Assembly (NCBI GenBank): GCA_029881035.1
Contig: JAOUNI010000014.1
Span: forward strand, 1-50,751
DNA length: 50,751 nt
Source: Gammaproteobacteria bacterium
Lineage (GTDB): Bacteria; Pseudomonadota; Gammaproteobacteria; SZUA-229
Reading direction: 5' to 3'
Shown here: piece by piece, positions 1 to 50,751 of the stretch
How positions within the stretch are numbered: position 1 is the stretch's first letter
How the letters are laid out: each line of letters opens with the position of its first letter
Position numbers and translations under genes: made by a program
Notes under the pieces: generated by a model
Told to the model about the DNA's origin: nothing
Databases searched by the model: none
The model's input: only the letters and a program-made list of their open reading frames with translations

Positions 1-1
1 T

Positions 2-109
2 AGACGGTTTGTTGATGCCGTTTCAGGTCATATGCCAACGGATGAAACAAGTCAGGCACGTGTACCGATCATATTAAATACGATTAAAGCTGTTGCGGAA
101 AATAAATGA
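2..109 (+). CDS. 3' end of an unidentified gene (partial)
   Basis: An open frame enters from the left edge and stops at TGA 107-109, giving the last 35 residues of a protein. The segment reads roughly FVDAVSGHMPTDET followed by an amphipathic helix ending VAENK. This is reminiscent of the C-terminal helix of Gfo/Idh/MocA-type oxidoreductases, but 35 residues are too few for an assignment. The first repeat hairpin begins about 14 bases after the stop. Confidence 0.5.
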   Translation, partial: RRFVDAVSGHMPTDETSQARVPIILNTIKAVAENK

Positions 110-120
110 GTGAATCAGCA

Positions 121-513
121 CGGTAGTTTGGGGGAGGTACGAACCCCAACAGATTTTGATAAATATGTTGAGCGACGTATAAACTGTTGGGGTTCATGAA
201 AAACATTCACCCCAACCTACAAAGCACGGTATCACGGTAGGTTGGGGTAAGGCACGAACCCCAACAGGTTTTGGTGAATATGTTGAGCGGCATATAAACT
301 GTTGGGGTTCATGAAAAACATTCACCCCAACCTACAAAGCACGGTATCACGGTAGGTTGGGGTAAGGCACGAACCCCAACAGATTTTGGTAAGCATGTTG
401 AGCGGCATATAAACTGTTGGGGTTCATGAAAAACATTCACCCCAACCTACAAAGCTGCTCTTCGTGATTTTTCGGTAGGTTGGGGTAAGGCACGAACCCC
501 AACAATTTTTGAT
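121..513. repeat. REP-like hairpin array A, upstream of the DUF349 gene
   Basis: Seven hairpins share the arms GTTGGGGT and ACCCCAAC. They alternate between a short form (loop about AAGGCACGA; near 124-150, 237-265, 352-380, 475-503) and a long form in the opposite sense with an ATG-containing loop (184-220, 301-335, 415-450). Short and long forms are joined by conserved AT-rich linkers, giving a period of about 115-123 bp. This alternating, tandem, palindromic layout is that of a BIME built from REP elements. The same units recur around the transposase gene at 3.8-4.4 kb, which is the likely cognate enzyme. The region from 514 to 641 holds no further repeat and probably carries the promoter of the next gene. 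Confidence 0.85.
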
Positions 514-641
514 AATAACACTCTGCCATCAACACAGTCTCATCAGCACAACCCACAACAAATACCCTCTTGTTAGTATCCGAGTTAGAATAGTGCGCAC
601 ATGGGAAGCTCTCCCCTCAAACCAGTCAGATAGAAAAAAAT

Positions 642-3563
642 ATGTTAGACAATTTACTTAAGCCCGCCTGGAAAAGCGACTTGGTTGAGAAGCGCCTGAA
701 AGCTATCTCTGCAATGAATGGCGCCAGTTTAAAGAACCAGGAAATACTGGCTCAACTGGCCGCCGATGACGCGGATATTTCAGTTTGTATTGCGGCCATC
801 CAGAAGCTAACGTCTGCCGCCACCTTGCATGAGATTTCGCTCAAGCATGCTAATGACTCGGTGCGTGCAGCCGCTGAGAAAAGGCTTGATGAATTACTGT
901 CTGCGGGATGTTCTCTTAACGAAGAGCAATACCGCGAGCTGTTAAAGCAGTATCCAGCATTGGCGGTGCGCGTTGCCGCCTATGCGGAGTTAGCTTCGAT
1001 TAGAGCTGAAGCCATACAAAGTTTGACGGAGAAACAACTGGTTGAAGTGCTGGGTCTCACCGGTTATACGGATTTGCGACAGCTGATCGCAGAAAGGTTG
1101 ACCAATACCGCAGCAAGCATCGAAACACTTGAGTCCGCAAGGAAGCTACTGCGTGGCAAGGACAAGAATGTTGAGCGATTGCTCAGGACAAAAATAGATG
1201 AATGCCGAAAGCTGGAAAAGCAGTATGCCGAGAATTTAGCCACGGTAGAAAAACTGGTTAATGAAGTCGAGTATCTCGCCAGTCGTGACTGGCGGGCTGA
1301 GTTTAAAGCGAAGCTACAGGTTAACCGGGAGAGCTGGGATAAGCTTGATTTCGACATAGATGCAGACACGATGCAGCGTTATCAAACGGCGCGCCAGATT
1401 ATCGATGCTCGATATGAACAGCAAAATAGTATTGAACAGGCGAAACAGTCTCAGCAACAGCTGCTGGATGAGCTCAAGGTTTTTCTGCGCGACATCACAG
1501 GCAGGGCGCTCGCCAGCTTGTTAGCAACACACGCCGACACGTCAACCCGGATAGAACAGCTCCGCGCCGACTGGCAACAATGTGCCGTTAAGCACCCGCC
1601 AGAACTGGTCACCCATGAGTCAGTCGAGAAGATGCTTAGTGCATTGCAATCGGTGAATCAGTTAGTGCTTAAGGCTGCTGATATCTTGCAGGAAAAGTCC
1701 GCTGCAGAATCGGGTGAAACTGAAGCGGCCGGGCAGCACAGGGCAGCTAAGGCATTCGCCGAAAATAGTCAGAAATTAAGCGCCGCCTTAAAACAGCTTA
1801 AATGGCCTGCGGCCTATGGTGAACTGCAAGTGGCGACTGAATTACAGGCGCAGCTGGCAGACTGGCAAAAAATACAGGCGGCGTCTGTCGCCGAACAGAA
1901 AGAGAAACTGGATAATTTGCATAAAAAAATCAGTTCTATCTTTCGTTTTTCCCGCGCCGGCAACCTGGCGAGAGCGAAACAGTTGTGTGAAAAAGTCGAA
2001 AAAGCACTGCACCAGTTTGAAGGCAAGGATCGTGCCGCCCTTGAAGAACGATTTGAAGAAGCCAGAAATACCCTGGGTGATATGGGTGACTGGAAAAATT
2101 TCGCGACCGAACCCAAGTATGTTGAGCTGTGTGAAGCCATGGAGCGTCTGGCCAGTTCCAAACTGCACCCCGACAAACTTTCGAATGAGATGAAGGCGCT
2201 GCAGCAGCAGTGGAAAAAACTCGGCAACTCGGATGTATCCGATTTGTACTGGCCGCGATTCAAAGAGGCCGCGGATAAAGTTTACCAGCCGTGTGCCGAA
2301 TTTTTTGAGAAGCGACATGCGCTGCGTAAATCCCATCTCGAGCAACGACAGCAGTATGTTGTACAGATGCAGGCACTATTGGAAACCACCGACTGGGACA
2401 ACCAGCCTGACTATAAGGCCGTGCAGTCTTCGCTGCGCAGTATTAGTGACCACTTTACCGCGATCAAAGACGTTGAACGTGGTGCGGGTGAAAAACAATG
2501 GAAGCAATTTAAAGCGTTTAAGGACCAGGTGAGCGCCAAACTCGATGTGGTTTTAGATGCCAATTTACGCTTGAAACATCAGCTGATTGAACAGGCTGCC
2601 GCGCTGGCTGAAGCCGAGGCCAAAGATGAAAATCTGGCGAAACTCAAAGCACTGCAAACCAGCTGGAAGCAGGTGGGTATTACCAATCGCAATAAAGATC
2701 AAAAAGCGTGGACTGAATTCAAAAAACAGGGTGATCTTGTCTTCAACAGGGTGCAGGAACTTCGCCACGGGCAAAAAGAAAAAACCGATCAACAGGTTAA
2801 TGCCTACCGGGATATTATCAAGGCTATCCAACAACTGGCGAGGTCGGCTAAAAACCTGGCGGAAGCGGATCAGCAATTTTCTGCGCTGCAGGCCAAATTC
2901 GCCGAACTGCCTGAATTGCCATTGCCTGAAGCACGGGGTGGCGAATCGAAAGGGCCTGATTCATATCGGCCGGAATCACACAGACCCGAGCCACGTCGCC
3001 AGCCAGTGCCCGGTCAACTGCCGGAAAAACTGGCCGAAGGTGTTCAACGTGATTACATCAAAGCCTGCGACCAGTTCGATGAATGTCGTTCCCGGATTAT
3101 TAACAATAAACACGCGCAGCAGATAGAGGCGCTGAGACAGAAGGCTGAGCTTTGTCTATTGCTGGAGGTGCTGGGGGAATCGGCCCCGGCAGAAAAACTT
3201 CAGGAAATATCGCAACAATGGGATGCCCTGGAACTGCACGATGCGACATTGTCCCGTCGTATAGAGCAGCGACGAAACTCAGCGCAGGCGGCGATCGATC
3301 GAGTGGCCATCGGCGCAGAACGCAGAATGCTGTGTCTTCAGTTGGAAATTGCGAAGGGCGCGCCAAGCCCTGCTGAAGACAAAACCTTGCGTATGCAATA
3401 TCAGCTGGAACAGATGAATAAATCGGGATTGGGCCAGTCAACAGAAAAGAGTGCCGACTGGTTAGAGCAGCTGGAACTGGACTGGTTGTGTATGCCGGGT
3501 GCCGAACCTGCACTTCAAAAAGAACTAGATGAACGTTTCCAGCGAGCGCTTCGATCGAAGTAA
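642..3563 (+). CDS. Large DUF349 repeat protein
   Basis: A predicted cytoplasmic protein of 973 residues, mostly alpha-helical and highly charged. The first 200 or so residues look like HEAT-type helical pairs. At least three DUF349 units (a Trp, a Gly, then a W/F-x-x-F helix) are visible near 515-560, 595-640 and 665-710. A Pro/Arg/Glu-rich linker lies near 760-795, followed by another helical stretch rich in Gln and Glu. DUF349 proteins are widespread in gammaproteobacteria and their role is not established; the architecture suggests a scaffold or nucleic-acid-associated protein. There is no signal peptide or membrane segment. The gene stands alone between two repeat arrays, and its stop codon lies at the edge of array B. 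Confidence 0.85.
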   Translation: MLDNLLKPAWKSDLVEKRLKAISAMNGASLKNQEILAQLAADDADISVCIAAIQKLTSAATLHEISLKHANDSVRAAAEKRLDELLSAGCSLNEEQYRELLKQYPALAVRVAAYAELASIRAEAIQSLTEKQLVEVLGLTGYTDLRQLIAERLTNTAASIETLESARKLLRGKDKNVERLLRTKIDECRKLEKQYAENLATVEKLVNEVEYLASRDWRAEFKAKLQVNRESWDKLDFDIDADTMQRYQTARQIIDARYEQQNSIEQAKQSQQQLLDELKVFLRDITGRALASLLATHADTSTRIEQLRADWQQCAVKHPPELVTHESVEKMLSALQSVNQLVLKAADILQEKSAAESGETEAAGQHRAAKAFAENSQKLSAALKQLKWPAAYGELQVATELQAQLADWQKIQAASVAEQKEKLDNLHKKISSIFRFSRAGNLARAKQLCEKVEKALHQFEGKDRAALEERFEEARNTLGDMGDWKNFATEPKYVELCEAMERLASSKLHPDKLSNEMKALQQQWKKLGNSDVSDLYWPRFKEAADKVYQPCAEFFEKRHALRKSHLEQRQQYVVQMQALLETTDWDNQPDYKAVQSSLRSISDHFTAIKDVERGAGEKQWKQFKAFKDQVSAKLDVVLDANLRLKHQLIEQAAALAEAEAKDENLAKLKALQTSWKQVGITNRNKDQKAWTEFKKQGDLVFNRVQELRHGQKEKTDQQVNAYRDIIKAIQQLARSAKNLAEADQQFSALQAKFAELPELPLPEARGGESKGPDSYRPESHRPEPRRQPVPGQLPEKLAEGVQRDYIKACDQFDECRSRIINNKHAQQIEALRQKAELCLLLEVLGESAPAEKLQEISQQWDALELHDATLSRRIEQRRNSAQAAIDRVAIGAERRMLCLQLEIAKGAPSPAEDKTLRMQYQLEQMNKSGLGQSTEKSADWLEQLELDWLCMPGAEPALQKELDERFQRALRSK

Positions 3564-3807
3564 ATATGTTGAGCTGTACATAAACCTGTTGGGGTTCATG
3601 AAAATCATTCACCCCAACCTACAAAGCACGGTATTACCGTAGGTTGGGGTGAGGCACGAACCCCAACGGATTTTGGTAAATATGTTGGATGGTACATAAA
3701 CCTGTTGGGGTTCATGAAAAACATTTACCCCAACCTACGTGGCTGGCTCAAATATATTGGCTGTTCTATAAAATTGTTGGGTTTGTAAAATTTCCATCTC
3801 AACCTAC
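3564..3807. repeat. REP-like hairpin array B, between the DUF349 gene and the transposase
   Basis: Three good copies of the GTTGGGGT/ACCCCAAC hairpin lie at about 3588-3622 (long form), 3639-3667 (short form) and 3703-3738 (long form). A degenerate copy, in which the arms are reduced to GTTGGG and CTCAACC, occupies about 3774-3807. The linkers match those of array A. The degenerate copy ends about 14 bases before the transposase start, so the enzyme gene sits directly against its presumed substrate. Confidence 0.85.
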
Positions 3808-3821
3808 AAAGGATTTTGGTT

Positions 3822-4358
3822 ATGCGATATCGGCGTGCGGATGTTAAAGGCGGGACTTATTTTTTTACGGTTAATCTGGCAGATCGAAGACAAACCTTGC
3901 TGGTTGATGAATTTGAAATATTACGGTTGGTTATTAACAATGTTAAAAAACAACATCCTTTTCAACTTGATGCCATGGTGGTGTTGCCGGAACATTTGCA
4001 TGCAATCTTAACGCTGCCTGTTGATGATAATAATTTTGCAAAACGATGGATGTTGATTAAAACCGGATTTTCTCGTCAATTACTTAAGCAGGAGCTAATT
4101 AATGACAGTCGCAAAAGCAAAGGCGAACGTGGTATTTGGCAAAGACGATATTGGGAACATGTTATACGTGATGAATTGGATTTTGAAAGGCACGTAAACT
4201 ACATTCATTACAACCCGGTTAAACATGGTTACGTTAAACGGGCAATAGATTGGCCGAATTCAACGATTCATGAATATATACGAAAAGGTATATTAGATAA
4301 AAATTGGTCGTATGAAGAAAGCGATAATGAAAGTGAATTTGGTGAAATAAAATTGTAA
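3822..4358 (+). CDS. REP-associated tyrosine transposase (RAYT, Y1_Tnp / TnpA_REP family)
   Basis: A 178-residue single-strand DNA transposase of the IS200/IS605-like HUH superfamily. The HUH motif is HLH at residues 58-60 (in PEHLHAI). A WQRRYWEH motif lies near 106-113, and the catalytic tyrosine is most likely Y127 in YIHYNPVKHG. Family members nick and join REP hairpins. ATG 3822 gives the family-like N terminus MRYRRADVKGG; a TTG six bases upstream is also in frame. The gene is flanked on both sides by hairpin arrays, the usual arrangement for a RAYT with its cognate repeats. The frame is intact and all motifs are present, so the enzyme may be functional. Its coding sequence is more AT-rich than the neighbouring DUF349 gene. 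Confidence 0.92.
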   Translation: MRYRRADVKGGTYFFTVNLADRRQTLLVDEFEILRLVINNVKKQHPFQLDAMVVLPEHLHAILTLPVDDNNFAKRWMLIKTGFSRQLLKQELINDSRKSKGERGIWQRRYWEHVIRDELDFERHVNYIHYNPVKHGYVKRAIDWPNSTIHEYIRKGILDKNWSYEESDNESEFGEIKL

Positions 4359-4514
4359 ATCTGTTGGGGTTCATAAAAAACATTCACCCCAACCTACAAA
4401 GCACGATATCACGGTAGGTTGGTGTAAGGCATGAACCCCAACAGGTTTTGGTGAACATGTTGAGCGGCATACAAACCGTTGGGGTTCATAAAAAACATTC
4501 ACCCCAACCTACAT
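4359..4514. repeat. REP-like hairpin array C, downstream of the transposase
   Basis: Three hairpins of the same family: long form at about 4361-4397, short form with one arm changed to GTTGGTGT at 4413-4442, and long form at 4477-4512. The first begins two bases after the transposase stop. With arrays A and B this makes at least thirteen copies in the first 4.5 kb, concentrated around the transposase. Confidence 0.85.
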
Positions 4515-4534
4515 GGTTGTCTCAAATATAATGT

Positions 4535-4562
4535 ATCGTTCCCACGCTCCAGCGTGGTAACC
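4535..4562. repeat. Second REP family, copy 1 (inverted orientation)
   Basis: Imperfect palindrome with arms GTTCCCACGCT / AGCGTGGTAAC. It belongs to a different family from the arrays above and is oriented oppositely to the copies near 8.1, 8.6 and 13.9 kb. It lies just past the stop of ylqF, which is on the minus strand. Confidence 0.75.
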
Positions 4563-4571
4563 AGAAAACAC

Positions 4572-5447
4572 TCAAGCCCTGCTGAGCGTGGCTTTTTTGG
4601 TCGCGACCATTTCAGGCGTCTCCAGGCTTATGCGGCCTATGACTCCATTTCTGAATTCACCGATGAGTAGTTCTGATGCTTTGTGAATATCGATGTGGCC
4701 ACCCGGGCGCAGTGCTCCGCGCCGACGTCCGATTTCTTCGAGCAGGCTGATATCGTCTTCGGGTAGCTGTTTAAGTTTGTAACGCGTCTGTATTAACTCG
4801 GGATAGTATTTCAGGAAATAGCTGGCGGCGTAGAGCGCCACATCTTCAAATTCCATGGCGGTGTTTTTTATCGCACCGGTCACGGCCAGTCGATAGCCGG
4901 AGTCTTCATCTTCTACCTTGGGCCAGAGCATGCCGGGTGTGTCATACAGTAAGACGCCATTAGCCAGATGGGTGCTTTGTTGTACTTTGGTGACTGCAGG
5001 TTCATTACCCACCTTGGCTAACGTACGACCGAGCAGGCCGTTCATCAGTGTCGATTTGCCTACATTGGGTATGCCCATAATCATCACGCGCGCCGGTGTT
5101 TTTTCCAGATTTCGATTGCCCAGCATAGTTTTGGCCACCTGGGAAATTTTCTGGACCAGATTTTTTGCTTCGCCTTTTTTCTCGGCCACCATGGCGATGG
5201 CCCTAACCCCTCTTTCGCGCTCATAATGTTGCTGCCATGCTTTGGTCGTTATGGGGTCGGCCAAATCACTTTTGTTGAGCAGGATGATGCAGGGGCGATC
5301 GCCTCGTAATTCATCGACCAGCGGGTTTTTGCTACTGTAGGGGATGCGTGCATCGAGCACTTCGATGACGATATCGATGAGCGGCATGCTTTCTTTGATT
5401 TTTTTGCGGGCTTTTTGCATATGCCCTGGATACCATTGAATGGCCAT
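4572..5447 (-). CDS. ylqF: Ribosome biogenesis GTPase YlqF/RbgA
   Basis: A 291-residue GTPase with circularly permuted motifs: G4 NKSD at 58-61 precedes G1 GIPNVGKST at 125-133 and G3 DTPG at 169-172, the hallmark of the YlqF/YawG family. The N terminus MAIQWYPGHMQKA is characteristic of YlqF/RbgA. In Bacillus subtilis RbgA acts late in 50S subunit assembly, and a similar role is likely here. The C-terminal helical domain (about 200-291) matches the family RNA-binding region. The gene is monocistronic on the minus strand and ends against repeat elements. Confidence 0.93.
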   Translation of the reverse strand: MAIQWYPGHMQKARKKIKESMPLIDIVIEVLDARIPYSSKNPLVDELRGDRPCIILLNKSDLADPITTKAWQQHYERERGVRAIAMVAEKKGEAKNLVQKISQVAKTMLGNRNLEKTPARVMIMGIPNVGKSTLMNGLLGRTLAKVGNEPAVTKVQQSTHLANGVLLYDTPGMLWPKVEDEDSGYRLAVTGAIKNTAMEFEDVALYAASYFLKYYPELIQTRYKLKQLPEDDISLLEEIGRRRGALRPGGHIDIHKASELLIGEFRNGVIGRISLETPEMVATKKATLSRA

Positions 5448-5828
5448 GTTGTTTTGTGTCGTTACCTGAGAGTGTTTTTAGGTGGTTGGTTGTAGCGATG
5501 CAGTGGTTGCAGGGATTATACCGCAATAGTGCAGAGTGTCAGGGTTGATCTGGACACTGGAGTGACTGTCGCCGCATTATCACGCGGGAGCGTGAAAGCA
5601 AGAAATAGCTAATTTATGGCTTATCTCCTGTAAATAAATGTTTCCAGAAACTTGAAAAATATGGAGGTTTCGGTAACAAAAAATGGGTCTGAGTGAGGTT
5701 CCCCCAATAAAACAATAACCAGTTTGGTACTAAAGAATATCTCCTGTATTATTGCCCTCATATACTTTCAATAACATTATGAAATGATTTTGTTTCACCT
5801 GTCACTTGCTGGATAAAGGATGATCAAT
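5448..5828. other. Intergenic region between divergent ylqF and the protease gene
   Basis: About 380 bases without a gene. It must hold the promoters of two divergent transcription units. A small hairpin, CACGC/GCGTG, lies near 5581-5594. An AAGGA ribosome-binding site lies just before the downstream ATG at 5829. No riboswitch or non-coding RNA was recognised. Confidence 0.4.
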
Positions 5829-7115
5829 ATGCTGTGGTATCGATTTTGTTTATTTGCGCTCCTGTTTGGCCTGTTTCCTTTTCACTCATATGCTGACGAT
5901 ACCGCGACAAAACTCTTTGAGCGCAACTCTCCATTGGTGTTTCAGATCAAAGTTATCGACCAGGCTTCTGGTAATAAGTCGACTATCGGGTCTGGCTTTC
6001 AGGTATCGCCATCGGGTGTAATCGCCACGAATTATCATGTTGTTTCCGATTATATATTGGAGAAAGATAAATATTCGATCGAGGTGCTGGATCATGAGAA
6101 TAACTCGCTTCAGTCATCGGTAATCAATTTCGATATCGTTCATGATCTGGCCCTGCTACAGACTGAAGGCATGGATGAGCAGTCTCTGAAATTGAACGTG
6201 GAGTTGCTCGCTCACGGTAACAGAATTTATTCCATGGGTAATCCTAACGACCTCGGCATGACGATTGTCGAGGGTACGTACAACGGTCTGGTCGAGGCTT
6301 CACGTTACAATAAATATCTTTTTTCTGGTTCACTCAACCCGGGTATGAGTGGTGGTCCGGTGTTCAATAGTGATGGTGAGGTCATTGGTGTCAACGTATC
6401 TAAAGGTGGTGAGCAGATTAGTTTTCTGGTGCCCGCCAGACACCTGGTCGAACTCATGTCGCACGGTTTTAAGCCGTTAAGCGCGGATGATTATAATGCG
6501 CACGCGATTGACTACCTTTTCGATGATCAGGATGTTTATTATCGCAGCCTGCTCGATGCTGACTGGCTGACGAAAGATTTCCTGGACTTCGAGCTTCCGG
6601 ACAAGATACATGATTCTCTGAAGTGCTGGGGTCATAGTGAAGATGATGACGACATACGCTATGAAGAGACTCATCGCCATTGTAAAACCGAGGATGAGAT
6701 ATATCTGAAAGCTGACTTTTATACGGGTTCTTTCAACTTTAGTTATGCGAGCATCATCAGTGAAGAGCTTAATACGGTGCAGTTCTACAAGCTGCTAGAG
6801 ACAAAATATAGTATCTCCAGTTTCTCCAACAGCGACGACAAGCAAGAAACAACTAACTTCGTCTGCAACACTAAATTCATACAGCTGGGCGGCAAGCCTG
6901 AACAGCATGATACGCCCTGGAAGGTGACAAGTTGTATTCGAGCGTACATAGAGTACGAAGGACTCTACGATGCGGGGCTGATCGCCTTGTACGCGGATTC
7001 ATCGGACAGCAAGCATGAATCGCTCATGATCAGGTTGAATGCATCTGGTATCAGCAAACAAAACATTACCCGATTACATAACAAATTCATGGGCAAGGTA
7101 AAATGGAAACATTGA
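5829..7115 (+). CDS. Secreted trypsin-like (S1C-type) serine protease with unknown C-terminal domain
   Basis: A 428-residue protein. An N-terminal signal peptide probably ends near residue 22 (HSYA-DD). The trypsin fold follows with a complete triad: H70 in TNYHVVSD, D106 in FDIVHDLALL and S174 in NPGMSGGPVFN. The catalytic half resembles DegP/HtrA proteases, but no PDZ domain is visible. Instead there is an acidic C-terminal region of about 200 residues with several cysteines and no recognised family. ATG 5829 is preferred over ATG 5820 because AAGGA lies eight bases before it. The gene overlaps the next one by 13 bases, so the two are probably translationally coupled. The likely location is the periplasm or the outer face of the inner membrane. 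Confidence 0.85.
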   Translation: MLWYRFCLFALLFGLFPFHSYADDTATKLFERNSPLVFQIKVIDQASGNKSTIGSGFQVSPSGVIATNYHVVSDYILEKDKYSIEVLDHENNSLQSSVINFDIVHDLALLQTEGMDEQSLKLNVELLAHGNRIYSMGNPNDLGMTIVEGTYNGLVEASRYNKYLFSGSLNPGMSGGPVFNSDGEVIGVNVSKGGEQISFLVPARHLVELMSHGFKPLSADDYNAHAIDYLFDDQDVYYRSLLDADWLTKDFLDFELPDKIHDSLKCWGHSEDDDDIRYEETHRHCKTEDEIYLKADFYTGSFNFSYASIISEELNTVQFYKLLETKYSISSFSNSDDKQETTNFVCNTKFIQLGGKPEQHDTPWKVTSCIRAYIEYEGLYDAGLIALYADSSDSKHESLMIRLNASGISKQNITRLHNKFMGKVKWKH

Positions 7116-8065
7116 TCCTGAAAATTGGGGATTCGTATAACAAGTACTATCTGGATAGTGATGGTGTATCAGGTTTGTCTCTTGGTCGTGCTTTCAGTAA
7201 CGACATTATCATCACCGATCCTTTTGTCGGTGAATTTCAGTTGAGAGTTGACCTCTCACCGGGCAGTGAGTACGACTGGCATATCGAGATAACCGATCGA
7301 ACCAATCCTGTTTTCTTGAATGGAAAGAATATCGAGTCTAAGAGTGTTGATTTACGCTCGGGCGATAAATTGACTACAGGGCGGACGAGTATCGTATTCT
7401 ATACCGAGAATCACGCTGTGCCGGTAACACGTGAATTTTCCATCGCCAACTGGTTACATAATCATAAATTTAAGCCGTATATAGCTATCCTGATGCTGCT
7501 GGTGCTGTTTGGCTCGACCATGCTGGCGTCTTATCTGGAGACAGCTACCGAGCTGGACTGGGGCAGTTTATCGTCTGTTGCGTGGGGTTATCTGATACTC
7601 GCGTTTATCTGGGCTTCAGGCTGGTCACTGGCGGGGCGATTGCTAAAAGGTGATTATTATTTTTCATCACATCTTTTCTTTACCTCGATATGCCTGATTC
7701 TGTTGCTGCTGCTGAACGATTTTGGTAGTTACATCGACTATATGTTTTCCAGTACGATGGCCGGCGAAATCGTTGATGGGATAGTCATCGTATTACTCAA
7801 TGGATTATTAATTGGCTTCAATTTGTCGCTGGCGACCCACAGTTCTCGAACTTTCAGGAAGGGTATATTAGTAAGCGTATGCATCGTCGCAACAATCGCT
7901 TCGATGGTTTACATGAGGCAGGAGGAATACAGTAATAGACCTTCTCATTCCGTCACGATTAAGCCCTCGTTCATTCCCAAAGCTTCGTCGGTGAGTATCG
8001 AACAATTTATTAGTGATTACGACGAGATGTTCGAAAAGCTGTCTACGATGAAAAAACAGATATAG
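7103..8065 (+). CDS. FHA-domain protein with five predicted membrane segments
   Basis: A 320-residue protein. Residues 1-105 form a forkhead-associated domain: LGRAFSNDIII, then a short strand and the LNGKNIE / LRSGDKLTTGR pattern. FHA domains bind phosphothreonine peptides. Five hydrophobic segments follow near 123-146, 153-177, 182-203, 213-240 and 248-266, then a soluble tail of about 50 residues. With the FHA domain in the cytoplasm, an odd number of spans would put the tail in the periplasm, where the co-encoded protease would be. The start overlaps the protease gene. The pair suggests coupling of cytoplasmic Ser/Thr phosphorylation to an envelope protease, but no kinase or phosphatase gene is in the window. 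Confidence 0.75.
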   Translation: METLILKIGDSYNKYYLDSDGVSGLSLGRAFSNDIIITDPFVGEFQLRVDLSPGSEYDWHIEITDRTNPVFLNGKNIESKSVDLRSGDKLTTGRTSIVFYTENHAVPVTREFSIANWLHNHKFKPYIAILMLLVLFGSTMLASYLETATELDWGSLSSVAWGYLILAFIWASGWSLAGRLLKGDYYFSSHLFFTSICLILLLLLNDFGSYIDYMFSSTMAGEIVDGIVIVLLNGLLIGFNLSLATHSSRTFRKGILVSVCIVATIASMVYMRQEEYSNRPSHSVTIKPSFIPKASSVSIEQFISDYDEMFEKLSTMKKQI

Positions 8066-8122
8066 GTAGAGCTAAAAATGTAGGTTGCAGTTTTTTGTGC
8101 CAGGTAGGGCCAGACTAGTGAT

Positions 8123-8174
8123 CTGGACGCTGGAACGTCCAGGGCTGCATTCCACGCTGGAGCGTGGGAACGAT
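8123..8174. repeat. Second REP family, BIME-like pair (copy 2)
   Basis: Two adjacent palindromes. The first, 8123-8142, has arms CTGGACG and CGTCCAG. The second, 8149-8174, is ATTCCACGCTGG followed by AGCGTGGGAACGAT. Together they form the CTGGACGCTGGAACGTCCAG plus CCACGCTGGAGCGTGG unit seen as dispersed REP pairs in many gammaproteobacteria. It sits downstream of the FHA gene. Confidence 0.75.
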
Positions 8175-8256
8175 ACATCATCACCGCTACACACGATGAG
8201 CTATGACATAATATATCGTCTGAATAAAACCCCTTGCTATCATTTAAGGCGCTGTT

Positions 8257-8541
8257 GTGAACGACCCTATAGTGTGGATTATCATCGTTGTTTTTTATGC
8301 GCCGCTGCATTTCATGTTGCCGGTGCTGTTTTTGTTTATCGTAGGTGATGAGGCCGAAGCCGTGAGAAAGCAAATGATTCGTCGCGCCCTGATCGATGCT
8401 GCCGTCTCTATGGTGGTGGCTTTCGCATTGGCGATTGTGCTGGTCAACTATACCCAGGTCGCGCTGGCGATGGTGGTGCTCATTCTGTTTATGCTGGCAC
8501 CATTTGTACGCATAATAAGAAATCGGCGTGAGCTTAAATAG
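8257..8541 (+). CDS. Small integral membrane protein, unknown
   Basis: A 94-residue protein beginning at GTG 8257, with AAGG eight bases upstream. Three hydrophobic segments are visible, near 5-30, 47-62 and 64-84. A charged loop (DEAEAVRKQMIRR) lies between the first two, and the tail is basic (RNRRELK). No family was recognised. It is followed by a REP palindrome, so it is probably not co-transcribed with the monophosphatase gene. Confidence 0.65.
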   Translation: MNDPIVWIIIVVFYAPLHFMLPVLFLFIVGDEAEAVRKQMIRRALIDAAVSMVVAFALAIVLVNYTQVALAMVVLILFMLAPFVRIIRNRRELK

Positions 8542-8573
8542 TAAGAATTATAAGGTTAGTGGTAACACTCACC

Positions 8574-8603
8574 ATCGTTGCCACGCTGGAGCGCGGCAAC
8601 GAT
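8574..8603. repeat. Second REP family, copy 3
   Basis: A 30-base near-perfect palindrome: ATCGTTGCC and GGCAACGAT arms around ACGCTGGAGCGC. The outer arms show a compensated change, TTGCC/GGCAA instead of TTCCC/GGGAA, which implies that the stem structure is maintained. Confidence 0.8.
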
Positions 8604-8625
8604 AAACGAACACTGGTTACATACT

Positions 8626-9420
8626 ATGAACTACGACATTGCCACATTAAAACAAATCATCACCTCTGCGGCACGCGAAGAGTTGCTGCCGCGCTTTGCT
8701 GATGTTCAGCGTAATACTAAGGTTGATGGCAGTTTTGTTACCGAGGCGGATCTTGCAACGCAGTCGCGTATTATGCAGGCGTTAAAAGAACATTATCCCG
8801 ATGTTGATTTTCTCGGTGAAGAGATGACCGAGTCTGAGCAGCAGGCGTTGTTAACGAGCAGTGATTCGCTCTGGTGTCTTGATCCGCTCGATGGTACCAG
8901 CAACTTCGCTGCGGGCACGCCGTACTATGCGATTTCGCTGGCGCTGATTGAACGTGGTGTGCCGACGCTGGGCATTGTTTACGACCCGAATCGTGATGAG
9001 TGTTTTGTCGGCATTCACGGGCAGGGTGCATGGCTCAATGATGCGCCGCTCAAGGTCAGGCCTGCGAGTTTGCCGCTTTCGCAATCGACCGCGCTGATTG
9101 ATTTTAAGCGTCTGCCGAAATCGCTGTCGATGAATCTGGTCAATCTTCAGCCTTATGCATCGCAACGCAGTTATGGTTCGGTCGCGCTCGACTGGTGCTG
9201 GCTGGCGTCGTCGCGTTTTCATGTTTACCTGCATGGCGCATCTAACATCTGGGATTACGCTGCCGGTTTGTTGGTGTTTAACGAAGCGGGTGGTTTTTCC
9301 TGCACGCTGGATGGTGAGGCGATTTATACCAATTCGCTGAAGAAGCGTTCTTCGGTCGGTGCGCTGGATCAGGTAACGTTTGATCAGTGGATTGCCTGGC
9401 TACGTGAGAACATTAATTAG
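8626..9420 (+). CDS. Inositol monophosphatase family phosphatase
   Basis: A 264-residue Mg-dependent, lithium-sensitive-type phosphatase. The family metal-binding residues are visible: GEE at 64-66, DPLDGTSNF at 86-94 and WDYAAG near 211. Possible substrates include inositol-1-phosphate, 3'-phosphoadenosine-5'-phosphate and other sugar phosphates; the sequence alone does not decide. ATG 8626 is chosen because an upstream in-frame extension would translate the REP palindrome at 8574-8603. The last 42 coding bases before the terminal segment (9331-9372) have a diverged copy at 9833-9874. Confidence 0.87.
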   Translation: MNYDIATLKQIITSAAREELLPRFADVQRNTKVDGSFVTEADLATQSRIMQALKEHYPDVDFLGEEMTESEQQALLTSSDSLWCLDPLDGTSNFAAGTPYYAISLALIERGVPTLGIVYDPNRDECFVGIHGQGAWLNDAPLKVRPASLPLSQSTALIDFKRLPKSLSMNLVNLQPYASQRSYGSVALDWCWLASSRFHVYLHGASNIWDYAAGLLVFNEAGGFSCTLDGEAIYTNSLKKRSSVGALDQVTFDQWIAWLRENIN

Positions 9421-9441
9421 GAAATGATGGGGGGTACGTAG

Positions 9442-9828
9442 ATGATTACTTATTTTTACTGGATGCTGGTGATTGTCATTGCGATGGCATTGATGTTTTT
9501 CCTTGGGCGTGCGGACAAGTGGAAGAGTGGGCTGATTGCTGCTGTGATGGTATTTGTGATTGGCTGGGTGGCTTACTTTTTCCATTTTCAGCAGGTGTTT
9601 GTTAAGCATTATGGTGGGGTGATGTCGGTGACTGTACCGAAAGGCCAGTTTCATATCGCGGCGACCTGGAAAGATGATAATTTGTGGATTGAAAATTATG
9701 ATCCCAAAACCAATACCTGCCATTTTAATGAATATTCACGAGGCAACCTGTTACAGGGGGCGGTAACGATCAAGAATTGTAACCCGTTATTACCCGATGC
9801 TGTGCCTACGGGTACAGCGGTGAAATAA
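9442..9828 (+). CDS. Membrane-anchored protein of unknown function
   Basis: A 128-residue protein starting at ATG 9442, with a GGGG ribosome-binding site seven bases upstream. Two hydrophobic segments (about 3-22 and 30-50) are followed by a soluble region of about 75 residues with two cysteines (TNTCHF and IKNCNP) that could form a disulfide in the periplasm. No family was recognised. It lies between the monophosphatase gene and a decayed copy of that gene's 3' end, so it may have arrived with a local duplication. Confidence 0.6.
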   Translation: MITYFYWMLVIVIAMALMFFLGRADKWKSGLIAAVMVFVIGWVAYFFHFQQVFVKHYGGVMSVTVPKGQFHIAATWKDDNLWIENYDPKTNTCHFNEYSRGNLLQGAVTIKNCNPLLPDAVPTGTAVK

Positions 9829-9832
9829 TAAG

Positions 9833-9920
9833 AATTCACTGAACAAGTGTTCTTCCGTCGGTGCGCTGGATCAGACGAACTTGTATCGGTATGATTGGCT
9901 AATCAGCCAGGTTAATTAGG
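9833..9920 (+). pseudogene. Decayed copy of the 3' end of the monophosphatase gene
   Basis: Bases 9833-9874 match 9331-9372 of the monophosphatase gene at 38 of 42 positions. Similarity then fades but returns at the end, where both copies carry GTTAATTAGG or ATTAATTAGG around the stop codon (about 9911-9920 versus 9413-9422). The remnant has no start and no intact frame of its own. It marks an old tandem duplication or an insertion event. Confidence 0.75.
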
Positions 9921-9936
9921 CTGCAGGAGGAATGTG

Positions 9937-10422
9937 ATGGAATGGGGAGCTTATGCATTAATTGCGATTATTGTGCCCTGGGCGCTGAATGCACTGACCA
10001 GGTCAGCAGACGTACCCGCGGAAATTAAGCTAGGCAAAACATGGCTGGCATACAGGTTACCATTAAAAGTTTTTTCTATTATTAGCCTTGTTTTTCCGAT
10101 AGGCGGGATTTTGTATCTTATATCGGGTGACTATGAAAGCATTTATGAGCCTGTTGGCTTCATCCTGTTTTTCTCGTTGATTTCCGTGCCATTGCTGTTG
10201 GAAAGTTTTCTGGTTCAAATCGCATTTGATGATAAATATGTTTACTGCTTTTCGCCGTGGAGACCCAACAGGCAAGTGCCTTTTTCAGAATTAGGCCAGC
10301 CTTATTATAGCGATGCTATGCAATGGTGGGTCATTCCGACAAAATCACAGGGCTATATTCGTCTGCAAAGTATGATATCAGGCAAGGATGAACTGCTTGA
10401 ACGTCTGACCCTGTCTGAATAG
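9937..10422 (+). CDS. Membrane protein with a C-terminal PH-like region, unknown
   Basis: A 161-residue protein. ATG 9937 is preferred over GTG 9934 because GCAGGAGG ends six bases before it. Hydrophobic segments lie near 4-18, 45-63 and 72-95. A soluble C-terminal part of about 65 residues has a beta-rich pattern (VYCFSPWRPNRQVPFSELGQ) typical of small membrane proteins with a bacterial PH-like domain. No specific function can be given. The start lies directly after the monophosphatase remnant. Confidence 0.6.
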   Translation: MEWGAYALIAIIVPWALNALTRSADVPAEIKLGKTWLAYRLPLKVFSIISLVFPIGGILYLISGDYESIYEPVGFILFFSLISVPLLLESFLVQIAFDDKYVYCFSPWRPNRQVPFSELGQPYYSDAMQWWVIPTKSQGYIRLQSMISGKDELLERLTLSE

Positions 10423-10584
10423 ATCGGGCTATCGGTGGCCTTGCTGGGTGCGCTGGTTTTTGCCCACCCTGCGAGGCATTTTTATGGCGTTATCTAAATC
10501 GCCAGATTGGATTTTGAAATTAGTAATTTTTAAAACCTGGTGCTGCAGTGAAATACAGGAAATCAGGACGAACCGGGCTGGATG

Positions 10585-10848
10585 TTAGTCGAGAAGACCT
10601 TTTTCCGCTAACCGGGCAGTGACGGCATTGATATATTCATCATTCAGCATCAATGCATCCAGTTCCTTTGTAGGTTCACATTGGCTGGCGAACTTGTCGT
10701 ACAGATGTACTGGCTCTGCTCCGTTAGTCTCGAAAGTGGTCCAATAGTCCTTGATCAATGCCAGGCACGCTTGTGTGTTCAATTTTGTATTCTCTGCCGC
10801 CTGCACTGGGGCTGACAGCAACAGGAGTGATATCAGTATATATCTCAT
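10585..10848 (-). CDS. Small secreted protein, unknown
   Basis: An 87-residue protein starting at MRYILISLLLLSAPVQA, a clear signal peptide cleaved before AENTK. The mature part is about 70 residues with two cysteines (QACLAL and SQCEPT) and is probably helical and periplasmic. An upstream in-frame extension exists, but it would translate the tandem 22-base repeat at 10873-10923, so the later start is preferred. No family was recognised. Confidence 0.6.
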   Translation of the reverse strand: MRYILISLLLLSAPVQAAENTKLNTQACLALIKDYWTTFETNGAEPVHLYDKFASQCEPTKELDALMLNDEYINAVTARLAEKGLLD

Positions 10849-10872
10849 GGGGATAAATCCATTAAGTGAATC

Positions 10873-10923
10873 GGTGTGGATTTGGTCGCATTTAGGTATT
10901 TGGTGTAGATTTGGTCGCATTTA
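10873..10923. promoter_or_regulatory. Direct repeat upstream of the small secreted protein gene, possible operator
   Basis: Two 22-base copies (10873-10894 and 10902-10923) differ at one position and start 29 bases apart. On the coding strand of the gene below, the core reads TAAATGCGACCAAAT. Tandem spacing just upstream of a start suggests binding by a regulator, but no known operator consensus was recognised. Confidence 0.45.
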
Positions 10924-11119
10924 AGGTGCGCAATTTTATATGGTAATTCGGTGAGTTTCCAGAATTAAATAGATTCTAAATTATTAAGGGGCAGCCTATT
11001 GGTTGCTTAAAAGCTAAAAAAAGGCCCAGATCCTTATAATTCGTTCCCTTTTAACTTTAATCACTTTACTATTCCGCTCTATTCCAGCCCTGATAAATCT
11101 TACAGAACTTAATCTTGTT

Positions 11120-11854
11120 ATGGCCCCTGATACCTACCTTGTCGCCTTTTTTATTTTGCTGTTGGCTTATTTCCTTCGAGGTATTACCGGTTTTGGTTCG
11201 GGCTTGATCGCGATACCGCTGTTAGCGCATTTCCTGCCTTTGACTTTTGTTGTGCCACTATTGCTGGTGCTGGATTTCGTGGCGTCGATTGTACTCAGCC
11301 GGCATATGCATTTGCAGGTGCGTTGGGATGAAATTCGTTTTTTGTTACCCTCGAGCATTGTTGGTATTTTGCTTGGCTCGTTCCTGCTGGTGAATTTACC
11401 GCGTGAACCGCTGTTGGTGGGGCTCGGCTTGTTTGTTATATTTTTTGGGTTACGTTATTTATTTAATGTGCACGGTGAAAAGCCGATTAGTCGCTGGTGG
11501 TCACTGCCCACCGGCTTGATTGGTGGTTTGATCGGCGCCCTGTTTGGTACCGGCGGCCCGCCTTACGTGGTCTACCTTTCGCATCGTCTGCACGATAAAA
11601 CACAATTGCGCGGCACTTTGTCGGGCCTGTTTATGCTCGACGGCGCTTTGCGGGTTATCACCTTTCTGTTCTTCGGCCTGTTGTTACAGGATGAGATGCT
11701 GGGCTCGTTATTGCTGGCGCTGCCGCTGGTGGCTTTGGGTCTGTATCTGGGTAACAGGGTGCACCTGGGCATTAGCCGCCAGCAGCAGTTGGCTGTTATC
11801 GGTGGCCTGTTGTTGCTCAGCGGCGGTTCGCTATTATGGAAAGCATGGGGCTGA
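11120..11854 (+). CDS. TSUP (TauE/SafE) family permease 1
   Basis: A 244-residue, very hydrophobic protein with about eight predicted membrane segments. The N-terminal RGITGFGSGLIAIPLL and the mid-protein GLIGGLIGALFGTGGPPYVVYL are the paired signatures of the TSUP (sulfite exporter TauE/SafE, DUF81) family. Members move sulfite, sulfonates or other small anions; the substrate cannot be read from the sequence. It is followed after 52 bases by the flavin reductase gene, in the same direction. Confidence 0.87.
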   Translation: MAPDTYLVAFFILLLAYFLRGITGFGSGLIAIPLLAHFLPLTFVVPLLLVLDFVASIVLSRHMHLQVRWDEIRFLLPSSIVGILLGSFLLVNLPREPLLVGLGLFVIFFGLRYLFNVHGEKPISRWWSLPTGLIGGLIGALFGTGGPPYVVYLSHRLHDKTQLRGTLSGLFMLDGALRVITFLFFGLLLQDEMLGSLLLALPLVALGLYLGNRVHLGISRQQQLAVIGGLLLLSGGSLLWKAWG

Positions 11855-11906
11855 AATCACACGTATGTTCAGCTCCAGATTAAAAACAATGACAGGTTAT
11901 TAAAGT

Positions 11907-13073
11907 ATGAAAAAACATCACTCAGTGATGGTTGTTGGTGGCGGCCCTTCGGGTTCGGCGGCGGCTTTTACTCTGGCAAAACATGGCGTTGATGTGTGTG
12001 TCGTTGATAAAGCTACATTTCCACGAAACAAGTTATGTGCGGGTCTTTTAACCATAAGAAGCAAGCATCTGTTTGCTGAAATATTTGATGCGCCCTGGGA
12101 TTTGGCTTTTGAATATGAGGCAAATGGTGTCCGGTTTTTTCATAAGAATAAATTGCTGAAAAGTGTTGAAGACTGTAGTGAAATGTTTTTTACCTATCGT
12201 GTCGATTTCGATAATTATTTGCTGACAATGGCGGAGTCGAAAGGGGCTCATTTGTATCAGGGTAGTGGCGTTGATTCAATTGATCTGAATAATAAAGTAT
12301 GCCATCTACGTTCCGGTGAAGAGATTAGTTATGATTATTTAATTGGCGCTGATGGTGTTAATAGTATTGTCGCTAAATCTATTTATGGAAAATCGTTTGA
12401 TAAAGAAACAATAGCTTTTGCGCTTGAAATTGAAGTCGATAAAAATTTGTCTCGGCGCGAGGTGAAGGTGCCTGAGTTATATTTTGGTGTGGCTAATTGG
12501 GGTTATGGCTGGGTGTTTCCGAAGAAGCATGCTTTGACAGTGGGTATTATTGGTTTGCATGCAAAGAATCCGCATCTTAAAAAACAATTTTCTGATTTCC
12601 TCATCGATTTATTTGGTGATGTTCCTGATGTGAAGTTTAACGGGCATTACATTCCCTTTGGTGATTATAGAAAAACTCCGGGTGTCGATAGCGCTCTGTT
12701 GGTGGGCGATGCGGCGGGGCTGGTAGATCCAATCACCGGGGAGGGTATTGCATACGCGATGCAAAGTGGTTACTTCGCTGCTCTTGCTATAGTTGAGTCG
12801 GTCAGCACTGATCAAAGCAAAAACGTTGTTGATGTGTACATGAAAAAACACTCGGAAATAACCTCTTCACTTGATTATGCCAACCGGCTTAAATATTTAA
12901 TATTTCCAAAGTTAAGTGAATATCTATTTGTTAAAACTTTTCCTGCAACCACACAGTTACCACTGAAACATATGGAACTTATTGCCGGAAAAATTACATA
13001 TAAGGAATATAGCCGGTACGTGCTTGGCAAGGTAATTAGCGGTTTTTTTAAGCGACTATTGTTTTTAAAATAA
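11907..13073 (+). CDS. Geranylgeranyl-reductase-family FAD-dependent oxidoreductase
   Basis: A 388-residue flavoprotein. The FAD-binding Rossmann motif GGGPSGSAAA is at 11-20. The family signature FPRNKLCAG with C44 is at 38-46. The second FAD motif GDAAGLVDPITGEGIAYAM starts near 267. The group includes geranylgeranyl and archaeal lipid reductases and other polyketide/isoprenoid flavoenzymes; the substrate here is not known. The gene lies between two TSUP permeases in the same direction. Its coding sequence is noticeably more AT-rich than both flanking permeases. Confidence 0.82.
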   Translation: MKKHHSVMVVGGGPSGSAAAFTLAKHGVDVCVVDKATFPRNKLCAGLLTIRSKHLFAEIFDAPWDLAFEYEANGVRFFHKNKLLKSVEDCSEMFFTYRVDFDNYLLTMAESKGAHLYQGSGVDSIDLNNKVCHLRSGEEISYDYLIGADGVNSIVAKSIYGKSFDKETIAFALEIEVDKNLSRREVKVPELYFGVANWGYGWVFPKKHALTVGIIGLHAKNPHLKKQFSDFLIDLFGDVPDVKFNGHYIPFGDYRKTPGVDSALLVGDAAGLVDPITGEGIAYAMQSGYFAALAIVESVSTDQSKNVVDVYMKKHSEITSSLDYANRLKYLIFPKLSEYLFVKTFPATTQLPLKHMELIAGKITYKEYSRYVLGKVISGFFKRLLFLK

Positions 13074-13179
13074 ATAAAATGAAATAAGTGCAGCAAGATA
13101 TGCCTGATATTTGTTTATCGTTTCTCTTACTGGTCACTCATACTCTTCATTTTTGACATGGTGGTTTATTAATTCAACT

Positions 13180-13938
13180 ATGGTTTTTCCCGATGACATT
13201 TTCCTGCTGAGCTTCAGCACTCAGGACATGATTTATTCTGCTCTGTTATTTCTGTGGGCCGGTTTTGTGCGCAGTGGTCTGGGATTTGGAGGCGCGGCAC
13301 TGGGCCTGCCGTTGATGCTGTTCATTTATGATCAGCCGTTGTTCTGGTTGCCGGTGATCGGCTCACATCTGCTGTTCTTTTCTGCGATGACGCTACGCAC
13401 TCGCATCCATGATGTCGACTGGGCCTTCCTTAAATTTTCCGCGTTTTACATTATCCCGGCTGCGTTGGTGGGGGTGTTTGGCCTGATCACGTTGCCGAGT
13501 CAGTTGCTGGTGTACTTCATCTATGGCATTACACTGTTTTATGCGGTGTTGTGGCTATTTAGTATTTCGATTACCAGCCGCCACAGCTGGAGCGACAAGC
13601 TGCTGCTGGCGTTTGGTGGCTATGTGGCGGGCACTTCGTTGACCGGCGCGCCGCTGATGGTGTCGGTGTTCATGCGTCATGTTTCCAGGGAGCAGCTGCG
13701 CAATACGCTGTTTGTGCTCTGGTTCATCCTGGTGAGTATCAAAATGCTGACCTTCCTGTCGTTCGCGGTGCCGTTGCATTTTTTGTCTGCGCTGCTGTTG
13801 ATCCCGGCGGCGACGGTCGGTCACGTGCTGGGGCTGAAGGCTCACGAAACTATTTTGCAGAATGATGCGTTGTTCAAGCGGGTGATTGGTGGGTTTTTGC
13901 TGATTATCTGTGTACTGGGTCTGTGGCATAACAGCTAG
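13180..13938 (+). CDS. TSUP (TauE/SafE) family permease 2
   Basis: A 252-residue membrane protein of the same family as the permease at 11.1 kb. It has the N-terminal motif VRSGLGFGGAALGLPLML and a second-half repeat GGYVAGTSLTGAPLMVSVFM. It is clearly diverged from the first permease, so this is not a recent duplication. ATG 13180 is the best start; a TTG at 13111 is in frame but would add an unusual hydrophilic extension. A REP palindrome follows five bases after the stop. Confidence 0.83.
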   Translation: MVFPDDIFLLSFSTQDMIYSALLFLWAGFVRSGLGFGGAALGLPLMLFIYDQPLFWLPVIGSHLLFFSAMTLRTRIHDVDWAFLKFSAFYIIPAALVGVFGLITLPSQLLVYFIYGITLFYAVLWLFSISITSRHSWSDKLLLAFGGYVAGTSLTGAPLMVSVFMRHVSREQLRNTLFVLWFILVSIKMLTFLSFAVPLHFLSALLLIPAATVGHVLGLKAHETILQNDALFKRVIGGFLLIICVLGLWHNS

Positions 13939-13942
13939 TTGC

Positions 13943-13972
13943 ATCGTTCCCACGCTGGAGCGTAGGAACGAT
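13943..13972. repeat. Second REP family, copy 4
   Basis: A 30-base palindrome with arms ATCGTTCC and GGAACGAT around CACGCTGGAGCGTA. It lies downstream of TSUP permease 2, the usual position for REP elements after a gene end. Confidence 0.8.
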
Positions 13973-14097
13973 AATTTCTGACAGTCGGAGTAAAACTATT
14001 AGCGTCGGTTCGAATCAAACTCCTCAAAGCCCTGCCAACTCTGGCCTTGTTTGTGTCTATTGCTTGGTATAATCGCCCTTTCAACTGAGTTTTATCT

Positions 14098-16344
14098 ATG
14101 TCCGCTATTGCTGTCCCTGTCGCCAGAACGGCCCTGTTCGATTACCCGAAATACTGGGCCGAATGCTTTGGCAGCGCGCCTTTTCTGCCGATGAGCCGTG
14201 CCGAGATGGATGCGCTCGGCTGGGATTCGTGTGACATCATCATTGTGACCGGCGACGATTATGTCGATCATCCTTCGTTCGGCATGGCGATTATCGGCCG
14301 CCTGCTGGAAAAGCAGGGCTTTCGCGTCGGTATCATCGCGCAGCCGGACTGGCTTTCGAAAGAACCTTTCGAGGTGCTCGGCAAGCCCAACCTGTTTTTC
14401 GGTGTCGCTGCCGGCAACATGGATTCGATGATCAACCGTTACACGGCTGAGCGCAAACCGCGCTCGGATGATGCCTACACCGCCGGTGGCATTGGCGGCA
14501 AACGCCCCGACCGGTGTTCGCTGGTGTATGCGCAACGCTGCAAGGAGGCCTGGCCGGATGTGCCGGTGATTCTCGGCGGCATCGAGGCTTCGTTGCGCCG
14601 CATTGCGCATTACGATTACTGGCAGGATAAGGTGCGGCGCTCGATTCTGGTGGATGCCACGGCCGACATGCTGCTGTTCGGCAATGCGGAGCGCGCCATC
14701 GTCGAGGTGGCGCACCGGCTGGCACAGGGTGAGGCCATCGAACAGATTACCGATGTGCGCGGCACGTCGTTTGTGCGCCGTGACACGCCGCAGGGCTGGA
14801 TGGAAATTGATTCAACCCGCATCGACCGGCCCGGCAAGGTCGATCACATTGTCAGCCCGTATGTTAATTCTCAAACATTGAGTGGCTGTGAAGGCGAGCG
14901 CCGTAACGATGCCTTTTACGGTGCGCAATATGATGAACACGGCGAGCCGATCATCGAATTCAAGCAGACAAAACTGGAACGCAGTACCAGCGTGATTCGT
15001 TTGCCGGCGTTTGAAAAAGTCAGCCACGATGCGGCGCTGTACGCGCATGCCAGTCGGGTGCTGCATCTGGAAACCAACCCCGGCAATGCGCGCGCACTGG
15101 TGCAGAAACACGGCGCGGTGGATGTCTGGTTGAACCCGCCGCCGATTCCGCTGAGCACGGCGGAAATGGATTATGTGTTTGACGCGCCGTTCAAGCGCGT
15201 GCCGCACCCGCGTTACCAGGGCGCGAAAATTCCTGCTTATGAGATGATCCGCTTTTCGATCAACATCATGCGCGGCTGTTTTGGTGGCTGCACGTTCTGT
15301 TCGATTACCGAACACGAAGGCCGCATTGTGCAAAACCGTTCACAAGAATCGGTGCTGCATGAAATCGAACAGATTCGTGACAACGTGCCCGGTTTCACTG
15401 GCGTGATTTCTGATCTCGGCGGGCCGACGGCGAACATGTATCGCATTGCCTGTAAGACCAGGGAGATCGAAGCCGCCTGCCGTAAACCGAGCTGCGTGTA
15501 TCCCGGCATTTGCCAGAATTTAATAACGGATCATTCCGCGCTGACGCAACTTTATCGGGGAGCGCGCGCCTTGCCCGGCGTTAAAAAAGTGCTGATTGCT
15601 TCGGGGCTACGCTACGATTTGGCAATCCGCGATCCCGAATATGTGAAAGAGCTGGTTACGCACCACGTCGGTGGCTTGCTCAAGATCGCACCGGAACATT
15701 CGGAAGATGGACCGTTGTCGAAAATGATGAAACCCGGTATGGGCGCGTATGATCAGTTCAAGCGCCTGTTTGAAAAATATTCGAAGCAGGCGGGTAAGGA
15801 TCAGTACCTGATTCCGTATTTTATTGCGGCGCATCCGGGCACCAGCGATGAGGATATGCTCAATCTGGCACTGTGGTTAAAGCGCAACGGTTTTGAGGCT
15901 GACCAGGTGCAGGCGTTTTATCCGTCACCGATGGCAACCGCGACCGCGATGTATCACACCGGAAAAAATCCGTTGCGCAAGGTCACCTATAAAAGTGAGC
16001 CGGTGGCCAGCGTCAAAGACCCGGAGCAGCGAAAACTGCACAAGGCATTTTTGCGCTATCACGATCCGGTTAACTGGCCTTTGTTGCGCGAAGCACTGAA
16101 ACGCATGGGACGTTTGGATTTGATTGGTGATGGCGAGAAACAGCTGGTGCCAAAAGATCAGCCAAAAGCGACAGAGGCTTATCAGGCAAAGCGCAGAAAA
16201 AATTCCGAATCCGCGCATGCGCGCCGCACCGGCGGCAAAAAAATACTGACCCAGCACACCGGCCTGCCGCCGCGTGATACCGGCGCGGCGAAGAAATCGT
16301 CGTCGGTTAAAAAGAAATCGCGCAGCCGGCTCAAACCCAGATAA
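14098..16344 (+). CDS. ygiQ: YgiQ family radical SAM protein (UPF0313)
   Basis: A 748-residue protein matching YgiQ along its length. The N-terminal region starts [25 protein letters not shown]. The radical SAM cluster motif is CFGGCTFC (CxxxCxxC) near residue 395, followed by SITEHEGR. The C terminus is a long Lys/Arg-rich tail. The enzyme should bind a 4Fe-4S cluster and S-adenosylmethionine; the physiological reaction is not established. The gene is markedly more GC-rich than most of the window, including ycaO directly downstream. Confidence 0.92.
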
Positions 16345-16410
16345 GTGATAAGAATTTCGTCGCTCCGAATTTACTGATCACGCTGATTAATAACGACACT
16401 TTAAAATACT

Positions 16411-18162
16411 ATGACTGAACAAACTTATATTAAAGGTAAAGACAGAGACCTCGAGTCCACGATTGCAACCATGATGAGCAAGCTGGCTGATCTGGGTATT
16501 GAGATTGAGGAAGTCTCGTGGCTTAACCCGGTGCCGAATGTTTATTCTGTGCATATTCGTGATAAAGCCTGCGAGCTGATGTTTACCAATGGCAAGGGCG
16601 CAACGCGTAAAGCTTGTCTGGCGAGTGCTTTGGGCGAGTACTTTGAACGTCTCAGCTGTAATTATTTTTTTGCTGATTTTTATCTGGGCGAGGATTTTTC
16701 AAAAGGTGAGTTTGTGCATTACCCCGATGAACGCTGGTTCAAGGTTGAGGGTGAGGCGATACCCGAAGGTTTGCTGGATGAAAACTTATGGGCTTATTAT
16801 GACCCGGAGCAACAGGTTAAATCACAACATCTTTTTGATACGAATTCTGGCACTGTTGAACGTGGTATTTGTGCTTTGCCTTACACACGACAACGCGATG
16901 GTGAAAAACTCTGGTTTCCTGTGAGTATCATCGGCAATCTTTATGTCAGTAACGGCATGTCGGCGGGTAATACTCAAAACGAGGCGCGCGTACAGAGTTT
17001 GTCTGAAATTTTTGAGCGCTACGTAAAAAACAAAATTATTTCTGAAGGACTTTGTTTGCCTGAAGTGCCTCAGGAAGTATTGAATCGTTACCCCAAAATT
17101 GTTGAAGCGATAACGGAGCTTGAAAGCCACGATTATCATTTGCGCATTGCTGATGCTTCACTGGGTGGCCGGTACCCGGTAATGAGTGTGACTTTAATGA
17201 ATCCGCGTGATGCCACAGTGTATGCATCATTTGGTGCGCATCCCAGTTTTGAGGTGGCGCTTGAACGCACCGTGACAGAATTATTGCAGGGCCGCGGCCT
17301 GCATGAACTGGATGATTTTTTACCGCCAAGTATGGATCTGGATGAAGTAGCTGATCAGCATAATCTGGAAACTCATTTTATCGATTCCAGTGGTCTTATG
17401 GCTTATGACTTTTTCAAAAGTAAACCCGATTACGAATTTTATGACTGGGACCACGACACTGATAATGATGATGAATTTGAATATTTATGCAAAATAATTC
17501 ATGACATGGGTCACGATATTTATATTGCGGATTACGAGCATCTTAATGTGTATGCCTGTCGCATTATTGTGCCGGGTATGTCTGATATTTATCTGGTCGA
17601 TGATATTGTCTGGAATAACAATAATGAAGGTGCCCTGTTTCGCGAAGAAATTCTGTCGTTAAGGAACCTGGATAAAACGCAATGGCAAAATATTCTCGAC
17701 CGACTCGATGAAGGTGGTTATCACGATATGCAGCGAGTGGCCGAGTTTATCGGCGTGGCCACCGACCGCGGCACGGTATGGTCCGGGCTTCGAATTGGTG
17801 AGCTTAAGGCTATGTTGTGTCTGGCGATAGGTGACCTTGAACAGGCAGCGGAGTGGGTGGACTGGTGTTTACATATGGATCAACTTACCGTCTGTCGTTT
17901 GCATATTTATAATTGCCTGAAAGTTTTACTGGATATAGAGCTGGACGATTCACGTGAATACGATGATTATGCCGACGCGCTGGCCAAACTCTACGGCAAG
18001 GAATATGTTTCAATATGCACCAAGGTCCTAGCAGGCACCGAGACTTTTCACGGCTTGCACAGTCCCGGATTATCACTGGATGGATTTGATAATCATAAGG
18101 AGTTGTTAAACTGTTATGCCAGATTGCAGAAGTTTAAACAGAATAACTGGAAACAGGTTTGA
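16411..18162 (+). CDS. ycaO: YcaO protein (YcaO domain plus C-terminal helical region)
   Basis: A 583-residue protein, about the length of Escherichia coli YcaO. The first 390 residues carry the ATP-binding YcaO domain (RKACLASALGEYFERLSCNYFF, later QSLSEIFERYVKNKI and a C-terminal VARIIVPG-like strand). The last 180 residues look like TPR-type helices. E. coli YcaO is linked to beta-methylthiolation of ribosomal protein S12 by RimO. No RiPP precursor, dehydrogenase or YcaO-partner gene is adjacent, so a housekeeping role is more likely than peptide natural-product biosynthesis. Confidence 0.9.
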   Translation: MTEQTYIKGKDRDLESTIATMMSKLADLGIEIEEVSWLNPVPNVYSVHIRDKACELMFTNGKGATRKACLASALGEYFERLSCNYFFADFYLGEDFSKGEFVHYPDERWFKVEGEAIPEGLLDENLWAYYDPEQQVKSQHLFDTNSGTVERGICALPYTRQRDGEKLWFPVSIIGNLYVSNGMSAGNTQNEARVQSLSEIFERYVKNKIISEGLCLPEVPQEVLNRYPKIVEAITELESHDYHLRIADASLGGRYPVMSVTLMNPRDATVYASFGAHPSFEVALERTVTELLQGRGLHELDDFLPPSMDLDEVADQHNLETHFIDSSGLMAYDFFKSKPDYEFYDWDHDTDNDDEFEYLCKIIHDMGHDIYIADYEHLNVYACRIIVPGMSDIYLVDDIVWNNNNEGALFREEILSLRNLDKTQWQNILDRLDEGGYHDMQRVAEFIGVATDRGTVWSGLRIGELKAMLCLAIGDLEQAAEWVDWCLHMDQLTVCRLHIYNCLKVLLDIELDDSREYDDYADALAKLYGKEYVSICTKVLAGTETFHGLHSPGLSLDGFDNHKELLNCYARLQKFKQNNWKQV

Positions 18163-18201
18163 AAGCAGGGCTATAAAATATTTTCAGGTATTTAAAATAA
18201 T

Positions 18202-18221
18202 ACCCAAAATAGTTTTTGGGT
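18202..18221 (+). terminator. Hairpin between ycaO and the EamA gene, possible weak terminator
   Basis: ACCCAAAA pairs with TTTTTGGGT across a very short loop. No T tract follows, so it may be only a structural element in the leader of the next gene. Confidence 0.35.
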
Positions 18222-18239
18222 CGAATTAAGGAGTGTTAA

Positions 18240-18698
18240 ATGTTTACCTGGCCATGGTGGATTTTTTCAATTATCGCAGCCGTTCTCTGGGGTTTGCACT
18301 TTAATCTGGTGGTTAAGGTGGCTAATGTCCTGCCAAGAGATATTTATTCACCCTTGACACTTTTTTTCATTACCAGTGTTTCCATTTTGCTGATATTACC
18401 TGTTGTATATCAGAAAGTATTAGCTAATCTGGTAACGCTTTGGCACGCGAGTGATGATATTAAAATATCCGTTGTTGTTTTAGTTTTTACCGCACTTATT
18501 GCGGCTAGCCTGTTATTTATTGCCATGCAATTAAGCCCTAATCCTACAGTCGCGGCTTTGTTAGATATTACCTATCCTGTGTTTATCGCGATTATTGCCT
18601 GGTTGCTCTATAGAGAAAATCATCTAGACTGGTCAGTGCTGGTGGGTGGAGGCTTAATTTTTTCCGGTGCTATGCTGATTGTCTGGAAGCATGGTTAA
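18240..18698 (+). CDS. Half-size EamA/DMT family membrane protein
   Basis: A 152-residue protein with five hydrophobic segments and a single EamA unit (typical family members have two). The second half, ALLDITYPVFIAIIAWLLYRENHLDW then GGGLIFSGAMLIVW, is the conserved end of an EamA repeat. Single-unit members are thought to dimerise. The substrate is unknown. A GGAG ribosome-binding site lies about eight bases before the ATG. Confidence 0.75.
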   Translation: MFTWPWWIFSIIAAVLWGLHFNLVVKVANVLPRDIYSPLTLFFITSVSILLILPVVYQKVLANLVTLWHASDDIKISVVVLVFTALIAASLLFIAMQLSPNPTVAALLDITYPVFIAIIAWLLYRENHLDWSVLVGGGLIFSGAMLIVWKHG

Positions 18699-18797
18699 TA
18701 GATATTTTTGATCAGGGTGAAAGGTGTCATGGTCAGGCTACGAAACAAAGATTTAGCTAACTATGATTAAATATTCAAAAGAAAATCTGGTGTTACA

Positions 18798-19838
18798 ATG
18801 AAATACAGAAAATTAGGTCGGACAGGTTTGGATATCAGTGTCATTGGTCTTGGTACGATGACATGGGGCTTGCAAAATACACAGGCGCAAGGCTTTGAGC
18901 AAATGGATTATGCACTTGAGCAGGGCGTGAATTTTTTTGATACCGCTGAGATGTATGCAATTCCACCCTCTGCTGAAACCTTTGGCAAGACTGAAACTAT
19001 TATCGGCAACTGGTTTGCTGCAAGATTAAATCGTGACAAAGTGATTCTTGCATCAAAAATAGCCGGACCGGGTTTGCCATGGATCAGGGAAGGCAAAAAT
19101 GTTATCGATAAAAACAATATTCATCTCGCGGTTGAGGGTAGCCTGAAAAGATTACAAACTGATTACATCGACCTGTATCAATTGCACTGGCCTAACCGGG
19201 GCTCATACCACTTCGGCCAGGTTTGGGATTACGCACCGAGCTTTGATGTGAAGGCTGAAGAAGATAATTTCCTCGAAGTTTTGCACTCATTGCAGGGCTT
19301 AATTCAGGATGGGAAAATTCGACACGTTGGTTTGTCTAATGAAACCGCCTGGGGCATGACGAAGTGGTTGCAGCTGGCCGAGAAGTATAATCTACCGCGT
19401 ATGGCTTCTATTCAGAATGAGTACTCGTTGATTTGCCGTCACTTTGAACCTGATCTCAGTGAGATAGCGCTGCACGAAGACTGTGGTTTGCTCGCATGGT
19501 CACCGTTATGTCGTGGCATGTTAAGTGGTAAATACCTGAATGGCGCTCGTCCTGAAGGTGCACGTATTACCATTGAAACCCGGCCCGAGCATCGCATCCA
19601 CCCGCAGACTGATGCAGCAGTTCAAGAGTATGTTAATTTAGCCAATATTTATGATCTCGATGTGTGTCAGATGGCGTTGGCTTTTGTTAATAACCAGCCT
19701 TTTGTCAGTTCTACGTTGATTGGTGCAACCAATATGGTGCAATTAAAGAATAATATTGATTCAATTAATCTAAGTCTGTCTGATGAGATCTATCAGAAAA
19801 TTAAAAAGATTCGACGTGATTATCCAATGCCGTTTTGA
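18798..19838 (+). CDS. tas: Aldo/keto reductase, Tas family
   Basis: A 346-residue protein, the same length as E. coli Tas and alike from MKYRKLGRTGLDISVIGLGTMTWG onward. The catalytic tetrad is D48 and Y53 (FDTAEMY), K87 (ILASKIAG) and the histidine in YQLHWPNRG near 129. It should be a cytoplasmic NADPH-dependent reductase; the natural substrate is unknown. The gene is monocistronic by spacing. Confidence 0.9.
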   Translation: MKYRKLGRTGLDISVIGLGTMTWGLQNTQAQGFEQMDYALEQGVNFFDTAEMYAIPPSAETFGKTETIIGNWFAARLNRDKVILASKIAGPGLPWIREGKNVIDKNNIHLAVEGSLKRLQTDYIDLYQLHWPNRGSYHFGQVWDYAPSFDVKAEEDNFLEVLHSLQGLIQDGKIRHVGLSNETAWGMTKWLQLAEKYNLPRMASIQNEYSLICRHFEPDLSEIALHEDCGLLAWSPLCRGMLSGKYLNGARPEGARITIETRPEHRIHPQTDAAVQEYVNLANIYDLDVCQMALAFVNNQPFVSSTLIGATNMVQLKNNIDSINLSLSDEIYQKIKKIRRDYPMPF

Positions 19839-20120
19839 TTTGCAGTCTATAAATTCTGTAGAACTGGTCGTCATAGCTTAATCGGACGCATATTTTTATT
19901 CCCCACTTTTCTTTGACAAACTCAGGGTGGTTGGGAATGGTTGATTCAGGATGAACTGTTAGAATGAAAAGATGGGATGAATAACATTTGGGTTGAATAA
20001 AAATTATTTATAATGTTAGTCAGTGCTGTGCTTAGTGGCTGATTATTCTTATAAAGAAACTGAATTAATGGCTAACTTTTTTGCTGTTAATTAAAATTAC
20101 ATATAATGGAGAGCGTCATC

Positions 20121-21458
20121 ATGAATTATCGGATTTCAAATAATCTTCTTACACTGACTCTAATTCTGCTTCTGTCAGCTTGTTCCAGTAATGAAATTTA
20201 TCGTAGTGACTACGAAATCTGTAATTACAGGACATCAGGTGATTGTCCAAAGAATGCTCTGCAAGTACATGCAGCGGGTGAGCAGGATGAGTATCGCCTT
20301 GGTTTTGTTGAGTATGATGACCAGGGTCAGCTACGTGACCGTAAGCAGATGAATGCAGTGCTGGAAGAATATCAGCAGTTAGCCGCTTTTGATGATGTGT
20401 TATTGATTACCTTTGTTCATGGCTGGCATCACAGTGCACAACCTGAGGATGGCAATATCGTTTCATTTCGTCATATGCTAGCCGAGGTCTCAAAAATGGA
20501 AGGTGTTGGTAGTGAGCAGCAGGGCCGAAAGAAACGTAAGGTGATTGGTTTGTATGTCGGCTGGCGCGGTGATTCGATTAGTGTGCCTTATGTTAATGAC
20601 TTAACTTTTTGGGATCGTAAGAATACTGCGCATGATGTCGGTCACCAGGGTGTGACGGAAGTGCTGTTGAAGCTGGAAGAAATTGTTAATGTCAAAATAG
20701 GCATCGGCGAAGAAAATCCACCACCTATGACTAGTCGCCTGGTGGTGATTGGCCACAGTTTTGGCGGTGCAGTTGTTTATGCATCACTGCAAAAAGTATT
20801 GGCCGAGCGGTTTGTTGATAGCCGGCGCGGTAAGACCTATCAGGATGATGCAAAAGGTTTTGGTGATTTAGTGGTGCTGATGAATCCGGCCTTTGAAGCC
20901 CTGCGTTTTTCAGCGCTTTATGATATGTCGCAGGATGGTTGTAGAGGTTACTTTTCTAGCCAGCTTCCCAAACTGGCCATTCTGACTTCCGAAGCCGATT
21001 ATGCTACCAGGTACGCATTTCCTGTGGGACGTTTCTTCACCACACTGTTTGAGTCGCACGTGACATTAGATCGCCATTATTGTACTAAGCCGGGCAGTAA
21101 AGGTGTGCAGGCTATGCAGATCAATGAAGGTAAAGCGGACAGAAATACGGTTGGCCATTTCGAGCCCTACCTGACTCACCAGTTGAGCCCGATGGCAGAT
21201 CAGGTGGCACGTAAAGATGATTTTCAAATCAAACAGCTGCAAAAAATCTGGGCAGAACATAACAATGATATCGCCGTCGATTTTGTGGGCAGTCAGCTGA
21301 CGTCTCTGAAGCGGACTAATCCCTTGAACCCTTATCTGAATATTAAGGTAGATAAAGAATTGATCAATGATCATAACGACATCTGGCGACCACAGATTGT
21401 GGCTTTTATTCGTGACCTGATTGCTATTTCAACGACGCCGGTTAATGTCGAAAAATAA
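20121..21458 (+). CDS. Lipoprotein with an alpha/beta-hydrolase fold
   Basis: A 445-residue protein. The N terminus MNYRISNNLLTLTLILLLSAC ends in a lipobox with Cys at residue 21; the following Ser suggests sorting to the outer membrane. The hydrolase core shows LITFVHGWHHSA (oxyanion region), the nucleophile elbow GHSFGGAVVY (Ser near 212), and later acid and His candidates. It could be a lipase or esterase; the substrate is unknown. ATG 20121 has GGAG nine bases upstream and gives a proper signal sequence, so it is preferred over ATG 20106. A TATAAT at 20102-20107 lies too close to this start to be an obvious promoter. Confidence 0.78.
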   Translation: MNYRISNNLLTLTLILLLSACSSNEIYRSDYEICNYRTSGDCPKNALQVHAAGEQDEYRLGFVEYDDQGQLRDRKQMNAVLEEYQQLAAFDDVLLITFVHGWHHSAQPEDGNIVSFRHMLAEVSKMEGVGSEQQGRKKRKVIGLYVGWRGDSISVPYVNDLTFWDRKNTAHDVGHQGVTEVLLKLEEIVNVKIGIGEENPPPMTSRLVVIGHSFGGAVVYASLQKVLAERFVDSRRGKTYQDDAKGFGDLVVLMNPAFEALRFSALYDMSQDGCRGYFSSQLPKLAILTSEADYATRYAFPVGRFFTTLFESHVTLDRHYCTKPGSKGVQAMQINEGKADRNTVGHFEPYLTHQLSPMADQVARKDDFQIKQLQKIWAEHNNDIAVDFVGSQLTSLKRTNPLNPYLNIKVDKELINDHNDIWRPQIVAFIRDLIAISTTPVNVEK

Positions 21459-21556
21459 TATTTAATTTTAAGCTGTAGTTTTTGGGTTCGATTTGTATTG
21501 CGTAATGGTATTGAGCAATATCCGATTAATTCTTAAATATGGATAACAACTAAGAT

Positions 21557-22195
21557 ATGAAAAAACTTATTATTCTGGTATTGATGATTGCTGCGGCTTA
21601 TGCATATAAACCTGATTTATTTTCGTTTTCCCTTGTTACCGGAAAAGGTGCTTTTGATGAGCAGGGCAACCCTGAGACATTGGTTTTTGTGCACGATAAA
21701 TGTGGCGCGCCCTGTGCTGATACAGTTAAATTTCTGAACAAGCGCCGTATCGATTATTCTGTTTATCCGTTAGATAATAACGATGCCAATCAGGCTTTAT
21801 GGAAGCAGTACGGTGCTGTTAATTCTTTCCCCAATGTTATTGTTGGCGATGAACGGGTTTATGGTTCTTACAAAAGCAAAATCGTTTCAGCCCTCGCGCT
21901 TAATTATGGTGATAAAATTTTAACTTCATCAGAAAAAAATTACATGAAAAAACATTTTAATGACGATGGCTCTAATCGGTTGGTGTTATATGGTGCTAGC
22001 TGGTGTCCTCATTGTAAAAAAATGCGTGCAGCATTGAAGGAAAACAATATTGATTTCCTTGATATTGATGTAGAAAAATCTGCCACACGAAAATCTATGA
22101 CGAGTACACTGGAAATTAATGGCTACCCGCTGATGTATTATGGTTATAAACGAATGGATGGACCCAGGCCAAAGGATGTACTAGCGTTGTTTTAA
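21557..22195 (+). CDS. Tandem thioredoxin-fold (glutaredoxin-like) protein, exported or membrane-anchored
   Basis: A 212-residue protein with an N-terminal hydrophobic segment (3-16). Two thioredoxin-fold domains follow. The first has CGAPC at 49-53, a CxxxC spacing that is unusual for a glutaredoxin, with a cis-Pro in FPNV near 92. The second has CPHC at 150-153 in YGASWCPHCKK, with a cis-Pro in NGYPL. The export signal suggests a periplasmic thiol-disulfide role. The second domain looks like a normal glutaredoxin active site; the first may be a degenerate or specialised partner. Confidence 0.75.
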   Translation: MKKLIILVLMIAAAYAYKPDLFSFSLVTGKGAFDEQGNPETLVFVHDKCGAPCADTVKFLNKRRIDYSVYPLDNNDANQALWKQYGAVNSFPNVIVGDERVYGSYKSKIVSALALNYGDKILTSSEKNYMKKHFNDDGSNRLVLYGASWCPHCKKMRAALKENNIDFLDIDVEKSATRKSMTSTLEINGYPLMYYGYKRMDGPRPKDVLALF

Positions 22196-22335
22196 TGGGT
22201 TTGGGGTACTGTTTTTCTGTCATGCTTTAACGAAGGGGCCTTTCATCTATTCTTTCTTTGACAGGCGGAGGGATGGTTGAGTGTTGAAAGGCTGTATCCA
22301 GGATAGGTGAAGCGCAGCGGGCCTGTCTTTGTTTT

Positions 22336-22800
22336 CTAGAGGAATTTAAGTTTCTCTAAAACAGACTGGGCATGGCCTTCAGGATTTACGCTATATTCTG
22401 CGTCTATGATTTTACCCTGTTTATCGATGATGAAAGTAGAGCGCACGATGCCCATTTTTTTGACACCATTTTTTTCTTTTTCCTGCCATACATCATAGCT
22501 TTTGCATAGCTCACCATTGGTATCGGCCAGTAGCATGACTTTAAGGTAAAACTTTTCAATAAATGCCTGATGCGAGGCACAGTCATCTTTGCTGACGCCG
22601 ATGACGACGGTATCGAGTGCGGCGAATTCATTGGCCAGTGCGGTGAACTGGTTGGCTTCGACGGTGCAGCCAGGGGTGTCGTCTTTGGGGTAGAAATATA
22701 AAACAATGTTTTTCCTGCCTTTGAAATCACTCAGGCTGATGCTTTCATTGTTTTCGTTGACGGCAGTGAAATCGGGTGCCGTTTGTTGTGTTTTTAGCAT
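22336..22800 (-). CDS. bcp: Bcp-type peroxiredoxin
   Basis: A 154-residue thiol peroxidase of the AhpC/TSA family, Bcp/PrxQ group. The peroxidatic Cys is C45 in YPKDDTPGCTVEA. The classical Bcp resolving Cys five residues later is absent (position 50 is Asn). C74 in SKDDCASHQAF lies on the following helix, where some Bcp proteins carry an alternative resolving Cys; C99 is a third cysteine. Reduction by thioredoxin would be expected. It is convergent with the tandem thioredoxin-fold gene. Confidence 0.88.
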   Translation of the reverse strand: MLKTQQTAPDFTAVNENNESISLSDFKGRKNIVLYFYPKDDTPGCTVEANQFTALANEFAALDTVVIGVSKDDCASHQAFIEKFYLKVMLLADTNGELCKSYDVWQEKEKNGVKKMGIVRSTFIIDKQGKIIDAEYSVNPEGHAQSVLEKLKFL

Positions 22801-22978
22801 GTGCCTGTCTCCGCAGCTGTTATGTTATTGAATGTGTAATTCTGCCATAGGGGTTAATGAGCTAATCCACAAAATTTTGATGGTCACGCTAAGTTTGTCC
22901 ATCCTATAGGGTTGTGGTCATTCTGCATCGTTGGCGGTATATTTATTTAATCAGATATCGAGGAAGGAGGTTCATGTC

Positions 22979-23269
22979 ATGAATCTATCAATAGCTGAGC
23001 TGGCAAAGGCTCGCGATACTGCCATGATGATACTGGAAGAAATGCAGCTTGAGGCTTTTATTTATGCCCTGGAGCCACGAGATGATGTCTGGGAGTTGAC
23101 TGTTGAATGTGCATGTCAGATTAATGGTGGCTGGGAAAGGATTGTGCTTCAGGTGCCAAAAGCAATGTTGATGGATTGTTTTGATAATGATGTCGCCAGG
23201 CAGCGTTTCTTTGAGTTCTGGAAAGACAAGCTCGCAGGCTGCAAATTACGAAAACGACCACAAAATTAA
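22979..23269 (+). CDS. Small conserved-looking protein, unknown
   Basis: A 96-residue soluble protein starting MNLSIAELAKARD. AAGGAGG lies eight bases before ATG 22979, which fixes the start better than an upstream in-frame codon. It appears to be mixed alpha/beta with a central WELTVECACQINGGWERIVLQVP strand region and three cysteines. No family was recognised. Confidence 0.65.
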   Translation: MNLSIAELAKARDTAMMILEEMQLEAFIYALEPRDDVWELTVECACQINGGWERIVLQVPKAMLMDCFDNDVARQRFFEFWKDKLAGCKLRKRPQN

Positions 23270-23312
23270 CGGGTACTGTCAGGGTGCGCAGTGAAATAAT
23301 TAGGGAGTCCGT

Positions 23313-23600
23313 ATGGCGACACGAATAATCATTAATGGTAAAGAAATTACTAACCCTCTTACCCGGACATTGCTGATACTAAGTGCAATTCTTATTACCA
23401 CGCTGGTCACCGCAGGTGTGATATTTATTTTATTGCCTATCATCGGTATTGCCGTGACCTTGTCTATCGGTTTTATTCTCGTTTTCTTCATTGCGTCGAT
23501 AGTGAGCATGATTTCGCTGGCGCTGATGACTTTTATTTCCAGCAAATACTTCGGCACTACTGAGTTTCGAATTGAGAGAATTCATCGAAAAAGATATTGA
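23313..23600 (+). CDS. Small membrane protein, unknown
   Basis: A 95-residue protein starting MATRIIINGKEIT after a GGGAG ribosome-binding site. Two or three long hydrophobic segments cover about 18-80. The ends are charged (FRIERIHRKRY). It lies 43 bases after the previous gene and could share its transcript. It converges with the ybhB-like gene. Confidence 0.65.
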   Translation: MATRIIINGKEITNPLTRTLLILSAILITTLVTAGVIFILLPIIGIAVTLSIGFILVFFIASIVSMISLALMTFISSKYFGTTEFRIERIHRKRY

Positions 23601-23621
23601 ACTCATCCGAGGCGTTCTTAT

Positions 23622-24092
23622 TTATTTTTTGTAGGTGCCGATCAGTTCTGTCTGCGTAATGATATGGCCCTGCATGGCTTTTTCGACGGTGGTTTTGTCT
23701 GGGTCTTTTAATCCAGTGAGCACGCTATCGAGTGCATACAGTTTGTGAAAATAGCGATGGCGACCAATTGGTGGGCAGGGTCCGCCATAACCTCGGTTGC
23801 GCCAGTCGTTGATGCCCTCACTTGCGCCTGATGGCAGCGTGGTACTGGTGATATGTTCAGCTAGACGGCTGATGTCTGGCGGGATGTTGTATAGCACCCA
23901 GTGAACCCAGATAGTTTTTGGTGATTTCGGGTCGGGGGCATCGGGGTCGTCAATGATCAGTACAAGGCTGTGAGTGTTTTCCGGCACACCCTGCCAGTTG
24001 AGTGGTGGTGAGATATCATCGCCTTTACAGGTGTATTTGGTGGGGATTTCTCCACCCTGTTCAAATACCCCGGATTTTAGGATGAGTGGCAT
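23622..24092 (-). CDS. ybhB: YbhB/YbcL family PEBP-like protein
   Basis: A 156-residue phosphatidylethanolamine-binding-protein fold. The family motifs are IIDDPDAPDP, TIWVHWVLYNIPP, YGGPCPPIGRHRYFHKLYALD. Bacterial YbhB/YbcL proteins resemble Raf kinase inhibitor protein; their ligand is not established. There is no signal peptide, so it should be cytoplasmic. The next gene upstream on the same strand is 14 bases away, and the two probably form an operon. Confidence 0.9.
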   Translation of the reverse strand: MPLILKSGVFEQGGEIPTKYTCKGDDISPPLNWQGVPENTHSLVLIIDDPDAPDPKSPKTIWVHWVLYNIPPDISRLAEHITSTTLPSGASEGINDWRNRGYGGPCPPIGRHRYFHKLYALDSVLTGLKDPDKTTVEKAMQGHIITQTELIGTYKK

Positions 24093-24106
24093 GGTTGCTC
24101 ACCGAT

Positions 24107-24412
24107 TTATTCGTCGGGTTCTCTATAATCTTTGCCGGGTTCGGTCCAGTCAGCGCCTCGGGTGTCGGTTACACCGGTACCCAGATCGTCTTTTTCACCA
24201 ATATCGAGAGCGCCTGCCCAGTTTTCTGGTTCTTCACTTAGCTCAATATAAAGATTGCGCCATTCTTCAAAGCTGAGCTCTTCAAGATCACCATCAAAAT
24301 GCTGGATATCAATAGTGTTCTTTTCTTCGTCAACGTCTATGACGAAAAAACGCTGGCCTTTATCGAGGTGGGCATACCATTGGTCTATTAGCGGATCGAG
24401 TTCATTTGGCAT
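24107..24412 (-). CDS. Acidic protein, DUF6763-like
   Basis: A 101-residue, very acidic protein. It starts MPNELDPLIDQWYAHLDKGQRFFVIDVDEE and contains FDGDLEELSFEEWRNLYIE, then ends with a disordered acidic tail. This pattern resembles what I recall as the DUF6763 family, found mainly in gammaproteobacteria, but the match was not checked. The role is unknown. It is predicted to be co-transcribed with the PEBP-like gene. Confidence 0.7.
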   Translation of the reverse strand: MPNELDPLIDQWYAHLDKGQRFFVIDVDEEKNTIDIQHFDGDLEELSFEEWRNLYIELSEEPENWAGALDIGEKDDLGTGVTDTRGADWTEPGKDYREPDE

Positions 24413-24681
24413 GATTACGCTCCTCCTGAATCTAATATTATTTATATTGTATAAAGGGAACAGATGGCTCTCTTCGCCCAGATCAATTATTTATAAAATA
24501 CATATAACTAGTCAGGTATTGTTTTATTGCATATGTTCTATTCTGCAATTATCAAGGGGGTAACTATTCAAATAACGGATTGGTCTTTAGCGCTCTGTAT
24601 TTTGTGTGTACTGTGTAATGAATGATGGAATGCTGAGGTGGATTAATGGTCTGCGGAACTGACTGAGTCGTTGTTGTCTCT

Positions 24682-24701
24682 AATTTGCATATTTGCTAAT
24701 T
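24682..24701. promoter_or_regulatory. Operator O1 of the HipB/HipA-type operon
   Basis: Near-palindrome AATTTGCATATTTGCTAATT, which fits the consensus AATTAGCAT-NN-ATGCTAATT shared with O2 and O3. It is the distal site, about 60 bases upstream of the promoter -35. A further half-site starts at 24722. Confidence 0.7.
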
Positions 24702-24745
24702 ATGCTCCAGGTCTCATCAATAATTAGCAAATAAGAAAACTTATT

Positions 24746-24765
24746 AATTTGCATTTATGCTAATT
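24746..24765. promoter_or_regulatory. Operator O2, overlapping the predicted -35
   Basis: AATTTGCATTTATGCTAATT, 18 of 20 bases equal to O1 in the same frame. It covers the -35 element predicted at 24749-24754, so repressor binding here would block RNA polymerase. Confidence 0.75.
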
Positions 24766-24776
24766 TAAACTATTAT
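24749..24776 (+). promoter_or_regulatory. Predicted sigma-70 promoter of the HipB/HipA-type operon
   Basis: TTGCAT at 24749-24754 and TATTAT at 24771-24776, separated by 16 bases. It lies about 30 bases before the antitoxin start and between operators O2 and O3. Confidence 0.55.
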
Positions 24777-24785
24777 TTGTCCATG

Positions 24786-24805
24786 AATTAGCATTTCTGG
24801 TAATT
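24786..24805. promoter_or_regulatory. Operator O3, covering the ribosome-binding region
   Basis: AATTAGCATTTCTGGTAATT, ending three bases before the antitoxin GTG. It occupies the position of the ribosome-binding site, which explains why no clear Shine-Dalgarno sequence is seen there. Confidence 0.7.
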
Positions 24806-24808
24806 ATT

Positions 24809-25054
24809 GTGAACACAAAACATCAAGAGCTCATTGAATTCATCATTGAAACAGGTAAAAAGCAGGGGCTTGATCAAAAACATCTGGCAGCAAAGGTGTC
24901 TATGACTTCGCCTGATCTTTCTCGTTTAAAGAAAGCAGACAACTCCCGATTCTCGACCATAGAAAGCCTGGCTAATGCGGTGGGTCTTAAGATTGCGCTG
25001 GTGCCGGATGATGATCTGCTTGCAAAAATTGAGAGTGGGGATCTGTTTCAGTGA
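24809..25054 (+). CDS. HipB-like XRE-family antitoxin/repressor
   Basis: An 81-residue DNA-binding protein. A helix-turn-helix occupies about 21-45 (LDQKHLAAKVSMTSPDLSRLKK). The C-terminal part (FSTIESLANAVGLKIALVPDDD) is a short dimerisation strand typical of small HipB-like regulators. The start is GTG at 24809, three bases after operator O3. The stop overlaps the toxin start by four bases (GTGA), so the two are translationally coupled. It is likely both antitoxin and operon repressor. Confidence 0.85.
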   Translation: MNTKHQELIEFIIETGKKQGLDQKHLAAKVSMTSPDLSRLKKADNSRFSTIESLANAVGLKIALVPDDDLLAKIESGDLFQ

Positions 25055-26418
25055 GTGCTGTGCGTGAAATGGTTGTATGGACTCGCATTGGCACACAGCC
25101 GGTGAAAATGGGAGTTTTACAAGCATCGGTGACTGACTCGGTTTTTATTTATGACGATAGTTTTATCGAGATGAGTTTGCCCGGGCTGGGTATTGTGCTT
25201 TCTGCTGCGGTATTTAAGAACAGGCCGATTCGCAGAGAATCTACCCGGAGTTTTAATTTTCCACCGCCTATTCAGGCTCTGGTGCCGCCACATTCGAACG
25301 GCAGGAATTTCCAGCGTGAACTGGTAATGAGGATGCTGGAGAAAAAAGGGATTAAGCCGGGTAGTAGTTTTGAAGCTGACTGGGAAATTTTGAAAATAGC
25401 AGGGCATGGCGGTATCGGTCATATTGATGTTTTCTCATCTGATGAGAAAGCGGTTGAATGGTATTCAACACCAGCGTCAAAAATGTGGCATGACATCGAG
25501 CCAGAGATTGGACCTTCGTTAAAGAAGTTTCTCACCTGGTATGATGATTCTGCCGATGGTTTGATAGATCTCATTGGTCCGACTCCGACTGTCGGTGGTG
25601 CGATACCAAAAATACTGCTTTCAATTCCAAAGTCCGGTTGGGATGGACGAATTTCGTTGCCGACGCGCTTCGGTGATACTCAGAAAACAGACGTTATTTT
25701 AAAGATGGAGAAGCCAGAGGTGTATCCGGGTCTTGTCGAGCTGGAGGCGCTGGCGTTTGATGTACATAAACAGGCGGGTTTTGTAGTGCCTCGTTACTGG
25801 CTGACAGAAATCTATGGGCTTAATGCGATTGCTGTTGAGCGATTTGATCGCGATGAACATCGCTCACCGCTATTTTTAGAAACGGTGTATTCCATTCTGG
25901 CTTCTGGTAAAAAAGATCTTGCAGGTAACTATGACGCAGAATATGAGTTGCTTGCGCGCGCCATCGATAATCCTTTAATTGATATTGTTTCTGATAGAGT
26001 TGAAGCTAAAGAGCATCTGTTTAGACGTATGATGTTAGCGCTGTTGACGGGTAATGGTGATCTGCATATGGAAAATCTTGCGGTTTTGCAAACTAATGGT
26101 GCGCGCGCCTTTTCACCTGTTTATGATCCTACGCCGATGAGAGCATTCAAAAGGCACGATATTAAAACACCGATGTCTTTTGGTGGCTATGGTGAAAGTA
26201 CAAATTCAATCGGTGTCGCTTTTAGCCAGTTTGGCAAGATCCTGGGTTTGTCGGGTAAGAAAATTGTAGCGATTGCAGAGCAGTACCTGACGTTGACAAA
26301 TAGTTTTGCCGATCGAGTTAATGAGCTTAAGACGTTACCTGTTGAGAATAGGGTGAACCTTATCAAGATTCATCGGGAAGTTAGGCAGGAGCTAGAGAGC
26401 ACTTTGATAAATTATTAA
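25051..26418 (+). CDS. HipA-like serine/threonine kinase toxin
   Basis: A 455-residue kinase of the HipA family, slightly longer than E. coli HipA. Conserved elements are PTVGGAIPKILL at 178-190 (the equivalent of the HipA SVAGAQEK loop), a catalytic Lys region (ILKME near 218), AVERFDR at 261-267, the catalytic loop GNGDLHMENL with D337, and the metal-binding D359 in VYDPTPMRAF. The loop position that is the autophosphorylated Ser150 in E. coli HipA appears to be Thr180 here. E. coli HipA phosphorylates glutamyl-tRNA synthetase; the target here is unknown. It is the second gene of a two-gene operon. Confidence 0.88.
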   Translation: MSAVREMVVWTRIGTQPVKMGVLQASVTDSVFIYDDSFIEMSLPGLGIVLSAAVFKNRPIRRESTRSFNFPPPIQALVPPHSNGRNFQRELVMRMLEKKGIKPGSSFEADWEILKIAGHGGIGHIDVFSSDEKAVEWYSTPASKMWHDIEPEIGPSLKKFLTWYDDSADGLIDLIGPTPTVGGAIPKILLSIPKSGWDGRISLPTRFGDTQKTDVILKMEKPEVYPGLVELEALAFDVHKQAGFVVPRYWLTEIYGLNAIAVERFDRDEHRSPLFLETVYSILASGKKDLAGNYDAEYELLARAIDNPLIDIVSDRVEAKEHLFRRMMLALLTGNGDLHMENLAVLQTNGARAFSPVYDPTPMRAFKRHDIKTPMSFGGYGESTNSIGVAFSQFGKILGLSGKKIVAIAEQYLTLTNSFADRVNELKTLPVENRVNLIKIHREVRQELESTLINY

Positions 26419-26429
26419 TAAGGTTTTTT

Positions 26430-26765
26430 ATGGCTAAGTATTCTAAAAAAAATAATATTTCAGAGCAGATAAAAGAAGAGGCTATGAAAATTGCACGGGG
26501 CACACAAAAGCCGGGGCAGAGTAAAGAGCAAACAAAGCTGATTGCTCAGGGTATACAGAAAGGTATTGAACAATATAAAAAGAAACAGAATGAAAAGGCT
26601 CGTGAGCTGGATAAGAAATTAAATAAAGTCTCAATATTGCGTTCATCACTTGAAGCTTCGACAAATAATATAATTGAACCTGAGGTGGTTAAAAGCAATA
26701 AGTTGCCGTGGGTATTGTTGATATTGTCCTGGCTTGGTTTTGTGATTTATGCAGCTATTTATTGA
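26430..26765 (+). CDS. DUF2956 family protein
   Basis: A 111-residue protein starting MAKYSKKNNISEQIKEEAMKIARGTQKPG and continuing SKEQTKLIAQGIQKGIEQYKKK, which is the recognisable start of the DUF2956 family. A basic helical N-terminal part is followed by one C-terminal membrane segment (about 92-110). The function is unknown. It lies 12 bases after the HipA-like gene but is probably unrelated to it, as the family is not tied to toxins. Confidence 0.8.
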   Translation: MAKYSKKNNISEQIKEEAMKIARGTQKPGQSKEQTKLIAQGIQKGIEQYKKKQNEKARELDKKLNKVSILRSSLEASTNNIIEPEVVKSNKLPWVLLILSWLGFVIYAAIY

Positions 26766-26799
26766 CTACATTAGTTTTTTGAAGTTTTGAGAAGTTTAT

Positions 26800-27513
26800 A
26801 TGTCGACGTTTCCTTTATACATTGTTTGCCATGCTGCCTTTGAACCGGCTGCTTATCTTTGTACTTATCTCGATAAGAAAAATATTTCATATAAAAAAAT
26901 CAGTGGTATTCATGACGAATTAGCGGCATTGGATCTTGACACCGTTTCGGGCCTGGTTTTTATGGGTGGCCGCTATAGTGTGAACGATGATCTTCCCTGG
27001 CTCGCTGATGAAATTAAATTGATTCAGAGGGCGATAGAAAAAGATGTTCCATTGATGGGTATATGTTTTGGTGCACAGCTGATTAGTAAGGCGCTGGGTG
27101 CGGAGGTGAGCAAAGCGGAACATATGGAAACGGGATGGCATGCGATTAAGGCAGATATCTCCAGACTTGCAGATATTCATACATTAGATCTGGATGATAC
27201 TTTTGAAGTTTTTGAGTGGCATGAAGATACATTTTCAATGCCGGTCGATGCGATCCCAATATTTAGTGGTCATAATCTGGAAAATCAGGGCTATTTATAT
27301 GGCAATACACTCACTATGCAGTTTCATCTGGAAATGACTGAATATATGGTTAATGACTGGTTGCGACGTTATTGTGATTGTATGCCTAAGGCTTCAAAAT
27401 CTGTGCAATGTCCTGAAGAAATCACTGGAAATTTAACTGAGCGACTGAATAATTTACATGCGGTGGCTGACAAGATTTATGACTGGTGGTTGAATATGGC
27501 TAAGCTGTATTAA
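26800..27513 (+). CDS. Class I glutamine amidotransferase-like protein
   Basis: A 237-residue protein with the GATase-1 fold of GMP-synthase-like stand-alone amidotransferases. The nucleophile is C89 in LMGICFGAQL, and the catalytic His and Glu are H176 and E178 in MQFHLEM. There is no synthetase domain, so the acceptor is unknown; related proteins include gamma-glutamyl hydrolases and GuaA-like enzymes. It converges with the patatin gene, and the two stop codons overlap. Confidence 0.85.
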   Translation: MSTFPLYIVCHAAFEPAAYLCTYLDKKNISYKKISGIHDELAALDLDTVSGLVFMGGRYSVNDDLPWLADEIKLIQRAIEKDVPLMGICFGAQLISKALGAEVSKAEHMETGWHAIKADISRLADIHTLDLDDTFEVFEWHEDTFSMPVDAIPIFSGHNLENQGYLYGNTLTMQFHLEMTEYMVNDWLRRYCDCMPKASKSVQCPEEITGNLTERLNNLHAVADKIYDWWLNMAKLY

Positions 27514-28673
27514 GGTTCAGTTTGATCTATTTCAAAAAAACTTATGAGCTCATCTTTGCGTTGCATGGCATCTTTATAACCCAGGTTAATCAATTCCCGG
27601 CAGTAACTTTTTTCAAACAGGAGGTAGCTTAACAGGCTGCTGCCGTTGTTGCTTAATGCGCCGATACCGCGCAGGAAAAATCGGATGGTTCGTGGTAGCT
27701 CCATGACATGTTTGTAGGAGATTTCCTGTAAGTCTTCACTGGGCGCTATCACTGTGACATCGATGATGCGTAGGTTCATATCATACTGGGATAAATTTTG
27801 TGAAGGTATGTGATGAATTGTTCTATTAATGCGACGTAGGCGTTCCAGGTCTGTTTCCAGGCTGTCTATAAATATACTGTTGAGTATGTGGCCGCCGACT
27901 TTAGCCAGGCTGGGATAGTCGGGCTCTTTACCGGTATCAACAGTCTCGGCTCGCCTGTTAGTGACGCCTATCACCAGGATTTTATCTGCACCCATGTGCA
28001 CTGCCGGGCTTAATGGTGCTATTTGCCGCATGGTGCCATCACCATAATAATCATTGTCTAATTTTATAGCGGTAAAGACAAAGGGAATGGCCGATGACGC
28101 CATTAAGTGATCAATAGTAATCTCACTGCGTTGACCAATGCGTATTGACCTGACCCAGGGTTTAACATCTGCAGATGTGTGATAAAAAACCACTGACCTG
28201 CCGGCGCCATAGGCTGAAGCGGTAATGCCTATGGATTCAATCACACCGTTTTTAATGGCGGTATTTATGCGTTCACAGGGTAAGTATTTTTCGAGCAGTT
28301 TGCGTAGGGGCGCGCGATCAAGAAATGAGGCTGGATTATGTTTGCCCAGGCCACCCATAATAACGCTGAGCCACCAGCCGGAGCCGCTTTTGATAATGCC
28401 GATTAAATCTGAACGGAATACATGATGTACGTGAAAATTGCGCCAAATTTTTTGTAGGCGTAGTACAGCATCTATGAAGTGGCTGCCGTAAATGGCTAGC
28501 GCCGCGGTATTGATTGCCCCAGCTGAGGTGCCAACAATGATGGGAAATGGATTGGCTGATTCTTTGGGTATTATTTCGGCAATCGCCTTCAGCACACCGA
28601 CCTGATAGGCTGCGCGAGCGCCACCGCCGGTGAGTACCAGTGCTAATTTCGATTTTTTCTTAGTTGTCTTCAT
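27510..28673 (-). CDS. Patatin-like phospholipase
   Basis: A 387-residue protein with the patatin fold. The glycine-rich oxyanion motif GGGARAAY is at 16-23. The nucleophile S50 lies in GTSAG, and the catalytic Asp D212 in YYGDGTMR completes the Ser-Asp dyad. There is no signal peptide, so the enzyme is cytoplasmic or membrane-associated. It is expected to hydrolyse acyl esters of phospholipids. The C-terminal 150 residues show no recognised domain. Confidence 0.88.
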   Translation of the reverse strand: MKTTKKKSKLALVLTGGGARAAYQVGVLKAIAEIIPKESANPFPIIVGTSAGAINTAALAIYGSHFIDAVLRLQKIWRNFHVHHVFRSDLIGIIKSGSGWWLSVIMGGLGKHNPASFLDRAPLRKLLEKYLPCERINTAIKNGVIESIGITASAYGAGRSVVFYHTSADVKPWVRSIRIGQRSEITIDHLMASSAIPFVFTAIKLDNDYYGDGTMRQIAPLSPAVHMGADKILVIGVTNRRAETVDTGKEPDYPSLAKVGGHILNSIFIDSLETDLERLRRINRTIHHIPSQNLSQYDMNLRIIDVTVIAPSEDLQEISYKHVMELPRTIRFFLRGIGALSNNGSSLLSYLLFEKSYCRELINLGYKDAMQRKDELISFFEIDQTEP

Positions 28674-28918
28674 CTACACAGTCCGTGGTATTGAGATAGA
28701 TAAAGTATAGTTGAAAAAAGGTCGCGGACTGACCCTGTTAAAGCCAGAATACTCCTTATGAGTGTGAATGCCCGGGCTTAAGAATAATGGTTTTATAGGG
28801 GCAGGGATAGTTAAAGGCGTGATGGCGTCATTTTTATCTGGTTTATGGACCGTTTATGGGGTTCTGGTGATTGACTCAGTCGCTAAAAATTATAGGGTTG
28901 ATGACTGATAAGCGTTGC

Positions 28919-28924
28919 TATAAT
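28919..28924 (+). promoter_or_regulatory. Extended -10 element close to the next start codon
   Basis: TGCTATAAT is a consensus extended -10. It ends six bases before ATG 28931, so transcription would start at or next to the start codon. No Shine-Dalgarno sequence precedes the ATG, consistent with a leaderless mRNA. Confidence 0.45.
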
Positions 28925-28930
28925 ACCGAT

Positions 28931-29128
28931 ATGAACATTGAATCCGCGACCAAAGATATTCTGGCCTTTGTTGATATAGGCAATTATCATGCGGCGATTA
29001 ATACCGCTATATCGGCGATGAATGCCTGCCGCAAAGAGAATGATCAGACCGGTATTGATCATTTTATAGAGGTGATTAAAGGCATTGTTAATACCATGGA
29101 TGAGGAGTTTGGGAGTAAAGGCAGTTAG
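28931..29128 (+). CDS. Small protein, unknown, possibly leaderless
   Basis: A 65-residue soluble protein starting MNIESATKDILAFVDIG. It is mostly alpha-helical, with a helix-turn-helix-like hairpin (YHAAINTAISAMNACRKE, then TGIDHFIEVIKGIV). An in-frame TTG at 28871 exists, but it would place the near-consensus -10 inside the coding region. It lies 17 bases upstream of another small gene. No family was recognised. Confidence 0.55.
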   Translation: MNIESATKDILAFVDIGNYHAAINTAISAMNACRKENDQTGIDHFIEVIKGIVNTMDEEFGSKGS

Positions 29129-29145
29129 TTCCTCAATATCTCGCC

Positions 29146-29364
29146 ATGAGTAAATTTCTTAGCCAGTGGTCACCCTCACAAGCTGCGATTGATTTGATCA
29201 AGCTGAATGGCTTTGACGATGCCCATATTGCGAAATCGGTCGATTATTTGAAAGCGCAGACCGAGCTGGAAGATATCGATGATATTGAGGGTTATGATAA
29301 CTGGGATACGTTTTTTATTATGTTCTGTATAAAGGCGGGCGGTAAGTTGGTTAAACCGAATTAG
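29146..29364 (+). CDS. Small protein, weakly DnaT-domain-like
   Basis: A 72-residue protein. The pattern WSPSQAAIDLIKLNGFDDAHI ... YDNWDTFFIMFCIKAG loosely resembles the DnaT DNA-binding domain found in primosomal proteins (a WxPS start, a helical middle and a late WxxxF). The middle is unusually acidic (ELEDIDDIEGYD), which argues against strong DNA binding. The similarity is by eye only. It is probably co-transcribed with the gene before it. Confidence 0.55.
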   Translation: MSKFLSQWSPSQAAIDLIKLNGFDDAHIAKSVDYLKAQTELEDIDDIEGYDNWDTFFIMFCIKAGGKLVKPN

Positions 29365-29446
29365 TTGAATTGGTACATTGGATGGGCGAAGGCAGGGCCA
29401 TGCTTATCTTATGAATTTTAAATTATAAAAAGTGGTAATTAAAAAA

Positions 29447-30370
29447 ATGAATGCAGCCAGTGTAGAGCAGTTAAACAAAGAATTTTCATTTGAGCAGGGC
29501 AGTCAGAGTCTGGTTTTTAATGCAGGTGGTGGCGATATTCCGGCCATTGAAATTAAAAATGAGCAGGCCACTGCAATCATTAGTCTGCAGGGCGCGCATG
29601 TCCTGAGCTGGGTGCCTGCTGGTGAAGATGATGTGATCTGGCTGTCGACTGAGGCGAAGTTTGCGCCGGGCAAATCGGTGCGTGGTGGCATTCCGATCTG
29701 CTGGCCGTGGTTCGGTCCACATGAAAGTAATACGGCTTATCCCGGTCATGGTTTTGCACGTACAGTGTTATGGCAGGTGACGAAGACCGAGGCGTTATCG
29801 TCAGGTGAAACACGAGTGACATTTCAGCTGGATACCCGTCAGCTTGATGATGCGATTAAGCCGATGTGGCCTTTGCCGACGATAGCGGAATACCGTCTGA
29901 CCATCGGTAAAATTTTGACCATTGAGCTGATAACACATAACCAGGGCGATCAGGCCATGACGATCGGTCAGGCGTTGCATACTTATTTCAAGGTGGCTGA
30001 TGTCAGCAAGACTAATATCATTGGTCTTAAGGATAAACCGTATCTCGATAAAACAGACGGCTTTAAGCGTAAAACGCAAAGTGGTGCGGTGACCATTGGT
30101 GAAGAAGTGGACCGTGTGTATTTACAGACACCAGATGATGTGGTGATTGATGATGGTAAACGAAAAATCATCATCAAAAAACAGGGCAGCCATTCAACGG
30201 TAGTGTGGAATCCATGGAAAGAGGCGGCGGATAAAATGGGTGATCTGGGACAGGACGGATACCTTAAGATGCTATGTGTGGAATCGGCGAATGCAGTTGA
30301 TGACACGGTGGTGGTTGCTGCGGGTGAAAGTTATACCCTGTTGGTGACTTATGAGCTTGAGACTATTTGA
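29447..30370 (+). CDS. D-hexose-6-phosphate mutarotase (YeaD-like aldose 1-epimerase)
   Basis: A 307-residue protein of the galactose-mutarotase fold. It carries VRGGIPICWPWFGPH, the motif of the YeaD subgroup, ALHTYFKVAD with the catalytic His, and a late LCVESANAVDD with the catalytic Glu region. It should interconvert alpha and beta forms of glucose-6-phosphate. ATG 29447 is preferred; a GTG at 29432 is in frame. The dsbB-like gene begins at or just after its end. Confidence 0.87.
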   Translation: MNAASVEQLNKEFSFEQGSQSLVFNAGGGDIPAIEIKNEQATAIISLQGAHVLSWVPAGEDDVIWLSTEAKFAPGKSVRGGIPICWPWFGPHESNTAYPGHGFARTVLWQVTKTEALSSGETRVTFQLDTRQLDDAIKPMWPLPTIAEYRLTIGKILTIELITHNQGDQAMTIGQALHTYFKVADVSKTNIIGLKDKPYLDKTDGFKRKTQSGAVTIGEEVDRVYLQTPDDVVIDDGKRKIIIKKQGSHSTVVWNPWKEAADKMGDLGQDGYLKMLCVESANAVDDTVVVAAGESYTLLVTYELETI

Positions 30371-30374
30371 TTTT

Positions 30375-30920
30375 ATGTTTATAAACCTCATTAAGCAGCT
30401 CAATAAACTTTCTTATAGCCGCTGGTATTGGGGGCTGGGTATGATTATTGGTCTTTCTTTTATGGGGGCAGCACTGTATTACCAGCATGTACTGGGTACT
30501 CGTCCCTGTCTTTTGTGTATTCAGGTGCGTTTGTGGGTATCGTTGTTGGTTTTGGTGTCGCTGGCTGGTTTTCTGCTGAGAAACAATCGTCTGCTGAATT
30601 CTATAATGCATCTGTCGGTGGTGCTGACTGCGATCGCTCTGGTAGAACGTAGTTATCAATTACTGGGTACTGAACGTGGTTTTGTTTTTGGTGATTGTGG
30701 TTTTGAGCTGGGTCTGCCAGCCTGGTTCGCGATTGATGAGTGGCTGCCTTCAGTGTATTACGTTGAAACCTCCTGTGGTTATACGCCGGAAATTATATTT
30801 GGTATTACCATGGCCGAGGTACTGATGGTGTTTTCAGTAGGCTTATTGCTAGTGAGTGTGGTGGTTTTTCTGGCTTCTTTTTGCAGAAAAGATTGTTCGA
30901 ATGGCGGAGCTACTTTTTAA
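30375..30920 (+). CDS. dsbB: Disulfide bond formation protein DsbB
   Basis: A 181-residue inner-membrane protein with four membrane segments. The first periplasmic pair is CLLC at 45-48, and the second pair lies in the long second loop (FGDCGF and ETSCGY), as in DsbB. It reoxidises DsbA and passes electrons to quinones. ATG 30375 gives the usual DsbB N-terminal length; ATG 30351 is also in frame and would overlap the mutarotase gene by 20 bases. No dsbA is in the window. Confidence 0.9.
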   Translation: MFINLIKQLNKLSYSRWYWGLGMIIGLSFMGAALYYQHVLGTRPCLLCIQVRLWVSLLVLVSLAGFLLRNNRLLNSIMHLSVVLTAIALVERSYQLLGTERGFVFGDCGFELGLPAWFAIDEWLPSVYYVETSCGYTPEIIFGITMAEVLMVFSVGLLLVSVVVFLASFCRKDCSNGGATF

Positions 30921-30969
30921 AGTCAGTGCCTGAATCTGTGCAGACTATCCGGGATTAGTGAGGTAAACA

Positions 30970-31827
30970 ATGAATTTTATTAAAGCTAATTACCTTAAAC
31001 TGATTATCACAGCATGTTTTTTTCTGTTGGCATTTTTCTCGGCGACTAATTTGTTCGATGAATATGGTGAGAAATATACCGATGAGGGTTTCAAGCGATC
31101 GCTTTCGGCCTTTGCTATTGCCAAAGGTTTGAACGGTGTGATTTCGGTGGTGCAAGGAACCGAAGTGGCGGTCGAACCTGCGGGTATCGGACTGATTTTA
31201 ACGCCGGGACAGATACTCGATCCGGCGAATGATTTAATTGAGCGGTTTTCCTGGGTGATGCTGATTTGTACAACGTCGTTGGGTATTCAGGCTATCTTGT
31301 TGAAGATGTTTTCTTCTTTTTATTTTTCAGTGGTGGTGACATCATCACTTCTTTTAATGGTGTTGTTTGTCTGGAATGATAAAAATACCTCAGTGGACGT
31401 GAAGAATATTTTATATCGGTTTGTTACTTTTCTTATTATTCTCCGATTTTTTATTCCGGTTATGGCTATCTCCAGCGAGGGTATTTATAACGCCTTTCTT
31501 GAGTCGAAATATACTGAGTCAAAATTACAGCTGGAGCAGTCCAATCAGACCATAGCAAATCTTAGTGAAGAAAATCGGACGTTAACAGATAAAGCTGAAG
31601 ATATACCGTGGTATGAGTCGTTGAGTAATGATTTTAACGCGGCGATTGATTCTTTTGATGTTGATAAGCGTGTAGAGCAGCTAAAAGCAGAAGCCGATAA
31701 CCTAACCAGTCATATTGTTGATCTGATTGTTGTTTTTACTATGCAAACGATTTTATTGCCATTAGTTTTTATCTGGCTTGCGCTGAAATTGATAAAGGCG
31801 AATTTCACGTTTCGATTTTTTAATTAA
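30970..31827 (+). CDS. Membrane protein with an internal coiled coil, unknown
   Basis: A 285-residue protein. Hydrophobic segments lie near 7-25, 93-112, 115-136, 148-167 and 252-278. A coiled-coil stretch (about 178-210, ESKLQLEQSNQTIANLSEENRTL) and an acidic amphipathic stretch to 250 lie before the last span. A GxGLILTPGQILDPANDLIERFSW region lies just before the second span. No family was recognised. It sits between dsbB and yajD in the same direction. Confidence 0.65.
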   Translation: MNFIKANYLKLIITACFFLLAFFSATNLFDEYGEKYTDEGFKRSLSAFAIAKGLNGVISVVQGTEVAVEPAGIGLILTPGQILDPANDLIERFSWVMLICTTSLGIQAILLKMFSSFYFSVVVTSSLLLMVLFVWNDKNTSVDVKNILYRFVTFLIILRFFIPVMAISSEGIYNAFLESKYTESKLQLEQSNQTIANLSEENRTLTDKAEDIPWYESLSNDFNAAIDSFDVDKRVEQLKAEADNLTSHIVDLIVVFTMQTILLPLVFIWLALKLIKANFTFRFFN

Positions 31828-31851
31828 ATAAATAATGGTGTTGAGACCAAT

Positions 31852-32223
31852 ATGGTGAAGTCGAATAATAAATTTGATCAGGCTGTGGCCGATGCTCGTC
31901 GTGCCAGCGATAAGCGTGAGCAGGGGTATCGCGAGCAGGCGCTAAAAATATATCCACATATTTGCGGTCGTTGCTGCCGTGAGTTTGATCGCAAGAACCT
32001 GCATGAGTTGACGGTGCATCATCGCGATCATAATCATGATAATAACCCCTCTGATGGTAGTAATTGGGAGCTGTTATGCCTGTATTGTCATGACAATGAA
32101 CATCAGCGTCAAACAGAAGCAGAGCAGGGTTATACTACTTCGGGTAATAAAAAGAGTAAGGATAATTCGGCAACATTTAACCCGTTTGCGGACCTTAAGT
32201 CTCTGCTCAATAAAAAAGACTGA
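31852..32223 (+). CDS. yajD: YajD family HNH nuclease
   Basis: A 123-residue protein closely following E. coli YajD: QGYREQALKIYPHICGRCCREF, LHELTVHHRDHNHDNNPSDGSNWELLCLYCHDNEH, and NPFADLKSLLNKK at the end. The HNH core and four zinc-type cysteines (two CxxC pairs) are present. It is a small predicted endonuclease of unknown substrate. Confidence 0.93.
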   Translation: MVKSNNKFDQAVADARRASDKREQGYREQALKIYPHICGRCCREFDRKNLHELTVHHRDHNHDNNPSDGSNWELLCLYCHDNEHQRQTEAEQGYTTSGNKKSKDNSATFNPFADLKSLLNKKD

Positions 32224-32255
32224 GTTTTAACCTGTTAACTGGATTACCTTGCCCG

Positions 32256-33002
32256 ATGATGTTGTGGAACCGATTAAAAACCAGAGTGACTAAAAGCAGT
32301 CAGATCATTGTCGATGATATTGACGTGCAGATTGTTCGCAAGAATATTAAAAATCTGAATTTGCGTGTGTATTCATCGGACGGACGTGTCCGGGTAGCGG
32401 CACCTATGCACGTTAGCGATGATGCGGTACGACTCACTGTTATAGATCGAATGATCTGGATTAAAAAACAGCAGCTTCGTCTGGCTAATAGACCCGAGCC
32501 ATTACCGCGTGAGATGGTCTCTGGCGAGCAGCATTATTATTTGGGTGAGCCGTATTTGTTAGAAGTGATTGAACGCCATGGTAAACATGAGGTGACAATT
32601 GCTAACAATACGGATCTGCTGTTATATGTGAAACCGGGCACAGATATGGACAAACGTGCTTCGGTTTTAAATGAGTGGTATCGGCAACAGATTAAAACAA
32701 TTATCCCTGAGCTGATTCAGAAATGGGAGCCGGTTGTTGGTGTTAGAGTGGATGAGTGGGCAATTAAAAAAATGAAAACTCGTTGGGGTACCTGTAATAT
32801 TTCTTCACGTCGCATCTGGTTGAATCTTGAACTTATGAAAAAACCAGTGCAATGTCTGGAGTATGTTTTAGTCCATGAGATGGTTCATTTACTTGAGCGT
32901 TACCATAATAAGAATTTTAAAGCTTATATGGATAGGTTTATGCCGGACTGGCGAGTGCAGGATGCGCTGTTAAAATGCGAACCGCTGGCGCGTGATCTTT
33001 GA
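32256..33002 (+). CDS. YgjP-like zinc metallohydrolase (DUF45)
   Basis: A 248-residue protein of the SprT/YgjP family. The zinc-binding motif HEMVH is near 207, followed by YHNKNF with the third ligand region (HEMVHLLERYHNKNF). Upstream it has the family signature KMKTRWGTCNISSRRIWLN. The substrate is not known. It is co-directional with yajD (32 bases) and with the MltC-like gene (14 bases), suggesting one transcript. Confidence 0.87.
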   Translation: MMLWNRLKTRVTKSSQIIVDDIDVQIVRKNIKNLNLRVYSSDGRVRVAAPMHVSDDAVRLTVIDRMIWIKKQQLRLANRPEPLPREMVSGEQHYYLGEPYLLEVIERHGKHEVTIANNTDLLLYVKPGTDMDKRASVLNEWYRQQIKTIIPELIQKWEPVVGVRVDEWAIKKMKTRWGTCNISSRRIWLNLELMKKPVQCLEYVLVHEMVHLLERYHNKNFKAYMDRFMPDWRVQDALLKCEPLARDL

Positions 33003-33025
33003 CATTTTAAAACAGGATGATGGCC

Positions 33026-34219
33026 ATGATGCGTTTAGTTAAATCTTTTTGTTGGACAGTAGTCAGTAGCTGTTTTGTGATTATGACAGGCCATGCCGAA
33101 AGCTTTAATGACTGGAAAAATCAGCAGCAGTCTGGTTTTCAGCAGGCTAAAGATGAATTTGAGATTTATAAAGCAGAGCTGGAGTCTGCTTTTAAAGAGT
33201 ACAAGCGTAAAACTGGTGCGGTATGGGGCAGGGACAATGTGACTCTGGATGGTAAACGTTGGGTGAGTTACATTGAGAATCTGAATCAACGTAGTGTGGT
33301 TGATTTTGAGCAGGGCGTGATCAATGTAGAAGTTGCGTTACCGAGTGATCAGATCGTTAATGATACACAGGGAAAAAAGCAGCTTGAACAGGTTTTGTTA
33401 AAAGCGATGAAACAGGGTGATGATCAACGTTCTATGCCGCAAGTAGCGCAGCAGCCGGTCTCTCAGCCTTCGGGTGCGGATGTGCTGGCGGGACAAATTA
33501 GTCGGCTGGATGGTGTAGCTGCCGGGCATGAGGATTATCAATCACTGGCACAGGATGCGGCGGCCAGTGCCAGCAAAAAAACTTTGAAGGGCGATGATGG
33601 TAAAACACGGATAGTCTACCAGGCACAGCTTAAGCTGGTGCCGGATCATATTCGGGTGCGTGCCAGTCAATTTCAGTCGCTGATAAATCAGTACTCTGCT
33701 GAGTATCAGGTTCCTTCTCCGGTTGTGTTCGCGGTGATAGAAACCGAAAGCATGTTCAATCCGACAGCACGTTCCAATGCCCCCGCTTTTGGTTTGATGC
33801 AACTGGTGCCGACCAGTGGAGCGCGTGATGCTTACCGTTATGTCTATAAAGTGGATAAGGTGGTGAGTGATACCTATTTATATAATCCAGAAAATAATGT
33901 GCGCTTGGGTACAGCTTACATACGCCGCCTTAACAGCGAATATCTGGGTGGTATCAAATCTGATGAGTCACGTATGTTTGCAACTATTGCCGCTTACAAT
34001 ACTGGCGCGGGTAATGTTTTCAGGGCATTTCTTGGTAGTAGCTATAGTTCAAGTCAGTATAAAAATTACAATGATTATAAAAATGCGGCACTTCACGAAA
34101 TCAATAAGCGCTCATCTGATCAGGTTTATCAGCATCTGCGAGGGCATCTGCCACATGAAGAAACACGTTCTTATATAAAGAACGTGACTGAACGTATGGC
34201 TAATTATTATTCATTGTAA
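33026..34219 (+). CDS. MltC-like lytic murein transglycosylase
   Basis: A 397-residue exported protein with a signal peptide ending near TGHA-ESF. An N-terminal DUF3393-type region (FNDWKNQQQSGFQQAKDEFEIYKAELESAFKEYK) is followed by the lysozyme-like SLT domain. The catalytic Glu is in VIETESMFNPTARSNAPAFGLMQLVP (near 240). It cleaves peptidoglycan to 1,6-anhydromuropeptides. Unlike E. coli MltC there is no lipobox, so it should be soluble in the periplasm. Several ATG codons cluster at 33017-33031; 33026 has the best spacing to ACAGGA. Confidence 0.88.
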   Translation: MMRLVKSFCWTVVSSCFVIMTGHAESFNDWKNQQQSGFQQAKDEFEIYKAELESAFKEYKRKTGAVWGRDNVTLDGKRWVSYIENLNQRSVVDFEQGVINVEVALPSDQIVNDTQGKKQLEQVLLKAMKQGDDQRSMPQVAQQPVSQPSGADVLAGQISRLDGVAAGHEDYQSLAQDAAASASKKTLKGDDGKTRIVYQAQLKLVPDHIRVRASQFQSLINQYSAEYQVPSPVVFAVIETESMFNPTARSNAPAFGLMQLVPTSGARDAYRYVYKVDKVVSDTYLYNPENNVRLGTAYIRRLNSEYLGGIKSDESRMFATIAAYNTGAGNVFRAFLGSSYSSSQYKNYNDYKNAALHEINKRSSDQVYQHLRGHLPHEETRSYIKNVTERMANYYSL

Positions 34220-34320
34220 TCAATATGTTATATTGATTACTTAAGATCCGGTCTCAAAATATTATCCACTTTTAGCAGTTTGCCTATCTCTTTATAAAGC
34301 CTTAAGTAATTAAATGATAT

Positions 34321-34349
34321 TTGACTTCATTAGCATTTCTATATATTCT
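34321..34349 (+). promoter_or_regulatory. Predicted sigma-70 promoter of the sulfur-globule-like cluster
   Basis: TTGACT at 34321-34326 and TATTCT at 34344-34349 are separated by 17 bases. This is the best promoter-like sequence in the 190 bases before the first globule-like gene. Confidence 0.55.
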
Positions 34350-34357
34350 AATAACCA

Positions 34358-34375
34358 TAAGTTCTTATGAACTTA
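34358..34375 (+). promoter_or_regulatory. Palindrome at the predicted transcript start
   Basis: TAAGTTC and GAACTTA form a perfect 7-bp inverted repeat around TTAT. It begins nine bases after the -10 element, so it would lie at the very 5' end of the mRNA. It may act as an operator or as a stabilising 5' hairpin. Confidence 0.45.
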
Positions 34376-34411
34376 GAGCGCATGTTTACTAACTAAATGA
34401 GACTAAATATT

Positions 34412-34795
34412 ATGAAAACTTTAAAAGTAATTGCTATTGCTGCAATCTTCGCTGCTTCTACTTCGGCTAATGCCTGGTGGGGTCCTTTCAATAACAATGG
34501 TTACAACAACGGTGGTTATAACAACGGTTATAACGGTTATAACAATGGTTATGGTAACGGTGCTGGTGATTTTGATGGCGGCGGTGACATGGACTTTTCT
34601 TTTGGTATGAAAGCTAAAGGAAATGGCAGCGGTTATGGAAATGGTAATGGTTACAACGGTTACAACGGTTATAACAACTACAATGGTTATAACGGTTATA
34701 ACGGTTACAACGGTTATGCTCCATACGGTTATGCTCCTTATGGTTATGCTCCAGCTCCTGCTCCAGCCCAGGCTCCAGCTCCAGCAAGCAAATAA
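34412..34795 (+). CDS. Sulfur-globule-protein-like secreted Gly/Asn/Tyr-rich protein 1
   Basis: A 127-residue protein starting MKTLKVIAIAAIFAAST with a Sec signal peptide cleaved after ANA (residue 21), so the mature protein begins WWG. It then has GNGAGDFDGGGDMDFSFG, a glycine/asparagine region with repeated NGY triplets, a PYGYAP repeat and an Ala/Pro tail. The signal peptide, the WWG start and the Gly/Asn/Tyr repeats match the design of sulfur-globule envelope proteins (SgpA/B of Allochromatium vinosum), which coat periplasmic sulfur deposits. ATG 34412 gives the normal signal peptide; ATG 34397 would add five residues. A paralogue lies 1.2 kb downstream. Function is inferred. Confidence 0.78.
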   Translation: MKTLKVIAIAAIFAASTSANAWWGPFNNNGYNNGGYNNGYNGYNNGYGNGAGDFDGGGDMDFSFGMKAKGNGSGYGNGNGYNGYNGYNNYNGYNGYNGYNGYAPYGYAPYGYAPAPAPAQAPAPASK

Positions 34796-34823
34796 GGTCT
34801 ACTGCTACGGTAGTTAACTTTAG

Positions 34824-34860
34824 AAAAGGTCAGACACGATTATAGTGCCTGGCCTTTTTA
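34824..34860 (+). terminator. Rho-independent terminator after globule-like gene 1
   Basis: AAAAGGTCAGACAC pairs with GTGCCTGGCCTTTTT (two G-U pairs), and the T-rich 3' arm acts as the T tract. It would let most transcripts end after gene 1, so that gene 1 is expressed more strongly than the two genes after it. Confidence 0.75.
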
Positions 34861-34890
34861 GTTTTAAATATTTAATTAAGGAACACTGTT

Positions 34891-35604
34891 ATGAGTGAAT
34901 CAAAATCAGATAATAAAGAAATAATTGAAGAAACCCCGGTTGTCAGTGAAAAAAAATTGGACAAAGCGGAAAAAGTGACAAAAGCAAAAAAAGTAACAAA
35001 AGCTAAAGAAGTAGAAGAAGTTTCTGTTGAAGAAGCGATTGTTGAAAAGGAAGAAGTAACTGCAGCGCCTTACCTTGCTACTAAAAAAGAAGAAGTTTCA
35101 AAATCTTCTGTTAAAGCTGGAACATATATGGCGATAGCGGCAGGTGTTTTGTTAGTTGTTGCTTTAACAGCCGTTACATTTTTTCAGGACGAGTATGAAT
35201 CTGCGGTTGCAAGTTTGATGTCGATTGTTGTAGCTGATGAAGCAGCACAAGAAGCAGATCTGGCTGCAATTGAAACAGAAGTAAGTAACGGTGAAGCTCA
35301 GGCTTTTGATCAGGTTGTGACGGCAAATAATGATTATCAATCATTTGCGATGAATCAGAACAAAGCCAGTACTTTTGAAGAAAAGCGTCAGAATCGACGT
35401 GCTGCATTTGAAGAATCAAGACGTAAGCACGATGAAAGAATGGCAGAAATGTACCAGCTAAGAACAGCAGCGTTTGATCGTATGAATAAAAATCAGGCGG
35501 ATATACGTAACAGAATGGAAATATTGCGTACTAAAACTCAAGAGATTCAATTAGAGATGCAGCAGAAAATGCAAACTGCATATAACGAGTTTCACTCGAT
35601 CTAA
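34891..35604 (+). CDS. Single-pass membrane protein with an extracytoplasmic coiled coil, between the globule-like genes
   Basis: A 237-residue protein. Residues 1-74 are Lys/Glu-rich with repeats of VTKAKK type and no signal peptide. One membrane segment covers 75-97. Residues 160-230 form a long coiled coil. With the Lys-rich end in the cytoplasm, the coiled coil would be periplasmic. The stretch RRAAFEESRRKHDERMAEM (169-187) resembles the C-terminal tail of globule-like protein 2. Known globule proteins include a coiled-coil member in A. vinosum (SgpD), so a role in globule assembly or tethering is plausible. The start is ATG 34891, nine bases after AAGGA. Confidence 0.7.
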   Translation: MSESKSDNKEIIEETPVVSEKKLDKAEKVTKAKKVTKAKEVEEVSVEEAIVEKEEVTAAPYLATKKEEVSKSSVKAGTYMAIAAGVLLVVALTAVTFFQDEYESAVASLMSIVVADEAAQEADLAAIETEVSNGEAQAFDQVVTANNDYQSFAMNQNKASTFEEKRQNRRAAFEESRRKHDERMAEMYQLRTAAFDRMNKNQADIRNRMEILRTKTQEIQLEMQQKMQTAYNEFHSI

Positions 35605-35655
35605 TTTGAACCGAAGTAGTTGAGTTTTTTACATTACATTATCGAGGATAGACAA

Positions 35656-36249
35656 ATGAAAAAATTAAAAATAGTAGCAGTAATATCGGCCCTGGTTATT
35701 TCATCATCAGCGAATGCATGGTGGGGTGATAACGGTTATGGTAACGGCAGTGGTTACAATAACGGTAATGGTTATGGTAACGGAAATGGTTACGGCAACG
35801 GTGCTGGTGATTTTGATGGCAGCTTTGGTTTTAATATGAGTGCTAAAGGAAATGGTCGCGGTAACGGCTATGGTAATGGTTATAATGGTTATAACGGTAG
35901 TAACAATTATAATGGCTACAATGGTTATAACGGTTACAACGGTTATGCTCCTTATGGTTATGCGCCAGCGCCAAATGCTCCAGCAGCTCAGGCACCAGCA
36001 GCTCAGGTACCAGCTCCAGCAGCTCAAAACGGACAGGCTCCTTACGGTCCATATGGTTATGCTCCAGTTCAAAATGGTCAGGCTAATTACGGACAGGCGC
36101 CATTAACTCAGGAGCAGATGGAAGCTGAACGGGCTGCATTTATTAAGCAGATGGAAGAAAGACGTGATGCTGCACGTAAGCAACACGAAGAAATGATGAA
36201 AAAAATGCACGAAGCTCGTGCAAATAAAGATGGTGCCAATAAAGGCTAA
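35656..36249 (+). CDS. Sulfur-globule-protein-like secreted Gly/Asn/Tyr-rich protein 2 with a charged tail
   Basis: A 197-residue paralogue of protein 1. Its signal peptide (MKKLKIVAVISALVISSSANA, cleavage after 21) leads into WWGDNGYGNG. A GAGDFDGSFGFNMSAKGNG segment matches protein 1, followed by NGY repeats (about 70-96) and PYGYAP. It has two additions: an Ala/Pro/Gln-rich linker (about 105-150) and a charged helical tail (about 151-190), which carries ERAAF ... ARKQHEEMMKKM. The tail resembles the coiled coil of the membrane protein encoded just upstream. GAGG lies eight bases before ATG 35656. Confidence 0.78.
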   Translation: MKKLKIVAVISALVISSSANAWWGDNGYGNGSGYNNGNGYGNGNGYGNGAGDFDGSFGFNMSAKGNGRGNGYGNGYNGYNGSNNYNGYNGYNGYNGYAPYGYAPAPNAPAAQAPAAQVPAPAAQNGQAPYGPYGYAPVQNGQANYGQAPLTQEQMEAERAAFIKQMEERRDAARKQHEEMMKKMHEARANKDGANKG

Positions 36250-36263
36250 TCTTTTTTAAATAT

Positions 36264-36300
36264 AAACGGATTTTAGTGATATGTCTGGAATCCGTTTTTA
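36264..36300 (+). terminator. Rho-independent terminator after globule-like gene 2
   Basis: AAACGGATT pairs with AATCCGTTT, followed by TTTA. It lies 15 bases after the stop codon and closes the globule-like cluster. Confidence 0.75.
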
Positions 36301-36393
36301 GGTAGTAGTAAGCGTTGTTGACGCAAACCTGCTTTTCTGAAGAGTTTCATCCATGACAGATTAACCAGGTTTAGCAGTAGTCATGCGCTGCTA

Positions 36394-36427
36394 GGGTGCG
36401 GTAGTTTAGGCTATCGCACCCATTTTT
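36394..36427 (+). terminator. Second terminator hairpin downstream of the globule-like cluster
   Basis: GGGTGCGGTAG pairs with CTATCGCACCC around TTTAGG, followed by TTTTT. It lies just before the end of the convergent Mut7-C gene and insulates the two transcription units. Confidence 0.7.
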
Positions 36428-36441
36428 GAGGGTGATTGTTT

Positions 36442-37203
36442 TCAGGTGTTCTGGTTGATACTATCGATCATGGCCTGCATTCTCAAATAGTGGCCGCCTT
36501 CCCAGTATATTTTTTTACACTCTTCGCATTGAATAAAAACACTGTAATATTTCCTGGTTCTGGCTTGTAGCTGATCTTTAATTTTCTGCTTATCCACCGG
36601 TTGTGTAATTCCGTTGCAGTACATGCAGCGCGAAAATGGTTTCTGTTTATCGTACAAATCAAAGCGTGATAGCACTTCTAGTAATTGTTGTTTTGGTTGC
36701 CGAGCGCGCACGAAATAACCATGTTGGATTTGTTTACGCATGAGCAATTGACGGTCGCAGGTCAGTAGCATGCGAGCTTCGTTAGCTGAGATGTTGGCCA
36801 GAGTGAGATCGTCATAGTCGTTTTGATAGAGTGCATCGAAGCCGAGCATGCGCAGGTAGGCAGCCAAACGTCCCAGGTGAACATCAAGAATAAATCTGTA
36901 TTCATCCAGTGGCTCTGGCTGGCAGTGAATTAGAGGCGAGATGGTCTGCAACTCATTAACCCCCTGCTTCAAGGTTGGGTACAGGCTGATCTGGTCACCG
37001 TTCTGAACCGTATAATTAAGATCGACAGATTTGCCATTAACGATGATCAGGTCGATTTCTGTATGGGGTACGCCGATTGATTCGATAAGGTCTTTAACGG
37101 ACCGTGGTAGTTTTAACTCATAACTTACGACTGCCCCAGGTTGCTCTGGCAGCAGGAAATCATTGAGCTCATTGTTAAACCGTATCTTGATCAGGCTCGA
37201 CAT
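36442..37203 (-). CDS. Mut7-C RNase-like protein with an N-terminal ubiquitin-like domain
   Basis: A 253-residue protein. The N-terminal part (about 1-90, SLIKIRFNNELNDFL and GDQISLYPTL) is the ubiquitin-like Mut7-C-associated domain. The Mut7-C PIN-type domain follows (DVHLGRLAAYLRMLGFDALY, LLTCDRQLLMRK). The C-terminal zinc-ribbon-like part has CMYCNG and CEECKKIYWEGGHY. The family is predicted to have ribonuclease activity. ATG 37203 gives the usual start; ATG 37230 is also in frame. Confidence 0.82.
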   Translation of the reverse strand: MSSLIKIRFNNELNDFLLPEQPGAVVSYELKLPRSVKDLIESIGVPHTEIDLIIVNGKSVDLNYTVQNGDQISLYPTLKQGVNELQTISPLIHCQPEPLDEYRFILDVHLGRLAAYLRMLGFDALYQNDYDDLTLANISANEARMLLTCDRQLLMRKQIQHGYFVRARQPKQQLLEVLSRFDLYDKQKPFSRCMYCNGITQPVDKQKIKDQLQARTRKYYSVFIQCEECKKIYWEGGHYLRMQAMIDSINQNT

Positions 37204-37363
37204 AGGACAATGATAGCTGATTTTCATCATTGATAGAGCAAGTTGCCATCATCACGAACCTGAAAAACACCGATGATGATAATAGAAAGGTTTTTTAGTC
37301 GTGAATCCGTTGCTGTTCTGAAATATAATGTGCAGTTCATGTGATTTATAATTCCTATTTTGA

Positions 37364-39631
<2,268 letters not shown>

Positions 39632-39646
39632 ATAATTAATGGATTA

Positions 39647-40288
39647 ATGAGTTCAATACAAATGTCAGATCAGGATAAGGATGTAAAAAATTTTCACGAT
39701 ATGCTGCTTAGCTATTCACAGGAGATGAAGGCAGGCGGTCGAAGTAAGATTGAATCTCAGTTGTGGGATAAGTATGGCGCCACGGTAACGATTATGGTGG
39801 TGGATATGTCGGGTTTCACACGACTGAGTCGTGAACATGGTATTGTGCATTACCTTTCAATGGTACGACGTATGCAGTTAACCTCAAGACCTATTATTGA
39901 AAGCTATCAGGGTCGGGTAGTGCGTTTTGAAGCAGATAATGCTTATGCCTGCTTTGCTCATCCTGAGGATGCGATTCGTGCTGCGGTGTCATTAAATCTG
40001 GCCATGGATGCCGCCAATATTGTAACCCCCGATGAGCTGGACATAAGATTATCCTGCGGTATTGATCATGGAGAATGTTTAATTCCTGGAGATGACGATT
40101 TTTTTGGTACGCCAGTGAATAATGCCAGTAAGCTCGGTGAAGACCTTGGTGAACCGGGTCAAATACTGGTAACCGATAGTGCCATGTCTTTAGTGAATGA
40201 AGTGACTCCATTTGATTCTGATTCATGGACGGTGGAAATCGGTGGTGAACCCATGATCGTGCACACAATTAAATATTATCGGGAATAA
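39647..40288 (+). CDS. Degenerate class III nucleotidyl cyclase domain protein
   Basis: A 213-residue, stand-alone cyclase homology domain. The first metal site is VVDMSGFT with D53; the second is VRFEADNAYACF with D97. Typical cyclases have KxxGD at the second site, so here the Lys is replaced by Arg and the Gly by Ala. The VNNASKLGEDLGEPGQILV segment has Lys where the transition-state Arg is expected. No membrane segment or other domain is present. It may be a weak or inactive cyclase, or a nucleotide-binding regulator. ATG 39647 is used; ATG 39662 is possible. Confidence 0.8.
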   Translation: MSSIQMSDQDKDVKNFHDMLLSYSQEMKAGGRSKIESQLWDKYGATVTIMVVDMSGFTRLSREHGIVHYLSMVRRMQLTSRPIIESYQGRVVRFEADNAYACFAHPEDAIRAAVSLNLAMDAANIVTPDELDIRLSCGIDHGECLIPGDDDFFGTPVNNASKLGEDLGEPGQILVTDSAMSLVNEVTPFDSDSWTVEIGGEPMIVHTIKYYRE

Positions 40289-40339
40289 AAATTTCGTATT
40301 AATAATTGATCTTATATATGTATGGTAAGACGATGCTGC

Positions 40340-41545
40340 CTAAACGACCTTGCCAGCACACCAGCCCGATGACCAGGCCCACTGGAAATTGTAGCCACCT
40401 AGCCAGCCGGTAACATCAAGTACTTCTCCAATAAAATAAAGTCCAGTAGATTTTTTAGATTCCATTGTTTTAGAGGATATTTCATCACAGTCGATGCCGC
40501 CCAGTGTAACTTCTGCTGTACGGTAGCCTTCGGTTCCGTTGGGTTTGACTTGCCATTGATGAAGTTGCAGTGCAATTTCGTTAATTCTAACTTGCGTGAG
40601 TTCCTGCAAAGGTTTGTCGATGGTGTCTTCATCCAGTAGGGCGGGGATGAGTCGTTTCGGCAGGATTTCATTTAGCACTGTTTTTAACTTTACATTGGGC
40701 TGTTTGGCCTGGCGGTTTTTGAGTAAGGCCAGCAGGTCGATATCAGGTAACAGGTTGATGCTAATCGCTTCACCGGGTTGCCAGTAAGAAGAAATTTGTA
40801 AAATGGCCGGACCACTCAGGCCGCGATGGGTGAACAGGATATTTTCTCCGAAAGAAGTGCGTTCATTACTAACAATAGTTTCAACTGAGACACCAGATAA
40901 TTCTGAAAGCATTTCTTTGTCATGTGGTTGTAGTGTAAAAGGCACTAATCCGGCGGTGGTTGGCCAGATATGGTGGTCGAACTGTTCAGCGATTTTGTAA
41001 CCCAAAGGACTGGCGCACATTTTCGGGATGGACAGGCCGCCACTGGCGATGACTAACGATGTGCTCTGAAATTTACCCAGTGATGTATCGGTAATGTAAC
41101 TGCCATCGTCATTTTTTTCGACTGTATTTATTTCGCAATTAAGCTGAATTTTTACCTTTGCCTTTTTGCATTCTTCAAGCAGCATATTAAGAATGTCCTT
41201 GGCGCTATCGTCACAGAACAACTGACCATGCTCACGTTCGTGAAAAGGTATTTTGTATTCGCCTACCATGGCGATGAAATCCCACTGCGTGTAACGACTG
41301 AGCGCCGATATGCAAAAATGCGGATTGTGCGAAATATAATTATCAGCACTAACATCATAGTTGGTGAAGTTGCAACGACCACCGCCTGACATGAGTATTT
41401 TTTTGCCAGCCTTGTTGGCATGATCCAGTACAATGACTTTTCGACTACGTTTGCCGGCTTCAATCGCGCACATTAAACCGGATGCGCTTGCACCGATAAT
41501 CAGGACATCTGTTTGAATTATTTTATCCGGCATAACAGGCTGCAT
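40340..41545 (-). CDS. BaiN/YhiN family FAD-dependent oxidoreductase (HI0933-like)
   Basis: A 401-residue flavoprotein. The N-terminal dinucleotide motif is LIIGASASGLMCAIEAGKR, followed by GKKILMSGGGRCNFTN, the signature of the HI0933/YhiN family. The C terminus GYNFQWAWSSGWCAG is also typical. The substrate of bacterial YhiN proteins is not established, although the BaiN name comes from a bile-acid enzyme. It is 12 bases downstream of dbpA on the same strand, so the two are probably co-transcribed. Confidence 0.88.
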   Translation of the reverse strand: MQPVMPDKIIQTDVLIIGASASGLMCAIEAGKRSRKVIVLDHANKAGKKILMSGGGRCNFTNYDVSADNYISHNPHFCISALSRYTQWDFIAMVGEYKIPFHEREHGQLFCDDSAKDILNMLLEECKKAKVKIQLNCEINTVEKNDDGSYITDTSLGKFQSTSLVIASGGLSIPKMCASPLGYKIAEQFDHHIWPTTAGLVPFTLQPHDKEMLSELSGVSVETIVSNERTSFGENILFTHRGLSGPAILQISSYWQPGEAISINLLPDIDLLALLKNRQAKQPNVKLKTVLNEILPKRLIPALLDEDTIDKPLQELTQVRINEIALQLHQWQVKPNGTEGYRTAEVTLGGIDCDEISSKTMESKKSTGLYFIGEVLDVTGWLGGYNFQWAWSSGWCAGKVV

Positions 41546-41557
41546 ATTTCATGGGGC

Positions 41558-42934
41558 TTAACTCAGTTTTCGAACTCTAAACTTACGGCCTTTTATTTTT
41601 CCTTCAGACAGTGCCTTTAATGCCTGTTTGGCAATTTGACGTTCTACGGCGACATACGCCACGCTATCAAACAGATCAATTTTTCCGATTTGTTTACCCG
41701 GTATGCCGGTGTTGGCGGTTAACGCGCCTAATATATCGCCGGGGCGCATCTTGTCTTTACGGCCGCCATTAATGCACAGCGTGACCATTGGCGGGCTTAG
41801 TTTGAAATTTTCTCTCATTTTAAGCGACGAGGTCTGCTCAATTCGAACCGGGCTTTTTTGATATTCTTCGATGGCATTCACTTTGGGTGATTCGGAAGCC
41901 ATGAACAAACTCAGTGCCAGACCTTCTTTGTCAGCGCGGCCGGTGCGGCCGATACGGTGAATGTGTATTTCTGGGTCGGGTGATATTTCAAAAACAATCA
42001 CGGCTTCCAGATCTTTAATATCCAGCCCGCGTGCGGCGACATCAGTGGCGATAAGAATCGAACTGCTTTTATTGGAGAACTGCACCAGTACCCGATCACG
42101 ATCATTTTGTTCAAGGTCGCCGTGCAAAGCCAGTGCATGAAAACCCTGTTGCCATAATTCTTCTGCTAATTCTTTGCATTGATTTTTTCGATTGCAAAAT
42201 ACGACGGTGGATTCAGGACGATAATGATGCAACAGGGCAATTAATGTTTTGGTTCTATCGCCTTTTTCAATTTCATAAAAAATCTGCTTGATTTTTTTGT
42301 CGCTATGCAGGCTTTCGACATGAATATCAATAGGGTCTTTCTGCACGGCCTTGCTGATACCTTTTATTTCATCCGGATAAGTTGCAGAAAACAACAGTGT
42401 TTGTCGCTGACGTGGTGTGAACTCGGCAATCGACAGGATGTCTTCAAGGAAACCCATGTCGAGCATGCGGTCGCCTTCATCCAGTACCAGTGTTTTTAAG
42501 TCAGCCAGTCTTAAAGAGCCTTTTTGCAGATGTTTTAATATCCGCCCCGGTGTGCCGACGACGATATGCGGCTGATGCTCTAGTGAGGCCAGTTGTGCAC
42601 CCATGGGTACACCACCGCACAAGCTAAGAATTTTTGTGTTGGGAATTGGTCGCGCCAGGCGACGAATTTCTTTGCTGACCTGATCGGCCAGCTCGCGGGT
42701 CGGGCAAAGTATCAGTGCCTGAGTCTGGTAATTTTGCACATCCAGTCGGTGCAACAGGCCAATGCCAAATGCGGCTGTTTTGCCGCTGCCGGTTTTTGCC
42801 TGCGCCTGTATATCTTTACCTTGCAGAATGGCTGGCAGACTTTTTTTCTGGATCTGGGTCATCGATTTGTAATCCAGCGATTCGAGATTGGCCAAAAATT
42901 CGGGCGATAAGGGCAGTGATGAGAATGCAGTCAT
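41558..42934 (-). CDS. dbpA: ATP-dependent RNA helicase DbpA
   Basis: A 458-residue DEAD-box helicase. Motif I is AKTGSGKT at 46-53, then PTREL at 78-82, SAT, and HRIGRTGR near the end of the core. The C-terminal domain (about 385-458, VTLCINGGRKDKMRPGDILGAL) is the DbpA RNA-binding domain, which targets hairpin 92 of 23S rRNA for 50S assembly. Motif II reads DEGD at 152-155 instead of DEAD; this is a conservative change and the core is otherwise intact. Confidence 0.94.
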   Translation of the reverse strand: MTAFSSLPLSPEFLANLESLDYKSMTQIQKKSLPAILQGKDIQAQAKTGSGKTAAFGIGLLHRLDVQNYQTQALILCPTRELADQVSKEIRRLARPIPNTKILSLCGGVPMGAQLASLEHQPHIVVGTPGRILKHLQKGSLRLADLKTLVLDEGDRMLDMGFLEDILSIAEFTPRQRQTLLFSATYPDEIKGISKAVQKDPIDIHVESLHSDKKIKQIFYEIEKGDRTKTLIALLHHYRPESTVVFCNRKNQCKELAEELWQQGFHALALHGDLEQNDRDRVLVQFSNKSSSILIATDVAARGLDIKDLEAVIVFEISPDPEIHIHRIGRTGRADKEGLALSLFMASESPKVNAIEEYQKSPVRIEQTSSLKMRENFKLSPPMVTLCINGGRKDKMRPGDILGALTANTGIPGKQIGKIDLFDSVAYVAVERQIAKQALKALSEGKIKGRKFRVRKLS

Positions 42935-43002
42935 TGTTTCTGGAAGCAGCGGTTATTAGAAATGGGGAAGGGGCCGTATCTTAGCAGATTAGTGTCTGCA
43001 AA

Positions 43003-43033
43003 TTAAAAAGGGCTGATCACTCAGCCATTTTTT
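43003..43033 (-). terminator. Terminator of the class I aldolase gene
   Basis: GGCTGA and TCAGCC pair around TCAC, flanked by A and T runs, so it can work in either direction. On the minus strand the stem is followed by CTTTTTAATT, as needed for the aldolase transcript. Confidence 0.8.
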
Positions 43034-43063
43034 ATAACATCTTTACGCCATAGTTTCGTGCGG

Positions 43064-44077
43064 CTAATCTGTTTCCATATTTGGCTTGTAGTGTCCCTGA
43101 CGAGCCAGGCTGTTGAGACGAGCTCGTTTCAGCAGGGCAATTTCCGCTGCTTCAATATTTTCAGGTTTACCCTGCCAGGCTTCTAATACTGGTTGCTGCA
43201 ATGCACGACCGTAGGAAATGCTTAGCTGCCAGGGTCCGCCTATCTGATTAATGGCATTCAAATTCACCGTAGCTTCTTCGGGGCTCTGACCGCCGGACAG
43301 AAAGTTGATACTGGGTACGGCTGCTGGCACCGCTCTGCGGAATACCCGGATAGTTGCTTCTGCTATTTCATCGGGGTCTGCAGTGCGGCAGTCTTTGCCG
43401 GGCAACACCATATTGGGTTTCAGAATCATGTGTTCAAGGGTGACACCATACTGCAACAGCGCCTGAAACACGGCGTACAGAACCTGCTCGGTGACTTCTT
43501 CACATCGATCTATATCGTGATCACCATCCATCAGTACTTCTGGTTCGACAATCGGCACCAGACCCAGCTCCTGACAGGTGGCGGCGTAGTGCGCCAGCTT
43601 TTCGGCATTGGCATATAAACCCAGTTGAGTGGGATTGGTGGTGGTAATGGGATAAACCTCACGCCATTTGGCAAAACGCGCACCCTGCTCGATATAAGTA
43701 ACCAGTCGATCAGCGAGACCGTCCAGACCTTTGGTAATGAGATCTCCGGGTGAGCCGACGAGTTTCTCTGTACCTTTGTCGACTTTGATGCCAGGAACGA
43801 TTTTCTGGTTCCATGCGACTTCCGGTAATAGTGTACCTGCGGCATTTTTCTGACCCAGGGTTTCTTCGAACAGAATAACACCGCTGATGAAATCACCCAG
43901 TCCCGGCGTTTCGAGTAATAAGGAGCGATAGGAACGACGGTTTTCATCGGTGGATTCGAGGTTGATGGCAGCGAAACGTTTCTGGATGGTTGGTGCGCTT
44001 TCGTCCGCCGCGAGTATGCCGCGACGGTCATCAACCATGTCGTTAATGGTTTGTTGCAACCTTTGGCTTGTATCCAT
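43064..44077 (-). CDS. fba: Class I fructose-bisphosphate aldolase
   Basis: A 337-residue Schiff-base aldolase of the eukaryote-type class I family. Landmarks are ILAADESAPTIQKRF at 21-35, the catalytic Lys pair region (K137 in FAKWRE), IVEPEVLMDGDHD with E179, and K220 in HMILKPNMVLPGK, which forms the Schiff base. It cleaves fructose-1,6-bisphosphate in glycolysis or gluconeogenesis. A strong GGAGGT ribosome-binding site precedes the ATG, which fits high expression. Confidence 0.94.
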   Translation of the reverse strand: MDTSQRLQQTINDMVDDRRGILAADESAPTIQKRFAAINLESTDENRRSYRSLLLETPGLGDFISGVILFEETLGQKNAAGTLLPEVAWNQKIVPGIKVDKGTEKLVGSPGDLITKGLDGLADRLVTYIEQGARFAKWREVYPITTTNPTQLGLYANAEKLAHYAATCQELGLVPIVEPEVLMDGDHDIDRCEEVTEQVLYAVFQALLQYGVTLEHMILKPNMVLPGKDCRTADPDEIAEATIRVFRRAVPAAVPSINFLSGGQSPEEATVNLNAINQIGGPWQLSISYGRALQQPVLEAWQGKPENIEAAEIALLKRARLNSLARQGHYKPNMETD

Positions 44078-44175
44078 GATCTGGCACCTCCGTGCGAATC
44101 AGGTATACCTACATTATGTGTCTTTTCGATCAGTTCTCAAGGCCAACTAGTGAATAGATGGCTCTTATTTTTGAG

Positions 44176-44421
44176 TTATGCTTCGGTGACGGGTGCCAGC
44201 ATCAGAACCAGGGTTTGAGCATGTTCGGCTGCGGTACGCCCCAGGTCAGTTAAATAACCACCGTCTACCTGTGTAATTAGTCCTTTTTCGTGCAGACGTT
44301 TGACTGCTTCAATGGTGTCAGGACTAGCGCTCCCGTGTACTTTTATGCCCTGTTGTGTGCTTTCCAGGTTGTAACGAATGAGTACATTTAGTTCTTGAAT
44401 CTGTTCGGGGGAATAGGGCAT
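44176..44421 (-). CDS. TIGR02647 family protein
   Basis: An 81-residue soluble protein. It runs MPYSPEQIQELNVLIRYNLESTQQGIKVH, then TIEAVKRLHEKGLITQVDGGYLTDLGR, which is the pattern of the TIGR02647 family. The winged-helix-like layout (KRLHEKGLIT, GGYLT) suggests DNA binding, but this is inference. No partner gene is obvious; it lies upstream of the aldolase gene on the same strand. Confidence 0.75.
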   Translation of the reverse strand: MPYSPEQIQELNVLIRYNLESTQQGIKVHGSASPDTIEAVKRLHEKGLITQVDGGYLTDLGRTAAEHAQTLVLMLAPVTEA

Positions 44422-44659
44422 AACACAACCTCTTGGGGGGAAATAGTCATTGTAACGATATGTGTTTATATTGACGGAATCTGATATCTAAATCAATTGC
44501 TTAGTTAATTACATGATGAATAAGTGTTGAGTAAAAACATTTAGATTTGTGGGTAATTTATACCGATATTTTTTAACATGTATTGATCTGTGTTTGACTT
44601 AGCTCCAGTTAAATTAAATTAAATTTTGCATAATACGTTCTTTTTTCAGAGTAGCTCCT

Positions 44660-45865
44660 ATGCCATTAAATATTGATACCAGAAGTGTTGCCCTGGCTAT
44701 TCCACCTATCTGGCGTCTGGCATTTAGGCCATTATTTTTAGGCGGCACACTGTTTTCCATTGTCGCTATAGGCTGGTGGATTCATTTCTGGACGCATCCA
44801 TTTAACTGGTTGCCTTATGGCGGGCCGGTATGGTGGCATGGCCATGAAATGCTGTTTGGTTTTGGTGCTGCCATTGTTGTGGGTTTTTTACTTACCGCCG
44901 TGCAGACGTGGACGGGTGTGATTGGTATCAGAGGCAAACCTTTGGTCGTACTGGTATTGATGTGGTTATTGGGTCGCCTATTATTAGTTTTTGGTTCAGG
45001 CTTGCCTGACTGGCTGATTGCTACAGGTGATGTAAGTTATCTTTTACTGGCAGCTATTGCGATGGCTTATCCGGTGATAAAAGTAAAACAGTGGCGCAAT
45101 TTAATGTTTGTGCCGATCTTGTTTGTTTTTGCCTTATTGAATGCGATCAGTCACTGGGGCGTGATTAGTGAGCAACCGCAACTTGCAATACAATCATTGC
45201 ACGGCACGATTATGTTATTTGCTTTAATTATTTCTATCATCGGTGGGCGGGTCATCGCCGCGTTTACTGCCAATACCACCGGTTGCCAAAGAGCTCATCC
45301 CATCAAATGGCTGGAAACAGTGAGCATTACCAGTATTATTTTTATGCTGGTGATAGCTTCTTATGGATTTACCAATGTGCCCTCAGTTTTATTATTGATC
45401 GTTTCCAGTATCGCCGCTCTGGCTAATGGCTGGCGTTATTTGAGATGGGGGATTCAACATAGCGGGTCAGATCCATTGTTGTGGTCATTGCACCTGGCTT
45501 ATGCGTTTATTCCGCTTGGTTTTGTTGCCCTGGCCCTGCACAGCGTGGGCTTGATGGAGAACACCAGTGCAGCTTTGCACTGTTTCACCGTAGGTGCAAT
45601 GGGTGGCATGATATTGGCGATGATCTCGCGGGTCACACTGGGTCATACTGGGCGACCACTAAATCCACCTAAATTAGTCTCACTGGCGTTTTTATTTATA
45701 CTTGCAGCAGCCATTATTCGTGTCATATGGCCTGCATGGTTGCCCGAGTTTACGTCATGGGGTATTGCTTCAGCCGGTATATTCTGGGTATTGGCTTATA
45801 GTATATATATTTTATTTTATGCACCGATGCTGGTGACAACGCGAGCAGATGGTAATCCGGGTTGA
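44660..45865 (+). CDS. nnrS: NnrS family protein
   Basis: A 401-residue integral membrane protein with about twelve hydrophobic segments. NnrS features are WRLAFRPLFLGGTLFSI near the start, VWWHGHEMLFGFGAAIVVGFLLTAVQTW with the heme-ligand His region, and GGMILAMISRVTLGHTGRPL. Family members bind heme and copper and protect cells against nitric-oxide-linked stress. No FNR or NsrR operator was recognised with confidence upstream. The tiny CCGSCGG gene lies about 100 bases downstream. Confidence 0.93.
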   Translation: MPLNIDTRSVALAIPPIWRLAFRPLFLGGTLFSIVAIGWWIHFWTHPFNWLPYGGPVWWHGHEMLFGFGAAIVVGFLLTAVQTWTGVIGIRGKPLVVLVLMWLLGRLLLVFGSGLPDWLIATGDVSYLLLAAIAMAYPVIKVKQWRNLMFVPILFVFALLNAISHWGVISEQPQLAIQSLHGTIMLFALIISIIGGRVIAAFTANTTGCQRAHPIKWLETVSITSIIFMLVIASYGFTNVPSVLLLIVSSIAALANGWRYLRWGIQHSGSDPLLWSLHLAYAFIPLGFVALALHSVGLMENTSAALHCFTVGAMGGMILAMISRVTLGHTGRPLNPPKLVSLAFLFILAAAIIRVIWPAWLPEFTSWGIASAGIFWVLAYSIYILFYAPMLVTTRADGNPG

Positions 45866-45967
45866 TTATTTACTCATGTTAAGAGTTAAATGCTAATCCA
45901 GATCAAGTGCCAACATCAGGTGCAGTATTAAAATTCAATTTTCGTTGAATTTACAGAGGGTGATGGT

Positions 45968-46099
45968 ATGGGTTGTTGCGGCAGTTGTGGCGGTCAGGAT
46001 GCTGATAAGTCGAAAGATCAGGGTCAGGATCAGGAAAAAGCTCAGAATCAGGAACAAAATCAGGAAGCTAATAAAGAACAGAAACAGGAAGAAAAATAA
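45968..46099 (+). CDS. CCGSCGG mini-protein with a Gln/Glu/Lys-rich tail
   Basis: A 43-residue protein beginning MGCCGSCGGQDADKSKDQ and ending in repeats of Q, N, E and K. GAGGG lies about seven bases before ATG 45968. The three closely spaced cysteines could bind a metal or carry a redox or lipid modification. The tail is low complexity and disordered. It is followed directly by a terminator, which supports it being a real gene. Its proximity to nnrS suggests a shared role in metal or NO handling, but this is inference. Confidence 0.65.
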   Translation: MGCCGSCGGQDADKSKDQGQDQEKAQNQEQNQEANKEQKQEEK

Positions 46100-46117
46100 A
46101 TATCCTGTCGTCTGTTT

Positions 46118-46150
46118 ACCCGGTAGTCATTGATCAGACTATCGGGTTTT
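46118..46150 (+). terminator. Rho-independent terminator after the CCGSCGG gene
   Basis: ACCCGGTAGTC pairs with GACTATCGGGT, with one wobble pair, then TTTT. It lies 18 bases after the stop codon. Confidence 0.78.
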
Positions 46151-46519
46151 GTCATTTAATCAATTCAGTTATCCACGTGGTAAATCTTCTTTTACACAAT
46201 GTTAGTGGTCTCAATCAGTGTGCACCAGCCTGATTTGTACTTCGGTACAGATGATTTGACCTTTTGTATTCTGTAGTTATTAACTGCATTTTATGGAGGC
46301 AAACCCACTAACAGCTTCTTTAACAATTTTATTTCGATAGATGTAATAGTCATAATTATCGGTCTAAACGGCCATGTGATTTCACTATTATTGGCAAATA
46401 ACCCTATTTATACGACAAGAAAAGACCAGGAATATGTCATAAAAAGCGGAGTTAATATAGAATTACTCTAATTATTATTAGTGTTTAGCGACTAAAAATT
46501 TATTCCTAAAAGGTTCCTC
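46151..46519. other. Intergenic region before the binding-protein gene
   Basis: About 370 AT-rich bases without a gene. TTGACC near 46257 is a possible -35, but no -10 at standard spacing was convincing. No riboswitch structure was recognised. AAAAGGT precedes the ATG at 46520 as a ribosome-binding site. Confidence 0.35.
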
Positions 46520-47434
46520 ATGTTCAAGTGTATTTGTCTTTTATTCGTCCTAATTGTATCTCCTCTAGCTGAAGCATCAGAGAACGATAAAAAGGTAATT
46601 GCATTTGCGCAGGATACGATGGCTAATGATTTTCGTAAAGCGCAGGTATTTGAAGTACGTGATGAAGCAGCAAAATATCCGGAGATTTCATTTGTCTATT
46701 CTGATGGGCAGGGTCAGACTTCATTAATGATTAGACAGATCGAACAATTCATTGCACAGAAAGTGGATTTGCTAATTATCGGAACAAACGATGAAAATGC
46801 GGTTGTTCCAGTTGTTTCAAAGGCTTACAAATCGGGCATCCCAGTCATTGTTCTGGATAGAGGTATTAAGGGCAATGACTACACGACTTTTATCAATTCG
46901 GACAATATAAAAATTGGCAGGCTTGGTGCTGAGTTTGTTGCGCAAGAATTAAATGGAAAAGGGGTTGTTTTATTATTTGAAGGCATTCAGGAGGCTGACG
47001 TCACTCAGCTAAGAAGTCAGGGTTTTATTGATGAAATCAGTAAGTATAAAGAAATTCAGGTAATAAAACGTACCGGTAATTATTTAAGAAAAGATGCCGT
47101 TATCGAAATGGAGAAATTGCTAAAACAGGGTGTTCACATTGATGCTATTTTTTCAGAAAGCGATAGCATGCTGAGTGGCGTAAGAATGGTGTTGAAACGT
47201 TATAAAATTGATCCTTCTTCGATAGTGATGGTGGGTGTTGATTATATCAGTGAGGCGCAGCAAGCCATACGTAATGGTAATCAATCGGCTTCTATACTTT
47301 TCCCCCTTGGCGGTACGGCGACAATCAATAATGCATTGAAAATTTTTAATGGTGAAATGGTGCCAAGGCATATTTATAACCCGGTTGAACTGGTAACTAA
47401 AAAAAATGTGGAAGAAATTACCCCCATTTTTTAG
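46520..47434 (+). CDS. Periplasmic binding protein, RbsB-like (Peripla_BP_4 type)
   Basis: A 304-residue exported protein. The signal peptide probably ends at AEAS-EN (about residue 19-20). The type I periplasmic-binding fold shows VIAFAQDTMANDFRKAQ, QKVDLLIIGTNDENAVVPVVSKAYKSGIPVIVLDRGI and GVDYISEAQQAIRNGNQSASILF. Such proteins bind ribose, galactose, autoinducer-2 or related ligands. No ABC permease or ATPase gene is nearby. Instead a c-di-GMP enzyme with a large periplasmic domain follows after 46 bases, so it probably serves as a sensor subunit rather than a transporter part. Confidence 0.85.
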   Translation: MFKCICLLFVLIVSPLAEASENDKKVIAFAQDTMANDFRKAQVFEVRDEAAKYPEISFVYSDGQGQTSLMIRQIEQFIAQKVDLLIIGTNDENAVVPVVSKAYKSGIPVIVLDRGIKGNDYTTFINSDNIKIGRLGAEFVAQELNGKGVVLLFEGIQEADVTQLRSQGFIDEISKYKEIQVIKRTGNYLRKDAVIEMEKLLKQGVHIDAIFSESDSMLSGVRMVLKRYKIDPSSIVMVGVDYISEAQQAIRNGNQSASILFPLGGTATINNALKIFNGEMVPRHIYNPVELVTKKNVEEITPIF

Positions 47435-47480
47435 TTAACATATTGTTAATGAAAATGTTTGGAAAATATAAAATGCTCAA

Positions 47481-49997
47481 ATGTGGATGCTGAGTTTGCA
47501 AAAAAAAAGAAGCCTTAAAACTAAATTTTCAATATTGGTAACAACGGCTGTCATGCTTGTTGTAATTGTATTGGGTTTTTATTTTGATAATTTTATAAAA
47601 AATAGTTTTCTTGAAAACACCCGTATCCGTATGCATCATGGTTACGAAAGACTGTTATATAATCTAAAAAATATTGAACGTGAACTCAATGAAGGAATAG
47701 AATTTGCACGTTCAGATGAGAAATTAATTGCATCGATTGAGCTGATTAATAATTATCAGGATAAGGATAATTATAATGTTTATCTCATAGATGAAGAGAA
47801 AAAATCGATAGCCAGTCAGTTATTAAGTCGAGTCAAACTTTCATTCAACGAAGACATTGCAGTTTATGATGTAGATAATGAGCTGATTGCTTTTGTGACT
47901 AAGGTGAATAAGGCATATCAACTGTGTTACGTCTCCTACCAGGATAGTCATCATCAAGTGATGAGTCGAAATGAATATCATCACGAATACATTGCTGAGA
48001 AAGTTTCACTGCCCTTAAGTATTTCTCATCAACATCAATATTTTTATAATACAAGTCCATTTGATAAAAAAAGCCTGATAACGTATCAGCAGATGTCTGA
48101 CCAGATTATTATTAAATCTCATCAGAGTATTTTTGATACGAGTTCAAATCAATCAATCGGCCATATTGAGATGTCACGAAATCTGGATCGAGCTTATTTT
48201 GAACGATTTTCTGAAGAGCTTGATCTTGATGTCCAGTATTCATTTGACCCAATTTTTGATGAACAGGCAGGGATTCTGAAAGACGATCTCGATGTATCGC
48301 AGCTTAATGTTTTTCAGTCTGACCTTAATTACACTGTAGTTCTGAAACAGGATAGTCAAGATGGATCAATTTACTATCGCGTTAACCTGGATAAAGCTGC
48401 TTTGAATGCGTTGTTAAATGAAAGTCGAGCACAGTTTTTTATATTCCTGATTCTAGTTTTGATCTCTATTATATTGCTGATGCAGTATGTTATTAATCAT
48501 TGGCTAAATTACCCATTAACCCAGCTGATGCAGCAAATTCATAAAATTGAAAGTCAGGATTACTCTATATCCACTCCTGTTGCCAGTGGTGATGAAATTG
48601 AAACCATCTCAGTCAATATTAATCAACTGGCGCGGACTATTCAGGAACGTGAGTTATCACTCAGGGTCTCTAAAGATGAGCTTGAATATCTTTCTAATCA
48701 TGATGTGTTAACTGACCTGCCGAATCGTCGAATTTTTTCACAATGTTTGCAGCATGCTCTTAATCTGGCTTCACGTAATCGGGGTCGACTGGCTATCTTC
48801 TTTCTTGATCTGGATCAGTTTAAACTGGTCAACGATACCTTGGGGCATGATGTCGGTGACGAACTCCTGGTCCAGGTATCAAAACGTCTGATTAAACATG
48901 TCCGTAGTTCAGATACTCTGGCTCGCATCGGTGGTGATGAATTTAATATCCTGATTGAGAACGCACCGGATAACCACGATCTGGAAAAACTGGTGGAAAA
49001 ATACATGTCGTTGTTTGGTGAGCCATTTCATTGTTGTGGGCATGAAATCAGTGTTACGGTCAGTATCGGTATTTCGCTCTATCCGGAAAATGGTGAGGAC
49101 AGCGTTACCCTGATCAAACACGCCGATCTGGCAATGTATAAATCAAAAGACCATGGTCGCAATAATTACACCTTTTTTTCTAGTGAGCTGTCGGTGCAGG
49201 CTCAAAATCGTGTTGATCTGATTCGTGCTCTTGAAAGTGCTATTGAGTCTGGTAATCAGTTTGAGCTGTATTACCAACCAAAAGTATTGTCCAACACGCA
49301 TCAAATTTTTTCTATCGAGGCCTTGCTGCGCTGGCATAGTCCTGACCTGGGTGAAGTTTTACCCGATGAATTCATTTCATTGGCAGAAGAAACTGGGCTG
49401 ATCATTCCTATTGGCCAGTGGGTGTTGCAGCAGGCTTGTCAGGATTTTATGCGCTTGCAGGAAGAAAATATTTATTTACAACATGTCAGCATTAATATTT
49501 CAAATGTGCAGATGAGCAGGTGTGACATGCTGGCACTGGTTAAAGGTGTGGTTGATAGAACTGGAATAAGGCACGAACAAATAGAATTAGAGATTACCGA
49601 AAGTTATATTGCAACTGACATAGATCAGGCCATCGAAACATTGCAGATATTCCATGACATGGGTATAGGTGTGGCGATTGATGATTTTGGTACGGGTTAT
49701 TCCTCGATGCATTATTTACAGAAATTGCCGATTACTCGTCTTAAGATAGATAAAAGTTTTGTTGATGACCTGCCTCTGTCGAAAGATAGCTCAACTATTG
49801 TACGCGCTATTATTGGTCTGGCAAAAAGTTTTGACCTTGCCATTACTGCTGAAGGTGTTGAAAATAAAGATCAGCTTCTTTTTCTGGAGCAAGCGCAGTG
49901 CGATGAAATACAGGGGTATTATATTTCTAAACCACTCTGTCTGGATGACTTCAGGGTTTTTTATAACTCAAAGATGGATGAGAGCGTGCATTCATAA
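47481..49997 (+). CDS. Membrane sensor with HAMP, GGDEF and EAL domains
   Basis: An 838-residue protein. A membrane segment at about 17-37 and another at 316-338 enclose a periplasmic domain of about 280 residues. A HAMP-like region follows to about 392. The GGDEF domain has an intact GGDEF at 484-488 and an RxxD inhibitory site (RSSD) five residues before it. The EAL domain has EALLRW at 613, NISNVQM, ELEITES, IDDFGTGYSS, LKIDKSFV and AEGVE, so both halves look catalytically competent. It should control cyclic di-GMP in response to a periplasmic signal, probably delivered by the binding protein encoded 46 bases upstream. Confidence 0.9.
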   Translation: MWMLSLQKKRSLKTKFSILVTTAVMLVVIVLGFYFDNFIKNSFLENTRIRMHHGYERLLYNLKNIERELNEGIEFARSDEKLIASIELINNYQDKDNYNVYLIDEEKKSIASQLLSRVKLSFNEDIAVYDVDNELIAFVTKVNKAYQLCYVSYQDSHHQVMSRNEYHHEYIAEKVSLPLSISHQHQYFYNTSPFDKKSLITYQQMSDQIIIKSHQSIFDTSSNQSIGHIEMSRNLDRAYFERFSEELDLDVQYSFDPIFDEQAGILKDDLDVSQLNVFQSDLNYTVVLKQDSQDGSIYYRVNLDKAALNALLNESRAQFFIFLILVLISIILLMQYVINHWLNYPLTQLMQQIHKIESQDYSISTPVASGDEIETISVNINQLARTIQERELSLRVSKDELEYLSNHDVLTDLPNRRIFSQCLQHALNLASRNRGRLAIFFLDLDQFKLVNDTLGHDVGDELLVQVSKRLIKHVRSSDTLARIGGDEFNILIENAPDNHDLEKLVEKYMSLFGEPFHCCGHEISVTVSIGISLYPENGEDSVTLIKHADLAMYKSKDHGRNNYTFFSSELSVQAQNRVDLIRALESAIESGNQFELYYQPKVLSNTHQIFSIEALLRWHSPDLGEVLPDEFISLAEETGLIIPIGQWVLQQACQDFMRLQEENIYLQHVSINISNVQMSRCDMLALVKGVVDRTGIRHEQIELEITESYIATDIDQAIETLQIFHDMGIGVAIDDFGTGYSSMHYLQKLPITRLKIDKSFVDDLPLSKDSSTIVRAIIGLAKSFDLAITAEGVENKDQLLFLEQAQCDEIQGYYISKPLCLDDFRVFYNSKMDESVHS

Positions 49998-50060
49998 CCG
50001 CGGTGTATTTGAAATTTCCCATTCCTTTAATATATAGGCTGAAGCACAGAGTAACGTTGT

Positions 50061-50534
50061 CTATAGTAATAAATCTTCATCAATATGGTGATAGATGTCG
50101 GCTGCATTTATCAGCGAGTTAGCGGTGAGTGCAGGTACGCCATAGACTTCTGTTGTGACACCGTAATCATTTTTAATTTTTTTTAGTAACAGATCGAAAT
50201 CACCGTCACCTGATAGCAATACGACAGTATCAACCTCTTTGGCTATGTCCATTACATCAATGGTAATGCCGACATCCCAGTCGCCCTTGGCAGAACCATC
50301 GCTGCGTTGAATATAAGGTTTGAGTTTGATGGTAAAGCCGATGTGTTTCAGTGCATCCTGAAATTTAAGTTGTTGCTCATCGCCACGATCAATGGCATAA
50401 GCGATGGCAGAAACAATTTCACCTTCAGTGCTGATGCGCTGCCAGATTTTTCGATAATTAAACTGGCGCGCATAAGCATCGCGAGTGGTGTAATAGATGT
50501 TTTGCACATCAGCAAAAATAGCAATTTTTTTCAC
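50061..50534 (-). CDS. NYN-domain protein (LabA/DUF88 family)
   Basis: A 157-residue protein. The conserved acidic residues of the PIN-like NYN fold are IFADVQNIYY, KGDWDVGITID and LLSGDGDFDLLLKKI, then YGVPALTANSLINAAD at the end. Family members are predicted ribonucleases; the substrate is unknown. It is convergent with the GGDEF-EAL gene and is the last gene in the window. The 217 bases to its right hold nothing recognisable. Confidence 0.88.
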   Translation of the reverse strand: MKKIAIFADVQNIYYTTRDAYARQFNYRKIWQRISTEGEIVSAIAYAIDRGDEQQLKFQDALKHIGFTIKLKPYIQRSDGSAKGDWDVGITIDVMDIAKEVDTVVLLSGDGDFDLLLKKIKNDYGVTTEVYGVPALTANSLINAADIYHHIDEDLLL

Positions 50535-50751
50535 GGTAACCTATTAGTATAGTATTTTAACTTTTAACAAGGTTAGCATAATAGCTGTTATGTATTCGAG
50601 ATGTTCTCTTCTGGAAGCTTAGTGACGTAATGTGTTAGACTTTTGTCATTAATTTATAGCTACGGACCAGGAATGCTGATTCTATAATTTATTCCATCAA
50701 CTTTATGCAGTCATTCGGCGAAAAAGTTTATATTGTTTTAGTGAGTGTTCA

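Follow-up and report, generated by a model that had tools for sequence, protein, structure and literature searches.

We describe a three-gene locus that is probably a sulfur-globule coat module equipped with a membrane anchor and a feedback small RNA (sRNA). The window, that is the whole stretch of DNA analysed (50,751 nucleotides), carries the three genes on its plus strand from 34412 to 36249, and the RNA and promoter elements discussed below lie on the same strand. Computational support comes from the membership of two of the proteins in the sulphur globule protein (SGP) family, the linkage of the membrane protein gene to them, a conserved leader, an sRNA-like element, the complementarity between leader and element, and the co-occurrence of these parts. 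The bacterial family to which the genome belongs consists of uncultivated sulfur-oxidising bacteria, whose named members are all metagenome-assembled genomes, one of them labelled Thiotrichaceae.

The outer genes of the locus, sgp1 (P0001, 34412-34795, 127 aa) and sgp2 (P0003, 35656-36249, 197 aa), encode secreted sulphur globule proteins, the second with a C-terminal coil tail. In a Pfam profile search both products exceeded the curated cut-off of the SGP family (PF17228, 26.7 bits), scoring 27.5 bits (5.8e-6) and 38.6 bits (2e-9), respectively. On inspection, each sequence has a lysine-rich start and a hydrophobic core, with ANA before WWG, in the manner of a Sec signal peptide, and both contain the GAGDFDG block and the NGY repeats after the mature WWG start. 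The best start codons are the ATGs at 34412 and 35656, and the upstream ATG/TTG starts of the open reading frame list were set aside. The initial annotation had recognised these shared features, all of which are present at about the coordinates it gave, and had read them as the design of sulfur-globule envelope proteins, which the profile matches bear out. Its feature list was sound in what it described, but it had overlooked the leader, the hairpin between the first two genes, the sRNA-like element and two SGP paralogues. The latter are encoded on other contigs of the same genome (G000:C48:23583-23972 and G000:C37:87980-88375; L003, L004); both lie away from the module and have no leader motif. 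SGP-like proteins rich in NGY or GY are also found without the module on contigs labelled Anderseniella and Magnetovibrio (L105, L107, L108).

The genome also encodes the expected metabolism. Profile searches identified dsrA (626 bits) and soxB (about 725 bits), and the dsr genes are arranged as dsrA-B-E-F-H-C-M-K followed by a dsrL-like flavoprotein gene (dsrABEFHCMKL). The presence of dsrEFH adjoining dsrAB is a mark of the oxidative direction and, judged from its gene content (this cluster together with soxB), the host would oxidise sulfur by a globule-using pathway. One could argue that the NGY-rich secreted proteins are structural components for another use, such as a sheath or a matrix, as the SGP matches are partly due to low-complexity composition and several family genomes with dsr or sox genes have no SGP. 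We find this very unlikely, because the curated cut-off is passed, the SGP search was positive in none of 14 control genomes, and the sulfur oxidation genes are there. Elsewhere in the window (46520-49997), a periplasmic binding protein gene is followed by one for a HAMP-GGDEF-EAL protein, possibly a ligand-sensing c-di-GMP pair, and a plasmid search gave no match.

The order sgp, membrane coil gene and sgp with coil tail recurs across the family (20 neighbourhoods read), so that the arrangement proposed in the initial annotation, a coat protein, a membrane coil and a tailed coat protein, is a conserved module there. In the window's genus the module is flanked by genes for an MltC-like transglycosylase and a monomeric isocitrate dehydrogenase, in other genera it lies between exonuclease-I-like and aminotransferase-like genes, and in three neighbourhoods (L048, L049 and L061) it occupies yet other genomic places. 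Since the linkage is kept despite different flanks, it points to a functional association rather than to old synteny. The annotation had named three outcomes that would speak against it, namely no SGP profile similarity, a genome without sox or dsr genes, and a middle gene not conserved beside sgp; instead, the PF17228 cut-off was passed twice, the dsr cluster and soxB are present, and homologues of the middle gene stand beside sgp genes in relatives.

Co-occurrence tests that treat related genomes as independent give p values of 1.5e-5 for coil and SGP, 6e-10 for coil and sRNA, and 2e-8 for leader and sRNA. Co-occurrence was also counted in the 22 high-quality genomes of the family, 17 of them with SGP; these genomes are related and the counts are descriptive. 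A membrane coil gene is present in 16 of the 17 SGP-bearing genomes, while all five genomes without SGP also have no coil gene, leader or sRNA. As for leader and sRNA, 15 of the 22 genomes have the two together and the other 7 have neither. One high-quality genome (G024, L059) has sgp and both kinds of coil gene with neither leader nor sRNA, an apparent joint loss of the two, and another (G008) has SGP without coil, leader or sRNA.

The middle gene (34891-35604) encodes P0002, a single-pass membrane protein of 237 aa whose long C-terminal coil is predicted to be periplasmic; we call its family CC-B. The protein has no N-terminal signal peptide; about 77 charged residues precede an internal membrane segment, the single hydrophobic stretch of the protein (about residues 78-98), and the lysines N-terminal of this segment and the acidic residues after it predict an N-in/C-out topology. 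A structure predicted from five sequences contains helices at 74-141 and 156-236 and is confident in the C-terminal one only (pLDDT about 90-98). The initial annotation had proposed a single-pass protein with an extracytoplasmic coiled coil, and the single segment, the predicted C-out orientation and the long helix all agree with it; the periodicity of this helix, however, has its maximum at 3.6 and not at 3.5, so a true coiled coil is not established.

Neither P0002 nor its family has a significant match in Pfam, NCBIfam or PDB. A single-sequence search of GTDB contigs with P0002 found nothing, whereas profile searches worked, which we attribute to the quick divergence of the family. Among relatives, homologues turned up within the window's own genus and two further genera of the family. 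A profile built from 18 rows detected the gene in 27 of the 54 family genomes, with no convincing match among 365 other gammaproteobacteria. Coil-profile matches outside the family were weak and partial, and we took them as chance coil matches. Judging by these searches, the P0002 family is new, confined to this bacterial family and almost always adjoining sgp genes. A second family of single-pass membrane coil proteins, CC-A (alignment A3), was found in 17 family genomes, each of which also has SGP, and its genes lie within sgp clusters wherever the neighbourhood was inspected. Two of them are preceded by the sgp leader (L028 in G018, near 1234; L029 in G031, near 2108); in G018, the AUG of the leader core is in frame with the gene. 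We do not claim a shared origin for CC-A and CC-B, whose mutual match spans only about 30 C-terminal columns.

What might the membrane protein do? The coil tail of sgp2 (residues 152-195, 36109-36240) is predicted as one helix, the only confident part of the sgp2 structure, and it scores 23 bits with the profile of the P0002 coil, above all 200 residue shuffles (maximum 11.8 bits). With the membrane-coil profile, 9 of 12 tails outscore every shuffle, and in one genus a secreted protein that consists of the tail and has no NGY part takes the place of the tailed coat protein (L050:10995-11558, L052:4031-4564, L053:3932-4396 and L054:11043-11537). This likeness supports a predicted contact between the sgp2 tail and the coil of the membrane protein, and with such a contact a tether role would be plausible. 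Alternatively, rather than tethering the globule, the membrane coil protein could serve the coat proteins as an assembly, export or sensing factor, or act as a scaffold that keeps the globule at a distance from the membrane or the cell wall. The basis for a role is linkage and topology only, and some homologues have long low-complexity linkers, which fit a spacer as well as a tether; the resemblance of the membrane coil to the coat-protein tail, on the other hand, suggests direct contact with the coat. We regard this alternative as a genuine possibility, at rather less than an even chance.

The second layer of the module is the 5' region of the sgp genes. Upstream of sgp1, a consensus scan and the upstream alignment place a putative promoter (TTGACT-N17-TATTCT, 34321-34349) within a promoter-leader block of the family, whose promoter is of the type TTGAC / TAATAT. 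It is followed by a hairpin, ATAAGTTCTTATGAACTTA (34357-34375), whose sequence varies among genomes while the palindrome and its position are kept, and by the predicted sRNA target (34377-34397), which comprises the core AGCGCATG (34377-34384) and a second block, TTACTAACTAAA, and adjoins the ribosome-binding region. The same succession of promoter, variable hairpin and AGCGCATGA heads sgp1 and most module sgp genes of relatives, and in many genomes TTGCTGTTAA stands between AGCGCATGA and the ribosome-binding region. The hairpin is supported against shuffles (p < 0.05) in 26 of 53 leader segments. Our sequence model of the leader (R2), which matches the window at 34330-34384, detects it in 31 of the 54 genomes of the family, and wherever the surroundings of a match were read it stood at an sgp gene, at a CC-A gene, or at a contig end where the cluster would start. 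In one search with the leader model, sgp1 was the only leader-bearing gene of the window's own genome.

Downstream of sgp2 lies an sRNA-like element (36365-36431), supported by alignments A4 and A5, by covariation and by a match of 75.6 bits to our covariance model R1. It contains an antisense seed, TTTAGCAGTAG-TCATGCGCT (36370-36389), and a terminator hairpin (36394-36421) followed by a U-tract. Across genomes, an invariant TCATGCGCTG is found directly 5' of the terminator hairpin and the U-run, in most cases preceded by TTAGC[AG]GNA, and for 10 of the 17 predicted pairs both sides are altered in at least one sequence, all of these compensatory changes being in the terminator hairpin. The conserved structure may start near 36330. 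In the window's genus a hairpin precedes the element, and in one genus the element has a sharply bounded conserved 5' domain that contains a hairpin. A further hairpin with a T-run lies just 3' of sgp2 (36265-36299); its T-run is not kept in G004, which leaves a terminator or a processing site as its reading.

In family genomes the element sits just 3' of the last gene of the module, on the same strand. With the covariance model, 27 family genomes gave matches of 57-88 bits, a single copy each except for G010, which has two. A degenerate copy of 31 bits is located directly after the coil gene at G003:C14:43750-43837, where the tailed sgp gene is missing. The element was not found in the 365 other gammaproteobacteria sampled, which gave only weak terminator-like matches of 19-33 bits, and the best match outside the family (G392, L195) was rejected as a terminator hairpin without the seed. 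Rfam gave no match at gathering level, the best over the element being CsrC with 12.2 bits against a gathering threshold of 61; low-threshold microRNA and snoRNA matches were dismissed as far below gathering, the microRNA ones falling within the NGY repeats.

The link between the two elements is that TCATGCGCTG, the invariant segment, is exactly antisense to the core of the leader. The make-up of a trans-acting antisense sRNA, a conserved seed that is complementary to the leaders of several mRNAs and a terminator, is present here, and we predict that the element is one. Moreover, the leaders were picked by core and promoter alone, so that the second pairing block played no part in their selection, and this block pairs better than dinucleotide shuffles (p < 0.05) in 20 of 47 leaders, with a combined p of 3e-16 over related leaders that are not independent. 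The duplex of the window's leader and seed has an energy of -24.1 kcal/mol, which 18 of 5000 shuffles of the leader equal, and by pairing energy alone stronger seed partners than the leader exist within the window; the case for pairing thus rests on conservation and not on energy. Within the window's genus, the leaders of G000 (the window's genome) and G001 each pair better with the sRNA of their own genome: the G000 leader reaches -20.6 with it, against -16.8 with the G001 sRNA, and the G001 leader -20.4, against -17.7 with the G000 sRNA. The cognate-versus-swapped test over all genomes was not significant (p 0.14), which we ascribe to a seed that barely varies.

Could the motif act as DNA rather than RNA? 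Leader and downstream element might share a protein-bound site made of AGCGCATGA and the hairpin, with no sRNA and with the downstream hairpin serving as the terminator of the module. The same motif does occur with an adjacent hairpin at both places, and leader motif and 3' element are nearly always present together. However, the downstream layout is that of an sRNA gene, with an antisense segment, a compensatorily changing terminator and a U-run; its conserved 5' domain with the hairpin is sharply bounded in one genus; and the motif there is unaccompanied by a promoter. In addition, where leaders differ from the perfect target, T-for-C changes that keep G-U pairing number 28 and A-for-G changes that lose pairing number 9. 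An A+T-rich sequence would favour both equally, so the excess leans to RNA pairing, and in 51 of 53 leaders the position preceding the core is occupied by A or G, both of which can pair with U. We therefore consider a shared DNA site unlikely.

It is also conceivable that the 3' element is confined to acting in cis, so that within one module mRNA the 3' end pairs with the 5' leader. In the window's genus a single transcript could carry both, and no conserved promoter for the sRNA was seen. Against a purely cis arrangement, many of the relatives contain several sgp genes under separate promoters and leaders, and some leaders are found on contigs other than that of the sRNA (G039:C23, G028:C14), which favours action in trans; we judge pairing in cis alone to be quite unlikely.

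Taken as a coat module with an anchor and an RNA regulator, the locus could work as follows. Transcription would start at the promoter upstream of sgp1, and most transcripts would stop at a terminator-like hairpin with a T-run between sgp1 and the coil gene (34824-34859, -18.2 kcal/mol), yielding much coat protein, while some would read through to give less of the anchor and the tailed coat protein. This hairpin is probably an attenuator, and a comparable one is present at 16 of the 20 sgp-to-coil junctions of the family. The products of sgp1 and sgp2 would be periplasmic coat proteins of the sulfur globule, and the membrane coil protein would most likely hold or organise the coated globule at the cytoplasmic membrane through contact with the sgp2 coil tail. 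The sRNA would either have a promoter of its own or be processed out of the 3' end, and its antisense of AGCGCATGA would pair in trans with sgp mRNAs next to their ribosome-binding region, possibly with the help of Hfq, which the host encodes (98 bits). Such pairing would most likely lower sgp translation and thereby place coat synthesis under feedback. Whether the whole family has such a module, in which a 3'-encoded sRNA controls coat translation through the leader and membrane coil proteins attach the globule to the membrane, we rate at slightly below even.

Several known systems share parts of this design. SgpA, SgpB and SgpC of Allochromatium vinosum (PF17228) are, like the window proteins, Sec-exported, short and repetitive coat proteins. 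The A. vinosum sgp genes are at scattered loci, according to their locus tags (PMC10386293), whereas those of the window form a cluster with a membrane coil gene, and one of their coat proteins carries a coil tail. SgpD of the same organism is an exported globule protein with confident helices, a possible coiled coil and tryptophan as its first mature residue; it is reported almost exclusively from Chromatiaceae, is transcribed as a unit of its own, and is a soluble protein after cleavage (PMC10386293). The likeness to SgpD lies in predicted export to the globule, helices, a possible coiled coil and the mature tryptophan start, and P0002 differs from it in being membrane-anchored without a cleavable N-terminal signal peptide. 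The layout of sgp2, an NGY body with a coil tail, loosely resembles that of SgpD, compared by description.

For the regulator, the nearest known logic is that of OppZ and CarZ of Vibrio cholerae, which are autoregulatory sRNAs derived from 3' UTRs (PMC7398697). There, as predicted here, the 3' end of an operon gives rise to an RNA that pairs with the transcript of that operon. RNAs of this type are freed by RNase E from the end of the mRNA and not transcribed from a promoter of their own. In contrast to the Vibrio RNAs, the seed in the window matches the leaders of many sgp genes, some of them unlinked. In the open literature searched, titles and abstracts that combine sulfur globules with a coiled coil, a membrane anchor or a small RNA gave no hint of such a module. 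To our knowledge, the coat proteins described so far offer no connection to the membrane.

If true, our reading would be the first proposal of an RNA regulator, and likewise of a membrane anchor, for sulfur globules within the open literature searched. It touches on two questions, how globules are positioned and how the coat is matched to the sulfur load, and two new membrane coil families together with an sRNA that has a clear target motif make both of them testable. Moreover, the leader and sRNA models can serve as a marker for such modules in metagenomes. Thus, the module suggests how these cells may attach their globules and limit the amount of coat.
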